Positions 1 to 64,000 of a stretch of 64,000 bases of DNA are shown here, piece by piece. Source of the stretch: Ensifer sp. LC11 (GTDB lineage Bacteria > Pseudomonadota > Alphaproteobacteria > Rhizobiales > Rhizobiaceae). A program made the position numbers and the translations under genes. The stretch spans positions 62,001 to 126,000 of the forward strand of contig NZ_MBSO01000009.1 in the NCBI RefSeq assembly GCF_001695835.1. Direction: 5' to 3'. A model generated the notes under the pieces. The model was not told where the DNA came from. It searched no databases and was given only the letters and a program-made list of their open reading frames with translations. Within the stretch, counting starts at the first letter, position 1; each line of letters starts with the position of its first letter.

Positions 1-73
1 AGTTCGCAGCGGATTGCCCGCAGTTTCAGGCTTTTAAGTCGCGGCCCGCCGGGGCGACAAGCCTTTGTTCCAC

Positions 74-877
74 CTACCAGATGCGGCGCGTCAGGCCGTT
101 CCACAGCCAGGTCCAGATCGGCGGGTGGTACCATTGCCGTGACGGGCCTGCGACATCGACCGGGCGCAGATTTCCGGCAAGCGCATCCTCAATTGCAGCG
201 ACCACAATTTCGGTGGAGGCGGCGGTCTGCAGCAGCGGATAGGTGTGCATCGTGTCGTTTCGGGCGGGCTTCTGCCGCGATTGATAGAGCACGCCGCCGG
301 TGTCGACGCCGGCATCGACCAGATGCACGGTCGCGCCGAAGTTTTCCGCGCCACCATTGACCCGCGCCCAGTAGCCGCCCATCAGGCCGCGATAGGCCGG
401 GTTGATGCCCGCATGAAAATTGAGAACCGGGCAGGAGATGGCGGTCAAAGTCCCGGCCTTCAGCATACGGCAGCTAATGAGGAAGACGACATCGGGTTCC
501 AGCGCGTGGATTTGCGCGATGGCCTCTGCATCGTTGATCGACGAGACCGATGTGAGCGGGATCAACGGTTCGGGTGTTCCCGAGACCTTGTAGGTGGCGA
601 GGATTTCTTCTGCGCGGTTCCGGGTAAAACGCTTGCCGAAGCGCGAGGCGATCATGGTGGCAAGCTGGCCGAGTGCCGTCAGCCAGCCGAGCTTGCGCGC
701 GCGGCGGCGCAGAAAAAGCCCCTTCGCTTCCGGCTGCTCCTTGATGACGGTGATATCGGCAAACCGCGCCGCGAGCGCGTTGATCATGATCCACGGGTTT
801 TCGCCGCCGGCGGTGACCACGACGATGCGGCCGGGGCGCTTGCCGGCGGCTTGATTCGGACTGGCGATGTCGGTCAT
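74..877 (-). CDS. Formyltransferase-fold family protein
   Basis: A protein of about 267 residues related to the N-terminal domain of methionyl-tRNA/GAR formyltransferases. The diagnostic stretch is in the second half: FHAGINPAYRG followed by GGYWA and then GATVHLVDAGVDTGGVLYQ, matching the formyl-folate binding and catalytic loop region (Asn-x-His and the distal Asp). It lacks the C-terminal tRNA-binding domain, so it is not Fmt; a sugar-amine or small-molecule formyltransferase, or an uncharacterised hydrolase-like member, is more likely. An upstream in-frame ATG at 904 exists, but the ATG at 877 (MTDIASPN) fits the family better. A small membrane-protein gene lies 45 bp upstream on the same strand and may be co-transcribed. 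Substrate unknown. Confidence 0.7.
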   Translation of the reverse strand: MTDIASPNQAAGKRPGRIVVVTAGGENPWIMINALAARFADITVIKEQPEAKGLFLRRRARKLGWLTALGQLATMIASRFGKRFTRNRAEEILATYKVSGTPEPLIPLTSVSSINDAEAIAQIHALEPDVVFLISCRMLKAGTLTAISCPVLNFHAGINPAYRGLMGGYWARVNGGAENFGATVHLVDAGVDTGGVLYQSRQKPARNDTMHTYPLLQTAASTEIVVAAIEDALAGNLRPVDVAGPSRQWYHPPIWTWLWNGLTRRIW

Positions 878-922
878 GGCGGCCCCGCGCGTGAACAGGG
901 CCAAGATATGCAGGCTCGTCTG

Positions 923-1105
923 TTACCGGCGGCTTAACTGGTTCCAGTACCATTCGGCCACACCGCCGCCGAGCACGACGAGAGCAACGGATTCGACCAG
1001 CTTCACATCATCGGAGAGGCCGCAGACCGCACCGATCAACAGCGCCAGGAGCAGGCCGGCAGCGCAGCCGATGGCGTAGGGCAGGTATTCGAGGACTTTC
1101 ACCAA
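923..1105 (-). CDS. Small membrane protein, function unknown
   Basis: A 60-residue protein with two hydrophobic stretches (about residues 10-28 and 38-48) around a short acidic loop (SDDVKLVES), ending WYWNQLSRR. It is directly upstream of the formyltransferase-fold gene on the same strand, so the two could form an operon. I do not recognise a family. Its composition (clean transmembrane pattern, charged termini) is unlike a random reading frame in this high-GC sequence, which is the main support for calling it real. Confidence 0.5.
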   Translation of the reverse strand: MVKVLEYLPYAIGCAAGLLLALLIGAVCGLSDDVKLVESVALVVLGGGVAEWYWNQLSRR

Positions 1106-1277
1106 ATGCCTCCCGTTCCCTCTCAGCTTCGGCCGTTTGCAAAGCGAGATGAAACGCAGCGTAGCGCAGAACGCAGCTTTAGGAAGGGCTTATTTTTGTT
1201 GCCGTCGCGAGAGCGCAGGGGGCGCTCTTCAGCCCTACCTTGGGCGAGGCTGCGCCGGATCCTCGCGGACGTGGTTG

Positions 1278-1475
1278 CCCCTCTCCTCGGGTTTAACCCG
1301 AGGACTAACCCTCTCCCCGCAGGCGGGAAGAGGGGACGCGGACAGCCTGCAGCGTCGCTATGTGGCGCTGTTTCGATAGGGGATTCGATGCCTCTCTTGT
1401 TAGGCGAGCGAGCGCCACTGGGTTCCTTCTCCCCGTCAGAATGGGGAGAAGGTGGCCGGCAGGCCGGATGAGGGG
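1278..1475. repeat. Two-armed intergenic palindromic repeat (family A, copy 1)
   Basis: The left arm begins CCCCTCTCCTCGGGTTTAAC and continues into CCGAGGACTAACCCTCTCC; the right arm carries CCTTCTCCCCG...GGGGAGAAGG and ends GGATGAGGGG. Each arm is itself a hairpin. The same pair of arms occurs at 22007-22218 and, in the opposite order, at 51430-51625; a single arm is at 13227-13278. This looks like a non-autonomous dispersed element (RIME-like/MITE-like). It fills most of the 395-bp gap between neighbouring genes, in which I see no coding sequence. Confidence 0.85.
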
Positions 1476-1500
1476 CATTCTTCAGGCGCGTCTGAAAACC

Positions 1501-2274
1501 TCAAGACGCGGCGGTGATGCGCCTGTGGATGCCGTCGAGACTTTCCCTGAACTGCTCGAAGGTCCCGTGCTCCGTCAGTTCGCGCAGCACCTGTTCGTTG
1601 ATGCCGCCGCGCGTTGCGTAGTCCTCTGCCAGATGCGCGAAGCTTAAATCCGGTGTTGTCTCCGGTGCCTGACCCAATGCCGCAAACAGCGAGGCCACAT
1701 AATCGCGCCCCTTGGCGTCATCCACGCCGTGATCCTTTAGCCAGCTATGGATCGTTTCGAGATACTTGAAATAGCTGGCATAGGTGGCGGTCGCGACGCT
1801 CAGCGCATCGAACTCGCTTTCGCTCGCGACCTCGATCGCCTGGCCAAGCCGGCCGAAGAAGGCCGCAACGTCCGGATCAGGCGGGAAGAGGATCGTCGGC
1901 CCCTGGCGAATCGCGATCATCGGCATCGGCAGCGCCTTGGTGACGCGCTTGACCGGGCCGACCATTTCGGCGATCTCGTCACGGGAGAAGGTCGCGATCA
2001 GGCTGACGACATGATGATCGGGGCGGAAGCGCAAAGTGGGCAGCACCTCGCGGGCGATCTGCGGCCGGACGCCGAGCATGATCGTGTCACAGGCGTCGAG
2101 CACCGCCTGATTGTCGGCGGCAACGTGAACATCGGCAAAGCGGGCGGCAAGACTTGCAGCGATCTCTTCGTTGCGGGGTGAGAGGATGACGGAGGTGGTG
2201 TCGCACTCAAGCGTCTTGAGACCGGTGACGATCGCCGAGGAGAGCGCGCCGGTGCCGATGAAGCCGAGTTTCAT
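1501..2274 (-). CDS. Pyrroline-5-carboxylate reductase-like NAD(P)-binding oxidoreductase
   Basis: A 257-residue protein opening with a Rossmann nucleotide-binding motif (MKLGFIGTGALSSAIVTGL) as in ProC. A central ALPMPMIAIRQGPTILFPP segment matches the ProC region that follows the second beta-alpha unit, and a C-terminal TRGGINEQVLRELTEHG resembles the ProC dimerisation-helix motif. ProC reduces 1-pyrroline-5-carboxylate to proline with NAD(P)H. Divergence from housekeeping ProC in the C-terminal half suggests a paralogue that may act on another cyclic imine or related substrate. The gene stands alone on the minus strand. Confidence 0.7.
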   Translation of the reverse strand: MKLGFIGTGALSSAIVTGLKTLECDTTSVILSPRNEEIAASLAARFADVHVAADNQAVLDACDTIMLGVRPQIAREVLPTLRFRPDHHVVSLIATFSRDEIAEMVGPVKRVTKALPMPMIAIRQGPTILFPPDPDVAAFFGRLGQAIEVASESEFDALSVATATYASYFKYLETIHSWLKDHGVDDAKGRDYVASLFAALGQAPETTPDLSFAHLAEDYATRGGINEQVLRELTEHGTFEQFRESLDGIHRRITAAS

Positions 2275-2637
2275 GAGATGTCCTGTAGCAGCGGTTTAGG
2301 GTTGGCGAACAATAGTCGCAGATGCTGGAAGGGCAAGACGCTGCAAGGGCAAGACGCAGCAAGGACGTGTGGCTGAAAGTGCGAGTGGCTGCGATTTGGA
2401 TCCCCACAATCAGCGAGGCAAATCCCGGTCACGAGGGGAGGTGATTGTCGGCGCTACCTTGGCTGCGGCATTTTTTCTCGGGATACAGGCGCGGCAATCG
2501 GCATAATTTTATGCCCCACGGCCCGCCGGCGCATTTATGTATTTCGTCCGCGCTCTGCCTGTTGCGGGTTGTATGCTTTATGTATTGGCAAGTGTTATCC
2601 CGCCGTTTATCGCGCTGACATATCTCGCTTTCAATTG
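2275..2637. other. Intergenic region without a supported gene
   Basis: This stretch separates the divergent P5C-reductase-like and LysE genes. It is AT-richer than its surroundings from about 2490 on and contains the repeated words TTATGTATT and TTTATGTATTGG near 2535 and 2578. No reading frame here has convincing protein character. It probably holds promoters for both neighbours. Confidence 0.5.
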
Positions 2638-2658
2638 TGATCAAATTCAGCTTGATCA
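2638..2658. promoter_or_regulatory. Inverted repeat, probable operator of the LysE gene
   Basis: TGATCAA, a 7-bp spacer, then TTGATCA: a perfect 7+7 inverted repeat 73 bp upstream of the LysE start codon. Its size suits a dimeric regulator such as an Lrp/AsnC or GntR protein. No regulator gene is adjacent, so the cognate protein is unknown. Confidence 0.5.
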
Positions 2659-2730
2659 TGGCAGCCTCTATTGCTGTATCTTATGCGCGCATATAGGGTT
2701 TGTTCCGATTTCACTTCGCCGGTGTTTGCC

Positions 2731-3345
2731 ATGTCGCTCGCTGTCTTCTTTGCCTACATGCTTGCGCTGTTCCTGGCGGCGGTCACGCCGGGGCCAGCCA
2801 TGTTCGCGGTCATTTCCACCAGCATCAGCCGCGGCGTCGGTCCGGCGCTGGCTTGTGGCCTCGGTATCGCGCTCAGCGACATGGTGCTGGTGAGCGTCGC
2901 GCTCGCCGGTCTGACGGTCATCGCCCAGACGTTCGGCTGGCTGTTCCTTGCCATCAAATATGCCGGCGCTGCCTATCTGATCTTCCTCGGGTATCGGATG
3001 TGGCGCGCGGCTGCGACGGTTGCGGCCGAGGCGACGTCGGGTGAGCGCGGGTGGATCCGCTCGCTGGCGCTTGGCGCTGCCATCGGCTTCGGCAATCCCA
3101 AGGCGATCCTCTTTCACGCCAGCCTGATGCCGCTGATTCTCGACCTCGACAGCCTCGATCAGTTCGGGATCGCGACGGTTCTTGCCGTCGTTTTCGCGGT
3201 CAACATCGTGACGATGGGTGGCTACGCGCTCTTGTCCGCGGCATCGTCGCGCTGGTTTCGCACCACCCGGGCAATGCGGGCGCTGAACCGGGTCGCCGGC
3301 AGCACCATGATCGCGACGGGCGTCGTGATTGCAGCGCGCAGCTAG
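2731..3345 (+). CDS. LysE/RhtB family amino-acid exporter
   Basis: A 204-residue inner-membrane protein with the family's usual length and about six hydrophobic segments. The N-terminal signature is AVTPGPAMFAVISTSISRG, the conserved TPGP loop of LysE/RhtB translocators, and GFGNPKAILFHASLM is the second conserved block (NPK motif). The family exports amino acids such as lysine, homoserine or threonine; the substrate cannot be read from sequence. An in-frame ATG exists at 2671, but the ATG at 2731 (MSLAVFFAYM) starts right at the first membrane helix and fits the family. The gene is convergent with the DUF1638 gene, leaving 19 bp between stops. Confidence 0.9.
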   Translation: MSLAVFFAYMLALFLAAVTPGPAMFAVISTSISRGVGPALACGLGIALSDMVLVSVALAGLTVIAQTFGWLFLAIKYAGAAYLIFLGYRMWRAAATVAAEATSGERGWIRSLALGAAIGFGNPKAILFHASLMPLILDLDSLDQFGIATVLAVVFAVNIVTMGGYALLSAASSRWFRTTRAMRALNRVAGSTMIATGVVIAARS

Positions 3346-3364
3346 GCCTGCGGCCACCGCTCCA

Positions 3365-3985
3365 TCACGCTCTCAGCAACGATGTCGCCAGGTCGCCATA
3401 GCCGGTGAAGCGGTACTCGTATTCGAGCCCGAGTGTTTCTGCCGCTTTCTTCGCCTTCTCCTGCAGCGCCTCGTCCTCCTGCTGCGAAAGATAGACGAGC
3501 TTGCGGTAGTGGCCGAAATACATGTCCCTCAGCTCCGGATGCCGATCAAGCCCAAGCGGTTCGATGACGAAGGCTTCGAACTGGCGGGCGAGGAAGTCGG
3601 TGAGGAAAAAGGCGGTGATGTCGTCGTCCCAGCGACGGGCGAAATCGGCGTTGCCGGCAAAGAAGGAATAACAGTGCGGGCCGGGGATGCGCTCGACCTT
3701 TTCCTCCTCGCAGAGGCGATCGAGATGGCCGCCAGTGCCGCAATCGGCATAGGCGACGAAGATGCGCTCAAAGCCTTGCGCCCGCGCCTTGGCGATCGCC
3801 TCGCGCACGCCGGGCGTGATCTTGTCCGGCGTGTTGTGCCAGATGGCGGGAAGACAGTTGAGGTCGACATGTGCGAGGCCGTTCGCCTCGCAGACCGCCA
3901 GGATTTCCCGCGCGATGGCGCCGCAGCCGATCACGTGAACTTTTTTCGGTTGTGCACGTTCTATTGCCGGCGATATTTTTTCCAT
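3365..3985 (-). CDS. DUF1638 family protein of the corrinoid methyltransferase module
   Basis: A 206-residue cytoplasmic protein with the DUF1638 hallmarks: an N-terminal VHVIGCGAIAREI, a central YADCGTGGHLD and a Cys/His-containing PGPHCYSFFAG. The family has no established biochemical role but is repeatedly encoded next to MttB-type methyltransferases and their corrinoid proteins, as here (corrinoid-protein gene 300 bp upstream on the same strand, a lipoprotein gene inserted between on the other strand). Conserved Cys and His residues suggest metal, cofactor or thiol chemistry, possibly handling the methyl group or the corrinoid; that is inference. Family assignment is firmer than any function. 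Confidence 0.75.
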   Translation of the reverse strand: MEKISPAIERAQPKKVHVIGCGAIAREILAVCEANGLAHVDLNCLPAIWHNTPDKITPGVREAIAKARAQGFERIFVAYADCGTGGHLDRLCEEEKVERIPGPHCYSFFAGNADFARRWDDDITAFFLTDFLARQFEAFVIEPLGLDRHPELRDMYFGHYRKLVYLSQQEDEALQEKAKKAAETLGLEYEYRFTGYGDLATSLLRA

Positions 3986-4024
3986 CTTGATTCCATGTGG
4001 CTATCAGCGGGAAGGAACCTGCAC

Positions 4025-4183
4025 ATGACCGTAAAGACCCTTGCAATCGTCGGCGCCGTTCTCGTCGCGCTTTCGACGCTCAGCGCCTGCGGTAACACCA
4101 TCCGCGGCATCGGTCGGGACACCGCAAGTGCGGTCAACGCCACACAGGACGCCGGTCGCAGCGTGGCGAAAGCCGCCAACTAA
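4025..4183 (+). CDS. Entericidin-like small lipoprotein
   Basis: A 52-residue protein with a Sec/lipoprotein signal peptide (MTVKTLAIVGAVLVALSTLS), a lipobox ending LSAC before GNT, and a short mature part NTIRGIGRDTASAVNATQDAGRSVAKAAN. This is the size and pattern of entericidin A/B family lipoproteins (GxGxD and a helical tail). A GGAAGGAAC ribosome site precedes the ATG. A strong terminator follows at 4228-4262. Entericidins are cell-envelope lipoproteins of poorly defined function; mature protein would sit in the periplasm, lipid-anchored. Confidence 0.85.
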   Translation: MTVKTLAIVGAVLVALSTLSACGNTIRGIGRDTASAVNATQDAGRSVAKAAN

Positions 4184-4227
4184 GCGCGCCGACCCGGAAG
4201 GCGCTTGTCCGCATGTCATAAATAAGA

Positions 4228-4262
4228 AAGCCGGCCGCGGATTTCACCCACGCGGCCGGCTT
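4228..4262. terminator. Bidirectional Rho-independent terminator
   Basis: A 12-bp GC-rich stem (GCCGGCCGCG paired with CGCGGCCGGC, extended by two A-T pairs) around an 11-nt loop, followed by TTCTTTC on the plus strand and with an A-rich flank on the other side. It lies between the convergent lipoprotein and corrinoid-protein genes and probably ends both transcripts. Confidence 0.85.
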
Positions 4263-4285
4263 CTTTCATTCGGAACGCCCGAAGC

Positions 4286-4981
4286 TCAGCCAGCCAGACG
4301 GTTGTGCTTGCGCTTCATGAAGTCCTTGGCGGTTTCGACGGCGATCGCCGCGTCGCGGCAATAGGCGTCGGCACCGACGGCCTTGCCGAATTCCTCGTTG
4401 AGCGGCGCGCCGCCGACGAGAACGACGTAATCGTCGCGCAGGCCCTTTTCCTTCAGCGTGTCGATAACGACCTTCATGTAAGGCATGGTCGTCGTCAGCA
4501 GCGCCGACATGCCGAGAATGTCCGGCTGCTCGCGCTCGATGGCTTCGAGATAGTTCTCGACCGGGTTGTTGATGCCGAGGTCGACGACGTCGAAGCCCGC
4601 ACCTTCCATCATCATGCCGACGAGGTTCTTGCCGATGTCGTGAATGTCGCCCTTGACGGTGCCGATCACCATCTTGCCGAGCTTCGGCGCGCCGGTTTCG
4701 GCGAGAAGCGGGCGCAGGATCGTCATGCCGGCCTTCATGGCGTTGGCCGACAGCAGCACTTCCGGCACGAACAGGATGCCGTCGCGGAAGTCGATGCCGA
4801 CGATGCGCATGCCTTCGACCAGCGCCTGGGTCAGCACGTCGTAGGGCGTCCAGCCGCGCTTGAGCAGGATGTTGGTCCCGTCCTCGATTTCCTCCTTCAG
4901 GCCGTCATAGAGGTCGTCATGCATCTGCTGCACAAGTTCCTCGTCGGAAAGGTCCTCGAGAATGATTTCATCGTCTGCCAT
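4286..4981 (-). CDS. Methyltransferase cognate corrinoid protein (MtbC/MttC type)
   Basis: A 231-residue protein carrying a methylcobamide between a substrate methyltransferase and an acceptor methyltransferase. Residues about 10-95 are the helical cap domain; the cobalamin-binding domain follows, with the DxHxxG motif at residues 112-117 (His114 the expected lower ligand to cobalt), the SALLTTTM strand-loop and VLVGGAPLN. Length and order match monomethyl-/dimethyl-/trimethylamine corrinoid proteins. Upstream in-frame starts would add residues of no family character, so the ATG at 4981 is preferred. It is transcribed away from the MttB gene across a 335-bp promoter region and towards the DUF1638 gene. 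Confidence 0.93.
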   Translation of the reverse strand: MADDEIILEDLSDEELVQQMHDDLYDGLKEEIEDGTNILLKRGWTPYDVLTQALVEGMRIVGIDFRDGILFVPEVLLSANAMKAGMTILRPLLAETGAPKLGKMVIGTVKGDIHDIGKNLVGMMMEGAGFDVVDLGINNPVENYLEAIEREQPDILGMSALLTTTMPYMKVVIDTLKEKGLRDDYVVLVGGAPLNEEFGKAVGADAYCRDAAIAVETAKDFMKRKHNRLAG

Positions 4982-5316
4982 ATTGGGGTTCCTCGGTTCC
5001 TGGCACGGTGGCGCGAAAATTTGGCACGCGTCCACCAATCCATAACGGTGGACAGCTAAAAATCTGTTTTCGAAAGCGACGTCGCATATGACAAAAAGCG
5101 ACGGACAGGCAGCTTCTTGCGATGCCTGCATATTCTTAACAAAAACAATATATTCGCGCCATGCGGTTTTTGGCGCTGTCTGGTCGCTTCTCGGTAGTGT
5201 TCGAGTTGCGCCACTCCTTGGCGCATTGAGACCCGTACCGGCTTTGATGCTTGGTAGCATTAGGACAAATTGATGCTTGAAGGCGCAAGAAGTGATGCGC
5301 GGGAGAGGAAAAGCGA
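4982..5316. promoter_or_regulatory. Divergent promoter region, corrinoid protein and MttB-type genes
   Basis: This non-coding stretch contains AT-rich blocks (AACAAAAACAATATATTCG near 5138-5157) suited to promoter elements and no supported gene. No riboswitch signature is visible. Shared control of the two divergent genes is expected but the regulator cannot be named. Confidence 0.5.
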
Positions 5317-6891
5317 ATGAGCGACGTGACAGATCAGGGCGCGGGTGAAGGCGGCGGCCGCCGCGCGCGTGGCGAGGGACGGGGCGCGGCAGCACGGCGT
5401 GCATCGCGCACCGGCGGCGGTCCGGGGCCGTCTCTGCCCTATATCCAGCGCAAGATTCGCGAGTACGAGGTGCTCGACGAGGAAGGCTTGCAGCTCATCG
5501 AGCGCAATGCCGACACGATCCTTGAAGAGATCGGCATCGAATTCCGCGACGACGCCGAGGCGCTCGAACTGTGGAAGCAGGCCGGCGCCGACGTGCGCGG
5601 CCAGCGCGTGCATTTCCCCAAGGGGCTTTGCCGCGAGCTCCTGAAGACGGCTCCATCAGAGTTTACCTGGCATGCCCGCAATCCGGAGCGCAGCGCCCAG
5701 GTCGGCGGCAAGGCGACGATCTTCGCCCCGGTCTATGGCCCGCCCTTCGTGCGTGATCTCGAAGGCAACCGCCGCTATGCGACGATCGAGGATTTCCGCA
5801 ATTTCGTGAAGCTTGCCTATATGGCGCCGTCGATGCATTCGTCCGGCGGCACGGTCTGCGAGCCGGTCGACATCCCGGTCAACAAGCGTCACCTGGATAT
5901 GGTCTACAGCCATATCAAATATTCCGACAAACCCTTCATGGGCTCGGTGACGGCGCCGGAACGCGCCGAAGACACGATCGCGATGGCGAAGATCGTCTTC
6001 GGCGACGAGTTCGTCGAAAACAATTGCGTCACGCTCAACCTCATCAACGCTAACTCGCCGATGGTCTTCGACGAGACCATGGTGGGGGCGCTCAAGGTCT
6101 ATGCCCGCCACAACCAGGCCTGCGTGCTTTCGCCGTTCATCCTCTCCGGCGCCATGAGCCCGGTGACGGTTGCCGGCACCTTGACGCAGATTCTGGCCGA
6201 AGTGCTCGCCGGCGCCTCGTTCACCCAGCTCATCCGCAAGGGTGCGCCGGTTCTGTTCGGCACCTTTGCCGCCTCGATCTCGATGCAGTCGGGTGCGCCA
6301 ACCTTCGGCACGCCGGAGCCGTCGCTGGTTTCCTACGGTGCAGCGCAGCTGGCGCGCCGCCTCAAGCTGCCGTTCCGTACCGGCGGCTCGCTCTGCGGCT
6401 CCAAGGTTCCGGACGCACAGGCAGCACACGAATCGGCCAGCACGCTCAACATGACGCTGCTTGCCGGCACCAATTTCGTGCTGCATGCGGCCGGCTGGCT
6501 CGAAGGCGGTCTCGTGTCTTCCTACGAGAAGTTCATGATCGACCAGGATCAGCTCGGCATGATGCAGAAGATGGCCGAGGGTATCGATCTCTCTGAAAAC
6601 GCCCAGGCGCTGGACGCGATCCGCGAAGTCGGCCCCGGCAGCCACTATCTCGGCTGCGCCCACACCCAGGCCAACTTCCAGACCGCCTTCTACCGTTCGC
6701 CGCTCGCCGACAACAATTCCTATGAACAGTGGGAAGTGGAAGGCGAAAAGCGCATCGAGCAGCGCGCCAATGCACTCTGCCGCAGCTGGCTGGAGCACTA
6801 CGAGGCGCCTTACCTCGATCCTGAGATCGACGAAAAGCTCAAGGCCTATATCGCGAGCCGCAAGGACTCGATGCCGGACGCTTTCACCTGA
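5317..6891 (+). CDS. mttB: MttB-superfamily (non-pyrrolysine) quaternary-amine methyltransferase
   Basis: A 524-residue protein of the trimethylamine methyltransferase (MttB) family, transferring a methyl group from an amine to the corrinoid protein encoded divergently. From about residue 45 (LPYIQRKIREYEVL) the family TIM-barrel runs through conserved blocks such as HARNPER, FAPVYGPPFVRDL, GTVCEPVDIP, GSVTAPERAEDTI and GSHYLGCAHTQANF. There is no in-frame UAG, so it is a non-pyrrolysine member; characterised ones use glycine betaine, proline betaine, carnitine or gamma-butyrobetaine. Which applies here is unknown. Unusual: a Gly/Arg/Ala-rich N-terminal extension of about 40 residues. The same frame stays open for 36 codons after the TGA. 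Confidence 0.92.
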   Translation: MSDVTDQGAGEGGGRRARGEGRGAAARRASRTGGGPGPSLPYIQRKIREYEVLDEEGLQLIERNADTILEEIGIEFRDDAEALELWKQAGADVRGQRVHFPKGLCRELLKTAPSEFTWHARNPERSAQVGGKATIFAPVYGPPFVRDLEGNRRYATIEDFRNFVKLAYMAPSMHSSGGTVCEPVDIPVNKRHLDMVYSHIKYSDKPFMGSVTAPERAEDTIAMAKIVFGDEFVENNCVTLNLINANSPMVFDETMVGALKVYARHNQACVLSPFILSGAMSPVTVAGTLTQILAEVLAGASFTQLIRKGAPVLFGTFAASISMQSGAPTFGTPEPSLVSYGAAQLARRLKLPFRTGGSLCGSKVPDAQAAHESASTLNMTLLAGTNFVLHAAGWLEGGLVSSYEKFMIDQDQLGMMQKMAEGIDLSENAQALDAIREVGPGSHYLGCAHTQANFQTAFYRSPLADNNSYEQWEVEGEKRIEQRANALCRSWLEHYEAPYLDPEIDEKLKAYIASRKDSMPDAFT

Positions 6892-6998
6892 AAGGGTCCC
6901 GAGCGAGCCAGGGAGCAAGGCGGCGCGGCGCAGGTGGCCGACATGATCCAGAAAGAGGTCTGGCGCCCGCATTACGAACACCAGGGGCCGAAACCGAA

Positions 6999-7700
6999 AT
7001 GACGGCGCCTTCCGCGGAAGCGGACAAGACCATTGAAACCATCCGTGCGGCGCTTGCGCCGCACGGACTTTTTTTGCGCGGAACGGTGAATTTCGAAACC
7101 GGGGAGGCAGTACCTCTGCTTGCCGACAGCCGGCCGGCCGCAAGCGTGGTGCTGATCGGCAATATCGGCGGCTCGCTCTGGCAGCCCTTCAGCGCCTGGC
7201 GGGACCTGCCCGACCGCGGCGGATCCGATCCGCTGGACACCTGGTCGAAGGCCGTGATCCAGCCGATCGCCGACGAGTGCGGCGCCACCGCATACTTTCC
7301 CTCAGACCCGCCCTGGCAGCCGTTCCAGCGATGGGCGATGCAGGCCGAGGGCCTGAAGACTTCTCCTCTCGGCATCCTCATCCATCCGCGCCACGGGCTC
7401 TGGCACGGCTATCGCGGGGCGTTCGCCTTTGACAGACGGCTTCCGGAAACGGGGGAGCGCGTGGGCAAACACCCTTGCGACGCCTGTGCCGCCAAGCCCT
7501 GCCTTGCTGCCTGTCCGGCCAATGCGCTCGCCGCCGAACGCTTCGATATCGGGCTCTGTCGCGACCATCTCGTCAGCGATGCGGGCAGGTCGGGATGCCT
7601 GTCGGCCGGTTGTCTCTCGCGTGAAGCCTGTCCCGTCGCAAGCGAGCATCGCTACCCGAAGGAGCAGTTGCGTTTCCACATGGCGGCGCTTCAGATTTAG
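6999..7700 (+). CDS. Fe-S protein linked to the methyltransferase module
   Basis: A 233-residue cytoplasmic protein. Its N-terminal two-thirds resemble QueG/reductive-dehalogenase-like and related ferredoxin-type proteins; the C-terminal third holds two Cys clusters, CDACAAKPCLAACP (Cx2Cx4Cx3CP, 4Fe-4S type) and a second set around GCLSAGCLSREACPV. It begins 107 bp after the MttB stop, and its ATG overlaps the TGA that closes a short same-frame extension of that gene. Corrinoid methyltransferase systems need an Fe-S activator to re-reduce inactive Co(II) (RamA, RACo); this is the obvious candidate, though it is not a clear homologue of either. Function is inferred from cluster and context. 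Confidence 0.7.
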   Translation: MTAPSAEADKTIETIRAALAPHGLFLRGTVNFETGEAVPLLADSRPAASVVLIGNIGGSLWQPFSAWRDLPDRGGSDPLDTWSKAVIQPIADECGATAYFPSDPPWQPFQRWAMQAEGLKTSPLGILIHPRHGLWHGYRGAFAFDRRLPETGERVGKHPCDACAAKPCLAACPANALAAERFDIGLCRDHLVSDAGRSGCLSAGCLSREACPVASEHRYPKEQLRFHMAALQI

Positions 7701-7830
7701 CGCCTGCACCCGACGTCCCGCTGGCAAAGTTGGTGGAAATCTCCAAAATGACTAAAATTGGAGATGTCGTGGAAAGGTAATATTATCAAATTTATACCGA
7801 TTTGGACGGCGTGGCGTTGGAGTCCATCGT

Positions 7831-8382
7831 ATGAGAGGTAGCCCAGTCGTATCCGTGAGTAACTATCCTCCGCATCTTTCGCGTGAGGAGGTGGAGGCGC
7901 AGATCTCCCGTCTCGACAGCATCCACGCCGCAAACAGCCATATTCTCGACGAAGCTTTCAAGCGCCTGCTGGCGATCGGCGCCGGCCATGCAGCCGTGAT
8001 TGCCTCCTGCATCACCGGCTTCGATGCGCTGGTGGATCGTTCGGTGCTTACGGGCGATCTCCTTCCTGTCACGATCGACCTGCTACGGAAATTCGCGCTG
8101 ACCGCCAGCGCCCTTGGCCTGCTCCTCACCTTTCTGGCGATCAGCAGCAATTACGGTCAGGTACGGAAGGAAGCCAAACGCCACGCAGTGAAGCTCGCCA
8201 CGACGCTCAGGGAAAAGCGCCTGCTGCTCTCGCTGTCGCAGGACGTGCTCAACCGCGATCCCAAATCCTATGTCCTCGCAGGCGTCGGCGGCTTTGCCTG
8301 TCTCTGCGTAATTTTCGGGCTGGCGGCGGCGGCCGGATGCTATGGGCTCGTCCTGGCCATGGGGTTCCTTGCCGGCGGCTAG
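7831..8382 (+). CDS. Hypothetical membrane protein
   Basis: A 183-residue protein with a soluble acidic/helical N-terminus (EEVEAQISRLDSIHAANSHILDEAFKRLL), a hydrophobic segment near residues 88-108 (FALTASALGLLLTFLAI), a basic cytoplasmic-type loop (VRKEAKRHAVKLATTLREKR) and a final membrane hairpin (VLAGVGGFACLCVIFGLAAAAGC). No family recognised. An internal start, GTG at 7855 or the codons just after it, is possible. It stands alone between the methyltransferase module and a repeat. Confidence 0.6.
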   Translation: MRGSPVVSVSNYPPHLSREEVEAQISRLDSIHAANSHILDEAFKRLLAIGAGHAAVIASCITGFDALVDRSVLTGDLLPVTIDLLRKFALTASALGLLLTFLAISSNYGQVRKEAKRHAVKLATTLREKRLLLSLSQDVLNRDPKSYVLAGVGGFACLCVIFGLAAAAGCYGLVLAMGFLAGG

Positions 8383-8512
8383 CTTCAGGCCGGCCGGCTG
8401 GATGTGCCTTGTTCATTCAGGCCCATTTTGATCCCAGCGTGGGCGTCTGATGATAGTTTTCGGTCGAGAGCGGTCGTAGGGGTGAGTGGCCGTCGTTGAA
8501 TGGCACGGTGCC

Positions 8513-8616
8513 CTACAGCGCCGCGCGTCTTATTAGACGCGCAAAGGTCGCTGTAGCACTTTGAATTGCTGCATGTTTTTGTCCGTTAATCGGCTACGAT
8601 TAAGGGAAACATGCAG
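8513..8616. repeat. Double-hairpin dispersed repeat (family B, copy 1)
   Basis: The first hairpin has outer arms CTACAGCG (8513-8520) and CGCTGTAG (8549-8556) and inner arms GCGCGTCT/AGACGCGC. It is followed by CACTTTGAA and a second hairpin CTGCATGTTT (8569-8578) with AAACATGCAG (8607-8616). The same order and words recur at 52445-52532, with changed loops. The rest of the 8383-8833 gap shows no gene. Confidence 0.85.
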
Positions 8617-8833
8617 TAGGCGACCGAGATGGATCATGCGAGTCACATGCATTTTGGGAGGAGCGCGCTCTTGTTGAAGCCGCACTCGCGGGAACCAGCT
8701 CGTTACTTTGACCGTTTCCTGCGTGATAGAACATGCTGACCGCAACTTGGTCGAGCGATAGAGCCTCCGTGTGCCACTGCACACGTGAGGCTTCGTTTTG
8801 CGCATTACCGATTACTCGTGCACGGTGCCTGTC

Positions 8834-9610
8834 ATGGAAGACTTCTTCCTGTTTGCGATAGTCGGGTTTCTGGCTCAGGCGGTCGATGGTGCTCTTGGAA
8901 TGGCCTACGGCGTCATTTCGTCGACGGTGCTCCTCGCCTTCGGTGTGCCGCCCGCCCAAGCATCCGCTTCGGCCCATGCTGCGGAATTGTTTACCACCGC
9001 GGCCTCCGGATCGGCTCATCTCTATCATCGCAACATCGACTGGAAACTGTTTCGGCGGCTCATACCCTTTGGTGTCGGTGGCGGTATATTGGGCGCCTTC
9101 GTACTGACCTCGTTTGATGGCGATCAGGTCAAGCCGTTCGTTACAGCCTATCTCGCGGCGATTGGGACCTGGCTACTCTATCGGTCGTTTCATCGTATTC
9201 CGACCAACCCCGTGAAATTGAAAATTGTGGCGCCACTGGGCGCAGCCGCCGGTTTCCTCGATGCCGCAGGCGGAGGCGGCTGGGGTCCAGTCGCCACCAC
9301 CGGCCTACTCGGCGCGGGTGGACAGCCGAGATACGTCATCGGAACGGTCAATGCGAGCGAGTTCCTGATTGCACTTTCAGTGTCGCTGAGCTTCCTTGCC
9401 ACAATCGTAACCGGTCACTGGGATCAAGCTGGCGAAGCCGGCGACTACCTGACAAGTGTCGGCGGGCTAATCGTGGGGGGCGTTTTGGCGGCGCCGCTGG
9501 CGGGATGGATGGTCAAAGCCTTGCAAGAGAGGACACTCCTGCGGCTGGTGGGATCTTTGATCACGCTTTTGGCAGGCTACCAAACGTTCGAACTGATTGG
9601 ATCGTCCTGA
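8834..9610 (+). CDS. TauE/SafE family sulfite/sulfonate-type exporter
   Basis: A 258-residue integral membrane protein with about eight hydrophobic segments. Family features include FAIVGFLAQAVDGALGMAYG at the N-terminus, the internal-repeat counterpart GAAAGFLDAAGGGGWGPVATTGLLG and a C-terminal GGLIVGGVLAAPLAGW. TauE/SafE proteins move sulfite, sulfonates or related anions across the inner membrane. The ATG at 8834 (MEDFFLFAIVG) is preferred over the in-frame ATG at 8798, whose extra twelve residues have no family character. The next gene follows at 9734 on the same strand, but a separate promoter is likely. Confidence 0.85.
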   Translation: MEDFFLFAIVGFLAQAVDGALGMAYGVISSTVLLAFGVPPAQASASAHAAELFTTAASGSAHLYHRNIDWKLFRRLIPFGVGGGILGAFVLTSFDGDQVKPFVTAYLAAIGTWLLYRSFHRIPTNPVKLKIVAPLGAAAGFLDAAGGGGWGPVATTGLLGAGGQPRYVIGTVNASEFLIALSVSLSFLATIVTGHWDQAGEAGDYLTSVGGLIVGGVLAAPLAGWMVKALQERTLLRLVGSLITLLAGYQTFELIGSS

Positions 9611-9733
9611 GTGGCTCCGCGTCAGGTGCAGGGCGGCAGCGGGCGCGCGACCACCGCATTTTATCTCCGGCTCGCGCCAGAACCGCCGCAATCTCGGGCA
9701 TGCTTGGTGTCTGATTCGATTGGACCTTTCGCC

Positions 9734-10483
9734 ATGCCGCTTTTCCCAAAACCCTTTCTCGTCGGTGCCGTTCTCTCGGCTGGCCTTGCCGGGCCCGCGC
9801 TTGGCGCCTGCCGCGACGTTAGCCATCTGGGCCAAGACTATGTCGCCTGCAGCTTCGATCCGGCGACAAGCGATATTCGCCTCTACAACAAGGACCAGGC
9901 GGGCGTGCCGTTCCGTTCGTTTCGGGCGCTGTCGCTCGAGCTGCGCCGCCGCGACGAGTACATGGCCTTTGCCATGAATGGCGGCATGTATCACGACGAC
10001 CTGTCGCCGGTCGGGCTGCATGTCGAGGAGGGACGCGCGCAGGCGCCGCTCAACACCAATTCGGGCTGGGGCAATTTTCACCTGTTGCCGAATGGAGTGT
10101 TCTATGTCGATGGCGGCAAGGCGGGCGTGGTGGCGGCGGAAGCCTACCGCGATGCCAAGCTGAGCCCACGTTTCGCCACGCAATCCGGACCGATGCTGGT
10201 GATTGACGGCCAGCTGCATCCGCGTTTCCTGCCCGACAGCACCAGTCTCAAGACGCGCAACGGCGTCGGCGTAACTGCGGAAGGCGAAGTGGTCTTCGTC
10301 ATCTCGAAGCGCCCGGTGCGCTTCCACGATTTCGCGACGCTCTTCCGCGATGCGCTCGATTGCCCCAATGCACTCTTCCTCGACGGCACCATTTCCAGCG
10401 TCTATGCGCCCGACATCAATCGCCACGACCGGCTGTTCCCGATGGGGCCGATGATCGCCGTCGTCGCGAAGTTCCCGCGCTGA
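9734..10483 (+). CDS. Exported phosphodiester glycosidase (NAGPA/DUF2233) family protein
   Basis: A 249-residue secreted protein. Residues 1-19 form a signal peptide (MPLFPKPFLVGAVLSAGLA, cleavage near ALG-AC). The mature part contains AMNGGMYHDDLSPVGL, LPNGVFYVD, ATQSGPMLVIDGQLHP and FLDGTISSVYAP, the ordered conserved blocks of the DUF2233/NAGPA domain, found in enzymes that cleave GlcNAc-1-phosphodiester linkages and in many bacterial envelope proteins of unknown target. The start is placed at the signal-peptide ATG; an earlier in-frame start at 9611 adds non-hydrophobic sequence. It probably acts in the periplasm on a glycan or phosphodiester. Confidence 0.8.
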   Translation: MPLFPKPFLVGAVLSAGLAGPALGACRDVSHLGQDYVACSFDPATSDIRLYNKDQAGVPFRSFRALSLELRRRDEYMAFAMNGGMYHDDLSPVGLHVEEGRAQAPLNTNSGWGNFHLLPNGVFYVDGGKAGVVAAEAYRDAKLSPRFATQSGPMLVIDGQLHPRFLPDSTSLKTRNGVGVTAEGEVVFVISKRPVRFHDFATLFRDALDCPNALFLDGTISSVYAPDINRHDRLFPMGPMIAVVAKFPR

Positions 10484-10577
10484 TTTGGGCCAGAGCAACG
10501 CGCGGAATGGGATTTTTCGCAGCACAAATATTTTTCGTTTTCCACCCAAGGAATGATCGGCCTCCAACGTCTAAGGT

Positions 10578-11132
10578 TTGAATGAGGTGAGGGCGGGTAC
10601 GGAATTGGACGTTGAACTCGTCGAGAAAGCGATGCAGGGCGACCGGCAGGCCTTTGGCCGGCTTGTCGAACGGCACTATGATTTTGTCCATGCGGTGGCC
10701 TGGCGCTGGTCCGGCAATGCGTCGGACGCGGAAGACATCGCTCAGGACGTCTGCCTGCGCTTAGGCGCTGCGATCCGCGGCTTTCGCGGGTCGAGCCGGT
10801 TTCGCACCTGGCTCTATACCCTGACGCTGAACGCGGCGCGGGATCACAAGCGGCGGCAGTTGCGTGACGACAGGCAGATGCAGGCCTATGCCAGCGAGCA
10901 GGCGGTGGCAGCGCCGGCCGCAGATCCTGACGAGGAGCAGCGCGAAGCGCTCTGGGCAGCGGTCAGGGCACTGCCGGAAAAGCAGTGCGACGCCGTGCTG
11001 CTCGTCTATGCCGAGGGGCTGAGCCATCAGGCCGCCGCCGACGTGCTCGGCTGCTCGGAAGCAACCATATCCTGGCATGTGCACGAGGCGCGCAAGCGGC
11101 TGAAGACATTGCTCGGCAAGGAGGCAGTGTGA
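10578..11132 (+). CDS. ECF-type RNA polymerase sigma factor
   Basis: A 184-residue group IV sigma factor. Region 2 is residues about 20-90 (FGRLVERHYDFVHAVAWRW, NASDAEDIAQDVCLRLG, FRTWLYTLTLNAARDHKRR) and region 4 about residues 120-180 (ALPEKQCDAVLLVYAEGLSHQAAADVLGCSEATISWHVHEARKRL). The start is uncertain: TTG at 10578 or GTG at 10587, both in frame. The stop is 2 bp before the ATG of the VWA-domain gene, so the two are translationally coupled. The second gene takes the place where an anti-sigma factor is usual, with a membrane anchor and a soluble N-terminal region that could bind the sigma factor. Confidence 0.9.
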   Translation: MNEVRAGTELDVELVEKAMQGDRQAFGRLVERHYDFVHAVAWRWSGNASDAEDIAQDVCLRLGAAIRGFRGSSRFRTWLYTLTLNAARDHKRRQLRDDRQMQAYASEQAVAAPAADPDEEQREALWAAVRALPEKQCDAVLLVYAEGLSHQAAADVLGCSEATISWHVHEARKRLKTLLGKEAV

Positions 11133-11134
11133 CC

Positions 11135-13177
11135 ATGAGCGACGATTTCGAAAAGCTTGGCCGGATGAACCCGCCGAAGGCTTCCGCGGAAGCCCGCGCC
11201 CGCGCGCTTGCCGTCGCCATGCAGTCTTTCGATGAGGCCGAGAAAAGTTCGAACACCACCCAAGGATCGGCACACCCGGTTCGTCAAAGCTCCATCTTCA
11301 ACCGGATATGGAGCCCTATCATGAACAGGAAACTGCTTGCCGGCTCGGCACTCGCCACCCTCCTGGTCGTGCCCGCCGCCGCCTTCCTGACGCTGGAGCT
11401 GACGCGCAACGGTGCGCCCTTCGCCGAGAGCGCACAGGAGATCGCGCTGAAGGACGAGGGAAAGAAGGAAGAGGCGCGGCCGAAGCCGGAGCCTCAGGCC
11501 GCGGCCAGGAAGATGGCCGCTGATGAGCGCGCGCGCCAGCAGGAAGCGAAAACCGCAGACGCGCTCGCCAGCGGTTCGGTCGAGGGCGAGGCCGCAGCGC
11601 CCGCTGCGCAAGCCGATGCCATGGCCAACAGCGTTGCGCGCGACAGCGCCGCCCCGATGTCGGCCGTTGACGGCGCGCAGCCGCAGATGACCTACCTGCC
11701 GGCACCCACGGTTCAGGAGGACCTAGTCGCCGCACCACCGGAAAACCGCGAGCGCTTCGGCAAGGCCGAGAGCAACCCGGTGAAAAGCGTTGCGACCGAC
11801 CCAGTCTCGACCTTCTCGGTCGACGTCGATACGGCCTCCTACGCCTTCGTCCGCCGTTCGCTGATGGAAGGGCAGATGCCCGAGCGCGACGCGGTGCGGG
11901 TCGAGGAGATGGTCAACTATTTCCCCTATGACTGGCCGCGGCCGGTGAGTGCGACCGAGCCTTTCAAGGCGACGGTGACCGTGATGCCGACGCCCTGGAA
12001 TGGTGGCACGCGGCTGATGCATGTGGCGATCAAGGGCTATGACGTCGTGCCGGCGCAAGCGCCGAAGGCGAACCTCGTCTTCCTGATCGACGTTTCCGGC
12101 TCCATGGACGAGCCCGACAAGCTGCCGCTCCTCAAGAGCGCCTTCCGGCTGCTGGTCGAGAAGTTGAAGCCCGAGGATACGGTTTCGATCGTCACCTATG
12201 CCGGCAACGCCGGAACGGTGCTCGAGCCGACTGATGTCAAGGACAAGGCGAAGATCCTTGCTGCGATCGACACGCTGCAGCCGGGCGGCTCGACCGCCGG
12301 CGCGCAAGGGATCGATGCGGCCTACGGCCTCGCCGAAAAGGCCTTCGTCAAGGGCGGGGTCAACCGCGTCATGCTGGCGACCGATGGCGACTTCAATGTC
12401 GGGCCGTCGAGCGACGAGGACCTGAAGCGGCTGATCGAGGAGAAGCGCAAGAGCGGCATCTTCCTTTCGGTCTTGGGCTTTGGCCGCGGCAATTACAATG
12501 ACGCGCTGATGCAGACGATCGCCCAGAATGGCAACGGCACGGCCGCCTATATCGATACGCTTGCCGAAGCACAGAAGACGCTGGTGGAAGAGGCGGGCTC
12601 CTCGCTCTTCCCGATCGCCAAGGACGTCAAGCTGCAGGTGGAGTTCAACCCGGCCGCGATCGCCGAATACCGCCTGATCGGCTACGAGACGCGCGCCTTG
12701 AAGCGGGAAGATTTCAACAATGACAAGGTGGATGCCGGCGATATCGGCTCCGGTCACAGCGTGACCGCGATTTACGAGGTGACCCCGGTGGGTAGCCCCG
12801 CGGTGCTGAACGACAAGCTGCGTTATGCGGAGGCGCAAAAGCCGGCGGCTGAGGCAAGCCCACATGGCGGCGAACTCGCCTTCCTGAAAATCCGCTACAA
12901 GAAGCCGGATGGAGACACGAGCGAGCTGATGACCACGCCGGTGACCGAGGCCAATGCGGTGCCGGCGCTCGGTGAGGCATCAGGCGATGTGCGCTTCTCC
13001 GTTGCCGTCGCCGCCTTCGGGCAGAAGCTGTCAGGTGTGTCGGCGCTGAGCGACTACGGCTATGACGCCGTTATCGATCTCGCATCGGGCGCCAAGGGTG
13101 CGGACCCGTTCGGCTATCGTGGCGAGTTCGTCAATCTGGTGCGGCTCGCCAAGGGGCTTGGCGGTTCGAGGAATTGA
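11135..13177 (+). CDS. Membrane-anchored VWA-domain (YfbK-like) protein
   Basis: A 680-residue protein. Residues 1-60 are cytoplasmic (MSDDFEKLGRMNPPKASAEA...), residues about 65-86 a transmembrane helix, 90-210 an Ala/Glu/Lys-rich low-complexity stalk, 210-300 the VWF_N domain (TFSVDVDTASYAFVRRSL, VEEMVNYFPYDWP), then a von Willebrand A domain with the MIDAS motif DVSGS at 319-323, and a C-terminal DUF3520 domain (LKIRYKKPDGD, FSVAVAAFGQKL). This is the YfbK layout with a membrane tether. Coupled to the ECF sigma gene, its short N-terminal cytoplasmic part may act as the anti-sigma element and the periplasmic VWA domain as a sensor; that is inference. Confidence 0.85.
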   Translation: MSDDFEKLGRMNPPKASAEARARALAVAMQSFDEAEKSSNTTQGSAHPVRQSSIFNRIWSPIMNRKLLAGSALATLLVVPAAAFLTLELTRNGAPFAESAQEIALKDEGKKEEARPKPEPQAAARKMAADERARQQEAKTADALASGSVEGEAAAPAAQADAMANSVARDSAAPMSAVDGAQPQMTYLPAPTVQEDLVAAPPENRERFGKAESNPVKSVATDPVSTFSVDVDTASYAFVRRSLMEGQMPERDAVRVEEMVNYFPYDWPRPVSATEPFKATVTVMPTPWNGGTRLMHVAIKGYDVVPAQAPKANLVFLIDVSGSMDEPDKLPLLKSAFRLLVEKLKPEDTVSIVTYAGNAGTVLEPTDVKDKAKILAAIDTLQPGGSTAGAQGIDAAYGLAEKAFVKGGVNRVMLATDGDFNVGPSSDEDLKRLIEEKRKSGIFLSVLGFGRGNYNDALMQTIAQNGNGTAAYIDTLAEAQKTLVEEAGSSLFPIAKDVKLQVEFNPAAIAEYRLIGYETRALKREDFNNDKVDAGDIGSGHSVTAIYEVTPVGSPAVLNDKLRYAEAQKPAAEASPHGGELAFLKIRYKKPDGDTSELMTTPVTEANAVPALGEASGDVRFSVAVAAFGQKLSGVSALSDYGYDAVIDLASGAKGADPFGYRGEFVNLVRLAKGLGGSRN

Positions 13178-13226
13178 GGACCGGATTTTGCCCTTCATCA
13201 TGCAGTTGGGTGGACGGCGCGCCATG

Positions 13227-13278
13227 CCCCTCATCCCGCTGCCGCGACCTTCTCCCCGTCATTGCGGGGAGAAGGGAC
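13227..13278. repeat. Single arm of intergenic repeat family A
   Basis: CCCCTCATCCCGCTGCCGCG then CCTTCTCCCCG...CGGGGAGAAGG: one of the two arms seen at 1424-1475, 22166-22218 and 51430-51482. The partner arm is missing, so this copy looks decayed or is a half-element. Confidence 0.75.
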
Positions 13279-13425
13279 TTGCCGCACCGGCTTCGTTCCT
13301 CATGAACCATTAGCCACTCTTCACGTCCCGCTGGTGAGCGATCGCTTTCCGCTGTTTATCGGACGTCGCCGTTGCTCTCGTGCCGCGCCTGCGTGGAGAG
13401 CGTTAGGGTGGGCGGGCGCCACCAT

Positions 13426-13578
13426 CCCTCATTCCTGTGCTTGTCACAGGAATCCAGCTGGGCCGCGTCTGCGGCCCGAGAGACCAAGGGACAATCCTTA
13501 AACCTCAGATCCGGTTCGAGTCTTTCGCCATGCCGACGCACGGCTGCTGGATCCCTGTGACGGGCACAGGGATGAGGG
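13426..13578. repeat. Long inverted-repeat element (family C)
   Basis: The left arm (13426-13458, starting CCCTCATTCCTGTGC and including CACAGGAATCCAGC) and the right arm (13546-13578, GCTGGATCCCTGTGA... to GGATGAGGG) are near-perfect reverse complements about 33 bp long, each with its own small hairpin. Together with family A it occupies the 13178-13595 gap, in which I see no gene. Confidence 0.75.
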
Positions 13579-13595
13579 CGGGGAACTTTGCGGCC

Positions 13596-13943
13596 TCAAA
13601 CTTTCGGAAACGCCCGCCCCAGTCCGCCGGATTTCGACAGGCCTGCCTTGAACGCCTGGTAAGCCGCATGCTGGCTCGATCGGCCGGCCTCCATCAGGCG
13701 CATCTGCAGGCGGGCCGGTGCCTGGCTGCCCAGCCATTCTCCGAGCTTCTCAAGCTTCAGCGAGTTCAGGAATTTCGCCTCCGAGGCAATGTCGAGGTGG
13801 CGATAGAGGCCATCCATCAGCCGTTCGTCCTGTTCCTGGTTTTCCATCAGAAGGCGCAGGAAGGATTGGTTCGCCTCGCCGAAGGCCTGGAATTTCTCGG
13901 CGACGGTGTCGCGGTCGGGAAAGGAGGCTGGGCCGGCGTTCAT
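13596..13943 (-). CDS. Hypothetical protein, predicted helical
   Basis: A 115-residue, mostly alpha-helical soluble protein (DRDTVAEKFQAFGEANQSFLRLLMENQEQDERLMDGLYRHLDIASEAKFL...). The ATG at 13943 is preceded by an AGGAGAC ribosome site; an upstream in-frame start at 14042 adds a poorly conserved-looking segment. It is divergent from the PAS/HTH regulator, 125 bp away. No family recognised; small helical proteins of this type in rhizobia include phasins and scaffold proteins, but I see no diagnostic motif. Confidence 0.6.
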   Translation of the reverse strand: MNAGPASFPDRDTVAEKFQAFGEANQSFLRLLMENQEQDERLMDGLYRHLDIASEAKFLNSLKLEKLGEWLGSQAPARLQMRLMEAGRSSQHAAYQAFKAGLSKSGGLGRAFPKV

Positions 13944-14032
13944 GTCAATGTCTCCTGTCTGCGCGTCTTCAGGCGATTCTTCTGTCCTTCGGGGATAGGC
14001 CAGCGCGGACGGGTGCGCAAGCATCGGCGAAT

Positions 14033-14066
14033 ATGTCGACATTTATATTTTGTCCAACATTGACAA
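14033..14066. promoter_or_regulatory. Paired inverted repeats before the PAS/HTH regulator gene
   Basis: ATGTCGACAT (14033-14042) is a perfect 10-bp palindrome, and TTGTC-N7-GACAA (14050-14066) is a second inverted repeat. Both sit in the AT-rich gap between divergent genes, ending just before the first ATG of the regulator. They are good candidates for an autoregulatory site. Confidence 0.45.
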
Positions 14067-14067
14067 T

Positions 14068-14733
14068 ATGTCTAAATCGAGCGAAACCGGATGCATGAAC
14101 ATCGCACCCGCCATCGCCGCTGACCTCGCCCTGCACGCGCCCACCGCTGCCGCAATCAGCGCCTTGCTCTATCCGCACGGCGAGGTCGTGCTGCACGATC
14201 TGAGGTCGGGCACGATCGCTGCGATCTGGAATTGCTTTTCCGGTCGCACCGTCGGGGAGGATTCGCTGATCGAGGAGGCGTTCACCGCGTTCGGTGGCAA
14301 GGCGGTGGTGCTCGGCCCCTATGAAAAGACCGGCGCGGATGGGCAGCGCTTCAAGTCGATTTCCGCCGTGCTGCGCAACGAGACCGGGGAGGCGGTTGGT
14401 CTCTTGTGCATCAATCTCGATGTTTCGATGATCGATACGGCGCTGAAACTGCTTTCGGCTTTTGCCGGGGCGGAACAGCCGCGGCCGCGGGCGCTCTTTG
14501 CGCGTGACTGGCGCGAGGAGATCAATGCGACGCTGCATGGCTGGCTTGGGGAGAGAGGGCTTGCATTGTCGGCGCTGAAGCGTGGCGATCGCGTCGCGCT
14601 GGTGGCAGCGCTCGACGAGCGCGGCCTCTTCCAGACACGCAACGCCGTCGATCACCTTGCAAGCCTCATCGGTGCCTCGCGCGCCTCGATCTACAATTAT
14701 CTTGCCGCCGCGCGTGGCGAGGCTCCCGGATAG
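14068..14733 (+). CDS. YheO/DauR-type PAS-HTH transcriptional regulator
   Basis: A protein of about 221 residues with the YheO-like PAS domain in its first half (ISALLYPHGEVVLHDLRSGTIAAIWNCFSGR, YEKTGADGQRFKSISAVLRNETGEAVGLLCINLDVS) and a C-terminal helix-turn-helix (RGLFQTRNAVDHLASLIGASRASIYNYL) as in DauR, the D-arginine catabolism regulator. Starts at 14068 or 14095 are both plausible; the second would leave the 14050-14066 inverted repeat fully non-coding. The aminotransferase gene 138 bp downstream on the same strand is the natural target. The ligand is probably an amino acid or small metabolite (inference). Confidence 0.8.
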   Translation: MSKSSETGCMNIAPAIAADLALHAPTAAAISALLYPHGEVVLHDLRSGTIAAIWNCFSGRTVGEDSLIEEAFTAFGGKAVVLGPYEKTGADGQRFKSISAVLRNETGEAVGLLCINLDVSMIDTALKLLSAFAGAEQPRPRALFARDWREEINATLHGWLGERGLALSALKRGDRVALVAALDERGLFQTRNAVDHLASLIGASRASIYNYLAAARGEAPG

Positions 14734-14871
14734 ATCCCTGCACGCGCGGATCCACCGCTTTTAGGTAACACCACTCCGGATGAAGTGACGCTTCACGTTT
14801 TTCCCGGAACGATCTGTTTTCGCAACTATTTTCGCGCGCGATGATCGCGCCGCGACAGGAGGATATCCGTC

Positions 14872-15999
14872 ATGACGACCTTGCCCGATTTTCGGCTCGA
14901 AACCCATTTCTCCCGCTGGGAGTTCAATGCCCGCCACCACATGACCGCGAGCGACAGCCAGACGATCAGCATGAGCGAACTCCTGGCGCTTGCCGACGAT
15001 GAGGATAGTGCCGCCTGGGAGAGCGTGACGCTCGGTTACACCGAGACTTACGGCGCGCCGGCGCTGAGGGCCGCGATCGCTGCGACCTATGAGGGCCTTT
15101 CGGCTGCCGATATCCTCTGCTTTGCCGGCGCCGAGGAGGGCCTCTACTGCGCCATGCTGGCGCTGCTCGGACCGGAAGATCATGCCATCGTGACGGTGCC
15201 GAACTACCAGTCGATGGAAACCCTGCCGGTGACGATCGCCGGTGCTGTTACCGGCGTGCCGCTTCGGCCGGAGAACAATTGGCGGCTCGATATCGCCGAT
15301 GTCAGGGCGGCGCTGAAGCCCAACACCAGGCTCATCTGCGTCAACTTCCCCAACAACCCGACCGGCGCGATTGCGGACCAGCAGACCTTTGCGGCGCTTG
15401 CAGCCCTTTGCGCCGAGCGCGGCATCGACCTCTTCAGCGACGAGGTCTACCGCGGGCTCGAGCGGGACCCGGCGCTGCGCCTGCCGCAGGCGGCCGAACT
15501 CTTCGATCGCGGCATTTCGCTGAACGTCATGTCGAAGGCCTATGGCCTGCCGGGGCTCCGGATCGGCTGGATTGCCTGTCGCGACCACGCGCTGCTCGAG
15601 CGCATGGAAAAGATGAAGCACTACCTGTCGATCTGTAATTCGCGGCCGTCGGAAGTGCTGGCGACGATTGCTCTCAAGGCCCGCGCTGTTATCCTGGAGC
15701 GCAACCGGGCACTGGTCTCAGCCAATCTCGAAAAGCTCGGTGCCTTCTTTGCCGAGTACCCCGATCTCTATGAATGGCGGGCGCCGGATGGCGGCTGCGT
15801 CGGTTTTGCCCGCTATCTTGGCGCCGACGGGGTCGAGACCCATTGCCGGCGGCTGGTGGAGGAGGCGGGCGTTCTGCTTCTGCCTTCGAGCCTGTTCGTT
15901 TCCGATCTGCTGCCGGTCGCCACCGATCGCTTCCGCGTCGGCTTTGGCCGCAAGGACATCGAGATCGGGCTCGATGCCTGGCGCCAACATCTCGGTTGA
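14872..15999 (+). CDS. PLP-dependent class I/II aminotransferase
   Basis: A 375-residue fold-type I enzyme. NFPNNPTGAI (159-168) is the phosphate/substrate loop, SDEVYRG (189-195) supplies the pyridine-ring Asp, and Lys222 in VMSKAYGLPGLRIGW is the Schiff-base lysine, followed by the phosphate-binding Arg. An AGGAGG ribosome site precedes the ATG. The N-terminus (LETHFSRWEFNARHHMTASDSQTISMSELL) resembles aminotransferase-fold enzymes such as capreomycidine synthase rather than AspC, so a cyclisation/elimination or unusual transamination is possible. With the DauR-like regulator upstream, catabolism of a basic or D-amino acid is a reasonable guess. Confidence 0.85.
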   Translation: MTTLPDFRLETHFSRWEFNARHHMTASDSQTISMSELLALADDEDSAAWESVTLGYTETYGAPALRAAIAATYEGLSAADILCFAGAEEGLYCAMLALLGPEDHAIVTVPNYQSMETLPVTIAGAVTGVPLRPENNWRLDIADVRAALKPNTRLICVNFPNNPTGAIADQQTFAALAALCAERGIDLFSDEVYRGLERDPALRLPQAAELFDRGISLNVMSKAYGLPGLRIGWIACRDHALLERMEKMKHYLSICNSRPSEVLATIALKARAVILERNRALVSANLEKLGAFFAEYPDLYEWRAPDGGCVGFARYLGADGVETHCRRLVEEAGVLLLPSSLFVSDLLPVATDRFRVGFGRKDIEIGLDAWRQHLG

Positions 16000-16229
16000 A
16001 CCCCGGATTTCCGGCTGACGTTACGGCAGCGCGACCGATCGCCGTGCCGTATCGGCCGATGGCGATGGATCCCGACTGTGCTGAGCGAGGTGTCCGGGGC
16101 GTGGTTCTGCCCCTTTATGGCCGGTTTTGCGCCCAGAAACCGCGCAAATGTGGATATAGCCTATGGGGCTTGGCCGGAATGGTAAGGCCGTGTTAACGAA
16201 CGGGCCCGGCTTTCGAGTGTTTCCCCCTG

Positions 16230-18197
16230 ATGCATTACAGACCTGAAATCGATGGATTGCGCGCGCTTGCCGTGGTGCCCGTGCTTCTGTTCCACGCCGG
16301 TTTCGGCTTCGTCGCCGGCGGTTTTGCCGGCGTCGATGTCTTCTTCGTCATCAGCGGCTTCCTGATCACCTCGATCATCCACCGCGAAATTCGTGACGGC
16401 AGCTTCAGCATCGTCGGCTTTTATGAGCGGCGAGCGCGCCGGCTCGCGCCGGCGCTTTTGGTGGTCTGCGCCGTCTGCGTTCCTTTTGCGCTGCTGTGGA
16501 TGCTGCCGCCGGAACTCAACGATTTCGGCAAGAGCCTCTATGCCGTCAACCTCTTTGCCTCAAACTTCCTGTTCTGGGACCAGACCGGATATTTCGCCCC
16601 GAGTACGGCGCTGATCCCGCTGTTGCACACCTGGTCGCTGGCGGTGGAGGAGCAGTTCTATCTCGTCTTTCCGCTGCTCCTGCTTTTCCTGCGTCGATAC
16701 TCCTCGGCCACGCTGATGAAGGTCGTGGTCGGGCTCGTGCTCCTCAGTTTCGCCGCGACCCAGCTGCTGGCGGGCCTTGATCCCGCCGCGAATTTCTACC
16801 TGCTGCCGAGCCGGTTCTGGGAGCTTGGCGTCGGCGCGCTTCTGGCGCTTGCCGGGGCCGAGAAGCTCGATCTGGCGAAAGGCTATCGCGAGCTTCTCGC
16901 GCTGCTGGGGCTCGTGGCGATCGGCGCGAGCTATGTGTTCGTCCGGGAAACGGCCTCCTATCCCGGCTGGACGACAGTGCCGGTGGTGCTTGGCACGGCG
17001 CTTGTTCTGGCATTTGCCCGTGGCGACACTGCTGTCGGCCGGCTGCTGTCTCTAAGGCCCTTGGTGGCGATCGGCCTCATCAGCTACAGCCTCTATCTCT
17101 GGCACCAGCCGGTCTTTGCCTTCGCCCGGCTCAGGGCAATCGATGAAATGCCTCAGGAGATTTACGCGCTCCTGATCGCCCTGTGCTTCGCGCTTGCCTA
17201 TCTCAGCTGGCGCTATGTGGAGCAGCCGTTCCGCAAGCGCGAACGTTTCGGCCGGCGCGCGATCTTCGGTGCAACGCTTGCCGCCGGATCGGTGGCGATT
17301 GCGCTCGGCTTCGGGTTCGACGGGTCGGATGGACTGGTTGCGCGAAACCGCGCGCTTGCGCAGCTTACCGAGCCGAGCGTCGGCCTTGGCAAGACATGCG
17401 ATGCGGTTGCTGATCTCAGCTGTGCCACAAGCCCGACACCGGAAGTCGCCGTCTGGGGCGATTCCTTCGCCCGACACCTCGTTGATGGTGTCATCGCGTC
17501 CAAGCCCGATGTGCGCCTTGTGCAGCTTGCCAAGAACAATTGCGGGCCGTTCATGGACCTCGCCCCCGTCGTTCCCCGGCTGGGCCGCGACTGGCCGCAG
17601 GACTGTGCCCGCTACAACAGCGACGTCCGCCGGTTTCTGCTCGCCAACCGCTCGATCCGCTATGTCATCCTGTCGTCGCAGCTCAGCCAGTACCTCGAAG
17701 AGGAGACCGTGCTCGTCGGCGGCGGAGAGGAGGTGCAGTCCGGGACGAAGCTTCTGAGCGACGGATTGCGGGCAACGTTCACCTGGCTGAAGGCAAACGG
17801 TTTTGAGCCCGTCTTCGTGGCGCCAACGCCACATGATGGCCGTGACACGGGATTGTGCGTGGCGAGAGCCCGTCTCCTCGGCGAGCCGGACGAGCGCTGC
17901 GAACTGCCGCTGCAGAATGTCCGCGTGCATGATCGCGATGTGCTGAAGGTGGTCGATGACATTGCCGACGAATACCCGGTCGTCCGCTTCATGGATTATC
18001 TCTGCGACACGGACAGCTGCAAGGTTGAGGACCGGGGCGTCGCCCTCTTCGAGGACTTCGGGCACTTCTCGGCGCAAGGCTCGCGCCAGATGGGGCGCAG
18101 CTTCGATTTCTACCGTTCTTTTATCGGCGCAGCCAAAGGCGAGCCTGTCTTACAAGGCGCAACGGAGCCATCGGGCCTCGACAGTGCCGGCCTTTGA
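16230..18197 (+). CDS. OafA/YrhL-type membrane acyltransferase with SGNH domain
   Basis: A 655-residue inner-membrane O-acyltransferase. The acyltransferase-3 domain (1-350) begins YRPEIDGLRALAVVPVLLFHA with the catalytic-type His and the following GGFAGVDVFFVISGFLI; it has about ten membrane helices and RRARRLAPAL. Residues about 390-640 form a periplasmic SGNH-hydrolase-like domain, with VAVWGDSFARH (block I Asp/Ser) and FGHFSAQGSRQMG (C-terminal His block). Such fusions transfer acetyl or other acyl groups onto surface polysaccharides, LPS or secreted glycans. No polysaccharide cluster is adjacent except the O-antigen ligase-like gene 1.2 kb downstream on the other strand. A terminator follows. 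Confidence 0.92.
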   Translation: MHYRPEIDGLRALAVVPVLLFHAGFGFVAGGFAGVDVFFVISGFLITSIIHREIRDGSFSIVGFYERRARRLAPALLVVCAVCVPFALLWMLPPELNDFGKSLYAVNLFASNFLFWDQTGYFAPSTALIPLLHTWSLAVEEQFYLVFPLLLLFLRRYSSATLMKVVVGLVLLSFAATQLLAGLDPAANFYLLPSRFWELGVGALLALAGAEKLDLAKGYRELLALLGLVAIGASYVFVRETASYPGWTTVPVVLGTALVLAFARGDTAVGRLLSLRPLVAIGLISYSLYLWHQPVFAFARLRAIDEMPQEIYALLIALCFALAYLSWRYVEQPFRKRERFGRRAIFGATLAAGSVAIALGFGFDGSDGLVARNRALAQLTEPSVGLGKTCDAVADLSCATSPTPEVAVWGDSFARHLVDGVIASKPDVRLVQLAKNNCGPFMDLAPVVPRLGRDWPQDCARYNSDVRRFLLANRSIRYVILSSQLSQYLEEETVLVGGGEEVQSGTKLLSDGLRATFTWLKANGFEPVFVAPTPHDGRDTGLCVARARLLGEPDERCELPLQNVRVHDRDVLKVVDDIADEYPVVRFMDYLCDTDSCKVEDRGVALFEDFGHFSAQGSRQMGRSFDFYRSFIGAAKGEPVLQGATEPSGLDSAGL

Positions 18198-18243
18198 CGC
18201 ATCCGTGCGTCCCGCCGGACCTGAAAATTGACGGGCAAAACAA

Positions 18244-18275
18244 ACGCCCCGGATCTTTCGATGCCGGGGCGTTTT
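18244..18275. terminator. Bidirectional Rho-independent terminator
   Basis: A 9-bp stem, ACGCCCCGG with CCGGGGCGT, around an 11-nt loop, followed by TTTCGTT on the plus strand and preceded by AACAAA, which reads as TTTGTT on the minus strand. It separates the convergent acyltransferase and bmt genes. Confidence 0.85.
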
Positions 18276-18303
18276 CGTTCTGGCTTGTGTGCTTGCCTCG
18301 CGA

Positions 18304-19317
18304 TCAGGCGCGGCGGCGGCGCTCGCGGCTCGGGGCCGCTGCACCTTCGTTGGCTGTCTTGTTGCGCAAGGGGCCGATCTTTTCAATGATCAGTTCAAGC
18401 GTCGGGCGATCGCGGCGCACATGCTCGTCCAGTGCCACCCGCATGGCAGCGAGGTGGTCGCAGGTGGTGCCGCAGCAGCCGCCGATGATCCTGGCGCCGG
18501 CATCGGCCGCAAGGCGCACATATTCCGCCATCAGCGGCGGCGTGCCGGAATAGTGGATCTCCGAGCCGCGGAATTCCGGAATGCCGCAATTGCCCTTGAC
18601 GATCACGGTTGCCTCAGGGGCAGCCGCAGTCATGTCGAGCAGCGAGGAAAGGATGTCCGAGGCGCCGACGCCGCAATTGGCGCCGACGGCGACCGGGCCG
18701 TCGCCGAGATCGCTGGCAACGCCGTGGATGTCCTTCGGATGCAGGCCCATCATCGTCTTGCCGGCGGTATCGAAGGAGCCGGTATAGACGTAGGGGAGGC
18801 CCACCTTGGCGGCCGCTTCGGCGGCTGCGCGGATTTCGTCCGGCGACGACATGGTCTCGATCCAGGCGACTTCGGCGCCGCCGGCCTTCAGGCCCTCGAT
18901 CTGCTCGATGAAGGCTGAAACCGCATCCTCATAGGATAGCGCTCCGAGCGGGATCAAAAGCTCGCCGGTCGGGCCGACGGAGCCGGCGGTGATGACCTTG
19001 CGCGGCGCGCTGTCGGCAACGGCACGGGCGATCTCGGCTGCGCGCTTGTTCAGCGCATGCACGCGGTCATCCGCCTGGTGCAGTTTCAGGCGATGGCGGG
19101 TGCCGCCGAACGAGTTGGTCAGGATGATGTCGGCGCCGGCATCGACGAAATCCTGGTGCAGCTTGGTGATGTTCTCAGGCTTGCTCTCGTTCCAGAGCTC
19201 GGGCGCTTCGCCGGCCTCAAGGCCCATGGCAAAGAGCGAGGTGCCAGTGGCGCCATCGGCAAGAAGAACGCCTTTTTCGGTGATGAGGGCGGAGAGGGCA
19301 TTGGTGGCTGCGGTCAT
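18304..19317 (-). CDS. bmt: Betaine-homocysteine S-methyltransferase
   Basis: A 337-residue zinc enzyme of the homocysteine methyltransferase family, making methionine from homocysteine with glycine betaine (or a related donor) as methyl source, without B12. Visible features are the N-terminal DGATGTSLFAMGL, the TNSFGGTRHRL block, and the zinc ligands Cys215 (GANCGVG) and Cys281-Cys282 (IIGGCCGTTCDH). Length and motifs fit the rhizobial bmt enzyme. The basic C-terminal tail SRERRRRA is unusual but short. A perfect 16-bp palindrome lies 36 bp upstream, indicating control by a methionine-cycle repressor. The amine methyltransferase and quaternary-amine transporter genes elsewhere in the window point to the same methyl-donor pool. 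Confidence 0.92.
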   Translation of the reverse strand: MTAATNALSALITEKGVLLADGATGTSLFAMGLEAGEAPELWNESKPENITKLHQDFVDAGADIILTNSFGGTRHRLKLHQADDRVHALNKRAAEIARAVADSAPRKVITAGSVGPTGELLIPLGALSYEDAVSAFIEQIEGLKAGGAEVAWIETMSSPDEIRAAAEAAAKVGLPYVYTGSFDTAGKTMMGLHPKDIHGVASDLGDGPVAVGANCGVGASDILSSLLDMTAAAPEATVIVKGNCGIPEFRGSEIHYSGTPPLMAEYVRLAADAGARIIGGCCGTTCDHLAAMRVALDEHVRRDRPTLELIIEKIGPLRNKTANEGAAAPSRERRRRA

Positions 19318-19347
19318 CGGTTTTTCCCGGCTAGAAGAGATTGTAGT

Positions 19348-19373
19348 AAGATATAAAGATATCTTTATGTCTT
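19348..19373. promoter_or_regulatory. Palindromic operator before bmt
   Basis: The core ATAAAGATATCTTTAT (19353-19368) is a perfect 16-bp palindrome, extended to 26 bp with one mismatched pair. It lies 31-56 bp upstream of the bmt ATG and overlaps the 3' end of the O-antigen ligase-like gene. Similar ATAAAGATATCTTTAT-type sites are, as I recall, associated with ArsR-family SAM/SAH-responsive regulators of methionine genes in Proteobacteria; the specific regulator is not in the window. Confidence 0.75.
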
Positions 19374-20744
19374 GGCAAGCGCCGGGCGATGGGAAGATGT
19401 TTCAGGCTCGGCGCGCATGCTCATCCGCCTGGCAAGGCCAAGCCCGAAGACGGCAAGCGCCGTCAGCAGCCACATCGGGTCGGCGCGGTTGAGGAAGAAG
19501 CTTTCCAGCATGGCGTTATAGGTCATGAAGATCACCACCATGACGCAGAAGTCCGAAAAGATCCGGGCTTGCGGGCGGCGATAGGCGCTCACGTAGTCGA
19601 AGAGCGGTTTGACGAAGAGAAGAGCCGTCATCAGGATGCCGCCCGGCAGCCCGAACATCAGCACCGCGTCGAGGTAGCTATTGTGGCCGGTGACGATGCC
19701 GCGCACGTCCCAACTCGCCTCGAAATTTTCTTCCAGGCCCATGATGACGGGCGAAAGCCAGAAGCTGGCATAACCCTGGCCGAGCCAGGGCCTCTCGGCA
19801 ATGCTGGCGCTGGCGAATTTCCAGATGTCGTCGCGGCCGGTAAAGGTCGGGTCGTCGATCAGCGCCTTGGTGATGGCATAAAGCGTGTCGGAATAGACGG
19901 TGCCAAGTGTCAGGCCGAAGATCAGCACGGACATGGCGACATGGGCGAGGATCACCACGCCGGGGCTGCGCACGGCGCGACCGGCAAAGACGAGCCCGAT
20001 CGCGATCGGCAGGAAGCCGATGGTGGTTTTCGAGCCGGTGTGCAGCACAAAATTGGCGGCAAGCAGCGTGATCGCCCATCCCCGCAGCGGCGCGCCGGCG
20101 CGCAGGCAATAGATGCCGAACATGCACAGGATGGAGAAGACCGGGGCCGACACGTTCTTGTGCAGAAGATGACCGCGCCAGAAGCCCGCATGCCAGGGTT
20201 CGTCGCCGAAGGCGGAATGGATGGCGCGATCGGGCGCGAGGAATAGCGCGGCGTAGTCGATCAGGATCAAGAGCAGAATGGCATTGGCGCCGGCGTTGAC
20301 GAAATCCTTCTCGCTGCGCGGCAGCACCAGCACACCGGCCACCATGATCATCGCAATCAGGCTCAGCGTCAGGCCGCGGGCGGACGCGGCCGGGTCATAG
20401 GATTGCAGGCACGAGAGGTAGGCGATCGCAAAGATCGCGATCCAGGAGGGCGAGACGAGGCGGGCGAGGATGCGGCGGTCGACGACGAGCAGCATCGCGA
20501 ACAGATAGACCACGCCAAGCACCAGGTAGCCGACCTGGTTGATGATGTTGCCATCGTTGGCGGCGTTCGGATCGGTTTCGACCGCGCCTTGAAACGGGAT
20601 CAGCGTGAAGACGATGAGGAACAGCCCGAGGCCGGACAAAAGCGCGGCAAGGCCATGGACAAGCTCCACCAATCCACTGTCGATGGCCGCTGGCACCGAC
20701 TGGCGTTCTCTGGAAAGATTTGCCGTGGCTGAGTTCGAATGCAT
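19365..20744 (-). CDS. O-antigen ligase/polymerase (Wzy/ExoQ-like) membrane protein
   Basis: A protein of about 459 residues with some twelve hydrophobic segments and a large periplasmic loop late in the protein, the Wzy_C/WaaL pattern. Characteristic residues are HKNVSAPVFSIL, LTGRDDIWKFASASIAERPWLGQGYASFW and RGIVTGHNSYLDAVLMFGLPGGIL: the TGR..IW..., GxGY and HN(S/G)YL motifs of O-antigen ligases and exopolysaccharide polymerases. It would join or polymerise glycan units on the periplasmic side. The start is placed at 20744 (MHSNSATANLS); an upstream in-frame start at 20807 exists. Its last codons lie within the bmt operator palindrome. Confidence 0.85.
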   Translation of the reverse strand: MHSNSATANLSRERQSVPAAIDSGLVELVHGLAALLSGLGLFLIVFTLIPFQGAVETDPNAANDGNIINQVGYLVLGVVYLFAMLLVVDRRILARLVSPSWIAIFAIAYLSCLQSYDPAASARGLTLSLIAMIMVAGVLVLPRSEKDFVNAGANAILLLILIDYAALFLAPDRAIHSAFGDEPWHAGFWRGHLLHKNVSAPVFSILCMFGIYCLRAGAPLRGWAITLLAANFVLHTGSKTTIGFLPIAIGLVFAGRAVRSPGVVILAHVAMSVLIFGLTLGTVYSDTLYAITKALIDDPTFTGRDDIWKFASASIAERPWLGQGYASFWLSPVIMGLEENFEASWDVRGIVTGHNSYLDAVLMFGLPGGILMTALLFVKPLFDYVSAYRRPQARIFSDFCVMVVIFMTYNAMLESFFLNRADPMWLLTALAVFGLGLARRMSMRAEPETSSHRPALAKT

Positions 20745-21083
20745 GGCGATGCCGAAACCAATGGGGGCGGGGACGCCGCCGGCGGCGCGTCGGGATGCAG
20801 CGCTCACCTTGCCGCAATCAGGTTAAGCCTCGGTGAAACCGGGAAATGGACGTTGGAGCCGGCCGGACGAAAACGGCCCGTGGCGCAGGAGGCGGCACAC
20901 AGCAGATATTTGCGCGCCGATTGCCGCAGGTCCTTGCCGCGCTGGCCTCCTGCCCTTAAAAAGGCGGGGTGTCTCGGCCGTGGAAAACGCGGCCGTTGCC
21001 GTGTTCTGCGGCATGTCTTCCATAATTCGATCACGATTTTCGTCCCGAGGTCGTTCGATAGCGTCGAAACGAGAAAACACGAT
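20745..21083. other. Intergenic region between divergent envelope genes
   Basis: No supported gene. It should hold the promoters for the O-antigen ligase-like gene and the DD-carboxypeptidase gene. Sequence near 21040-21080 (TTTCGTCCCGAGGTCG, GAAACGAGAAAACACG) is the likely leader of the latter. Confidence 0.45.
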
Positions 21084-21950
21084 ATGCAGTCCCTTATCCG
21101 TATGGTCGCGTCTGCCGCGGTCTCCGTGAGCCTGTTGCTTGGCAGCGCATCCTTTGCCGGCGCCGGACAGGCGCATTTTGTCGTCAATGCCGAAACCGGT
21201 TCGGTTCTTGAATCCGACAATGCCGACGAGCTGAACTTTCCGGCCTCGCTGACGAAGATGATGACGATCTATCTCGCCTTTGAAGCGCTGCGGAACGGCA
21301 CCCTGCAATGGGACCAGAAGCTGACGGTATCGGAACACGCCAACGGCCTCGAGCCGTTCAAGCTTGCCGTCGGCGCCGGACGCCAGATCACCGTGCGCGA
21401 AGCCGTCATGGGCATGGTCGTGCTTTCCGCCAACGACGCGGCCGTCGTCATCGGCGAAACGCTCGCCGGCAACGAGCCCGCCTTCGGCGAAATGATGACG
21501 CGGAAGGCCAAGACGCTCGGCATGAGCCGCACGGTGTTCAAAAACGCCAATGGTCTGCCGGACCCGGCCCAGGTGACAACCGCACGCGACATGGCGACAC
21601 TTGGCCTCGCGCTGATGCGCGACTTTCCGCAGGAGTTCCAGCTTTTCGCCAACAAGACGATCGAGTTTCGCGGCATGAAGCTGCGCGGCCACAACAACGT
21701 CATGAAGCGTTATGAAGGCGTCGACGGCATCAAGACCGGCTACACCGACGCATCCGGCTACAATCTCGTCACGTCGGCCAAACGTGGCGGCACCCGGCTC
21801 GTCGCCGTCGTCATGGGCGGCAAGACCGCGCAGGCGCGCGATGACGAGATGATCGGCCTGCTCGACAAGTTCCTGCCGCCGAAGGAAGACGCGAGTGCGG
21901 CAAGCGTTGCCGAACCGGCGGCTGCGACAGCGACGACGACCACGAACTGA
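21084..21950 (+). CDS. D-alanyl-D-alanine carboxypeptidase (class C low-molecular-mass PBP)
   Basis: A 288-residue periplasmic enzyme trimming the terminal D-Ala of peptidoglycan stem peptides. The signal peptide is residues 1-27 (ending SFAGAG). All three active-site motifs are present: SxxK at Ser55-Lys58 (ASLTK), SxN at Ser115-Asn117 and KTG at 217-219. It is shorter than DacA/DacC because the C-terminal beta-sandwich and membrane amphipathic helix are missing; the protein ends in an Ala/Thr-rich tail (AAATATTTTN). The start was chosen at the signal-peptide Met; an upstream frame open from 20739 lacks secretion character. Confidence 0.92.
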   Translation: MQSLIRMVASAAVSVSLLLGSASFAGAGQAHFVVNAETGSVLESDNADELNFPASLTKMMTIYLAFEALRNGTLQWDQKLTVSEHANGLEPFKLAVGAGRQITVREAVMGMVVLSANDAAVVIGETLAGNEPAFGEMMTRKAKTLGMSRTVFKNANGLPDPAQVTTARDMATLGLALMRDFPQEFQLFANKTIEFRGMKLRGHNNVMKRYEGVDGIKTGYTDASGYNLVTSAKRGGTRLVAVVMGGKTAQARDDEMIGLLDKFLPPKEDASAASVAEPAAATATTTTN

Positions 21951-22006
21951 CGCGCGATTTCTCCCGGTTCGTCGTTCATATTGCCGCAGATTGGCGTGAG
22001 AGTTTG

Positions 22007-22218
22007 CCCCTCTCCTCGGGTTTAACCCGAGGACTAACCCTCTCCCCGCAGGCGGGGAGAGGGGACGAGTTCAACTGCGGCCGCAAGTCCTCAGGCAGGC
22101 GTTCCGACGACTTTTCCGACATCAAGACGCTATCGCTGAGCAAGTTGAAACGCGGCGTTGCCGCATGTCCCTTTTCCCCGTCAAAACGGGGAGAAGGTGC
22201 CGGCAGGCGGATGAGGGG
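22007..22218. repeat. Two-armed intergenic palindromic repeat (family A, copy 2)
   Basis: Arms in the same order as at 1278-1475: CCCCTCTCCTCGGGTTTAAC... first, then a CTTTTCCCCG...CGGGGAGAAGG hairpin ending GGATGAGGGG. The two copies have nearly identical arms but unrelated middle sequence. It fills the gap between the convergent carboxypeptidase and ABC ATPase genes. Confidence 0.85.
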
Positions 22219-22258
22219 CGCCTCGCCAGGTGACGTGGCTGCCCCAATCGTGATCGAA

Positions 22259-23297
<1,039 letters not shown>

Positions 23298-23305
<8 letters not shown>

Positions 23306-24209
23306 GGATAACCTCCGAGTGCTTCTGCAGCCGCTTGCCGAAGGCCTGGCTGGTTCGGTCGAAAATGATGGCGATACCGACAAGGGCAAAGCCGTTGAGG
23401 AAGCCGACGGTGAAGAACTGGTTGGCGATTGCCTGCAGCACATTCTTTCCGAGACCTCCGACGCCGATCATCGATGCGACGACGACCATTGCCAGCGACA
23501 TCATGATCGTCTGGTTGATGCCGGCCATGATGGTGGGCAGAGCCAGTGGCATCTGAACGTTCTTCAGCTTCTGCCAGGTCGAGGAACCGAAGGCGTCGGC
23601 CGCTTCAAGCACTTCCTTGTCGACGAGGCGGATGCCGAGATTGGTGAGCCGGATCATCGGCGGCACGGCGTAGATGACGACGGCGATGAGGCCTGGGACC
23701 TTGCCGATGCCGAAGATCATGACGACCGGGATCAGATAGACGAAGCTCGGCATCGTCTGCATGACGTCGAGGATCGGGTTGATGAAGGCTTGCACACGGT
23801 CCGACCGGGCCATCACGATGCCGATCGGTATGCCGACCAGGATCGAGATGAGTGTGCAGACGGTGACCATGGCGAGCGTCACCATCGTGTCGTTCCACAG
23901 GCCGACGAGCCCGATGGCGATCATCGACAGCGCCGTGCCGATGGTGATGCCGATGTTGCGGCTGCCGAAATAGACAACCGCGACCATGGCGGCCAGGATC
24001 ACGATCCAGGGCGAGCCGACGAACAGGCTTTCGAGATAATTGAGGAACCATTGAAGCGGCTGGACCACTGTGTCGATCGCATTGCCGTAGGATCGCACGA
24101 AGCCCTTGAAGCTATCGTCGACGGCCTTGCGCGCCAGGCGGATCGTGCTTTCGTCAATGGCAGGGAACTTGCAGAGCAACGCTGGCAAGACACTGCAGAT
24201 AGAGGCCAT
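23298..24209 (-). CDS. Quaternary-amine ABC transporter permease (ProW/ChoW type)
   Basis: A 303-residue membrane protein with an N-terminal amphipathic/helical lead (residues 1-70) and about six membrane helices. The inner-membrane EAA-type loop is EVLEAADAFGSSTWQKLKNVQMPLALPTIMAGINQTIMM, which contacts the ATPase. The TMPSFVYLIPVVMIFGIGKVPG and GVGGLGKNVLQAI segments are hallmark ProW/OpuAB sequences. The start at 24209 (MASICSVLP) was chosen over an upstream in-frame ATG at 24263. A 295-bp gap containing a stem-loop separates it from the binding-protein gene. Confidence 0.92.
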
Positions 24210-24438
24210 TTGTTTCCCCTTCTTGGCCGGAAGTTTTTTTGAAAGCCGGCTGCGTCTCGGCATCGATCGGATCGACGACGGCGCACATTTGGGTGACCTC
24301 TCCGGGCCCCGGCACTTAAACTGTGTCAGCGAAATGTGGCGTCCGCTTATCTGTTAGCGACGCGAAGGGCCACGGTTCGCCGCCTCTGGGACGATGGCGT
24401 TCAAAAACGGACCCGCAAGAACGCCGTATCGCTCCTTA

Positions 24439-24460
24439 GTTCCGGTAGCGAAACCGGAAC
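24439..24460. promoter_or_regulatory. Stem-loop between binding-protein and permease genes
   Basis: An 8-bp perfect stem, GTTCCGGT with ACCGGAAC, and a 6-nt loop, not followed by a T-run on the minus strand. In this position it probably protects the 3' end of the binding-protein mRNA or lowers readthrough, giving more binding protein than permease. The remainder of 24210-24504 shows no gene. Confidence 0.55.
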
Positions 24461-24504
24461 GGGCAGGCGGCCGATTCCACGACGCGCCTGCCTTCACCTG
24501 GCGG

Positions 24505-25503
24505 TCAGAGCGCCGCCTTGACCTTTTCGGCCACTTCCGGGCTCACCCACTGCGTCCACATGTCCGGGAACTCGGCGAGGAAGTGCTTGGCGCCATCCTC
24601 GTTGGTGCCCTGGTTCTGGTCCATCCAGGCCAGCACCTTGTTGACCGTGCCGTTGTCCCACTTGCGGGCCTTGACGTAATCCATCGCGACGCCGGCCTTC
24701 TCGGAGAAGGATTTGGTCACGACCGTGAAGACGTCGGAAACCGGGTAGGAGTTGACCTTCGGGGTCGGGCAATCCGGCACCGCGGTGCAGGCGTCCCAAT
24801 CGGCCTTGTCATGGTCGACGCCGAAGGAGAGGCGGGTCATCTCGTACTTGCCGAGGATGGCCGTCGGCGCCCAGTAGTAGCCGAGCCAGCCGGTCTTCTT
24901 TTCAAACGCGTTGGCGATCGAGCCGTCGAGGCCGGCGGCCGAGCCGGTATCAACCAGCAGGAAGCCGTCCTTCTCTGCGTTCAGGGCGCGATAGAGATTG
25001 GCGGTCGAAACCTGGCAGTTCCAGCCCGAGGGGCAATTGTGGACCGCAGCCTTGCTGGCGTCTTCCGGTGCCGGGAAGAGCTCGGGGTGCTTCAGCGCGT
25101 CCTGTACGGTCTTGATGTCGGGATGCGCGTCGGCAAGGAATTTCGGGATCCACCATCCCTCGACGCCGCCTTCGCTCAGGATCTTGGCAGCTTCGATGAG
25201 GCGGCCTTCCTTGATCGCGGCATCAAGCGGCGTGCGCACGGCGTTGACCCAGAGTTCCGGCGCCATGTCGGGCTGGGCCTTTTCGTTCATCGAGGCGAAG
25301 GTCGGCATCGTGTCGCCGGTGACCAGCGTCACGGTGCAGCCGTAGCCGTTTTCCAGAATGAACTTGTCCACCTGGGCGGCGACGCCGGCAGAAGCCCAGT
25401 TCATTTCGGCAATGCTGACTTCACCACATTCCGCAGCCTGCGCGGAGCCCGCCAGAGCATAGAGGCCCGCGGCGAGAAAGGTGGAAGCGAGGAGTTTCTT
25501 CAT
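24505..25503 (-). CDS. Quaternary-amine ABC transporter substrate-binding protein
   Basis: A 332-residue periplasmic protein with a signal peptide (MKKLLASTFLAAGLYALAGSAQA, cut before AECGEV). It belongs to the OpuAC/ProX-type binding proteins. Aromatic residues suited to a cation-pi box are present: Trp36 (EMNWASAG), Trp85 (PELWVNAVR), Trp117-Trp118 (GWWIPKF) and Tyr209-Trp211 (GYYWAPT). It is clearly not the shorter ChoX choline-binding protein, which has a different N-terminal signature, so the ligand is more likely glycine betaine, proline betaine or a relative. An excellent GGGAGG ribosome site precedes the ATG at 25503. Confidence 0.9.
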   Translation of the reverse strand: MKKLLASTFLAAGLYALAGSAQAAECGEVSIAEMNWASAGVAAQVDKFILENGYGCTVTLVTGDTMPTFASMNEKAQPDMAPELWVNAVRTPLDAAIKEGRLIEAAKILSEGGVEGWWIPKFLADAHPDIKTVQDALKHPELFPAPEDASKAAVHNCPSGWNCQVSTANLYRALNAEKDGFLLVDTGSAAGLDGSIANAFEKKTGWLGYYWAPTAILGKYEMTRLSFGVDHDKADWDACTAVPDCPTPKVNSYPVSDVFTVVTKSFSEKAGVAMDYVKARKWDNGTVNKVLAWMDQNQGTNEDGAKHFLAEFPDMWTQWVSPEVAEKVKAAL

Positions 25504-26040
25504 GTTGCAAGACCTCCCAGTCTTTTTTGCAGCCAAAGTTCCAATGGGGGTCGGTGGGGTGCTACGCATCCCCCGTCACCCGGAGTAAACGTGCAGCGTG
25601 AGGTTCGGCATCAGACAAGCCAAGGGTCACCCCTACTGCGGGCGGTACGGGAGTTCGTTTTCAAGCTCTGGTCGCGGAACCCTGTCGCCGACCAGTCTCC
25701 TCTTATCCGCTCGTCAAGCCTAAGTATTCTCGTTGAGAAATCAACCTCTTCAATCGGATGAGCCGGCGGTGGGCGGGGATAGTGCGTTCTGTCTGCGACA
25801 TCGCCGGCTCGGCATTTCGCGCGTGAATGGCGTCTAATTTAAGCAATAGCGACAATTCCTGCCGCAAAAACTGGCGCGAGAGGCAGTCTCGCTGCGAGCC
25901 CTGTCGAGATCGTGACGTTTCCTGTCGTGATTGCGTCACCGGATTTGTCGCGCATGTCGCGAAAAAAATTCAAAAAAAGCCGGAATTCATCTTTGATTAA
26001 GTCCTCACTAACCATCCGGTAACGATGTGAAGCTAATTGT
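25504..26040. other. Intergenic region upstream of the transporter operon
   Basis: The region holds the transporter promoter. GC content falls from about 25790 onward. I see no convincing coding sequence on either strand; a minus-strand frame at 25703-25939 lacks a ribosome site and protein-like composition. Confidence 0.45.
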
Positions 26041-26187
26041 TCTTCTCGCGGCGGGGGAACTGCCGCGGGTCCGGATCAGGTAGAGCGTCCCGGGCTCGAG
26101 CGAACCTTCGGTGCGTTACTCCGAAGTGACCAGGCGTTTTTTGGCGGCCGCATCCCTCTGTCGAGGTTGATGCGGCCTTCGCATTTT
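26041..26187 (+). ncRNA. Candidate structured RNA with Rho-independent terminator
   Basis: Successive hairpins can be drawn: GCGGC...GCCGC near 26048-26067, CTTCGG with CCGAAG (26105-26126), an internal T6 run after CAGGCG at 26132-26142, then a 9-bp terminator stem GGCCGCATC (26146-26154) with GATGCGGCC (26169-26177) followed by TTCGCATTTT. No reading frame fits. This is the look of a rhizobial trans-acting sRNA; I cannot match it to a named family. Confidence 0.45.
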
Positions 26188-26206
26188 CAGGCTCATCGGC
26201 ACGCAC

Positions 26207-26231
26207 AAAAAAACCGCCCCGTAAGGGGCGG
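26207..26231 (-). terminator. Terminator of the 47-residue small-protein gene
   Basis: On the minus strand a perfect 7-bp stem CCGCCCC/GGGGCGG with a TTAC tetraloop is followed directly by a run of seven T. It is 46 bp after the stop codon of the small gene at 26277-26420 and is one of the reasons for believing that gene. Confidence 0.85.
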
Positions 26232-26276
26232 CGGGAGGAGAGCTTCGAGGGGCGAAGAACACCCCCGATCGCGAGC

Positions 26277-26420
26277 TTAACCGACGTTCGACGTGCGGAT
26301 GAAGCCGAGCGGGCCGAAGGGTGCGTCGGCGACGAGGTTGCGCACGCGCGACTGGCTGGACGGAACCTTGGAGTTCCAGGCGATCTGAACGAAGTTGGGC
26401 TTGCTGAAGATATACAGCAT
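26277..26420 (-). CDS. Small protein of 47 residues, function unknown
   Basis: Reading on the minus strand from ATG at 26420: MLYIFSKPNFVQIAWNSKVP, then SSQSRVRNLVADAPFGPLGF and IRTSNVG, stop. AAGG lies 9 bp upstream of the start, a strong terminator follows, and a 5' hairpin (CGGAGC...GCTCCG, 26440-26459) precedes it. The composition is protein-like, with a hydrophobic start, a central basic/polar part and a Gly-Pro-rich end; not a signal peptide. I do not recognise the family. It is divergent from cobQ. Confidence 0.6.
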   Translation of the reverse strand: MLYIFSKPNFVQIAWNSKVPSSQSRVRNLVADAPFGPLGFIRTSNVG

Positions 26421-26670
26421 GGACGTGAACCTTGAGAGGCCGGAGCCCTATGCTCCGGGGCGTGTTGCTATGTCGCTGATATAGGTGTGCACTGCGAAAA
26501 ACTGAATACCAAACTCGCCATGCGATGTCGCAATTCGGCTAGCCGCCGCGACATTTTCGACAAGCCTTGCAAAGGCGCGAAACATTGCGTGAGCGGCCTT
26601 GTTCGATTGCGGCGAAATCGTGTCGAAACAGACCTTTGCCGCTGAGCCTTTCAGTGTTACCGATGCCTCC

Positions 26671-28128
26671 ATGACACGCAGGATCATGTTGCAGGGAACC
26701 GGCTCGGATGTCGGAAAATCGGTATTGGTGGCGGGGCTCTGCCGGCTTGCTGCCAATCAGGGCTTAAAGGTCCGGCCGTTCAAGCCGCAGAACATGTCGA
26801 ACAACGCCGCCGTTTCGGACGACGGCGGCGAGATCGGCCGGGCGCAATGGCTGCAGGCGCTCGCCGCCCGCGTGCCTTCCTCCGTACACATGAACCCGGT
26901 GCTCCTGAAGCCCCAGTCGGATGTCGGCAGCCAGATCGTCGTCCAGGGCAAAGTGGCAGGCCAGGCCAGGGGCCGGGAATACCAGGCGCTGAAGCCAAAG
27001 CTTCTTGGCGCCGTGATGGAAAGCTTCGAACAGATATCGGCGGGTGCCGACCTCGTGGTGGTCGAGGGCGCCGGTTCGCCGGCCGAAATTAACCTTCGCG
27101 CCGGCGACATCGCCAATATGGGCTTTGCGACGCGCGCCGATGTGCCGGTCGTGCTTGTCGGCGACATCGACCGCGGCGGTGTCATCGCCTCGCTCGTCGG
27201 CACGCACGCGATCCTTTCGGACGAAGACCGGCGCATGGTCACCGGCTATCTCATCAACAAGTTTCGCGGCGATGTCACGCTCTTTGATGACGGCATCGCT
27301 GCCGTGAACCGCTTCACCGGCTGGCCGTGCTTCGGCGTCGTGCCGTGGCTGAAGGCAGCGGCGCGGCTTCCGGCAGAGGACTCGGTCGTGCTGGAGAAGC
27401 TGACGCGCGGCGAGGGGCGGGCGCTGAAGGTTGCGGTGCCGGTGCTGTCGCGCATCGCCAATTTCGACGACCTCGACCCGCTCTCGGCCGAGCCGGAAAT
27501 CGATCTCGTCTTCGTGCGGCCGGGCAGCCCGATCCCTTCTGACGCCGGCCTCGTCGTCATTCCCGGATCGAAGTCGACCATCGGCGATCTCATCGATTTT
27601 AAGGCGCAGGGCTGGGACCGCGATCTCGAGCGCCATGTGCGTCGCGGCGGCCGGGTCATCGGTATTTGTGGCGGCTACCAGATGCTCGGCCGGAAAGTCA
27701 TCGATCCGCTCGGCATCGAGGGCGGCGAGCGTGCGGTCGAGGGCCTCGGGCTGCTCGACGTCGAGACGGAGATGGCGCCGGAAAAGACCGTGCGCAACAG
27801 TCGCGCCTGGTCGCTGGAACACGATGTGGCACTTGAGGGCTATGAGATCCATCTCGGTCGCACCGAGGGCGCCGATTGCGGCCGGCCCTCCGTGCGCATC
27901 GACAACCGTGCGGATGGCGCGCTGTCAGCCGATGGCCGGGTGATGGGTACCTATCTGCATGGCCTGTTTGCAAGCGACGCCTATCGCGCAGCGCTGCTGA
28001 AGAGTTTCGGCATTGAAGGCGGCGGGAGCAACTATCGCCAGTCGGTCGATGCGGCGCTTGACGACGTCGCCGGCGAACTGGAAGCCGTACTCGATCGGCG
28101 CTGGCTGGATGGACTGCTCGGACGGTAA
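26671..28128 (+). CDS. cobQ: Cobyric acid synthase
   Basis: A 485-residue glutamine-dependent amidotransferase that amidates the b, d, e and g carboxylates of adenosylcobyrinic acid a,c-diamide. The N-terminal ATP-binding domain starts [20 protein letters not shown] with its P-loop, and the [11 protein letters not shown] signature follows. The C-terminal class I glutaminase-like domain has the nucleophile Cys in [12 protein letters not shown] and the His in GTYLHGLF. Length is right for the Pseudomonas denitrificans enzyme (about 484). The ATG at 26671 matches the family start; an upstream in-frame codon at 26599 adds non-homologous residues. It stands apart from the other cob genes and shows no obvious riboswitch. 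Confidence 0.97.
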
Positions 28129-28294
28129 TTGCTGATTGCTGACCCGCCGCGATGACCGGGTAGACCAGGCGTTCTGACCGGGCCGAGCGCGCAGCTTACG
28201 GAAAAGCCCACAGGCTTTGTCGTTCCGCTGTAGAATTCATCAAGGACACGGCGGCGAGCCCGGTGGCCGCGAGCGCGAACGAACAGGTGTTTCG

Positions 28295-28918
28295 ATGCAT
28301 GACGAAGACAGACGGGTCCATTGGGACAATGCCTACCAGTCCAAGGGCGAGGCGGGCGTCAGCTGGTACGAGGACACGCCCGCGGTTTCGCTCGACCTTA
28401 TCCGGAAACATGCGACGATCGCCACGTCGTCGCTCATCGATATCGGCGGCGGCGCCTCGCGCCTGGTCGACGCGTTGCTCGACGAGGGCATGAAGGCGGT
28501 CGCGGTGCTCGATCTTTCGCCGGCGGCGCTGGAGGCTGCACGGGCGAGGCTTGGTGGGCGCGCCGGTCAGGTGGACTGGATCGCGGCCGACGTGACCGGG
28601 TGGACGCCGGAACGGACCTATGACATCTGGCACGACCGCGCCGCCTTTCACTTCCTCACCGATCCGGTCGACCGGGCTGCCTATGTCAAGCGGCTGACCG
28701 CCGCCGTTGCGCCGGGCGGGCACGCCATCATCGCCACCTTCGCACCCGATGGCCCGGAACGCTGCAGCGGCCTGCCAGTGGTGCGCTACGATCCGGCTGC
28801 TCTGGCCGAGACGATCGGGCTATCGTTCCGGCTTGTCGAACATGTCATGCACCAGCACACGACGCCGTGGAACTCGACGCAGTCCTTTCAATTCAGCGTG
28901 CTGGAGCGGGTGAGGTAG
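28295..28918 (+). CDS. Class I SAM-dependent methyltransferase
   Basis: A 207-residue cytoplasmic methyltransferase of Rossmann type. Motif I is SLIDIGGGASRLVD (the usual Gly-rich SAM loop), with the acidic ribose-binding residue in VAVLDLSPAALEAA and motif IV/V around YDIWHDRAAFHFLTD. It begins VHWDNAYQSKGEAGVSWYE, the pattern of small-molecule/thiopurine-like methyltransferases. The start at 28295 was chosen because the preceding in-frame segment has no family character. It follows cobQ by 167 bp and is convergent with the cyclase gene (16 bp between stops). Substrate unknown; nothing indicates a role in cobalamin synthesis. Confidence 0.85.
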   Translation: MHDEDRRVHWDNAYQSKGEAGVSWYEDTPAVSLDLIRKHATIATSSLIDIGGGASRLVDALLDEGMKAVAVLDLSPAALEAARARLGGRAGQVDWIAADVTGWTPERTYDIWHDRAAFHFLTDPVDRAAYVKRLTAAVAPGGHAIIATFAPDGPERCSGLPVVRYDPAALAETIGLSFRLVEHVMHQHTTPWNSTQSFQFSVLERVR

Positions 28919-28934
28919 CCTGTAGCGCAAAGCT

Positions 28935-31163
28935 TCAGCGGACCTGCGAAAATGTGAAGGCCCTGTCGCCGTGGTACCAGATGTACTCGTTCTCCCTGGC
29001 CCTTGTTCCTCCGGGGTTGCGCAGCACCATGCCGCAGAGGTTCGTTGTTTTCAGCCACAGGAAGCAAACTTCGTCCTTCTCAAACCTGACCTCGACGCCG
29101 CTCATGCGACCAGCGCCCATGGAGGCCCAGTCTCCGGTCAAGCTCGCTATGCCCTCCGTTGATATGACTGCCTCGTGCTCCTCGCCTGTGTCCAGCATGC
29201 GTCCACGCAACTGATGCCCAAAGAACAGCGAACGGACGTCATCGGCCGACAGCCTGTTGCTGGCGGCGAAGTCGGCGTTCATCAAGGTTTCGGGAACGCC
29301 TGCCAGGCGCAGGCCCTGATAGAACCGCTCGCTGGCAAGCGGCTGGGCCAGATCCAGCGGCGGGTGCGCTGAAATGCAGACAGCAGTGCCGCCGCGGCTG
29401 ATGCGAAGCGCGTTGTAGCGGTTGACCGCCGCCTCCGCCTCGGCGCGATGGCCGAGATGTCCGGCGGCGGAGGCGAGAAGAAGGAAAGGTCCATCATCCT
29501 TCGAATTGAGTTCGATGCTCCGTCTCGCTGCCGCCGCTGCCGCCTCGAAATCCTCCAGGCTGAACTGCGTCAGCCCCAGGACGTACAGGAAGAAGGACGG
29601 AGAGTGCGGATCGAGGCGGATGGCCGTGCGGATATAGGGCAGGGCCTCGGCCGGGCGGCCGGCGGAGGTCAGCACGAACGCCGTCAGCGCGTAGCTCCAG
29701 GAGTCGCCGGGTTCCAGTGCAATCGCTTGCCTGAGTTCGGCGAGCGCATCGGCATGCTGCCAGTCCGCTCCCGACAGCAGCGCGGCCGCCTGATAGGCGA
29801 GTGCCGTTCTATGCTTTTGCGCGGTCCGCAGATACTGCCTCGCCTTCGCTCTTGCTTCGAAGCGCGGGATGCCCAGTTGATAGTGCCAGCGCCACAGGTA
29901 TATGCGCGCGTAGACCATGGCCGCCGCCGCATAGGCGCGTCCATAGGCAGGATCGAGCGCAATTGCCTGCTCGAAATAGGGCACTGCCTTTGCAAAGTCC
30001 TCGGGGGTCGTGCGCCGGTGGTGTTCCCAGCCGCGCAGGAACGCATCGAAGGCCGCCGGCACTGCCGTTTCCTTGCGCCCGAAGGCCATTTGCTGGTCAG
30101 GGTCCAGCCGAAGCGCCAGCGCTTCGGCAATCCCGCGCATGACCTCGTCCTGCAGCGCGAAGACATCGGAGAGTGAACCGTCGAACTTTCCGGCCCAGAC
30201 GTTGCCTCCACTGAGTGAATCGATGAGCTGGGCGTTGATGCGAAGCTGTTCTCCGGCGCGCTGTACGCTGCCTTCAAGCACATATCTGACGCCGAGTTCT
30301 TCCGAAACCTGCCTCGGCGTCACCGATTTGCCTTTGTAGGTGAAGGTCGAATTGCGCGCGATGACGAACAGACCGGACACCTGGGCAAGTTCGGTGACAA
30401 GGCCGTCGGTCATGCCGTCGGCGAAAAAATCCTGCTTGGGATCGTCGCTCACATTGGCAAACGGAAGCACGGCGATCGACGGCTTGTCTGCCACGCTCAG
30501 GTCCAATGCCTGCTCCAGGCGGCTCTCCGCCGCCGGCTCCCATGGGCGCCACCAAGCCACGCCGGCTGCGGCCGCAAACACCACCGCAGCCGTTGCGAAG
30601 GCCGCCCAGCGTCTTGCATGGCGTGTCCTGACCTTTGCCTTGGCGGCGTGGGCTTCGTCCAGCCAGAGGCGATAGGTTCGCACCGGCTTTTCGATGTGTT
30701 TCAGGTGCTGTTCGCCGAGAAAGACGAAACCGACATCGAGGTGCTTCTCGACCTGGTCGTAGGCGGTGCCGGAAATGACGATCCCGCCCGGTTCGGCAAG
30801 GCTCTGCAGACGCTCGGCGATGATGACGCCATCGCCCTGGATGTCGTCGCCTTCGACAATCACGTCGCCAAGATTGATGCCGATACGGAATTCCAGCCGG
30901 CCCGCGTCGACGCCACGGCTTTTGGATTTGACGCGCTGCACTTCCACGGCGCAGCGAACCGCCTCGACGACACTGTGGAATTCCACCAGTAGGCCGTCGC
31001 CCATGGTCTTGATCAGTCGACCGCGATGGGCGGCGATCCTTTGTTCAAACAGGTCGTGCAGGTCGGTCTGAAAACGGGCGCAGGTACCCTCTTCGTCGGC
31101 TTGGGTGAGTAATCCATAGCCGCAAACGTCGGCAATCATCACGGCGGCGAGCCTGCGTTCCAT
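28935..31163 (-). CDS. Adenylate/guanylate cyclase with TPR domain
   Basis: A 742-residue membrane-linked protein. The class III cyclase domain spans residues 1-180, with metal ligands Asp12 (MIADVCGYG) and Asp56 (KTMGDGLLVEF). A transmembrane helix is near residues 187-206 (FATAAVVFAAAAGVAWW). A TolB/FlgO-like domain follows (PSIAVLPFANVSDDPKQDFFADGMTDGLVTELAQV, then VRYVLEGSVQRAGEQLRINAQLID). TPR-like helices occupy about 370-620 (YFEQAIALDPAYGRAYAAAAMVY and similar). The C-terminal about 110 residues are an unassigned beta-rich region. This architecture is common and numerous in rhizobia, where such cyclases respond to unknown cues. Confidence 0.92.
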   Translation of the reverse strand: MERRLAAVMIADVCGYGLLTQADEEGTCARFQTDLHDLFEQRIAAHRGRLIKTMGDGLLVEFHSVVEAVRCAVEVQRVKSKSRGVDAGRLEFRIGINLGDVIVEGDDIQGDGVIIAERLQSLAEPGGIVISGTAYDQVEKHLDVGFVFLGEQHLKHIEKPVRTYRLWLDEAHAAKAKVRTRHARRWAAFATAAVVFAAAAGVAWWRPWEPAAESRLEQALDLSVADKPSIAVLPFANVSDDPKQDFFADGMTDGLVTELAQVSGLFVIARNSTFTYKGKSVTPRQVSEELGVRYVLEGSVQRAGEQLRINAQLIDSLSGGNVWAGKFDGSLSDVFALQDEVMRGIAEALALRLDPDQQMAFGRKETAVPAAFDAFLRGWEHHRRTTPEDFAKAVPYFEQAIALDPAYGRAYAAAAMVYARIYLWRWHYQLGIPRFEARAKARQYLRTAQKHRTALAYQAAALLSGADWQHADALAELRQAIALEPGDSWSYALTAFVLTSAGRPAEALPYIRTAIRLDPHSPSFFLYVLGLTQFSLEDFEAAAAAARRSIELNSKDDGPFLLLASAAGHLGHRAEAEAAVNRYNALRISRGGTAVCISAHPPLDLAQPLASERFYQGLRLAGVPETLMNADFAASNRLSADDVRSLFFGHQLRGRMLDTGEEHEAVISTEGIASLTGDWASMGAGRMSGVEVRFEKDEVCFLWLKTTNLCGMVLRNPGGTRARENEYIWYHGDRAFTFSQVR

Positions 31164-31361
31164 TTGCCTACCGGATAAACGATACCCCTTGGGGCGCTAG
31201 TCTATCGCAACATCTGGTATTGCTAAAATATGTTCGTTCGCGGCGCCGCATTCGTTCGTGCGCCGCGCTGCGTTCGCCCGGCAAAATTGTCGCGCGGCGC
31301 AACTCGGCGGCCTGGGTGTCGCAAGCGTCGATTGACTTTGCGGCGCCCGCTTCCTAATCAT

Positions 31362-31745
31362 CTGGTGTTGGATGGTTCCCCCTTGTCGTGGCGATCAGGG
31401 GGAATAATTGGGAATGTGACGGATGGACCCAAATCGGGCATCCTTATCGCAGCCGACCCCGCGACTGTAGAACGGTCAGGGTTCGCCATCGGGTTCAATA
31501 ACGGGCTGTCGGCCGATTGCATGGGCAATCGGGGCGGTTCGGGATTAAGCCGGAAAAGCCACTGGCGTGGCATCGTGATCAGCCGGGTTGGACGCCTCTT
31601 CTTCTACGAATCGTCCGCCTTTCACGAGACTGGAAAGCGCCGGGAAGGTGAGGCGGGCCGTTCGGGTCCTGACATCGAAACCTCGCCTTCACGGGCGAGG
31701 CGATGTGGGTCCGTGACGCCGTGAGCCAGGAGACCTGCCACCCGA
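31362..31745 (+). promoter_or_regulatory. Cobalamin riboswitch upstream of cobP
   Basis: The conserved elements occur in order: GGTTCCC near 31375, AGGGGGAATAATTGGGAATG near 31398-31420, the CCCCGCGACTGTAGAACGG core at 31460-31481, ACTGG...GGGAAGG near 31629-31649, and a canonical B12 box GAGCCAGGAGACCTGCC at 31723-31739. Downstream, GGAGACG-N3-CGTCTCC (31764-31780) could form the expression platform before the cobP start at 31890. Adenosylcobalamin binding should switch off cobP-cobW-cobN-cobO. The exact 5' limit is approximate. Confidence 0.92.
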
Positions 31746-31889
31746 CATGGGCATTCCGCCCGAGGAGACGTGTCGTCTCCAACGCCATCACGGAGGTTGT
31801 TTTGGCTCTCAGATACTTTCCAGAACGCGCCGCCGGCGCGTCGAACGGCTGTTGCCATCTGCCGCTGACTTTGGCGGATTGAGGCAACG

Positions 31890-32414
31890 ATGAGCAATCC
31901 CAGCGCCGGACCCGTTCTGGTCCTCGGCGGCGCCCGTTCCGGCAAGTCCAGCTTTTCCGAGACGCTTGTCGAAGCGTCCGGGCTCACCATGCATTATGTC
32001 GCCACGGGACGCGCCTGGGACGACGAAATGCGTGCGCGCATCGACCATCACAAGACGCGCCGCGGCCAAGGCTGGACGACACATGAGGAGCCGGTTGATC
32101 TCGTCGGCATCCTCAGGCGCATCGATGACCCCCACCATGTCGTGCTGATCGACTGCCTGACGCTGTGGGTCACCAATCTCATGCTCGAGGCGCGCGACAT
32201 CGAGGGGGAGTTCGCAGCCCTTGCCGCATACTTGCCTGAGGCCCAGGCGCGCCTCGTCTTTGTTTCCAACGAGGTCGGCCTCGGCATCGTGCCCGAGAAC
32301 CGCATGGCCCGCGAGTTCCGCGACCATGCCGGCCGGCTTCACCAGATCGTTGCGGAGAAATCCGCTGAAGTTTACTTTATCGCGGCCGGTTTGCCGCTGA
32401 AAATGAAGGGTTGA
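31890..32414 (+). CDS. cobP: Adenosylcobinamide kinase/guanylyltransferase
   Basis: A 174-residue bifunctional enzyme that phosphorylates adenosylcobinamide and then forms adenosylcobinamide-GDP in nucleotide-loop assembly. The P-loop is [14 protein letters not shown]; the family motifs [60 protein letters not shown] follow and contain the guanylylation His. Length equals that of the P. denitrificans enzyme. It is the first gene after the cobalamin riboswitch, and cobW follows 3 bp after its stop. Confidence 0.97.
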
Positions 32415-32417
32415 TCC

Positions 32418-33482
32418 ATGACCACTGCGAAGGCCAGCCACGGCAAGATCCCGGCGACCGTCATCACCGGCTTCCTTGGCGCCGGCAAGACGACAATGAT
32501 CCGCAACCTGCTGCAGAACGCCGACGGCAAGCGCATTGCGTTGATCATCAACGAGTTCGGCGATCTAGGCGTCGATGGCGACGTCTTGAAGGGCTGCGGC
32601 GCCGAGGCCTGCACCGAGGACGATATCATCGAGCTCACCAATGGCTGCATCTGCTGCACCGTTGCCGACGATTTCATCCCGACCATGACCAAGCTGCTCG
32701 AGCGCGAGAAGCGTCCTGATCACATCATCATCGAGACCTCGGGCCTCGCTCTGCCGCAGCCGCTGGTCGCCGCCTTCAACTGGCCGGACATCCGCAGCGA
32801 AGTCACCGTCGATGGCGTCGTCACCGTTGTCGACAGTGCGGCCGTTGCCGCCGGCCGTTTTGCCGACGACCACGACAAGGTCGATGCGCTGCGCGTCGAG
32901 GACGACAATCTCGACCACGAGAGCCCGATCGAGGAACTGTTCGAGGATCAGCTTACTGCCGCCGACCTCATCGTTCTCAACAAGGCCGACCTGATCGACG
33001 CTTCCGGCCTGAAGGCCGTGCGCGACGAAGTCGCCTCGCGCATCAGCCGTAAGCCGACCATGATCGAGGCGAAGAACGGCGAAGTCGCCGCCGCGATCCT
33101 GCTTGGCCTCGGCGTCGGCACGGAAGGCGAGATCGCCAACCGCAAGTCGCACCACGAGATGGAGCATGAGGCAGGCGAGGAGCACGACCACGACGAGTTC
33201 GACAGCTTCGTCGTCGAGCTCGGCGCGATCGCCGATCCGGCCGCCTTCATCGATCGCCTGAAGGGCGTGATATCAGAGCACGACGTGCTGCGCCTCAAGG
33301 GTTTTGCCGATGTGCCCGGCAAGCCGATGCGTCTGTTGATCCAGGCCGTCGGCGCCCGTATCGACCAGTATTATGACCGCGCCTGGGGTGCCGGCGAAAA
33401 GCGCGGCACGCGCCTCGTCGTCATCGGCCTGCATGATATGGACGAACAGGCGGTCCGCGCTGCGATTGCGGCGCTCGTCTAG
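32418..33482 (+). CDS. cobW: CobW metal-chaperone GTPase
   Basis: A 354-residue COG0523 GTPase. It has the P-loop GFLGAGKTTMIRNLL, the CxCC-type metal-binding motif NGCICCTVADDF, the switch/walker-B like IIIETSGLALPQPL, and the guanine-specificity motif LNKADLID. A His/Glu-rich segment near residues 235-255 (HHEMEHEAGEEHDHDEFD) is a further metal site. CobW is thought to deliver cobalt to the CobNST chelatase; recent work on the family supports GTP-dependent metal loading. It sits between cobP (3-bp gap) and cobN, in keeping with that role. Confidence 0.97.
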   Translation: MTTAKASHGKIPATVITGFLGAGKTTMIRNLLQNADGKRIALIINEFGDLGVDGDVLKGCGAEACTEDDIIELTNGCICCTVADDFIPTMTKLLEREKRPDHIIIETSGLALPQPLVAAFNWPDIRSEVTVDGVVTVVDSAAVAAGRFADDHDKVDALRVEDDNLDHESPIEELFEDQLTAADLIVLNKADLIDASGLKAVRDEVASRISRKPTMIEAKNGEVAAAILLGLGVGTEGEIANRKSHHEMEHEAGEEHDHDEFDSFVVELGAIADPAAFIDRLKGVISEHDVLRLKGFADVPGKPMRLLIQAVGARIDQYYDRAWGAGEKRGTRLVVIGLHDMDEQAVRAAIAALV

Positions 33483-33560
33483 ATCATTTCGTTGAATGAA
33501 ATGATTTAACTCTTTGAAATAACGCAATTCCAGGAAGCCGTTTCACAGTTTCCTGGAATT
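33483..33560. repeat. Two small hairpins between cobW and cobN
   Basis: ATCATTTC-N7-GAAATGAT (33483-33505) is followed by AATTCCAGGAA (33526-33536) with TTCCTGGAATT (33550-33560). These are perfect arms with no T-run, and the words are typical of short rhizobial intergenic repeats. Another such repeat is likely in the cobN-cobO gap (37647-37797, GCGGTTTTCCGTCCGGAATTG). Confidence 0.55.
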
Positions 33561-33578
33561 GTTCGAACGGACAAGACA

Positions 33579-36500
33579 ATGCATCTGCTTCTCGCTCAGA
33601 AAGGAACGATCGCTGACGGCAACGAAGCGATCGACCTGGGGCAAACGCCGGCCGACATCCTGTTCCTGTCGGCCGCCGACACCGAGCTTTCCTCGATTGC
33701 CGCGGCTCACGGCCGCCGCGACGGAGGCTTCAGCCTGCGCATTGCGAGCCTCATGAACCTGATGCATCCGATGTCGGTCGACACCTATGTCGAGCGTACG
33801 GCGCATCATGCCAAGCTGATCGTCGTTCGTCCGCTCGGAGGCGCCAGTTATTTCCGCTATCTGCTGGAAGCCTTGCATGCCGCCGCCGTCACCCACCGTT
33901 TCCAGATCGCGGTGCTGCCCGGCGACGACAAGCCGGACCCCGGCCTCGAACCGTTTTCGACCGTTGAAGCCGACGACCGCCAGCGGCTCTGGGCCTATTT
34001 TACTGAAGGCGGTGCCGACAATGCCGGCCTGTTCCTCGACTATGCCGCAGCGCTGGTCACAGGGGCCGAAAAGCCGCAGCCGGCCAAGCCTTTGCTCAAG
34101 GCCGGCATCTGGTGGCCGGGCAGGGGCGTGATCGGGGTTTCGGAGTGGATAGGCGTCGTTGGTGGAGGTTTACCCCCCTCTGTCCTGCCGGACATCTCCC
34201 CCACAAGGGGGGAGATCCCGGATGCGGGCGCTCGTTCTCCAGAGGGTGGAGAGCGTGAGACGAGTGCTGGACATAACGACCGTGCGAGTGCCGCCAAATC
34301 GAACGCCGAAGCTGCTGTCCTCGTGCCAACCGCCGACCTTGGTCTTGGAACGAGTGCCTACCCCCAGCCAATCTCCCCCCGTGTGGGGGAGATGTCCGGC
34401 AGGACAGAGGGGGGTAACGCTTCCACGAACCCCACCATCGCCATCTGCTTCTACCGTGCCCTCGTCCAGAGCGGCGAAACGCGGCCGGTGGAGGCCTTGA
34501 TCGATGCGCTTGCGGCTGAAGGTGTCCGGGCGCTGCCGGTCTTCGTCTCCAGCCTCAAGGATGCCGTTTCCGTCGGCACGCTGCAGGCGATCTTTGCGGA
34601 GGCAGCACCCGACGTGGTGATGAACGCCACCGGCTTTGCCGTTTCCTCGCCCGGTGCCGACCGCCAGCCAACGGTGCTGGAATCGACCGGTGCGCCGGTG
34701 CTGCAGGTGATCTTCTCCGGCTCGTCGCGGGCGCAATGGGAGACATCACCGCAGGGGCTGATGGCCCGTGACCTTGCCATGAACGTGGCGCTGCCCGAAG
34801 TCGATGGACGCATTCTCGCGCGCGCCGTCTCCTTCAAGGCGGCGTCGATCTACGACGCGAAAGTCGAGGCCAACATCGTCGGCCATGAGCCGCTCGAAGA
34901 CCGGGTGCGCTTTGCCGCCAGCCTCGGCGTCAACTGGGCGAAGCTGCGCCGGGCCAAACCCGCCGAGCGGCGGATCGCCATCGTCATGGCCAACTATCCG
35001 AACCGCGACGGACGGCTTGGCAACGGCGTCGGTCTCGATACACCCGCCGGTACCGTCGAGGTGCTCAGCGCCATGGCGCGGGAAGGCTATGCCGTCGGCG
35101 ACATCCCCGAGGACGGTGACGCGCTGATCCGCTATCTCATGGCTGGTCCGACCAATGCGGCCAGCCATGACCGTGAAATCCGCGAGACAATTTCACTCAG
35201 CGATTACAAGGCCTTCTTCGATTCGCTTCCGAAACAGATTCAGGATGAGGTGAGCGACCGCTGGGGCGCGCCGGAAACCGATCCGTTCTTTCTCGATGGC
35301 GCATTTGCGCTGCCGCTTGCCCGCTTCGGTGAGGTTGTCGTCGGCATCCAGCCGGCGCGCGGCTACAACATCGATCCGAAGGAGAGCTACCACTCGCCGG
35401 ATCTCGTGCCGCCGCACGGCTACCTCGCCTTCTATGCCTTCCTGCGCCATCAGTTCGGTGCGCAGGCGATCGTGCACATGGGCAAGCACGGCAATCTCGA
35501 ATGGCTGCCGGGCAAGGCGCTGGCGCTGTCTGAAACCTGTTATCCCGAGGCGATCTTCGGGCCGCTGCCGCATATCTACCCCTTCATCGTCAACGATCCG
35601 GGCGAGGGTACGCAGGCCAAGCGCCGCACCAGTGCCGTCATCATCGACCACCTGACGCCGCCGCTCACGCGGGCCGAGTCCTACGGGCCGCTGAAGGATC
35701 TCGAAGCCCTCGTCGACGAATATTATGACGCCGCCGGCGGCGACCCGCGGCGACTGCGGCTGCTCAGCCGCCAGATCCTCGACCTCGTGCGCGACATCGG
35801 GCTCGATAGCGACGCGGGTATCGACAACGGCGACAGCGACGACAAGGCGCTGGAAAAGCTCGACGCCTATCTCTGCGACCTCAAGGAAATGCAAATCCGC
35901 GACGGCCTGCACATCTTCGGCGTGGCGCCCGAGGGGCGTTTGCTGACGGATCTGACCGTGGCGCTTGCCCGCGTTCCCCGCGGGCTTGGCGAGGGCGGCG
36001 ACCAGAGCCTGCAGCGGGCAATTGCGGCGGATGCGGGGGTGTGTTCTGCTGCGGGTTTACCCCCCTCAGAGGTAGTCAGCCCCGCACGCGACGCCCGTCC
36101 CTTCGATCCGCTTGATTGCGTTATGTCGGCCCCCTGGACCGGGCCGAAACCGGTAATCCTCACCGAACTCTCCAATGCCCCCTGGCGCACCGCCGGCGAC
36201 ACCGTCGAGCGCATCGAACTGTTGGCCGCAAAACTCGTTGCGGGCGAACAGACCTGCCCAGACGGTTGGGCCAACACACGCGCCGTGCTTGACGAAATCG
36301 ACACCCGCCTCAAACCCTCCATCTCCGGCTCCGGTGCCGCCGAAATGGCGGGCTTTCTCACCGGTCTCGACGGCCGCTTCGTCGCCCCCGGTCCATCGGG
36401 TGCGCCGACCCGCGGACGTCCGGATGTGCTGCCGACCGGTCGCAATTTCTATTCGGTCGACAGCCGCGCCGTGCCGACACCGGCAGCCTATGAGCTCGGC

Positions 36501-37646
36501 AAGAAATCGGCCGAACTTTTGATCCGCCGCTATCTGCAGGATCACGGCGAATGGCCATCCTCCTTTGGGCTGACGGCCTGGGGCACGGCGAACATGCGCA
36601 CCGGCGGCGATGATATCGCCCAGGCCCTGGCGCTGATCGGTGCCAAGCCCACCTGGGACATGGTCTCGCGCCGGGTGATGGGCTACGAGATCGTGCCGCT
36701 CGCCGTTCTCGGGCGGCCGCGCGTCGACGTGACCTTGCGCATTTCCGGCTTCTTCCGCGATGCCTTCCCGGACCAGATTGCTCTGTTCGACAAGGCGATC
36801 CGTGCCGTCGGCGCGCTGGAGGAAGACGATGCCGACAATATGATCGCCGCGCGCATGCGGGCGGAAAGCCGACGACTGGAGGCGGAAGGCGTCGAGCCCG
36901 CTGAGGCCGCCCGCCGTGCGTCCTATCGCGTCTTCGGCGCCAAGCCCGGTGCCTATGGCGCCGGTCTGCAGGCGCTGATCGACGAGAAGGGCTGGGAGAG
37001 CCGCGCCGATCTCGCCGAGGCCTATCTCACCTGGGGTGCCTATGCCTATGGCGCCGGCGAAGAGGGCAAGGCCGAACGCGACCTTTTCGAGGAGCGTCTG
37101 CGCACCATCGAGGCGGTGGTGCAGAACCAGGACAACCGCGAGCACGACCTGCTCGACAGCGACGACTACTACCAGTTCGAAGGCGGCATGAGCGCTGCCG
37201 CCGAGCATCTTGGCGGCAGCAGGCCGGCGATCTACCACAACGATCATTCCCGCCCGGAAAAACCCGTCATCCGCTCGCTGGAGGAGGAGATCGGCCGGGT
37301 GGTTCGGGCGCGCGTCGTCAATCCCAAGTGGATCGATGGCGTCATGCGCCACGGCTACAAGGGCGCCTTCGAGATTGCCGCCACCGTCGACTACATGTTC
37401 GCTTTCGCGGCGACCACAGGGGCCGTGCGCGACCATCATTTCGAGGCCGCCTATCAGGCCTTCGTCGTCGACGAGCGCGTGGCGGAGTTTTTGCGCGACA
37501 AGAACCCGGCCGCCTTTGCCGAGCTTGCCGAGCGTTTCCTCGAAGCGATCGACCGCAATCTCTGGACCCCGCGCTCGAACTCGGCGCGGTTTGAGCTTGC
37601 CGGCATCGGCACCGCCGCCACCCGGCTTCGCGCCGGCAACGAATAG
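33579..37646 (+). CDS. cobN: Cobaltochelatase large subunit
   Basis: A 1355-residue subunit which, with CobS and CobT, inserts cobalt into hydrogenobyrinic acid a,c-diamide in an ATP-dependent reaction. It shows the CobN/magnesium-chelatase subunit H features ILFLSAADTELSSIAA, YPNRDGRLGNGVGLDTPAG, GKHGNLEWLPGKALALS, TGRNFYSVDSRAVPTPAAY and the C-terminal AFEIAATVDYMFAFAATTGAVRDHHFEAAYQAFVVDE. It is some 80 residues longer than the P. denitrificans protein as I recall it (about 1275). The extra length coincides with residues about 198-280, which are encoded by a palindromic repeat element, and near residue 826 there is a likely repeat remnant (AAGLPPSEVVS). cobS and cobT are not in the window. 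Confidence 0.97.
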   Translation: MHLLLAQKGTIADGNEAIDLGQTPADILFLSAADTELSSIAAAHGRRDGGFSLRIASLMNLMHPMSVDTYVERTAHHAKLIVVRPLGGASYFRYLLEALHAAAVTHRFQIAVLPGDDKPDPGLEPFSTVEADDRQRLWAYFTEGGADNAGLFLDYAAALVTGAEKPQPAKPLLKAGIWWPGRGVIGVSEWIGVVGGGLPPSVLPDISPTRGEIPDAGARSPEGGERETSAGHNDRASAAKSNAEAAVLVPTADLGLGTSAYPQPISPRVGEMSGRTEGGNASTNPTIAICFYRALVQSGETRPVEALIDALAAEGVRALPVFVSSLKDAVSVGTLQAIFAEAAPDVVMNATGFAVSSPGADRQPTVLESTGAPVLQVIFSGSSRAQWETSPQGLMARDLAMNVALPEVDGRILARAVSFKAASIYDAKVEANIVGHEPLEDRVRFAASLGVNWAKLRRAKPAERRIAIVMANYPNRDGRLGNGVGLDTPAGTVEVLSAMAREGYAVGDIPEDGDALIRYLMAGPTNAASHDREIRETISLSDYKAFFDSLPKQIQDEVSDRWGAPETDPFFLDGAFALPLARFGEVVVGIQPARGYNIDPKESYHSPDLVPPHGYLAFYAFLRHQFGAQAIVHMGKHGNLEWLPGKALALSETCYPEAIFGPLPHIYPFIVNDPGEGTQAKRRTSAVIIDHLTPPLTRAESYGPLKDLEALVDEYYDAAGGDPRRLRLLSRQILDLVRDIGLDSDAGIDNGDSDDKALEKLDAYLCDLKEMQIRDGLHIFGVAPEGRLLTDLTVALARVPRGLGEGGDQSLQRAIAADAGVCSAAGLPPSEVVSPARDARPFDPLDCVMSAPWTGPKPVILTELSNAPWRTAGDTVERIELLAAKLVAGEQTCPDGWANTRAVLDEIDTRLKPSISGSGAAEMAGFLTGLDGRFVAPGPSGAPTRGRPDVLPTGRNFYSVDSRAVPTPAAYELGKKSAELLIRRYLQDHGEWPSSFGLTAWGTANMRTGGDDIAQALALIGAKPTWDMVSRRVMGYEIVPLAVLGRPRVDVTLRISGFFRDAFPDQIALFDKAIRAVGALEEDDADNMIAARMRAESRRLEAEGVEPAEAARRASYRVFGAKPGAYGAGLQALIDEKGWESRADLAEAYLTWGAYAYGAGEEGKAERDLFEERLRTIEAVVQNQDNREHDLLDSDDYYQFEGGMSAAAEHLGGSRPAIYHNDHSRPEKPVIRSLEEEIGRVVRARVVNPKWIDGVMRHGYKGAFEIAATVDYMFAFAATTGAVRDHHFEAAYQAFVVDERVAEFLRDKNPAAFAELAERFLEAIDRNLWTPRSNSARFELAGIGTAATRLRAGNE
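34170..34417. repeat. Palindromic repeat inserted in frame within cobN (family D)
   Basis: Terminal inverted repeats of 33 bp, perfect: TTACCCCCCTCTGTCCTGCC... (34170-34202) and its exact reverse complement at 34385-34417. Internal arms CATCTCCCCC...GGGGGGAGAT form sub-hairpins. The element matches the intergenic copy at 57595-57767 in its arms but not its middle. It is translated as part of cobN and contains no stop in that frame. Confidence 0.9.
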
Positions 37647-37797
37647 AGCGGTTCCGGGCAGCGGTTTTCCGTCCGGAATTGCTTGGAAGCAAAGACCTGG
37701 TTCCTTTTCGATGTTCAGTGAAGCACGGAAAGGAACGGATGCGGGATGAGGGCTAAGGTTGGCCGCCGTCCCGCCAACTGGAATTGAGGGAGTTATC

Positions 37798-38442
37798 ATG
37801 AGCGACGAGACGACGAACACCGGCGAGGCCCCTGCCGAGAAGGATGATGCCCGCCACGCCATGAAGATGGCGAAGAAGAAGGCGGCGCGCGAAAAGATCA
37901 TGGCGACGAAGACCGACGAGAAGGGTCTGATCATCGTCAACACCGGCAAGGGCAAGGGCAAGTCGACCGCCGGCTTTGGCATGATCTTCCGCCACATCGC
38001 CCATGGCATGCCCTGCGCCGTCGTGCAGTTCATCAAGGGTGCGATGGTGACCGGCGAGCGCGAGCTGATCGAGAAGCACTTCGGCGATGTCTGCCAGTTC
38101 TATACGCTCGGCGAGGGCTTCACCTGGGAAACGCAGGACCGCGCCCGTGACGTGGCGATGGCCGAGAAGGCTTGGGAGAAGGCGAAGGAGCTGATCCTTG
38201 ACGAGCGTAACTCGATGGTGCTGCTCGACGAGATCAACATTGCGCTGCGCTACGATTACATCGACGTCGCCGAGGTCGTACGCTTCCTGAAGGAAGAAAA
38301 GCCGCACATGACCCATGTGGTCTTGACCGGTCGCAACGCCAAGGAAGACCTGATCGAGATCGCCGATCTCGTGACCGAAATGGAGCTGATCAAGCATCCG
38401 TTCCGCTCCGGCATCAAGGCGCAGCAGGGCGTCGAATTCTGA
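37798..38442 (+). CDS. cobO: Corrinoid (cob(I)yrinic acid a,c-diamide) adenosyltransferase
   Basis: A 214-residue enzyme attaching the 5'-deoxyadenosyl group to the reduced cobalt of corrinoids. It is of CobA/BtuR type: P-loop GKGKGKSTAGFGMIFR, then QFIKGAMVTGERELI and the LLDEINIALRYDYIDV Walker-B-like block, ending with VTEMELIKHPFRSGIKAQQGVEF. The N-terminal region (APAEKDDARHAMKMAKKKAAREKIMA) is the helix that closes over the ligand. The ATG at 37798 was chosen over an earlier in-frame start. Its stop overlaps the start of the next gene (TGATG). Confidence 0.97.
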   Translation: MSDETTNTGEAPAEKDDARHAMKMAKKKAAREKIMATKTDEKGLIIVNTGKGKGKSTAGFGMIFRHIAHGMPCAVVQFIKGAMVTGERELIEKHFGDVCQFYTLGEGFTWETQDRARDVAMAEKAWEKAKELILDERNSMVLLDEINIALRYDYIDVAEVVRFLKEEKPHMTHVVLTGRNAKEDLIEIADLVTEMELIKHPFRSGIKAQQGVEF

Positions 38443-38867
38443 TGAGCCAGAGCTGGCAGTTCTGGGCGCTGCTTTCGGCGGCCTTTGCTGCCCTGACGGC
38501 CGTGTTCGCCAAGGTCGGGGTTGCGCAGATCAACTCCGACTTCGCCACGCTGATCCGCACCGTCGTCATCTTCTGCGTGATCCTGGGCATCGTCGCGGCG
38601 ACCGGACAATGGCAGAAGCCATCAGAAATCCCAGGGCGCACCTGGCTGTTCCTGGCGCTGTCCGGCCTTGCCACCGGCGCCTCCTGGCTTGCCTATTTCC
38701 GGGCGCTGAAGCTCGGCGACGCTGCCCGCGTCGCACCGATCGACAAGCTCTCGATCGTCATGGTCGCCATCTTCGGCGTGCTCTTCCTCGGCGAAAAGCT
38801 CAACCTGATGAACTGGCTCGGGGTTGCGTTCATTGCTGCAGGGGCGCTGCTCTTGGCGGTGTTTTGA
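38442..38867 (+). CDS. EamA-family small membrane transporter
   Basis: A 141-residue protein with four to five hydrophobic helices and one EamA (DMT superfamily) repeat, beginning SQSWQFWALLSAAFAALTAVFAKVGVAQINSDFATLIRT and containing RALKLGDAARVAPIDKLSIVMVAIFGVLFLGEKL. Single-repeat proteins of this kind function as dimers. Its start codon overlaps the cobO stop, so it belongs to the cobalamin operon; it might move a precursor or cofactor, but no evidence for the substrate is present. Confidence 0.85.
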   Translation: MSQSWQFWALLSAAFAALTAVFAKVGVAQINSDFATLIRTVVIFCVILGIVAATGQWQKPSEIPGRTWLFLALSGLATGASWLAYFRALKLGDAARVAPIDKLSIVMVAIFGVLFLGEKLNLMNWLGVAFIAAGALLLAVF

Positions 38868-38969
38868 ACTTGAGCGCGCCTGCCCCTGGCAAGTCTGTTC
38901 CCTGAATGTTCGCCTCAATCAAGCCGCAATCCTGATACACGAAATGGTTGTGGGCGGCAGGAGGACGGC

Positions 38970-40403
38970 ATGCAGGTTGGTGACGGTTGGCGCAAGCGCC
39001 TTGAACGGGATTATCTTTCCTTTGCAGCCTCGGCGACGGCGGCGCTGGTGGCAATCTGGGCTGCCGTCTACCTCGCGACATCTCCTGCGCGTTGCCCTAT
39101 TGAACTGGTTGCTCCTTTCCTGAGCATTTTCCCGGCAATGGTCGCGGCGCGGTTGACGATCGCGTTCAGCCGATCGGTTCGCAGCACCTGGCAGTTGCTG
39201 GCGCTGTCCTGCGCGTGTGGTTTCGGCACGGTTGCCGGCCTGATCGGCGTCTACACTCTGACGATGTATTTTGCGAGCTGGGACCCCGGTGGGTATGCGG
39301 TCCCTTATCCGGTGCTGGCGTATTATGGACCGGCGTCCGGTCTGTTGATGTTCTCGGGCGCCGGTGCGCTCATGGCCGGTGCGACCTTGGGGCTATGGCT
39401 GCTTCGGGACGGGCGAGTACGACGCAATGGCGCTGGCGGCGAACCGGGCGGGATGGCTGCGTCGGTGCTCTCGCCGGTTGCCTCGCACGAGCGCGCTCTG
39501 CTTCGCAGTCGCCGATCGCGAGCGGAGGAACGCTCTTCTGGCTCTCCACGCTGCTCGGTCCCTTGGTCGTTATCCTCCCTCTGATATTTCTGGAGATGAT
39601 CTTCTGGCCGCAAACTGCTCTCGGCGCAGAGAAACTGCCGTGGGCGGTCTTGAGATACTACTTCGGTGGCACTTACGCGGCCGCAATCAGCGCGGTGCTG
39701 GTTCTTGCGTTCGTATCCAATCGTTCACGCCGCTCGGCCAGGCTGGTCGCCTCGTTTGTCGGCTTGCACGTCGGTGCAGTATTCACGCTTCTGTTTGACT
39801 ATGCAGACGACACCGCCGCAATCAGGCGTTTCTATTGCCTTTCGGCGGCCTTCTTGGCGATCTGTCTGCTGCCATCTGCACCGCGATCTGGTTCCCCGAT
39901 CGCCGCGGCCTCGGCGAGGAGCGCACGGAACAGGCCGCCTCGGTGCGGGGATTGATGCGCGTCTTGCTGATGCCGGCTTTGCCGCACCGGCCGTCGCGAC
40001 GCTCTGTTGCGGTCTTTTCGCCGCCGCCGCACACATGCTTGGCCTAGCGCCGAAGGGGCTCCTCGACAGTAGCCTGCAGGTTCGCGCTGCCGAAATAAGG
40101 GTTTTGAACTATCGGGTCTGGGCGGTTGTGGCATTGATAACAATGATGCTCCATCAGTTTCTCAAGGACAGAGCCGCCCGGTCGAGTGTCACCGTCGTCA
40201 CCCTCTCGCTCGCAGCCTTTCTCGTCGGAGGCGGAATGACACATAGCCTGAGTGAGGACGTCCTTCGGAAAGTCGTGCCGATTTCGGCGGCCTCCTTCCT
40301 CGGGCTTGGTTTGTCCAGCGTCGTTGCCGGTCTTTCAGCCCTATTCCTGATCCGTCGCGGCCTTTCAAGCAGATCAGTTGACGCTGAGAGCGTCGCTGCC
40401 TGA
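38970..40403 (+). pseudogene. Frameshifted polytopic membrane protein gene
   Basis: The first part (from ATG 38970, MQVGDGWRKRLERDYLSFAASATAALVAIWAAVYL...) is strongly hydrophobic up to about 39430; it then runs out of membrane character and stops at 39584. From about 39510 a different frame carries the hydrophobic stretch SGGTLFWLSTLLGPLVVILPLIFLEMIFW to ICLLPSAPRSG (about 39890), and the first frame, from about 39955 to 40403, carries DAGFAAPAVATLCCGLFAAAAHMLGL to AESVAA. At least two frame changes are required. The parts together resemble one membrane protein of about 470 residues broken by indels, either a decayed gene or sequencing errors. No family recognised. Confidence 0.6.
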
Positions 40404-40417
40404 GGGCGAGGTTTCCG

Positions 40418-41011
40418 TCAAACCCACCTGCGGACACGCTTGCAATAGGCGGCATAGGCCTCCCCGAAAGAACGGGCGAGGTGGGTTTCCTCCATGCGGA
40501 TCTGGTAGGAAATCGAGATCCAGGCGGAAAGTGCGAGCGCCACCGAGACGACGTTGGGCACCGCGAGCACCGTGCCGATCAGTGCGGTCACCATGCCGAC
40601 ATAGATCGGGTTGCGGGAAAAGGCGTAGAGGCCGGAGGTCACCAGCGGCGCATCCTGTTCTTCGGGGATGCCGATCTTCCACGAATGGCGCATCGCCCCT
40701 TGCGACAGCATCGTCAGCCCGCCGCCGAGCGCCATCAGTACGAGGCCGACGGCGTGAAGCAGCGGCGTGTCGAGCGCCGGGATCCGGCCGAGGGCGGCAT
40801 CGACGGAGGCCGGCAGCAGGGCAACCGCCAGCAGATGCACCACCAGCACTGCCACGATCACGCGGAAGAGCTTTCCTGCAAACCCCTCGGCATCGTCGTC
40901 ATAGGTGAGCACCACCGGTGAGCGGCCGGTTTGCACGCGGCGCAGGATCGCCAGCGCCAGCGTGAACAGGCCGACGACAAGCATCAGGATGGCGGGAAGG
41001 GTGGTGGACAT
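40418..41011 (-). CDS. Isoprenylcysteine carboxyl methyltransferase-like membrane protein
   Basis: A 197-residue protein with four to five membrane helices and the PEMT/ICMT C-terminal signature: [23 protein letters not shown] and [25 protein letters not shown], where RNPxY and the E..HL...FG..Y.xYxxxVxRW motif bind SAM and the membrane substrate. The family includes bacterial homologues of isoprenylcysteine methyltransferase with unknown natural substrates. The ATG at 41011 ([10 protein letters not shown]) was preferred over an in-frame ATG at 41044. It is convergent with the frameshifted membrane gene. Confidence 0.8.
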
Positions 41012-41556
41012 AAGGACCTCTGGCACGGGCGGAGTGACTGACAATGTTCGCGGCAGGGTGGCCTATCTGATCTCCGTCCACCCTCCGCGACGCATTCCCC
41101 GTAATTGCAATCTCTAGTGACTAGAGGCTCAAGAGGTCCGTGTGCTCGACTTTCGTCTTGGTTACCGGATTTCATCGGAGAGCTGGACCCTCTCCGGGCC
41201 ATCGAGAGGCTGTCGCCGCCTTTGGCCGTGGCCGCCTATTGGCGATTTCCTGTCCGCGGCCGCTATCTCTCGTCGTCCGAGAGCCATTCTTGTTTCGTGA
41301 TGGTCCTGGTAATGGATCGCACCAGCGGCATTCGCGCCACCAATCTTGATTACAGACACACCGCATGAGCGGGTGACGTATTTGAGGCTAGGTGCGCTTC
41401 GACCTCTCGGAGTTTATCCAGTAGCCGTTTCGTTGGTCTGGGCATGTGTCGATGTTGGCTGTTCTGCCGTGATCAAACTCCAAGTTATCGCACGAGCCGT
41501 TCCGATAAAGTGAAAGTCCGCACCCCCCCGCCATGGCCGCATATTGCCGAAATACT
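41012..41556. other. Gene-poor region beside the mobile element
   Basis: No supported coding sequence. It includes CTCTAGT-G-ACTAGAG at 41112-41126, a perfect 7+7 palindrome about 100 bp upstream of the methyltransferase-like gene that may be a repressor operator. The remainder is poor in coding character. Confidence 0.5.
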
Positions 41557-41580
41557 GGGCGGCCGAAGCCGCCCTTTTTT
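41557..41580 (+). terminator. Rho-independent terminator
   Basis: A 7-bp stem GGGCGGC/GCCGCCC with a CGAA tetraloop, followed by six T on the plus strand. No plus-strand gene clearly ends here, so it may belong to an unseen small transcript from the 41012-41556 region. Confidence 0.7.
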
Positions 41581-41593
41581 GCATTGCGTTGGA

Positions 41594-41809
41594 TTAGAGG
41601 AAGGACCTGCCGTACGAGGAGCCTTTGGAATTCTTGCCCTTGGAACTCGACGTGGACGTCGTTGGGCCCGGCTTGTTTACGCCTGCTGCCAATTCAAGCT
41701 GGCCGACAGTTTTGACGATGGGTTTCTTTTCGGCTGGCGTCGACGGGACAGCAGCAATCGCGGTCGCCGCAAAAGCGAGCGATGCCAGGACGGCAATAAT
41801 GATCTTCAT
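41594..41809 (-). CDS. Small secreted protein, function unknown
   Basis: A 71-residue protein with a signal peptide (MKIIIAVLASLAFAATAIAA, cut before VPSTP) and a short polar mature region rich in Lys, Ser and Thr, ending SSSKGKNSKGSSYGRSFL. GGAGACTACC precedes the ATG. No known family. The target-site duplication of the IS1595-like element is only 30 bp upstream of the start codon, so the natural promoter has probably been displaced by the insertion. Confidence 0.65.
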   Translation of the reverse strand: MKIIIAVLASLAFAATAIAAVPSTPAEKKPIVKTVGQLELAAGVNKPGPTTSTSSSKGKNSKGSSYGRSFL

Positions 41810-41924
41810 TGGTAGTCTCCCAGGTTCGAACCTCCCGCCAAGGAATGCGGCATTAGGTAGCAAAAGCCACCAGACCTGAAATGGCTTTGCGGCTACCTTG
41901 GCTCCGGTGAAAACGGAGCCTCGA

Positions 41925-42386
41925 ATGAGTGTAGCGTGCGAGTTGAAGCAGAAGCGGGCGGCCCTGAGTGAAAGGCTGAAACAGCTCGAAAGAGAGCGGG
42001 TCGACATCCAGGAACTCATGTGTGCGCTGGACCGCGTCATCCTGAGCTACGAGCCCGACTACCAGGCATCGGCGCTGACGAGACCTGAACAGGGTAACCG
42101 CTCTCGAAAGGCCAAGCCGTCGTCGTCCGAGGTGAAAGCGGCCATGAACGGCGTAAACAAGCGCCAAGCCGTCTTGGAGGTCCTGCGCGAGGCAGGGGAA
42201 CCGATTTCGGTGACCGACTGCGCAGCGAAGTTTGCAGCCAAGATCGGCATCGCGAGCGAGCCAGCCAATCTCTCAGACATCGCACACCGCCTGTCGGCGG
42301 TCCTTACCCAACTGACGACTGCGGGACGCGTGCGGCAGTCCGGCCAGTTCGACGGTCGCAAGGCTCTGTGGGAGGTCGCCGCTTAG
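41925..42386 (+). CDS. Passenger protein with coiled coil and winged-helix-like domain
   Basis: A protein of about 153 residues inside the IS element. Residues 1-35 are a likely coiled coil (CELKQKRAALSERLKQLERERVDIQELM). The C-terminal part (NKRQAVLEVLREAGEPISVTDCAAKFAAKIGIASEPANLSDIAHRLSAVLTQLTTAGRVRQSGQFDGRKALWEVAA) has the outline of a winged helix, including a wing before GRKALWE. The ATG at 41925 is preferred to a TTG at 41898. Its stop overlaps that of the transposase gene by 4 bp, tail to tail. It may regulate transposition or be cargo; I recognise no family. Confidence 0.65.
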   Translation: MSVACELKQKRAALSERLKQLERERVDIQELMCALDRVILSYEPDYQASALTRPEQGNRSRKAKPSSSEVKAAMNGVNKRQAVLEVLREAGEPISVTDCAAKFAAKIGIASEPANLSDIAHRLSAVLTQLTTAGRVRQSGQFDGRKALWEVAA

Positions 42387-43408
42387 CCTTCCCAGATCAG
42401 GTCCGGCGGTTTGTTGCCCTGCCAGTACCCACACAGATAGCGTGACGTCGGGCGAGACAGTGCCTTGCCCAGCACCTGGAACGTATGACTGCGATTGCTC
42501 ACCTGGCGGCAATCCTCGCGCCACGCGAGCTCGGCCACGTACCAGTCGAAGTATTTCAACGAAAACCGATGGTGGATGCCGACATAGGCCCGCTGAACGC
42601 GTGAGAAGAAACTCTCGACCTGGTTGGTGTTCGTGCCATCGTCGGTCTGATAGGCCTTTGAGTGGTTGACGCGCTCCAGCTTGTTGAGGCCAGCCAGGTC
42701 GTTATAGCTGCCATGCTCGTCCGCGAAGACCGTTGCTTCCCGCGACACGTGATCCCGGACGGCCGCCCAGGCTGCGTTGCTGTCTTCGTCTCGGATGATC
42801 CGGGTAAACGTCTGGCCTCCCAGTCCGCGCTGGCGGATCGCAAGAGCGCACAGACGCTTCATGTTCTGGTATTTCCTGAGGCGGCGATCAATGCGATCCT
42901 CGGCCTTATTCTCGGGACGGATGTGGCCGCCAGCGTACTTGCCGTCAATCTCGACTTCGCCATCAAGCACTATCTCCTCCCTGCGCCATGCGATAGCCTC
43001 GCGCAGCTTCATGAGGAGTACCCAGGCCGTTTTGTATTGGACGCCGATCTCACGCGAGAGCTGGAGCGCCGCCTTGCCTTTCACCGAGTTCGCCGAGAAC
43101 CAGATGGCGATGAGCATCTTCTTGAAGCTCAGCTTGCGCGCGTGAAAGACCGTGCCTGAGGTGACGCTGAACACGGCCTTGCAGGTCTTCTCGGTGCATT
43201 TGAAGCGATTACGGCTCATCGTGTGGCAGCGCAACGTTCCGCACTTGGGGCAATAAGGCTCGCCCTCTGTCTCGTGCCAGCGCAGGCGCTTAAATCAGTT
43301 GTAGGCAGTCGTATCCCGCATCCTGGCGAGATCGAGCACCGTCAGCGTTCGGCACTCTGGCGAGAGCAGGAAGTGCTGGCCCTTGGGCGTGTCTTCGAGT
43401 TTCGCCAT
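42383..43408 (-). pseudogene. IS1595-family transposase gene with internal TGA
   Basis: A 341-codon frame from ATG 43408. The N-terminus MAKLEDTPKGQHFLLSPECR leads to AYN, then a TGA at 43295-43297, then FKRLRWHETEGEPYCPKCGT and the zinc-ribbon/HTH region. The ISXO2-like DDE-type domain follows: EVEIDGKYAGGH (Asp), VFADEHGSYNDL (Asp) and NQVESFFSRVQRAYVGIHHRFSLKYFDWYVAELAWR. Everything but the one nonsense codon is intact. Initiation at a later codon (43234 or nearby) would omit the zinc ribbon. The element is therefore probably immobile unless the stop is read through. Confidence 0.85.
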
Positions 43409-43890
43409 GGCTCAACCCCTCCGCGATCCGGAGGAAGGTCGGGCGTATTTCCAAGCCCCCGACCAAGACGCTGACAGCCAACACCGCAGCGTGGCGGCGA
43501 TGGGCAATGGCGATGGTATCGATGGCGTTGAGGGTCATGTTCAGGCTCCAGAAGTCGAGGGCAGGCACAGCGGATCGGCAGCCGAAAAGGCCGCGGGGAG
43601 ATCAGAGCTGTATGCGTATCATCCTGAACATGATCCAGTTTCCTACCTGGATTTCCCGCAGGAGTCGATCGAGGGAAGTCCAAATGGTTAATTTTGACGA
43701 GAGATGGAAGGCCTTTTGCTGGCGATCCTGGCGATGCCCGCGACTGCTTTTTGACCCATTGCGGACACTACAGAATTGATCTGCAAATAGCTGAGATGGG
43801 GTCAAGAGAAGACTAGCAGCTTTTGAAGATGAAGACCGCCAATGACAGACACTAGATGGAATGTGCCTTTCATCTGTCCTAAAGCTGCAA

Positions 43891-44367
43891 TCAACCGCCA
43901 TCGCGACTTCCGATGTAGCCGCCCCACTTGTCAAACGCGTGGTACGTCGGTTCCTCGGCTTTTGCTTGCCGAAAATACCTACAGCTAATCTCATACTCAG
44001 AAGAATACTCTGTCCAGGATTCGCACCGGATCAGTCGGCCTTCGGTACTTCTATAGCCCTTATATTTCTGATTAAGGAATGCTTCGAAATACGGAATGCT
44101 CGGATTGAAGCTAATGCCAAGAACTATCCACACCAACGTCCAAAGTGCTAGAATTCCCCCAATGGCGCATCCGACAAAGGACAGTCCTCGAAATAAGATT
44201 TTCAAGACTAGACCCCGAATCCAGTTGGCGATGGCCAACTCGTAGCACGCCTGACGGCGGCTTTGTAGGTTCGTATTCAAGCTCAATTTTCGGAATGAGG
44301 TCGATAGCTGACTTTCGTCAATACTTAGAAAGATGACCGCTCTTGGCGCTTTCCGGACGAAGCACAA
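43891..44367 (-). CDS. Possible membrane-protein passenger gene
   Basis: An ORF of 158 codons beginning at a TTG, in the AT-richer right part of the IS element. It has a hydrophobic segment (RGLVLKILFRGLSFVGCAIGGILALWTLVWIVLGI) and a polar C-terminal region with spaced Cys and Tyr (CESWTEYSSEYEISCRYFRQ). No recognised family and no clear ATG or ribosome site, so it may be an unusual start or a truncated gene. The region 43409-43890 between it and the transposase shows nothing I can call. Confidence 0.4.
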   Translation of the reverse strand: MCFVRKAPRAVIFLSIDESQLSTSFRKLSLNTNLQSRRQACYELAIANWIRGLVLKILFRGLSFVGCAIGGILALWTLVWIVLGISFNPSIPYFEAFLNQKYKGYRSTEGRLIRCESWTEYSSEYEISCRYFRQAKAEEPTYHAFDKWGGYIGSRDGG

Positions 44368-44502
44368 TTACGGCTCCCTCGCAACGTTGTCACTAGCGCG
44401 ATCACGTCAGTGGCATTCACGGGGATGTGGCTGGAATTTCTGTTCTAATTCAGAAGCGTAAGCCGCTTTTGGTGGTCTTTGCTACCTAATGGCGAAGGAA
44501 TG

Positions 44503-44849
44503 CGGGAGACTTGGCCTAGGACGAACGTCGAGCCAGCGACATACGGCAGGTGCCGTATTTCGACCCGGGAGAGGCCCGCCAAAATCGAGCATGGTTAAGG
44601 GAAATTTATGGTGCGACCACGCAATGACCGACGTCTATGCGGTAGGGCGGTCGCCTTCAATTCGGATCCAGCGCGATCGGTAAAGATGTCACTACGAGCA
44701 AGCTAACAGCCAAACTGAGGCATCTGGTAGAGCGAGTTGGGCTAGGCGTCAGCAGTTCGCTGGGCGTCTCTGGACCGTCGTCGGCAACAGCAAGAAGGGC
44801 AGGCGCGCCTTCGGCCAGTGTGAGATGGTATCCATTTGCAGCGCCCGCC
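44503..44849. other. Region right of the mobile element without a clear gene
   Basis: Nothing with coding character on either strand. It contains the palindrome ATACGGCA-GG-TGCCGTAT (44541-44558). It probably consists of disrupted sequence that once adjoined the small secreted-protein gene before the insertion. Confidence 0.4.
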
Positions 44850-45635
44850 TCAGAGCCCCAGCCAGATCCTCAGCGGATGGGTCGGGTCGGCAAGCAGTCG
44901 GGCTGCAAGCGCGATCGAGACGATGACGAGCAGCGGCTTGATGATCTTGGCGCCCTTGGCCATGGCGTAGCGCGAGCCGACCTGTGCGCCCAGGAACTGG
45001 GCAAATCCCATCATCAGGCCGACCTTCCAGAGGATGGCGCCGAAGAAGAGGAAGACGGCGAAGGCGCCGATGTTGGAGCCGAAGTTCAGGAACTTTGTAT
45101 GCGCGGTCGCCTTCAAGACGCCGAAGCCCGCGAGTGTGACGAAGCCGAGCATGAAGAAGGAACCGGTGCCGGGGCCGAAGACGCCGTCATAGAAACCGAT
45201 CAGCGGCACCAGGGTGAGAGTGAAGACGAAAGGGGTAACGCGGCGGTGCTGGTCGACGTCGCCCATGTTCGGCTTCAGCCCGAAATAGATCGCGATGGCG
45301 ATCAGCAGGAAGGGCAGGACCGCCTTCAAAACGTCGCCGGGAACAACGGTCGCGAGCAGCGCGCCCAAGATGGAACCCGCCGCCGACATTAGCGCCATCG
45401 GCAATTGCTCTTTCAGGTTCACATGCCCACGCCTGGCATAGGAAAGGCTTGCCGAGCCGGAGCCGAAGAGTGCCTGCAGCTTGTTGGTGCCGAGCGTCTG
45501 CAGCGGCGGGATGCCGGCGATCAGCATGGCGGGAATGGTGATCATGCCGCCACCACCGGCAATCGAATCGATGAAGCCGGCAATGAAGGCGGCCACGAAC
45601 AGGAAGACGAGCAGGTGGAAAGCGAGATCTTGCAC
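44850..45635 (-). CDS. TauE/SafE family permease
   Basis: A 261-residue inner-membrane protein with about eight hydrophobic segments, starting LAFHLLVFLFVAAFIAGFIDSIAGGGGMITIPAMLIAGIPPLQTLGTNKL, the most typical TauE/SafE N-terminus (FID..AGGGG.I..P). The second half repeats the pattern with GFYDGVFGPGTGSFFMLGFV. It is the commoner paralogue relative to the one at 8834. Its usual role is export of sulfite, sulfonate or similar anions; no sulfur genes are adjacent. A long leader separates it from cobE on the other strand. Confidence 0.9.
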   Translation of the reverse strand: MQDLAFHLLVFLFVAAFIAGFIDSIAGGGGMITIPAMLIAGIPPLQTLGTNKLQALFGSGSASLSYARRGHVNLKEQLPMALMSAAGSILGALLATVVPGDVLKAVLPFLLIAIAIYFGLKPNMGDVDQHRRVTPFVFTLTLVPLIGFYDGVFGPGTGSFFMLGFVTLAGFGVLKATAHTKFLNFGSNIGAFAVFLFFGAILWKVGLMMGFAQFLGAQVGSRYAMAKGAKIIKPLLVIVSIALAARLLADPTHPLRIWLGL

Positions 45636-46086
45636 GGAGGGGACTCGGGGGATGACGGGAATGAGGCGGGCGTTTACGCCTTGTGTCAGAGCGTGAGGCG
45701 AAATGCAAAGGCTTCCGTCCGGTGACGCCTTCTGCGCTCGCGAAGGAGGGTTTAATCTCTCGAAGAATCAGCGACTTCTCGTGAGTCGCTGCAAATCCGG
45801 TTGGCGGTCGGGCGATCGTCGCTGTTCCCGTTTTTTACTGGCGCGAGCAGAGCCGTGATCGTCCCCAAACGCGACATCGTCATGGCGCAATCCGGTTTGA
45901 CCGGCTCTGCCGGCTCCGGTAAAAATGACGAATATGCGACGGCGTCCGTTTCGGCGGACTGAAAGAGCGTCCGGTGCGGCCGACCCAGTCAGGGGGCCCT
46001 CAACCGGTGCTGTCCAGATCGGCCCAGGAACGCTTTGTTCCGGCCGGCGCTTCGTTAAGGAAAACCGACGAAGGGAGCCGGCCACC
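45636..46086. other. Leader region upstream of cobE
   Basis: No supported gene. It includes the hairpin CAGCGACT-N7-AGTCGCTG (45769-45791). I looked for cobalamin-riboswitch elements (B12 box AGCCAGGAGACCTGCC, CCCGCAACTGT) and see none, so the second cob block appears not to be under the same kind of control. Confidence 0.5.
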
Positions 46087-46554
46087 GTGCCATCGGTCAA
46101 GGGGTCAAAGCAATTCCAGCAAACGTGCGAAGCGGCCCTTGTACTGGGGCTCGGTTGCGAGCGTGGCACGCTGCCTGAGGACATGATTGCGCTCGCCAAG
46201 CGCGCCTTGGCTGACGCTGGCGCCAGTGCTCACGACCTGCGACTGGTCGCCTCGCTCGATGCCCGCGCCGAAGAGCCGGCCATCCTTGCCGCCGCCCGAC
46301 ATTTCTCCGTTCCCGCCGTGTTTTACGATGCGGCCACGCTCGAGGCTGAGGCTTCCCGGCTGGTAAATCCCTCCGAGATCGTCTTTGCCTATACGGGTTG
46401 CCATGGTGTTGCCGAAGGTGCGGCCCTCGTCGGTGCCGGCCGCGACGCCGTGCTGATCGTGCCGAAAATCACCTCGGCGCAGGCAACGGCGGCGATTGCC
46501 GGCCCGGCGCTGGCCGGTGCGCAGCGGCACAGTACAGAAGCGGAGCGCCGCTGA
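46087..46554 (+). CDS. cobE: Cobalamin biosynthesis protein CobE
   Basis: A 155-residue protein related to the C-terminal domain of CbiG. It begins at GTG 46087 (VPSVKGSKQFQQTCEAALVLGLGCERGTLPEDMIALAKRAL...), preceded by GGGAGCC; VLGLGCERG is the family's signature loop. The length agrees with P. denitrificans CobE. Its precise role in the aerobic pathway is not firmly settled; a part in hydrogenobyrinic-acid synthesis or precorrin binding has been proposed. Frames upstream of the GTG code for non-homologous Arg-rich residues. It precedes cobA by 128 bp. Confidence 0.88.
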   Translation: MPSVKGSKQFQQTCEAALVLGLGCERGTLPEDMIALAKRALADAGASAHDLRLVASLDARAEEPAILAAARHFSVPAVFYDAATLEAEASRLVNPSEIVFAYTGCHGVAEGAALVGAGRDAVLIVPKITSAQATAAIAGPALAGAQRHSTEAERR

Positions 46555-46682
46555 TGTGTGCTTATGTTGTTGAATTGAATCAATCTTTTGCCCGGCTTTC
46601 CTCGCATGTGGAATCCGGTCTTTCGCAAAACGTAACAACAGGCATCACGAGACGGTGCCGGTGTTCAGATGAGGCAGCACGC

Positions 46683-47525
46683 ATGACCGACGACTTTTTT
46701 GCCGGATTACCGGCGCTTGAGAAAGGTGCGGTCTGGCTGGTCGGCGCCGGGCCCGGTGATCCCGGCCTTCTGACGCTGCACGCGGCCAATGCGCTGCGCC
46801 AGGCGGATGTGATCGTGCACGACGCGCTGGTCAACGAGGATTGTCTCAAGCTTGCGCGGCCAGGCGCTGTTTTCGAGTTCGCGGGCAAACGCGGCGGCAA
46901 GCCGTCGCCGAAGCAGCGCGACATCTCGCTCCGGCTGGTGGAACTGGCGCGCGCCGGCAACCGCGTGCTGCGGCTGAAGGGCGGCGACCCCTTCGTCTTC
47001 GGCCGCGGCGGCGAGGAGGCGCTGACGCTGGTCGAGCACCAGGTGCCCTTCCGCATCGTGCCCGGCATCACCGCCGGCATCGGCGGGCTTGCCTATGCCG
47101 GCATTCCGGTGACGCACCGCGAGGTCAATCACGCGGTCACCTTCCTCACCGGCCACGATTCCTCGGGTCTCGTTCCCGACCGGATCAACTGGCAGGGGAT
47201 TGCCAGCGGCTCGCCCGTGATCGTCATGTACATGGCGATGAAACATATCGGCGCGATCACCGCCAATCTCATTGCGGGGGGCCGTTCGCCGGACGAGCCG
47301 GTCGCCTTCGTCTGCAATGCGGCGACGGCGAACCAGACGGTGCTGGAAACGACGCTGTCGCGCGCCGAAGCCGATGTCGAGGCCGCCGGGCTCGAACCGC
47401 CGGCGATCGTCGTCGTCGGCGAGGTGGTGCGGCTTCGCGCAGCGCTCGACTGGATCGGCGCGCTCGATGGGCGAAAGCTTGCTGCCGACCCCTTCGCCAA
47501 TCGCATTCTCAGGAACCCGGCATGA
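46683..47525 (+). CDS. cobA: Uroporphyrinogen-III C-methyltransferase
   Basis: A 280-residue SAM methyltransferase that methylates uroporphyrinogen III at C2 and C7, giving precorrin-2, the entry to cobalamin (and siroheme) synthesis. It has VWLVGAGPGDPGLLTLHAANAL, GKRGGKPSPKQRDISLRLVELARAG, LRLKGGDPFVFGRGGEE and GITAGIGGLAYAGIPVTHR, all hallmarks of SUMT. The length is exactly that of the P. denitrificans enzyme. The start was placed at MTDDFFAGLP. Its stop codon overlaps the cobB start (ATGA), so the two are translationally coupled. Confidence 0.96.
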   Translation: MTDDFFAGLPALEKGAVWLVGAGPGDPGLLTLHAANALRQADVIVHDALVNEDCLKLARPGAVFEFAGKRGGKPSPKQRDISLRLVELARAGNRVLRLKGGDPFVFGRGGEEALTLVEHQVPFRIVPGITAGIGGLAYAGIPVTHREVNHAVTFLTGHDSSGLVPDRINWQGIASGSPVIVMYMAMKHIGAITANLIAGGRSPDEPVAFVCNAATANQTVLETTLSRAEADVEAAGLEPPAIVVVGEVVRLRAALDWIGALDGRKLAADPFANRILRNPA

Positions 47526-48826
47526 GCGGAATGCTGATCGCAGCACCTTCGTCGGGCTCCGGCAAGACGACGGTCACGCTCGGGCTGATGCGGGCGCTGA
47601 GGAAGCGCGGTGTCGCGCTTGCGCCGGGCAAGGCGGGTCCTGACTATATCGATCCCGCCTTCCATGCGGCTGCGACCGGCGAACCCTGCTTCAACTTCGA
47701 TCCCTGGGCGATGCGGCCCGAACTCCTGCGCGCGAACGCCTCGCATGCGGCTGCCGGTGGTCGTACGCTGATCGTCGAGGCGATGATGGGGCTGCATGAC
47801 GGGGCGGCTGACGGTACCGGCGCGCCGGCTGATCTTGCCGCAGCGCTGAACCTTGCCGTCATTCTCGTCGTCGATTGCGCCCGTTTGTCCCATTCGGTGG
47901 CAGCGATGGTGCGCGGTTATGCGGATCACCGCGACGACATCCGCGTCGTCGGCGTCGTCCTCAACAAGGTCGGCAGCGACCGGCATGAGAAGATGCTGAG
48001 GGATGCGCTTGATCGGGTGCGGATGCCGGTTTTCGGCGTGCTCAGGCAAGACAGCGCGCTCGCCTTGCCGGAGCGCCATCTCGGCCTCGTGCAGGCGGGC
48101 GAACACGGCGCGCTCGAAGTGTTCATCGAGGCCGCGGCTCAGCGGGTCGAGGCCGCTTGCGATCTCGACGCGATCCGTCGGGCGGCAACAATCTTCCGCG
48201 AAGACCCGGCTCCGGCGCATGTCGAACGGCTGCAGCCGCTCGGCCAGCGCATTGCCGTGGCACGCGATATCGCCTTTGCCTTCAGCTATGAGCACCTGCT
48301 GTTCGGCTGGCGTGGGCGCGGGGCCGAGATCTCGTTCTTCTCGCCGTTGGCGGATGAGGCGCCCGATCCGGCGGCCGATGCCATCTATCTGCCGGGCGGC
48401 TATCCGGAGCTGCATGCCGGGCGACTGAGCACCGCTTCGACCTTCCGCACCAGCCTGCATTCAGCAGCCGAACGCGGCGCCCGGATCTTCGGCGAATGCG
48501 GCGGCTACATGGTGCTTGGCGAAGGGCTTGTCGCCGCTGATGGAGCGCGCTACGAGATGCTCGGCCTGCTGCCGCTGGTAACCAGTTTTGCCGAGCGCAG
48601 GCGGCACCTCGGCTATCGCCGCGTCGTGCCTGTCGACAACGCCTTTTTCGATGGACCCATGACGGCGCACGAATTCCACTATGCGACCATCGTCGCCGAA
48701 GGTGCTGCCGATCGGCTGTTTTCGGTGAGCGACGCCGCCGGTGACGACCTTGGCCATGCGGGCCTGAGATGCGGCAATGTTGCCGGTTCCTTCATGCACC
48801 TCATCGACCTGGCGACGCGATCATGA
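47522..48826 (+). CDS. cobB: Hydrogenobyrinic acid a,c-diamide synthase (glutamine-hydrolysing)
   Basis: A 434-residue amidotransferase that amidates the a and c side chains of hydrogenobyrinic acid, using ATP and glutamine. The N-terminal P-loop APSSGSGKTTVTLGLMRALR and KAGPDYIDPAFH motif bind ATP; VEAMMGLHDG follows. The C-terminal glutaminase domain has the nucleophile Cys in IFGECGGYMVLG and the C-terminal His region NVAGSFMHLIDL. The length matches the P. denitrificans enzyme. It overlaps cobA at the 5' end and cobC at the 3' end by 4 bp each, a tightly coupled operon. Confidence 0.96.
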   Translation: MSGMLIAAPSSGSGKTTVTLGLMRALRKRGVALAPGKAGPDYIDPAFHAAATGEPCFNFDPWAMRPELLRANASHAAAGGRTLIVEAMMGLHDGAADGTGAPADLAAALNLAVILVVDCARLSHSVAAMVRGYADHRDDIRVVGVVLNKVGSDRHEKMLRDALDRVRMPVFGVLRQDSALALPERHLGLVQAGEHGALEVFIEAAAQRVEAACDLDAIRRAATIFREDPAPAHVERLQPLGQRIAVARDIAFAFSYEHLLFGWRGRGAEISFFSPLADEAPDPAADAIYLPGGYPELHAGRLSTASTFRTSLHSAAERGARIFGECGGYMVLGEGLVAADGARYEMLGLLPLVTSFAERRRHLGYRRVVPVDNAFFDGPMTAHEFHYATIVAEGAADRLFSVSDAAGDDLGHAGLRCGNVAGSFMHLIDLATRS

Positions 48827-49848
48827 GCGTACCGATCGTTCATGGTGGCGGCATCACCGAGGCCGCTGCCCGCTACGGCGGGCGTCTCGAAGACTGGCTC
48901 GATCTGTCGACCGGCATCAACCCGTGCCCGGTCGCCTTGCCCGAAGTGCCCGAGCGTGCCTGGCACCGGCTGCCCGACCGTCAGACGGTGGACGATGCGC
49001 GACTGGCAGCCTCGCAATATTACCGCACGAATGGCGCACTGCCTTTGCCGGTGCCCGGCACCCAATCGGCAATCCAGCTGCTGCCGCGGCTCGTGCAGTT
49101 CCACCAAGGCGGTGTGGCCCAGACCGGCAGCCGCGTTGCGGTCTTTGGGCCGACCTATGGCGAATATGCGCGCGTGCTTTCTGCAGCGGGTCTTGCAGTC
49201 GACCGGATCGGCGATGCCAGTGCGCTCACCGCCGAGCACGGCTTGGCGATCGTGGTCAATCCCAACAACCCGACGGGCCGCGCCTTTGCGCCTGCGGACA
49301 TTCTCGCGATGGCCGCGAGGCTGAAGGCTCAAGGCGGGTTGCTGCTCGTGGACGAGGCCTTTGGCGACCTTGAGCCGGCGTTGAGTGTCGCCGGCCATGT
49401 ACGCGGTGAGGGCAACCTCGTCGTCTTCCGTTCCTTCGGCAAGTTCTTCGGGCTCGCCGGTCTGCGTCTCGGTTTCGTCGTCGCGCCGGAGCCGATGTTG
49501 GCCGCATTTGCCGACTGGCTCGGCCCCTGGGCCGTATCCGGCCCGGCGCTGACGATTTCGACGGCGCTCATGCAGGGCGACACGAAGGCGATAGCGGCGG
49601 GCATCTTGGAACGGCGCGCCGGCCTCGATGCGGTGCTCGATGGGGCAGGGATAGCCCGGATCGGCGGCACAGGGCTCTTCGTGCTCATCGAGCATCCGCG
49701 GGCGGCACGGCTGCACGAAAAGCTGTGCGAAGCGTATATTCTGACGCGCAGGTTCGACTATGCGCCGACGTGGCTTCGGATCGGGCTTGCGCCGGATAGG
49801 GCAGGCGACCGGCGGCTGGCGGATGCTCTGGCCCGCATGGAGTGTTGA
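48823..49848 (+). CDS. cobC: CobC, threonine-phosphate decarboxylase-like PLP enzyme
   Basis: A 341-residue fold-type I PLP protein. It is related to histidinol-phosphate aminotransferase and to CobD of Salmonella, which decarboxylates L-threonine-O-3-phosphate to (R)-1-amino-2-propanol phosphate, the linker of the nucleotide loop. The substrate loop NPNNPTGR is at 146-153, LLVDEAFGD at 174-182, and Lys207 in FRSFGKFFGLAGLRLGF is the PLP lysine. It follows cobB with a 4-bp overlap and is immediately followed by cobD (stop abuts the GTG start). In P. denitrificans CobC and CobD together convert adenosylcobyric acid to cobinamide. Confidence 0.95.
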   Translation: MSVPIVHGGGITEAAARYGGRLEDWLDLSTGINPCPVALPEVPERAWHRLPDRQTVDDARLAASQYYRTNGALPLPVPGTQSAIQLLPRLVQFHQGGVAQTGSRVAVFGPTYGEYARVLSAAGLAVDRIGDASALTAEHGLAIVVNPNNPTGRAFAPADILAMAARLKAQGGLLLVDEAFGDLEPALSVAGHVRGEGNLVVFRSFGKFFGLAGLRLGFVVAPEPMLAAFADWLGPWAVSGPALTISTALMQGDTKAIAAGILERRAGLDAVLDGAGIARIGGTGLFVLIEHPRAARLHEKLCEAYILTRRFDYAPTWLRIGLAPDRAGDRRLADALARMEC

Positions 49849-50820
49849 GTGTCGGAGACCATCCTTCTCATCCTCGCGCTGGCGCTGGTGATCGACCGCA
49901 TCGTCGGCGATCCGGATTGGCTGTGGGCGCGCATGCCCCATCCCGTGGTGTTCTTTGGCAAGGCGATCGGCTTTCTCGACACGCGGCTGAACCGGGAAGG
50001 CCTGGAGGCTGCCGCACTCAAGCTTCGTGGCGTCATAACGATCGTTCTGCTGCTGGCCTTGAGCGCCTGGCTCGGTCTCATCCTGCATCGCCTCCTTGCG
50101 GGCTTTGGCCCGGTCGGCTTTCTGCTGGAGGCGGTGCTCGTTGCCGTCTTTCTGGCGCAGAAGAGCCTTGCCGATCACGTGGGTCGCGTCGCCGAAGGCT
50201 TGCGCCGTGGCGGCCTTGAAGGCGGACGCGCCGCGGTCTCGATGATCGTTGGCCGCGATCCGAAGACGCTCGACGAGCCGGCGGTCTGCCGCGCGGCGAT
50301 CGAAAGCCTCGCCGAGAATTTTTCCGACGGCGTCGTGGCTCCAGCCTTCTGGTACGCTGTTTTCGGTCTCCCGGGCCTTTTTGCCTACAAGATGCTGAAC
50401 ACGGCCGATTCGATGATCGGCCACAAGTCGCCGAAGTATCTGCAATTCGGCTGGGCCTCGGCCCGGCTCGACGATCTCGCCAACCTGCCGGCAGCAAGGC
50501 TTTCGATTCTGTTGATCGCCGCCGGGGCGCTTTTTCACCGTGGCGCGGGCGCCGCAAAGGACGCGCTGACGGTTGCGCTGCGTGACCACGGCCTGCACCG
50601 CTCGCCGAATTCAGGCTGGCCGGAAGCGGCCATGGCCGGCGCGCTCGACCTGCAGCTTGCCGGCCCGCGCATCTATGGCGGCGTCAAGGTCAGCGAGCCG
50701 ATGATCAACGGTCCGGGTCGCGCGGTGGCGACCAGCGAAGACATCGATGCGGGGATTGCTGTATTTTATGGCGCCTGCACGGTGATGACGCTTGCCGTTG
50801 TTGTCGTCGCAATGATTTGA
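49849..50820 (+). CDS. cobD: Adenosylcobinamide-phosphate synthase
   Basis: A 323-residue integral membrane protein that attaches the aminopropanol linker to adenosylcobyric acid. It starts with GTG directly after the cobC stop. CobD/CbiB features: LILALALVIDRIVGDPDWLWARMPHPVVFFG, GRDPKTLDEPAVCRAAIESLAENFSDGVVAPAFWYAVFGLPG, YKMLNTADSMIGHKSPKY and GWPEAAMAGALDLQLAGPRIYGG. Five to six membrane helices are seen. It ends the cobEABCD block; no terminator is evident before the next gene. Confidence 0.97.
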   Translation: MSETILLILALALVIDRIVGDPDWLWARMPHPVVFFGKAIGFLDTRLNREGLEAAALKLRGVITIVLLLALSAWLGLILHRLLAGFGPVGFLLEAVLVAVFLAQKSLADHVGRVAEGLRRGGLEGGRAAVSMIVGRDPKTLDEPAVCRAAIESLAENFSDGVVAPAFWYAVFGLPGLFAYKMLNTADSMIGHKSPKYLQFGWASARLDDLANLPAARLSILLIAAGALFHRGAGAAKDALTVALRDHGLHRSPNSGWPEAAMAGALDLQLAGPRIYGGVKVSEPMINGPGRAVATSEDIDAGIAVFYGACTVMTLAVVVVAMI

Positions 50821-50969
50821 TCGCAGAAAGCCTTCCAGTCCTCGCGAAATTGACCTTCGCATTAAGACTTTGCTTTCCATATGTATTAAGATCGTATCAT
50901 ATTCGACCAGTTATTCTCTTGGGACGTCTGGTTCCACCGGTAAGTGTTCGTTTTCCCGGAGAGAGAAGC

Positions 50970-51398
50970 ATGCGGAAGGCATTGTTGACTGCGTTTATTG
51001 CCGCTCTGATGCAGTTCCCCGTTCAGCCTCTGAGCGCCGCCAATCTCATTGCCGATATCAGCCTGTCCTCGCAGACCATGACCGTCCGGCAGAACGGCAT
51101 CATCATGTATCGCTGGAAGGTGTCCACCGCCCGCAGGGGTTATGTCACGCCGCGCGGCAGCTGGAGCGCCAAATGGCTCTCGCGCTATCATCGCTCGCGC
51201 AAGTACGACGATGCGCCCATGCCCTATGCGGTGTTCTTCAACGGCGGCTACGCCATCCACGCCACCTACGACATCAAGCGGCTCGGTCGCCCCGCATCCC
51301 ACGGCTGCGTGCGGCTGCACCCGAACAATGCCGCGGAGTTCTTCGCGCTCACGCGCCAGCATGGGCTGAAGAACACGCGCATCGTCATCGCACGCTGA
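50970..51398 (+). CDS. L,D-transpeptidase (YkuD domain)
   Basis: A 142-residue exported protein with a signal peptide (residues 1-24, MRKALLTAFIAALMQFPVQPLSAA) and little more than a YkuD catalytic domain: STARRGYVTPRGSWSA, YAIHATYDIKRLGRPASHGCVRLHP, with the nucleophile Cys113 and His111 in the HGCVRL motif. Such enzymes form 3-3 crosslinks in peptidoglycan or link outer-membrane proteins to it. A GGAGAGAGAAGC ribosome site precedes the ATG; a longer upstream frame starting at 50817 lacks a signal peptide at its beginning. It follows cobD but is not obviously in the operon. Confidence 0.92.
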   Translation: MRKALLTAFIAALMQFPVQPLSAANLIADISLSSQTMTVRQNGIIMYRWKVSTARRGYVTPRGSWSAKWLSRYHRSRKYDDAPMPYAVFFNGGYAIHATYDIKRLGRPASHGCVRLHPNNAAEFFALTRQHGLKNTRIVIAR

Positions 51399-51429
51399 CG
51401 GATCGATATTGTCTTCCAGCTCGCGTCTG

Positions 51430-51625
51430 CCCCTCATCCCCCTGCCGGGACCTTCTCCCCGCCTGCGGGGAGAAGGGACGTTTTGGCACGCGTTTGCGGC
51501 TAACCGACCGTCTCATTCCCTTGCACCACAACGCCGCCGCAGGTGACGATGCTGCAGCCGTCCTCGTTCCATCTCCCCGGGCGCGGGGAGAGGGTTAGTC
51601 CTCGGGTTAAGCCCGAGGAGAGGGG
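51430..51625. repeat. Two-armed intergenic palindromic repeat (family A, copy 3, inverted order)
   Basis: The left arm CCCCTCATCCCCCTGCCGGG plus CCTTCTCCCCG...GGGGAGAAGG; the right arm is ATCTCCCCGGGCGCGGGGAG...TAGTCCTCGGGTTAAGCCC ending GAGAGGGG. It is the reverse complement of the order at 1278-1475. It lies in the 281-bp gap between the L,D-transpeptidase and fnrN genes. Confidence 0.85.
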
Positions 51626-51679
51626 CAATTCTGTGGAGAAACTTGGTGCGGCGGACGCTCCGCGAGACCTAAACGCCGC

Positions 51680-52417
51680 TCAATCAATCCCGGCCACATG
51701 CATCAGCCGGTCGAGGCTCGGCACGTTGACGTGGCGGCTGTTTTCGATGCGGATGACGTTGTCCTTGCGCAGCTTGGTGATCTGGCGGCTGACGGTCTCG
51801 ATCGTCAGGCCTAGATAATCGGCGATGTCGGCGCGCGACAGCGGCAGGTCGAACTCGTTCGCCGTGCCGTTCTCCGGGTCGATATGGGTGGCGATGATGT
51901 AGAGGAAGCTCGCGACCTTTTCCTGCGCGGTCTTGCGGCCGAGCGTCAGCATCCAGTCGCGCGCCTCGTCAAGCTCCTTCAGCGCTTGTTCGTGCAGCCG
52001 GTGTTCGAGGCCGGGGGCCTCGGCAACCAGCCGGTCGATAACAGTGCGCGGGAAACAACAGATATCCGTGTCGACCGCCGCTTCCGCCGTCAGTGCGCTT
52101 TCGCGTGTAAACGGACGCCCCATGAAATCGGGAGCGAACTGCAAGCCGACGATCTGCTGGCGGCCGTCGGCCAGAACCTTGCTGAGCTTGACGACGCCCT
52201 TGATGATGTTGGCATAGCTCTCGGTCGTCTCGCCCTGGCCGATGACCTCGCGGCCGGGCTCGATGCTGCGGCGGGTCGAATGGCGGCTGAGGTCGAGCAG
52301 CTGATCCGGCGTGAGCGTGCCGCATACGCCGCCATGGCGCGCCTCGCAGGCGGCGCAGACGGTTGGAATGTCCGAATTATGGATATCCTTGCGGCGATGT
52401 TCGTTCACGATCTGCAA
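51680..52417 (-). CDS. fnrN: FnrN, oxygen-sensing CRP/FNR-family regulator
   Basis: A 245-residue FNR-type activator. The N-terminal cluster CAACEARHGGVCG supplies Cys21, Cys24 and Cys32 (numbering from TTG 52417), with Cys120 or Cys121 as fourth ligand, so it can hold an oxygen-labile 4Fe-4S cluster, unlike FixK. The cNMP-like fold, dimer helix (LHEQALKELDEARDWML) and recognition helix (DIADYLGLTIETVSRQITKLRK, with ETVSRQ reading the TTGAT half site) follow. Start is TTG at 52417 or GTG at 52408; no ATG is near. Divergent from hemN, with a perfect anaerobox between them. Confidence 0.93.
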   Translation of the reverse strand: MQIVNEHRRKDIHNSDIPTVCAACEARHGGVCGTLTPDQLLDLSRHSTRRSIEPGREVIGQGETTESYANIIKGVVKLSKVLADGRQQIVGLQFAPDFMGRPFTRESALTAEAAVDTDICCFPRTVIDRLVAEAPGLEHRLHEQALKELDEARDWMLTLGRKTAQEKVASFLYIIATHIDPENGTANEFDLPLSRADIADYLGLTIETVSRQITKLRKDNVIRIENSRHVNVPSLDRLMHVAGID

Positions 52418-52444
52418 TTCTTTCTACCTGCATGTCGTTGCTCT

Positions 52445-52532
52445 TACAGCGCCGCGCGTCTTAATCAGGCGCGCAAAGGTCGCTCAGCACTTTGAAGTGC
52501 TGCATGTTTATCCTTCGAAGGATACATGCAGC
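52445..52532. repeat. Double-hairpin dispersed repeat (family B, copy 2)
   Basis: TACAGCGCCGCGCGTCTTAA...CGCGCAAAGGTCGC followed by CACTTTGAAGTGCTGCATGT and ATCCTTCGAAGGAT, ACATGCAG. It shares the order and most words with 8513-8616, including GCGCAAAGGTCGC and CACTTTGAA. It lies in the fnrN leader, 28 bp upstream of the likely start codon. Confidence 0.85.
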
Positions 52533-52617
52533 AGGATGACCAAAGAGGATGCCGGTCGTTAAATCAAGAGTTGACAGGTGCTAATTCCGAAAGCGCGAAA
52601 CAATGTCTCATGCTGGC

Positions 52618-52668
52618 TTGAGTATTGTCAATTTTAACGTGTTAATTCGGCAACTTGATCAAAATCAA
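52618..52668. promoter_or_regulatory. FNR/FixK boxes in the fnrN-hemN intergenic region
   Basis: TTGATCAAAATCAA at 52655-52668 is a perfect match to the TTGAT-N4-ATCAA anaerobox, 52 bp upstream of the hemN ATG. TTGAGTATTGTCAA at 52618-52631 keeps the TTGA/TCAA half sites but has a mismatch inside one, and may be a weaker autoregulatory site for fnrN. Confidence 0.85.
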
Positions 52669-52720
52669 AGGCGTCTTCGTCTGTCCGTCCTATGTCATCC
52701 GCAAGACAGCGGAGAGACCG

Positions 52721-54070
52721 ATGGAAGACGCGCTCATTCTCAAGCATGCGGCGCCCGTGCCGCGCTACACCAGCTACCCGACCGCCCCGCATTTTTCCGA
52801 GGCGGTCGGGCCGGGCGACTATGAAAACTGGCTCGGCGCGATCGGCCCTGATGAGGCGATCTCGCTTTATGCCCATGTGCCCTATTGCGACCGGCTCTGT
52901 TGGTTCTGTGCCTGCCACACCAAGCAGACGCTGCGTTACGATCCGGTGGCAACATACCTCAAGGGCCTGCACCGCGAGGTTGCAGAAATCGGCAGCCGGG
53001 TGAACCGCGCGGCCAAGGTGACGGCGCTGCATTTCGGTGGCGGTTCGCCGACGCTCGTCAGGCCCGACGATATGATCGCGCTGAAGCGCACACTTACCGA
53101 TCACTTCACGTTTGCGTCCGATTGCGAGATCAGCGTCGAGATGGACCCGAACGATCTCGACGAGGCGCGTCACGATGCGCTGGCGGCGATCGGCATGACG
53201 CGGGCAAGCTTCGGCGTCCAGGACTTCGATCCGGTGGTGCAGAAGGCGATCAACCGCATCCAGACCTTTGAGCAGACGCGTGGCGCGATCGAGGCGGCAC
53301 GGGCGAGGGGCGTGCGTTCGGTCAATTGCGACGTGCTCTATGGGCTGCCCTATCAGAGCCTTGCGTCACTGGAGTGCACGATGGAGGCGGTGCTGACGCT
53401 CGATCCCGATCGGGTCGCACTCTTCGGCTATGCGCATGTGCCGTGGATGAAGACGCATCAGAAGATGATCCCGGACGAAAGCCTTCCCGGCATCGTCGAG
53501 CGCTTCGCCCAGATGACGCGGGCGGCCGAGATGCTGGTCGCGGCCGGCTACGAGGCCATCGGCATCGATCATTTCGCCAAGCCGGGTGACAGCCTGGCGC
53601 GGGCCAGTCGGGAAGGGCGGCTGCGCCGCAATTTCCAGGGCTATACGGATGATGCGGCCGAGACGCTGATCGGGCTTGGCGCTTCGGCGATCGGCCAGTT
53701 CCGTCAGGGCTATGTGCAAAACATGCCGGCGACGGGCGAATATCTGCGCCATGTGGAGGGTGCCGGGATCGCGGCGGTTCGCGGTTACCGCTTCACGCCG
53801 GACGACCGGATGAGAGCAAAAGTGATCGCCGATATCATGTGCGGTTTCGCGTTCTCTTTTGACGCGATCGAGCAGGCTTTTCCCGGGCAGGCGGGTGCTG
53901 TCATTGAGGAGGCGCGGCTCTTTCGGGCGCGCGATGGCGATCACCTGACGACGATCGAGAACGGGATTTTCCGGCTTACGGAGGGCGGGCGGCCCTTTGC
54001 CCGGTCCGTAGCGTCAGCTTTCGACGCCTATCTCGGCAATGGCCGCGGGCGGCATTCGTTGGCGGTCTGA
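52721..54070 (+). CDS. hemN: Oxygen-independent coproporphyrinogen III oxidase
   Basis: A 449-residue radical-SAM enzyme converting coproporphyrinogen III to protoporphyrinogen IX without oxygen. The Fe-S motif CDRLCWFCAC gives Cys56, Cys60 and Cys63 (CX3CX2C), with the extra Cys65 typical of HemN. FGGGSPT and SVEMDPNDL blocks bind SAM, and FGVQDFDPVVQKAINRIQ follows. A GGAGAG ribosome site precedes the ATG. The perfect anaerobox upstream, and divergent fnrN, indicate induction at low oxygen. A preceding in-frame TTG at 52655 lies within the anaerobox and is not a plausible start. Confidence 0.96.
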   Translation: MEDALILKHAAPVPRYTSYPTAPHFSEAVGPGDYENWLGAIGPDEAISLYAHVPYCDRLCWFCACHTKQTLRYDPVATYLKGLHREVAEIGSRVNRAAKVTALHFGGGSPTLVRPDDMIALKRTLTDHFTFASDCEISVEMDPNDLDEARHDALAAIGMTRASFGVQDFDPVVQKAINRIQTFEQTRGAIEAARARGVRSVNCDVLYGLPYQSLASLECTMEAVLTLDPDRVALFGYAHVPWMKTHQKMIPDESLPGIVERFAQMTRAAEMLVAAGYEAIGIDHFAKPGDSLARASREGRLRRNFQGYTDDAAETLIGLGASAIGQFRQGYVQNMPATGEYLRHVEGAGIAAVRGYRFTPDDRMRAKVIADIMCGFAFSFDAIEQAFPGQAGAVIEEARLFRARDGDHLTTIENGIFRLTEGGRPFARSVASAFDAYLGNGRGRHSLAV

Positions 54071-54191
54071 CCTAGTTTTGCGGCAACACCGCTACCCAAT
54101 TTGCAAACCGTTGCCATCTAGCCCATTGGCTTTTGCGGCGCATTTACCTATAGGATCGCCGAGACTCGACATAGAATAAAGAGGTATGCGC

Positions 54192-54470
54192 GTGACAGCT
54201 ACATTCGACAAGGTTGCCGACATCATCGCGGAAACGAGCGAGATCGATCGCGAGACGATCACGCCGGAAAGCCATACGATTGACGATCTCGGCATCGACA
54301 GCCTGGACTTCCTCGACATCGTCTTTGCGATCGACAAGGAATTCGGCATCAAGATCCCGCTCGAGCAGTGGACGCAGGAAGTCAACGAAGGCAAGGTTTC
54401 GACCGAAGAGTACTTCGTTCTGAAGAACCTCTGCGCCAAGATCGACGAACTGCGGGCTGCCAAGGGCTGA
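54192..54470 (+). CDS. acpXL: Acyl carrier protein AcpXL for very-long-chain fatty acids
   Basis: A 92-residue acidic carrier protein specific for the 27-hydroxyoctacosanoate chain of rhizobial lipid A. The phosphopantetheine attachment serine is Ser37 in [15 protein letters not shown]. The GTG at 54192 gives the 92-residue length and [11 protein letters not shown] start of known AcpXL proteins, and sits 7 bp after a GAGG ribosome site; an ATG 6 bp earlier is too close to it. A strong hairpin terminator follows at 54503-54552, before fabZXL, suggesting that acpXL is transcribed in excess of the rest of the cluster. Confidence 0.95.
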
Positions 54471-54502
54471 TCGGGCTTTCGCCCAACCTTGCCGCACCAA
54501 TT

Positions 54503-54552
54503 CCAATGCCGCCCGTCGCGCCCCGCGCTTGACAGGCGGCATTGGCGTTTTT
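54503..54552 (+). terminator. Terminator between acpXL and the downstream lipid A genes
   Basis: An 11-bp perfect stem, CCAATGCCGCC with GGCGGCATTGG, a GC-rich 21-nt loop, then CGTTTTT. It is only 33 bp before the fabZXL start, so readthrough or a second promoter must serve the downstream genes; partial termination would keep AcpXL in excess. Confidence 0.8.
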
Positions 54553-54584
54553 ACTTGAGCCCGAAACGAACAGGGTGAGCCTCA

Positions 54585-55070
54585 ATGCTCCTTGAATACT
54601 TCCAGATGATCGACCGTGTCGAAACGGTCGATCTTTCGGCTGGCCGGCTGACGGCACGGTCCGTGGTTCCGCAGAAGAGCCCGGTGTTCGAAGGCCATTT
54701 TCCAGGCTACCCGCTGGTGCCGGGCGTGCTGCTGATCGAAACCATGGCGCAGGCCTCCGGTTTCCTGGTATTGGCAGCAACCAACTTTGCCGCCATGCCT
54801 TTCCTGATGTCCGTCGACGGCGCCAAGATGCGGACTTTTGTCGAGCCCTCGGCCGAACTCGAGATTGAGGCCTTCCTCGAGCATGAAGGTTCGGGTTTTG
54901 CCGTGACCAAGGCGAAGATCACCTCGGCCGGCAAGAAGGTCTGCGACGCCCAGCTGAAACTGAGAACGATGCCGTTCGATCAGGTTCCGCTCGGCGATAT
55001 CGTGCGCAAGCGCGCTGAGGAAGTGGGGCTGATGGCGGCTCTTTCGGCGACAGCCGGATCGGAGAAGTAA
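54585..55070 (+). CDS. fabZXL: FabZ-type 3-hydroxyacyl-ACP dehydratase (long-chain system)
   Basis: A 161-residue hot-dog-fold dehydratase. The catalytic His38 is in EGHFPGYPLVPGVLLIETMAQ, with the catalytic acid probably Glu52. It is slightly longer than FabZ at the C-terminus. In Rhizobium the product dehydrates 3-hydroxyacyl-AcpXL intermediates during elongation to C28. The gene follows the acpXL terminator by 33 bp and ends 1 bp before the fabF2XL ATG, so the latter pair is tightly linked. Confidence 0.93.
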   Translation: MLLEYFQMIDRVETVDLSAGRLTARSVVPQKSPVFEGHFPGYPLVPGVLLIETMAQASGFLVLAATNFAAMPFLMSVDGAKMRTFVEPSAELEIEAFLEHEGSGFAVTKAKITSAGKKVCDAQLKLRTMPFDQVPLGDIVRKRAEEVGLMAALSATAGSEK

Positions 55071-55071
55071 G

Positions 55072-56274
55072 ATGAGCAAATCTTCAAACGACGTTGTCAT
55101 TACCGGCGTCGGTATCGTCACCAGCCAGGGCGTCGGCGTCGAGCCGCATGTCGCGCTCTTGAGCGCCGGCACATCGCCGGCCGTGCGTGTCGAGACCGAG
55201 AAGTTCAGCCCGTATCCGGTGCATCCGCTGCCGGAAATCGACTGGTCGCAGCAGATCGCCAAGCGTGGCGACCAGCGCCAGATGGAAAACTGGCAGCGCC
55301 TCGGCGTTTTTGCCGCCGGCCTGGCGCTCGATGATGCCGGCCTCAAGGACAATCTCGAAGCCTGCGGCAGCATGGACATGATCGTTGCTGCCGGTGGCGG
55401 CGAGCGCGATATCAATGTCGATTCGCTGATCGTCGACGAAGCCCTGAAGCGCAACGACCGCGAACAGCTGTTGAACGAGAAGCTGACGACGGAGCTGCGC
55501 CCGACGCTGTTCCTGGCCCAGCTTTCCAACCTGCTCGCCGGCAACATCTCGATCGTGCACAAGGTCACCGGCTCGTCGCGTACCTTCATGGGCGAGGAAG
55601 CGGCCGGCATCTCGGCGATCGAAACCGCCTTCGCCCGCATCAAGGCCGGCCAGTCGAGCCACACGCTCGTCGGCGGCGCCTTTTCGGCCGAGCGTCTCGA
55701 CATCATTCTCTTGATCGAAGCCATCCAGGGCCATGCGCTCGGCGATTGGCATCCGATCTGGTCGCGCAGCAAGGACAATGGCGGAGGCATGATCCTCGGC
55801 TCCGTCGGCGCCTTTCTGGTGCTGGAATCACGCGAATTTGCCGAAGCCCGCGGCGCCCGCATCTATGCCTCGATCGAGGCGATCGGCGGCGACCGCGGCG
55901 CGCGCGACGGCGGCAAGCTGGAAGCGCGCCTTGCGGACCTCGCCAAACCTGCGGCAGATCTCGACCCGGTCTCGACCGTCGTCTTCTCCGGTACATCCGG
56001 TTTCCACGATCTCGTGGCGCGCGAAAAGGCGTTCCTCGAAAAGACGTTTGCCGGTGCGCCGGTGCGTGCCTATGGCGGCCTCGTTGGCCACAGCATCGAG
56101 GCGCAGTTCCCGCTGGGCCTGGCGCTGGCGGCGCTGACGCTGGGAGAAGGCGCCAAGGTGCCTGCCTTTGACGCCGGCGCGGAACAGCCGATGACGGCGG
56201 CAGCCAAGTCCGCCGTGGTCACCACCATCGGCCATTCGCGCGGCGAAGGCGTCGCCGTGCTTTCGGCGGAATAA
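55072..56274 (+). CDS. fabF2XL: Ketosynthase-like protein lacking catalytic residues (FabF2XL)
   Basis: A 400-residue KAS-fold protein. Where ketosynthases have the TACASG nucleophile, this has KVTGSSRTFMGEEAAG (residues about 164-179) with no Cys. The usual NAHGTxT is replaced by FSGTSGF, so one catalytic His is also gone, while the second is kept (GLVGHSIEAQ). It is therefore unlikely to condense alone. Rhizobial clusters encode it beside an intact partner, as here (fabF1XL, 12 bp downstream), analogous to the KS-alpha/chain-length-factor pairs of type II polyketide synthases. The partner pairing is inference. Confidence 0.93.
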   Translation: MSKSSNDVVITGVGIVTSQGVGVEPHVALLSAGTSPAVRVETEKFSPYPVHPLPEIDWSQQIAKRGDQRQMENWQRLGVFAAGLALDDAGLKDNLEACGSMDMIVAAGGGERDINVDSLIVDEALKRNDREQLLNEKLTTELRPTLFLAQLSNLLAGNISIVHKVTGSSRTFMGEEAAGISAIETAFARIKAGQSSHTLVGGAFSAERLDIILLIEAIQGHALGDWHPIWSRSKDNGGGMILGSVGAFLVLESREFAEARGARIYASIEAIGGDRGARDGGKLEARLADLAKPAADLDPVSTVVFSGTSGFHDLVAREKAFLEKTFAGAPVRAYGGLVGHSIEAQFPLGLALAALTLGEGAKVPAFDAGAEQPMTAAAKSAVVTTIGHSRGEGVAVLSAE

Positions 56275-56286
56275 CAGGAGCGGACC

Positions 56287-57570
56287 ATGAGCAACGCTTA
56301 CAAGGATCACCTCGGCCGCCCGATCATCGCCATTACCGGCATGGGCGTCATCACCTCGCTCGGCCAGGGTGTCGAGGACAACTGGGCAGCGCTTTCGGGC
56401 GGCGTCTCGGGCATCCACAAGATCACCCGCTTCCCGACGGAAGGCTTGAACACCCGCATCTCCGGCACGGTCGATTTCATCGACATTCCGGCCGCCAATT
56501 CCGTCGAGCGTTCCTATGCCATGGCACGCGAAACGACGCTGGAGGCCTTAGCGCAGGCCGGCATTTCCGGCGATTTCAATGGCCCCTTGTTCCTGGCCGC
56601 CCCGCCGGTCGAGCCGGAATGGAGCGCTCGTTTCGAGCTCGCAGACCGTTCGCCGCCGTCGGAGCAGCCGGGTGACGCCTATAACCGTTTCCTCGCCGCC
56701 ATGCGCCAGAAGGCCGATCCGGTGTTCCATGAAGCCGTGCTGTTCGGCTCGATTTCGGAACGCCTGGCCGATCGCTTCGGCACCCGCGGCCTGCCGGTGA
56801 CGCTGTCGACGGCCTGTGCATCGGGCGCAACCGCGATCCAGCTCGGCGTCGAGGCGATCCGCCAGGGCCGCACCGATCGCGCGCTGACGGTTGCGACCGA
56901 CGGCTCGGTCAGCGCCGAGGCGTTGATCCGTTTCGCGCTGCTTTCGGCGCTTTCCACCCAGAACGATCCGCCGGAAAAGGCCTCCAAGCCCTTCACCAAG
57001 GACCGTGACGGCTTCGTGATTGCCGAAGGTGCGGCGACGCTGGTGCTGGAATCGCTGGAAGCGGCGGTCGCCCGCGGCGCCCGCGTCTACGGCATCCTCA
57101 AGGGTTGCGGCGAGAAGGCCGACCTGTTCCACCGCACGCGGTCTTCGCCCGACGGTGGTCCGGCGATCGCGACGATCCGGGCAGCACTTGCCGACGCCGG
57201 CATCAATGAGGACGGCATCGGCTACATCAACGCGCACGGCACTTCGACGCCCGAGAACGACAAGATGGAATATCTGTCGATGTCGGCCGTCTTCGGCGAC
57301 CGCCTGCCATCGATCCCGGTCTCGTCCAACAAGTCGATGATCGGCCATACGCTGACGGCAGCCGGTGCGGTCGAAGCGGTGTTCTCGATCCAGACGATGT
57401 TGACTGGCACGCTGCCGCCGACGATCAACTACCAGAACCCCGATCCGGCGATCGTGCTCGACGTGGTGCCGAATGTGAAGCGCAGCCAGCAGGTCACTGC
57501 GGTGCTGTCGAATTCCTTCGGCTTCGGCGGCCAGAACGCCAGCCTTGTCATGACCGCCGAGCCGGCTTGA
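56287..57570 (+). CDS. fabF1XL: 3-oxoacyl-ACP synthase II (FabF1XL)
   Basis: A 427-residue beta-ketoacyl-ACP synthase with an intact triad: Cys177 in LSTACASGATAI, His317 in YINAHGTSTPENDKMEYL and His354 in MIGHTLTAAGAVEA, plus the C-terminal SNSFGFGGQNASLVM. It elongates the AcpXL-bound chain towards 28 carbons in lipid A synthesis. The ATG has a close AGGAGCGG ribosome site. Gene order acpXL-fabZXL-fabF2XL-fabF1XL-adh2XL-lpxXL is that of Rhizobium leguminosarum. A family D repeat follows the stop. Confidence 0.94.
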   Translation: MSNAYKDHLGRPIIAITGMGVITSLGQGVEDNWAALSGGVSGIHKITRFPTEGLNTRISGTVDFIDIPAANSVERSYAMARETTLEALAQAGISGDFNGPLFLAAPPVEPEWSARFELADRSPPSEQPGDAYNRFLAAMRQKADPVFHEAVLFGSISERLADRFGTRGLPVTLSTACASGATAIQLGVEAIRQGRTDRALTVATDGSVSAEALIRFALLSALSTQNDPPEKASKPFTKDRDGFVIAEGAATLVLESLEAAVARGARVYGILKGCGEKADLFHRTRSSPDGGPAIATIRAALADAGINEDGIGYINAHGTSTPENDKMEYLSMSAVFGDRLPSIPVSSNKSMIGHTLTAAGAVEAVFSIQTMLTGTLPPTINYQNPDPAIVLDVVPNVKRSQQVTAVLSNSFGFGGQNASLVMTAEPA

Positions 57571-57594
57571 GTCGGAAAGCTCGGCGGAACGAAA

Positions 57595-57767
57595 TACCCC
57601 CTCTGGCCTGCCGGCCATCTCCCCCACAAGGGGGGAGATCGACGCGCGGCTGGGCTGGCCGCTCCAATAGAAAGGCTCGCATTCGGAGCTTCATTGGAGG
57701 GCGAGGGGGTGCCACATCCAATCTCCCCCCTTGTGGGGGAGATGCCCGGCAGGGCAGAGGGGGGGTA
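57595..57767. repeat. Palindromic repeat (family D, intergenic copy)
   Basis: The left arm TACCCCCTCTGGCCTGCCGG plus CCATCTCCCCC...AAGGGGGGAGAT; the right arm ATCTCCCCCC...GGGGGAGATGCCCGGCAG to AGAGGGGGGGTA. The ends correspond to those of the element inside cobN (34170-34417). The middle differs and is shorter. It sits between fabF1XL and adh2XL. Confidence 0.88.
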
Positions 57768-57850
57768 CAGCGCCACTCTCTGTAGAATGGCGACATGTTC
57801 GCAAGACGTGTATATGCCGCCTGTCGATCTGAATATTTAAAGGAACAACC

Positions 57851-58879
57851 ATGCGCGCCCTGCAACTGCTCGATGACCGCAAGCTCGAAATCACCGATAT
57901 TCCGGAGCCGGAAGCTCCTGGTCCGGGCGAGGTGACCCTGCGCGTCAAGGCGGTTGCGCTCAACCATATCGACGTCTGGGGCTGGCGCGGCATGGCGTTT
58001 GCCAAGCGCAAGATGCCGCTCGTCATCGGCGCGGAAGCTTCGGGCGTGGTCGACGCGATCGGTCCTGGCGTTTCGAGCGTGCTTCCGGGGCAACTGGTCT
58101 CGATCTACGGTGCGCGCACCTGCGGCCTCTGCCGCCCGTGCAAGGAAGGCCGCGACAATCTCTGCGAACATGTCGGCGGCGTGCACGGCTTCCACCTCGA
58201 TGGCTTTGCGCAGGAGAAGATCAACCTGCCGGCGCGTCTTCTCGTACCGGCACCTCCGGGCGTCGACGCCGTTGCTGCAGCGCTTGCTCCGGTCACCTTC
58301 GGTACCGTCGAGCATATGCTGTTCGACAATGCCAAGCTTGAGCCCGGCGAAACCATCCTCGTCCATGCCGGCGGCTCCGGCATCGGCTCGGCGGCTATCC
58401 AGCTTGCCAAGAAGATCGGTTGCACCGTGATCACGACGGTTGGTTCTGACGACAAGATCGAAAAGGCCAAGGCGCTGGGCGCCGATCACGTCATCAACTA
58501 CCGCACCGACCGCTTCGAAGGCGTGGTGCGCAAGCTGACGAAGAAGAAGGGCGTCGACGTCGTGTTCGAACACGTCGGCAAGGACACCTGGGCAGGCTCC
58601 ATGCTCTGCATGAAGCGCGGCGGGCGTCTCGTGACCTGCGGTTCGACCTCGGGTGTTTCGACCGACATGAACCTGATGATGCTGTTCCAGCAGCAATTGA
58701 AGCTGCTCGGCTCCTTCGGCTGCCGCATGGAGAACATGGCCAACGCCATGCAGAAGATGGCCCGCGGCCTGGTGCACCCGGTCATCGATACCGAAATCGG
58801 GCTCAAAGAGATCGACGTGGCGCTGGAGCGCATGGAATCGCGCCAGATCTTCGGCAAGATCATCCTGAAGATGGATTGA
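57851..58879 (+). CDS. adh2XL: Zinc-type alcohol dehydrogenase of the lipid A cluster
   Basis: A 342-residue medium-chain dehydrogenase. The GroES-like N-terminal half includes AVALNHIDVWGWRG and GAEASGVVDAIGPGV; a structural Cys cluster (CGLCRPCKEGRDNLC) follows; the Rossmann half has HAGGSGIGSAAIQLAKKIG and HVINYRTD. It probably performs a reduction or oxidation step in the 27-hydroxyoctacosanoyl pathway; its exact role is not fixed even in characterised clusters. A family D repeat separates it from fabF1XL, which may affect transcription into adh2XL and lpxXL. Confidence 0.9.
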   Translation: MRALQLLDDRKLEITDIPEPEAPGPGEVTLRVKAVALNHIDVWGWRGMAFAKRKMPLVIGAEASGVVDAIGPGVSSVLPGQLVSIYGARTCGLCRPCKEGRDNLCEHVGGVHGFHLDGFAQEKINLPARLLVPAPPGVDAVAAALAPVTFGTVEHMLFDNAKLEPGETILVHAGGSGIGSAAIQLAKKIGCTVITTVGSDDKIEKAKALGADHVINYRTDRFEGVVRKLTKKKGVDVVFEHVGKDTWAGSMLCMKRGGRLVTCGSTSGVSTDMNLMMLFQQQLKLLGSFGCRMENMANAMQKMARGLVHPVIDTEIGLKEIDVALERMESRQIFGKIILKMD

Positions 58880-58890
58880 TCGACGTGCGC

Positions 58891-59820
58891 ATGCTGATCA
58901 CACGGCTGGTGCTGGCGGCGGATCGTTTCCGCCAGTGGCTGATCGCGCAGTTCGTCTTCCTGCTTTTGACGATCCTGAAGATGTTTCCCGCCGATGGCGC
59001 GATCCGGTTCATGGATCGCGCGGCGCGCTTCATCGGCCCGAAGACCAGCCGGCACACGCTGACGCTCACCAATCTGCGCAATGCCTTTCCGGAAAAGAGC
59101 GAGGCGGAGATCGAGGAGATCGCGCTCGAAAGCTGGGGCAACATGGGCCGCATGGCGGCCGAGTACGTGTTTCTCGACCGTCTCTTCGACTTCGACCCCG
59201 AGCGCACGACGCCCGGCCGTGTCGAGGTTTCCGGCATCCCGTTGTTTCTGGAGCTCCGGGACAATCCGCGCCCGTTCATCGTCTTTACGGCCCATAGCGG
59301 CAATTTCGAGATGCTGCCGGTTGCCGGCTCCGCCTTCGGCCTTGATGTCACCGTGCTGTTCCGACCGCCGAACAATCCGTACGTGGCCGAAAAGGTGTTC
59401 AAGTTCCGCGAGGAGCGCATGGGCAACCTGGTGCCGTCCCACGCCGGCTCGTCCTTCGCGCTCGCCCGTCAGCTTGAACGTGGCCTCGGTGTCGGCGTGC
59501 TGGTCGACCAGAAATTCCGCAAGGGGCTGAAGACCAAGTTCTTCGGCCAGGACGTGCAGACCAACCCATTGCTGGCCAAGCTCGTCCGCCAGTTCAACTG
59601 CGAGGTCTACCCCGCCCGCTGCATCCGTCTTCCGGGCGGTCGTTTCCGGCTGGAGCTGGAACCGGCGATTGCCATTCCGCGCAAGGCAGACGGCAATGTC
59701 GACGTCACCGCCACGGCGCAGGTGCTGAACGACAAGGTGGAAAGCTGGGTCCGGGAATATCCCGGCCAGTGGCTCTGGTATCACGACCGCTGGCACATCA
59801 AGCGGCACCTGAAGGACTGA
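58891..59820 (+). CDS. lpxXL: LpxXL, very-long-chain lipid A acyltransferase
   Basis: A 309-residue member of the LpxL/HtrB acyltransferase family, transferring 27-hydroxyoctacosanoate from AcpXL to lipid A. The membrane anchor is residues 16-32 (WLIAQFVFLLLTILKMF); the HX4E catalytic motif His135-Glu140 is in VFTAHSGNFEML; YPGQWLWYHDRWH is the C-terminal family block. Three close starts are possible (TTG 58876, GTG 58885, ATG 58891); the ATG was chosen by convention. The gene is head-to-tail with adh2XL and is followed by a terminator. Confidence 0.93.
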   Translation: MLITRLVLAADRFRQWLIAQFVFLLLTILKMFPADGAIRFMDRAARFIGPKTSRHTLTLTNLRNAFPEKSEAEIEEIALESWGNMGRMAAEYVFLDRLFDFDPERTTPGRVEVSGIPLFLELRDNPRPFIVFTAHSGNFEMLPVAGSAFGLDVTVLFRPPNNPYVAEKVFKFREERMGNLVPSHAGSSFALARQLERGLGVGVLVDQKFRKGLKTKFFGQDVQTNPLLAKLVRQFNCEVYPARCIRLPGGRFRLELEPAIAIPRKADGNVDVTATAQVLNDKVESWVREYPGQWLWYHDRWHIKRHLKD

Positions 59821-60189
59821 TTCTCTTCCACGCGCCGTCCGCTCCGGCTTGCGCTTTCCGCAATTGCAGTTTGAGGTTCTCGCAAGCCCGGCGCCGATGT
59901 GCCGGGCGCGATTTTATCGTGCGCATGGCGAATGCCGTGGCCGGATTCTCCCTGAAAACGTTTCCGGACGGCGAGTTTCTCTTTCTGTTGTTGAACGCTA
60001 TCGCAATGAGTGTAAACTCTTCGTTGTCTCGCGGGGAGTGAACTGCAAGCGCTTTGGGTGGCTGATGCGGTGTGGTTTTACGCGGAAGCAGTGGGGGAAA
60101 CAGCAAGAACCAGATCAGTGTCTGCCGTCATCAACGCCTGTCTTGTAAGTGCATCGAAGCGGCTTTGCCGTGGGGAATGGGGTTTCGAA
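59821..60189. other. Intergenic region with terminator
   Basis: Apart from the terminator at 59886-59915, I see no gene. The segment around 59990-60060 is the likely promoter region for the PAS-domain gene. Frames extending upstream of 60190 have no PAS-family character. Confidence 0.45.
59886..59915 (+). terminator. Terminator of the lpxXL operon
   Basis: A 7-bp perfect stem GCCCGGC/GCCGGGC with an 8-nt loop, followed by GCGATTTTAT. It is 66 bp after the lpxXL stop. Confidence 0.75.
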
Positions 60190-60900
60190 TTGAACGCACT
60201 GATTGAGCTGTTCTGGTTCAAATATTCACAGTTGCAGTATGCCGTACGCATGGCAGACGAGCACCTGATCGGGATTCTGGATCGCGAGTTGGATCCGATC
60301 CTGAGATCCGTCTACGACGAGAAGGCGGTGAGTGTCGAAGACGCCCGACTTCAGTTCCAATTCCTGATCGACATCCTGCGGGTCGAGGCCGACGACATCT
60401 CCTGCGTGCTCAGGCACTCGCAGCTGCTGCAATCGCTGATCAACCGTTACTTCGCCGCCACTGGCGCAGAGACGTTCGCCGATCTCCAGCTTGAACGCCT
60501 GCCAGCGCAGCCGAACAAGGGCAGGGCGGACGAGGGGCTGCTCAACGAGGCCATCCTCGACAGCTTCCCGGACCGGATCGCCGTCATCACCCCCGACTAT
60601 CGCTATCTTTATACCAACCCGCGCAACGCCAACCATCTGGCAAGCCGCCCGATGGATCTGATCGGCCGGCATATCGTCGAGTTTATCGGCATCCAGCGCT
60701 TCGAGCTCAGGGTAAAATCCTATCTTGATCGCTGCTTTGCTGGCGACGTGGTCGACTACACCTTCGCCAAGACCGTCGACGGGCGTACGGTCGTCGTCCG
60801 TTGTCGGCTGACGCCGTGCATGTCGAGCACCGGCAAACTGATCGGTGCGATCCTGGTGATCCAGGAACATGCCGACCGCAGGCGGGCGATCGCGGCCTGA
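60190..60900 (+). CDS. PAS-domain protein
   Basis: A 236-residue protein. The N-terminal half is helical (LIELFWFKYSQLQYAVRMADEHLIGILDRELDPIL), and residues about 130-235 form a PAS domain (AILDSFPDRIAVITPDYRYLYTNPRNANHLASRPMDLIGRHIVEFIG, then VVDYTFAKTVDGRTVVVRCRLTP). There is no output domain such as GGDEF, kinase or HTH, so it may pass a signal to a partner. The TTG at 60190 is a guess; the only nearby ATG (60250) would remove conserved-looking sequence, and a GTG at 60058 adds more. Confidence 0.65.
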   Translation: MNALIELFWFKYSQLQYAVRMADEHLIGILDRELDPILRSVYDEKAVSVEDARLQFQFLIDILRVEADDISCVLRHSQLLQSLINRYFAATGAETFADLQLERLPAQPNKGRADEGLLNEAILDSFPDRIAVITPDYRYLYTNPRNANHLASRPMDLIGRHIVEFIGIQRFELRVKSYLDRCFAGDVVDYTFAKTVDGRTVVVRCRLTPCMSSTGKLIGAILVIQEHADRRRAIAA

Positions 60901-61004
60901 GCGGTCGCGTTCAGCGCGCCGCAGTCCATCCACATTTCGGAAAGTCGCGGGTCGGGCGCATTGTGACGATTCGGTCGATTTGGCGCGAAGGGGGCCGCAA
61001 CGTC

Positions 61005-61583
61005 GTGGAAATCAGGATCGAAACGCCACGCCTTATCCTGCGGCCGTGGGGCGAGGAGGATATCGCGCAACTCACGCTCGGCTTGAACGATCTGGACGTC
61101 GCAAAGTGGCTTGCGTTCGTTCCGCACCCCTATTCGACGTCGGACGCCGAAAGCTGGATCAGGAGATGCCAGGAGATTGCCAACGCAGGCAATCGGCCGA
61201 TCGCGTACGAATTTGCGATCGAGCTTAAGTCTGAACGACTGGTGATTGGCGGGGTCAGTCTCAATAAGATCGACTGGAGTGGCGGAACGGCTGGTGGCGG
61301 GATCTGGATCGCCAGCCCCTACCAGGGACGCGGTTATGGCCGCGAGGCATTCGAGGCGAAGATCCGCTTTGCGTTTTCCGATCTGGGCCTGACACGGCTG
61401 GTCAACGGTTACCTTGACGGCAACGAAAACTCCTGGGCGATGCAGAGCAAACTGGGCTACCGGCGCGTCTCTGAAGTTGCCAGCCGGCGTATGGCCGATG
61501 GCAGGCAGACGATCGAACATGTCACGATGTTGCTGCGCAGCGATTGGCAGGAGTACGGAAAGCAAACGCCGAGCCGGCCGTGA
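61005..61583 (+). CDS. GNAT-family N-acetyltransferase (RimJ/RimL-like)
   Basis: A protein of about 192 residues of the acetyltransf_3 (RimJ/RimL) subgroup: RIETPRLILRPWGEEDIAQL at the start, FAIELKSERLVIGGVSLN for the central strands, WIASPYQGRGYGREAFEAKIRFAF with the acetyl-CoA pyrophosphate loop, and GNENSWAMQSKLGYRRVSE. The GTG at 61005 is 10 bp after GAAGGGGG and gives the usual start; the longer in-frame region upstream has no family match. The substrate is unknown. Confidence 0.85.
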   Translation: MEIRIETPRLILRPWGEEDIAQLTLGLNDLDVAKWLAFVPHPYSTSDAESWIRRCQEIANAGNRPIAYEFAIELKSERLVIGGVSLNKIDWSGGTAGGGIWIASPYQGRGYGREAFEAKIRFAFSDLGLTRLVNGYLDGNENSWAMQSKLGYRRVSEVASRRMADGRQTIEHVTMLLRSDWQEYGKQTPSRP

Positions 61584-61687
61584 TCCAGCGGGCAATCGCA
61601 CGGCGTGTCGGGATCGTTTGATCGCGACGATTGCGGTTGGAGGCAGGAGCGGCCGAGGCAACCCGGCCGTCGCCACGCAAGTGCAGC

Positions 61688-62188
61688 TTATCCGGCCGGT
61701 GATGTCATGCTGCGCAGGCATTCCTGCTCGAAGCCAACATGCCGGCGCAGGCTGGTGAAGAAGCCGCGCAGCATGTAGCCGGCGGTCTCGGCATTGACGG
61801 TCTCGTCGGCAGCGCCGAGCCGTTCCAGCATCTCCGTCAGTTCCTCGGCGAAGCACTCGTCCTCGCAGTGCTCGTATTTCAGTCGCTCCAGCGTAGCGCT
61901 GATCGTCGGATCGCTTGGGAAGGTCCGTTCGACCCAGGGGAAAACCAGGGTCTCCTCGCCGGAATGCATCTCGCGGATCATCGGCCCGAGCACCTTGGCG
62001 GCGTAGAGGCATTTCTGCCGGTCGATTTCGGCGGGCAGGCTGTCGGCGATTTCCTCAAGACAGCTGCAAAGCGCGAGCTGCTCTTCGTGGGCACGGGCGA
62101 GCCAGGCGAAGGGTTCGGCCATCGGCACGGGCCGGGCAGGTGGCTCCGGCCGGCTTCGGATACGTCCTTCCTCATATGTGTTTTTCAT
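61688..62188 (-). CDS. Hemerythrin-like HHE-domain protein
   Basis: A 166-residue protein with the di-iron hemerythrin HHE helices: [52 protein letters not shown] and [15 protein letters not shown]. The His and Glu residues provide metal ligands for oxygen or NO binding. Start taken at ATG 62188; a TTG at 62197 is in frame. Divergent from ccoN with a perfect anaerobox between them, so both are likely FnrN/FixK targets. Role inferred: oxygen or NO sensing or protection near the cbb3 oxidase. Confidence 0.85.
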
Positions 62189-62260
62189 CGACTTCAAACA
62201 CCCGCTCCCACGGTGCTCCCTATTGTTTGCCGAGGATGACCCATTCGAGGTGGGGCAGCC

Positions 62261-62274
62261 TTGATCTGAATCAA
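62261..62274. promoter_or_regulatory. Anaerobox between the hemerythrin-like gene and ccoN
   Basis: TTGATCTGAATCAA is a perfect TTGAT-N4-ATCAA site. Its centre is about 110 bp before the ccoN ATG and about 79 bp before the hemerythrin start, so with the usual -41.5 spacing it can serve either promoter (untranslated leaders of about 68 and 38 nt). Confidence 0.9.
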
Positions 62275-62377
62275 GGCCGGGCCGCCCAGATTCTGACAGT
62301 TTCCGGCAAGCTGCGGCGAGGCCCCTGTTCTAGGGCGCGTTCCCGCGTGCGTTCGGACCAAGTTGGGGACCCAACCA

Positions 62378-64000
62378 TGAAATACACTTTCGAGATGATC
62401 CTGCTCGGGGTCGGGGCATTTCTGGCGCTTGTCGGCGCCGGGTTTGCCCAGGACCGGCACTTTGAGGCCCATATGTGGGTGCTGTTCTTCGTGCTTCTTG
62501 CCGGCACCATCATGCTGATGCGACGCATCGAGTTCCGCCCGGCTTCCGCGGGCAGGGCGCCGCCACCACCGCCGCAGTCGGAATATTTCGACGAGGTGGT
62601 CAAATACGGCGTCATCGCCACCGTCTTCTGGGGCGTCGTCGGCTTTCTCGTGGGCGTCGTGGTTGCGCTTCAGCTTGCCTTTCCCGACCTCAACATCGAA
62701 CCCTGGTTCAACTTCGGCCGCATGCGGCCGCTGCACACGTCGGCGGTCATCTTCGCCTTCGGCGGCAACGCGCTGATCGCGACGTCGTTCTACATCGTCC
62801 AGCGCACCAGCCGCGCCCGTCTCTTCGGCGGCGATCTCGGCTGGTTCGTGTTCTGGGGCTACCAGCTGTTCATCGTCATGGCGGCCACCGGCTACCTGCT
62901 CGGCATCACCCAGTCGAAGGAATACGCGGAGCCGGAATGGTATGTCGACCTGTGGCTGACGATCGTCTGGGTCGCCTATCTCGCCGTCTTCCTCGGCACG
63001 CTTTTGACCCGCAAGGAGCCGCATATCTATGTGGCCAACTGGTTTTATCTCGCCTTCATCGTCACGATCGCGATGCTGCACATCGTCAACAACCTGGCGG
63101 TACCGGTCTCCTTCCTCGGTTCCAAGAGCTACTCGGCCTTTGCCGGCGTGCAGGATGCGCTCACGCAATGGTGGTACGGGCATAACGCCGTCGGCTTCTT
63201 CCTGACGGCCGGCTTCCTCGGCATGATGTATTACTTCATCCCGAAGCAGGCGAACCGCCCCGTCTATTCCTACCGCCTGTCGATCATCCACTTCTGGTCG
63301 CTGATCTTCATGTACATCTGGGCGGGTCCGCACCACCTGCACTATACGGCGCTGCCCGACTGGGCGCAGACGCTCGGCATGGTGTTCTCCATCATGCTGT
63401 GGATGCCCTCCTGGGGCGGCATGATCAACGGCCTGATGACGCTGTCTGGCGCCTGGGACAAGATCCGCACCGACCCGATCATCCGCATGATGGTAATGGC
63501 CGTCGCCTTCTACGGCATGGCGACCTTCGAAGGTCCGATGATGTCGATCAAGACCGTCAACTCGCTCAGCCACTACACCGACTGGACCATCGGCCACGTG
63601 CATTCCGGCGCGCTCGGCTGGAACGGCCTCATCACCTTCGGCGCGATCTACTACCTCGTTCCGAAGCTGTGGAACCGCGAGCGCCTCTACAGCGTGCGCA
63701 TGGTCAACTGGCACTTCTGGCTCGCCACGCTCGGCATCGTCGTCTATGCGGCGGTCATGTGGGTTGCCGGCATCCAGCAGGGCCTGATGTGGCGCGAATA
63801 CGACGATCAGGGCTTCCTCGTCTATTCCTTCGCGGAGTCGGTCGCGGCCATGCTGCCCTACTACGTGCTGCGTGCCCTTGGCGGCGCACTCTTCCTCGCC
63901 GGCGCTCTGCTCATGGCCTTCAACGTAACAATGACCATCCTCGGCCGCGTGCGCGACGAAGCTCCGATCTTCGGAGCGACGCCCGTGCTCAAGGCTGCGG
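62378..64000 (+). CDS. ccoN: cbb3-type cytochrome c oxidase subunit I (partial)
   Basis: 541 codons open to the window edge, close to full length for this catalytic subunit of the high-affinity terminal oxidase. Twelve or more membrane helices; His120 ([14 protein letters not shown]) is a low-spin heme ligand; His269 ([11 protein letters not shown]) and His319-His320 ([12 protein letters not shown]) are CuB ligands, and [19 protein letters not shown] carries the heme b3 region. The ATG is at 62378, after GGGGACCC. Induction at low oxygen is expected from the upstream anaerobox. ccoO, ccoQ and ccoP should follow outside the window. Confidence 0.97.

Follow-up and report, generated by a model that had tools for sequence, protein, structure and literature searches.

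The 248-bp segment at 34170-34417 of the window (the whole stretch of 64,000 nucleotides of Ensifer sp. LC11 that was analyzed) is a palindromic element inside the cobN reading frame. We consider it likely that this segment belongs to a family of paired-hairpin palindromes dispersed in rhizobia and is carried as a tolerated, translated passenger in flexible linkers of CobN, with a drifting and invertible interior and with arms that are kept alike. What is new here, judging from comparisons of orthologous genes, is the apparent inversion of the interior between related species, each inversion giving a different in-frame peptide of about 30 residues.

Copies of this family would consist of two inverted 47-bp arms around a variable spacer and would lie mostly outside genes, and those inside genes would persist where the frame stays open and the site is a flexible linker. 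Two linkers of CobN, site A near codon 198 and site B near codon 827, would tolerate the element. As a translated passenger, its interior could mutate freely while stop-free, the arms remaining near-identical at the DNA level, and the inverted arms would let the interior flip with length and frame unchanged, as may have happened in cobN and ribD of relatives. We infer translation of the insert and mobility of the family, and take arm recombination or template switching to be the likely source of both the inversions and the likeness of the arms. The features are collected in Table 1.

Table 1. Features of the window in and around cobN, with positions, strand and basis of assignment.
Feature	Positions	Strand	Basis
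Palindromic element, cobN site A, codons 198-280	34170..34417	+	Arm matching, genus CobN alignment, RNA folding
5' arm, read as LPPSVLPDISPTRGEI	34170..34216	+	Arm pairing and frame reading
Interior, lineage-specific, without visible protein constraint in orthologous inserts	34217..34370	+	Codon-position comparison
3' arm, read as ISPRVGEMSGRTEGGN	34371..34417	+	Arm pairing and frame reading
Intergenic copy of the element, arms 57597-57639 and 57721-57763	57597..57763	.	Arm matching
cobN, cobaltochelatase large subunit, 1355 aa, element in frame	33579..37646	+	ORF, TIGR02257, PF02514
Cobalamin riboswitch, upstream of cob genes	31356..31504	+	32.5 bits, gathering score 31.5
cobU/cobP-type gene	31890..32414	+	ORF; named by gene order of S. 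meliloti Ak57
cobW	32418..33482	+	ORF; named by gene order of S. meliloti Ak57
Site B, probable deletion scar of a second element, TTACCCCCCTC|AGAGG, read LPPSE from codon 827	36057..36072	+	11-mer count, genus alignment

The element and its host gene

The host gene was identified as cobN by the TIGR02257 equivalog (1848.4 bits against a cut-off of 822.05) and by a match to PF02514, and structure comparison of its N-terminal model retrieved CobN and ChlH (7c6o, Z 18.0; 4zhj_A, Z 17.5), a comparison that tells nothing about the insert. Over 500 codons past the insert, the mismatches with the cobN of G011, the reference of the CobN alignment below, number 16 at first, 9 at second and 138 at third positions; because the mismatches fall mostly at third positions, cobN is under purifying selection. 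The annotated order in S. meliloti Ak57, whose CobN carries no element, is cobU-cobW-cobN-cobO. The Rfam scan returned nothing beyond the cobalamin riboswitch at the gathering threshold.

The two arms of the element (47 nt each) are 98% complementary, with a single mismatch at arm position 37. The palindrome described in the earlier note is therefore borne out, and its terminal inverted repeats are indeed perfect, over the outer 36 bp instead of the 33 bp given there. The predicted RNA fold of the element reaches -160.4 kcal/mol (z -11.4), and none of 200 shuffled sequences was equally stable. As the same note had it, the element is read through in frame, a single ORF running across it. AlphaFold2 gave pLDDT values of 27-38 for codons 201-280 and of 93 and 85 for the neighboring blocks beside 191-280, and the insert is thus predicted to be a floppy, disordered loop.

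The arms are shared with an intergenic element, in agreement with the earlier note, which had placed it at 57595-57767. The arms of this copy are 43 nt long, and 44 nt match the site A arms at 95% identity. Throughout the genome, the arm pattern was matched 26 times at up to three mismatches, and the reversed control pattern had no match. A genome search for a donor of the window element found other copies matching its arms and none matching its interior. Two further repeat families with inverted symmetry were noticed in the window, one beginning CCCTCTCCTCGGGTTTAACCCGAGG (1254-1338, 21983-22067, 51551-51628) and one of the form CCTTCTCCCCGTCA...GGGGAGAAGG (1425-1452, 13248-13275, 22170-22197).

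At site B, a short palindrome is probably what a second cobN element left behind. Against an expectation of 0.01, the 11-mer TTACCCCCCTC was counted three times in the window, once here and once at each end of the site A element. Two species of the genus, G003 and G009, have the entire element at site B, where it is flanked by AADAGL and FDPLDCVM. This second insertion site was absent from the earlier note. Deletion across the hairpin would remove an element and leave a short palindromic scar, as probably happened here. Palindromic scars were also read in an intergenic element of the S. meliloti group (L254 and L256; complete in L149). At site A of G003 (L057), a complete element is followed by a second in-frame copy of the 3' part (GTSARAQPISPLVGEMSGRTEGGN).

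Distribution in rhizobia

At up to two mismatches, the arm is present in 216 of 394 Rhizobiaceae genomes and in 64 of 109 genera, and the reversed control gave 0 in the rows listed. Within the genus set, which was sampled without insert bias and in which CobN was found in all 16 species, three species carry the site A element (G000, G003, G009) and 13 lack it. When 89 CobN proteins were aligned, all insertions of at least 12 aa relative to G011 fell at reference position 198 or 740. Site A held an insertion of at least 30 aa in 26 of the 89 proteins and site B in 36, and 21 proteins had one at both; some of these insertions lack recognizable arms. The frequencies are biased upward and are no census, since the 80 named cobN loci were those that best matched a query which itself carried the insert. 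With the insert columns left out of the tree, sites A and B each required 18 changes of state. Seven of the 80 named loci were excluded from this alignment: L118, L120, L136 and L131 are long ORFs without arms, L084 is partial, L105 is open throughout and reads the element in its usual frames, and L090 is described below.

The hosts of cobN inserts include Sinorhizobium, Rhizobium, Ciceribacter, Shinella, Pararhizobium, Peteryoungia and Phyllobacterium, and the insertion can no longer be regarded as a peculiarity of one strain. The strain-restricted occurrence proposed for checking was confirmed in the form of a patchy distribution. An extra segment present throughout the family and unrelated to the intergenic repeat, which would have spoken against the earlier reading, is not what was found; the insert is patchy, and its arms are those of the genomic repeat. 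In L105 (locus about 2080-2600), L283 and L070, other repeat-like coding segments adjoin the element at site A, with neighbor peptides such as SPSPRLRGEGARRADEG and LTLTLSPQAGRGN, resembling a nest of coding repeats in one linker.

Inversion of the interior

Searched against genomes, the site A insert of L078 had its best matches outside L078 in the cobN genes of L079 and L064 (87 and 86%), on the strand opposite to that of the gene. A match of 86% was likewise obtained between the ribD inserts of G376 and G203, again opposite to the gene strand. Comparison of interiors in both orientations gave 0.54 direct (z 0.0) and 0.83 inverted (z 17.1) for L063 and L275, 0.56 direct (z 2.4) and 0.75 inverted (z 12.7) for L078 and L079, and 0.54 direct (z 0.6) and 0.73 inverted (z 10.4) for the ribD pair. 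Inverted in silico, the L078 insert reads GRRDRAGPPPEWEFTEKDSESTVPDEAEDACSES, near the GRGDHAASPPALVFAERDSEGPTPDEAEDACRES of L079. A joint tree without insert columns, which includes all five flip-relevant rows, recovered L063 with L275 and L078 with L079 as sister pairs (both 100/100) and required two changes of orientation. These comparisons indicate that the interior at cobN site A was inverted at least twice, unless the insert was exchanged between species, and that in ribD once (two species of one genus). A weaker candidate, L279 with L287 (0.55 direct, 0.64 inverted), was not counted.

Assembly artefacts, behind the inversions or the insertion itself, are an unlikely explanation. Inverted repeats of 47 bp around about 100 bp may confuse short-read assembly, draft contigs do end inside elements (in G224, five of nine stretches are cut at contig ends), and L078 comes from a metagenome assembly. 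Against this, the insertion recurs in many independent assemblies, G376 of the ribD pair is assembled in two contigs, and each site A orientation occurs in more than one species (L063, L064 and L079 versus L078 and L275). For the inversions, assembly error keeps a small probability.

Evolution of arms and interior

Mismatch rates by codon position, pooled over seven orthologous pairs, differ sharply between the parts. At first, second and third positions they were 0.057, 0.045 and 0.284 in flanking cobN, 0.265, 0.261 and 0.294 in the interior, and 0.062, 0.054 and 0.045 in the arms, so that the ratio of third to first and second positions was 5.60, 1.12 and 0.77, respectively. Since its rates are equal across codon positions, the interior evolves as if its amino acids were irrelevant. 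The arms are nearly frozen, synonymous sites included. The new coding sequence announced in the earlier note is therefore new only in the literal sense, as its interior shows no sign of amino-acid selection.

The frame stays open nonetheless: only one of the 80 named cobN loci (L090) was found broken inside the element. Inverted in silico, 11 of 30 inserts contained stops, which indicates that such drifting DNA does not remain open by itself. ORFs selected for being open supplied most of the inserts, whose stop-free state is thus partly built in, and the argument must therefore rest on the loci as a whole and not on the inserts. The L090 locus comes from Rhizobium sp. CCGE 510; a frameshift falls within the site A element of its cobN (about 2121-2290 of the locus), and the downstream frame holds the 3'-arm ATG; both a real split gene and a sequencing error are possible.

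The arms themselves vary in a correlated manner. Of 293 arms, taken from nine genomes and from the cobN genes, 289 have complementary bases at the variable pair in GNCCTGCCGGNC (T-A in 128, C-G in 120 and G-C in 41) against 114.2 expected under independence, an excess inflated by the relatedness of the copies. Because the two arms of one element may differ in type, each arm behaves as a unit. The 56 interiors had a mean folding z of 0.09, without excess structure, and structure therefore resides in the arms.

It might be proposed that the insert serves CobN or its mRNA, as a docking loop or as hairpin control of the message, and that the arms are conserved accordingly. We regard this as quite unlikely. 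The near-frozen synonymous sites of the arms, the very stable predicted mRNA hairpin and the presence of inserts in many genera would agree with such a role, but site A is empty in most species of the genus, the same arms lie outside genes and in unrelated genes, and the interior is unconstrained. A tolerated passenger therein remains our preferred reading.

Other host genes and reading frames

A set of 125 distinct elements was drawn from nine genomes, this one included; 117 were testable, and for nine of these the frame is open and the sequence on either side looks coding. Their hosts are cobN (twice), uvrB, ftsY, ribD (two species), an FAD protein (NadB in our own reading), a phosphonate-binding protein and a DUF2336 protein. 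The ribD insertion recurs at the same place in a third species (L316), and the annotated FtsY of Rhizobium sp. NLR16a also carries the element. In a transglycosylase gene, whose true start is uncertain, the element occupies the signal-peptide region.

All 28 complete cobN inserts of the first set read xPPSxLPxISPxRGE in the 5' arm and ISPLxGEMxGRxEGG in the 3' arm, with small variations. A second set of 30 loci, two of which duplicate G000 and G009, supplied 22 further inserts (L295-L298 lie outside these): 18 use both usual frames, and four have a different 5' frame and the usual 3' frame (L284 and L287 at site A, L293 and L294 at site B). In these four, the length of the insert restores the downstream frame. 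L296 and L297 have a different 5'-arm frame at both sites, L295, L296 and L297 keep their 3' arms in the usual frame, and L298 is without arms. The 50 complete cobN inserts include eight with an interior identical to that of another. In other genes, the 5' arm is read in all three frames and the 3' arm in one only. The single 3' arm read in a different frame, that of L112, is a weak match with five mismatches. If the sites are assumed to be independent, with two stop-free frames by inspection, the agreement of eight or nine gene sites on the 3'-arm frame has a chance of about 0.002-0.004.

The single 3'-arm frame could reflect a restart of translation at the arm ATG (GGGGGAGATG), a restart that might restore expression downstream of an insertion. 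All eight or nine gene sites use the ATG-containing frame, the frameshifted cobN of L090 continues in it, and in our own reading the transglycosylase-gene ATG would give a signal-peptide-like start. However, the purine run directly abuts the ATG, which is poor Shine-Dalgarno spacing, and selection for a hydrophilic peptide would also explain the 3'-arm frame; we think a restart improbable. The transglycosylase gene in question is a lytic transglycosylase gene on contig C4 of the window's own genome (L002), and the start there would read MPGRAEGGKRALFLAAVAAFLAFSLPAHA.

Orientation within species

Three intergenic plasmid loci (GST/ADH, mmsB and hutG-hutH) were compared at strain level, and no inversion was present among the records listed. 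At GST/ADH (60 listed of 210 matched), 29 records have full coverage, all on one strand, and 13 cover 88%; the 88%-coverage allele L254 is a deletion scar, and L302 has the same place as L149. At mmsB, 8 of the 60 listed (204 matched) have full coverage. At hutG-hutH (60 listed of 243), ten stretches comprised two full elements in the same orientation, one altered element, five of another repeat family and two with neither. In Rhizobium plasmids (L252, L303, L306-L313), the hutG-hutH gap thus holds the element, a CCCCTCCCC-type repeat or neither, as if the site were reused. In pSymB of S. meliloti 1021 and 2011 (H306, H307), the alignment breaks inside the GST/ADH intergenic element, possibly an insertion-sequence target; excerpts of PMC1525189 report S. 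meliloti REPs as such targets.

Tentatively, in-frame palindromes might act as invertible coding cassettes, in which arm recombination or template switching keeps the arms identical and flips the interior, swapping about 30 residues of CobN or RibD without frameshift, repeatedly in evolution and perhaps within populations. This is possible rather than probable; if true, CobN or RibD would gain a new stretch in one step. That such flips form a programmed switch, making two CobN or RibD variants within a population, is very improbable in our judgement. Its support comes from the inverted-repeat arms, from the at least three apparent inversions between relatives, and from the fact that both orientations are open as observed in each inverted pair. 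Nevertheless, the inverted frame is stop-free in 31 of 48 inserts (eight duplicates included) against 29.1 expected from codon shuffles, the window's own insert gains one stop when inverted in silico, and flips are absent from the 29 full-length S. meliloti-group records among those listed. Since inverted frames are open no more often than by chance, the element is better viewed as tolerated selfish DNA than as a programmed switch.

Bypassing or removal of the insert without translation, as in the mitochondrial palindromes of the yeast Magnusiomyces, is hardly credible, since frames stay open despite the drift of the interior and the insert lengths of L284, L287, L293 and L294 restore the downstream frame, even though a long hairpin closes the insert and a passage of PMC6649704 mentions translational bypassing of palindromic elements.

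Origin and mobility

Several observations bear on how the family may have spread. Arm to arm, 107 arm pairs span 106-236 bp, in which a transposase would not fit. The Y1_Tnp domain of RAYT (PF01797) was found in none of the 16 genus genomes and in 5 of 14 control genomes, which lends no support to a RAYT-REP system in the genus. No target-site duplication stood clearly above shuffled pairs, and the two empty alleles read at hutG-hutH were not clean. The flanks of Phyllobacterium copies look repetitive by eye, recalling mosaic repeats.

Old vertical inheritance with repeated loss explains the recurrent cobN sites and the single 3'-arm frame as well as repeated insertion does. In L068, sites A and B are 91% identical over nearly the full element, the next full-length copies listed in that genome reaching 75-78%. 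Where a gene has both sites occupied (16 genes), the identity of the two interiors is 0.74-0.83 in five cases and 0.44-0.60 in 11. Independent insertion, spread from site to site, and old inheritance with loss are all compatible with these comparisons.

Relation to known repeats

The resemblance to Rickettsia palindromic elements seen in the earlier note holds, in that a dispersed palindrome is read in frame in an essential gene and works alike. According to parts of PMC2229807 and PMC10969869, those elements lie in frame in many conserved genes, add tens of residues and are apparently tolerated. The likeness is one of organization, a multi-copy stem-loop palindrome with in-frame read-through of conserved genes, and membership is not claimed. 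Rickettsia elements are said to lose repeat identity (in a passage of PMC6649704), whereas the element here belongs to another bacterial family, has near-identical arms and a fast-drifting interior, and appears to invert in place.

REPINs, as outlined in a section of PMC3116915, have paired inverted hairpin arms around a spacer, with better conserved arms and many copies per genome. The element here similarly comprises two inverted hairpin-forming repeats and a variable spacer, but its arms are longer, it also occurs in frame in genes, and no RAYT-type gene was found in the 16 genus genomes. Like MITEs, it has terminal inverted repeats and lacks a transposase gene. Intragenic GTAG/CGTC REPs occur in uvrA, uvrB, recB and others, and two Xanthomonas recB genes have theirs at roughly the same position (section of PMC3733652); they form another sequence family, and that section is silent on inversion and on rates of arm and interior.

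RIME and the S. meliloti A/B/C and Sm repeats are short rhizobial repeats, several of them palindromic, which the relevant part of PMC2573895 describes as intergenic, whereas the element here also lies in genes; kinship with them is possible. Around chvI, the two-component locus from which RIMEs were originally reported (11-11.5 kb in six genomes, chvI being located by a motif), five genomes had no arm, and L270 carried an element some 5 kb away. Correia repeat enclosed elements of Neisseria are small repeats reported to invert in place (passage of PMC10969869). That passage treats neighboring promoters, whereas the inverted DNA here is coding.

A literature search of titles and abstract starts, with most subscription papers outside it, gave no report of a cobN palindrome or in-frame insertion, or of inversion of a coding palindrome, among the matches listed. 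The peptide strings SPLVGEM and GEMSGR did not occur among the literature matches listed.

Implications

The best-known coding palindromes are those of Rickettsia, which are obligate intracellular bacteria. Our results indicate that they are also frequent in soil and plant-associated bacteria that are free-living and have large genomes, where they recur at the same sites of core metabolic genes, and that enough orthologues exist there to measure drift of the interior without visible amino-acid constraint beside frozen arms. Length differences among rhizobial CobN, RibD and FtsY proteins accordingly need not mean functional domains. In addition, intragenic inversion, as suggested by the cobN and ribD pairs, would be a one-step route from an old protein to a new peptide.
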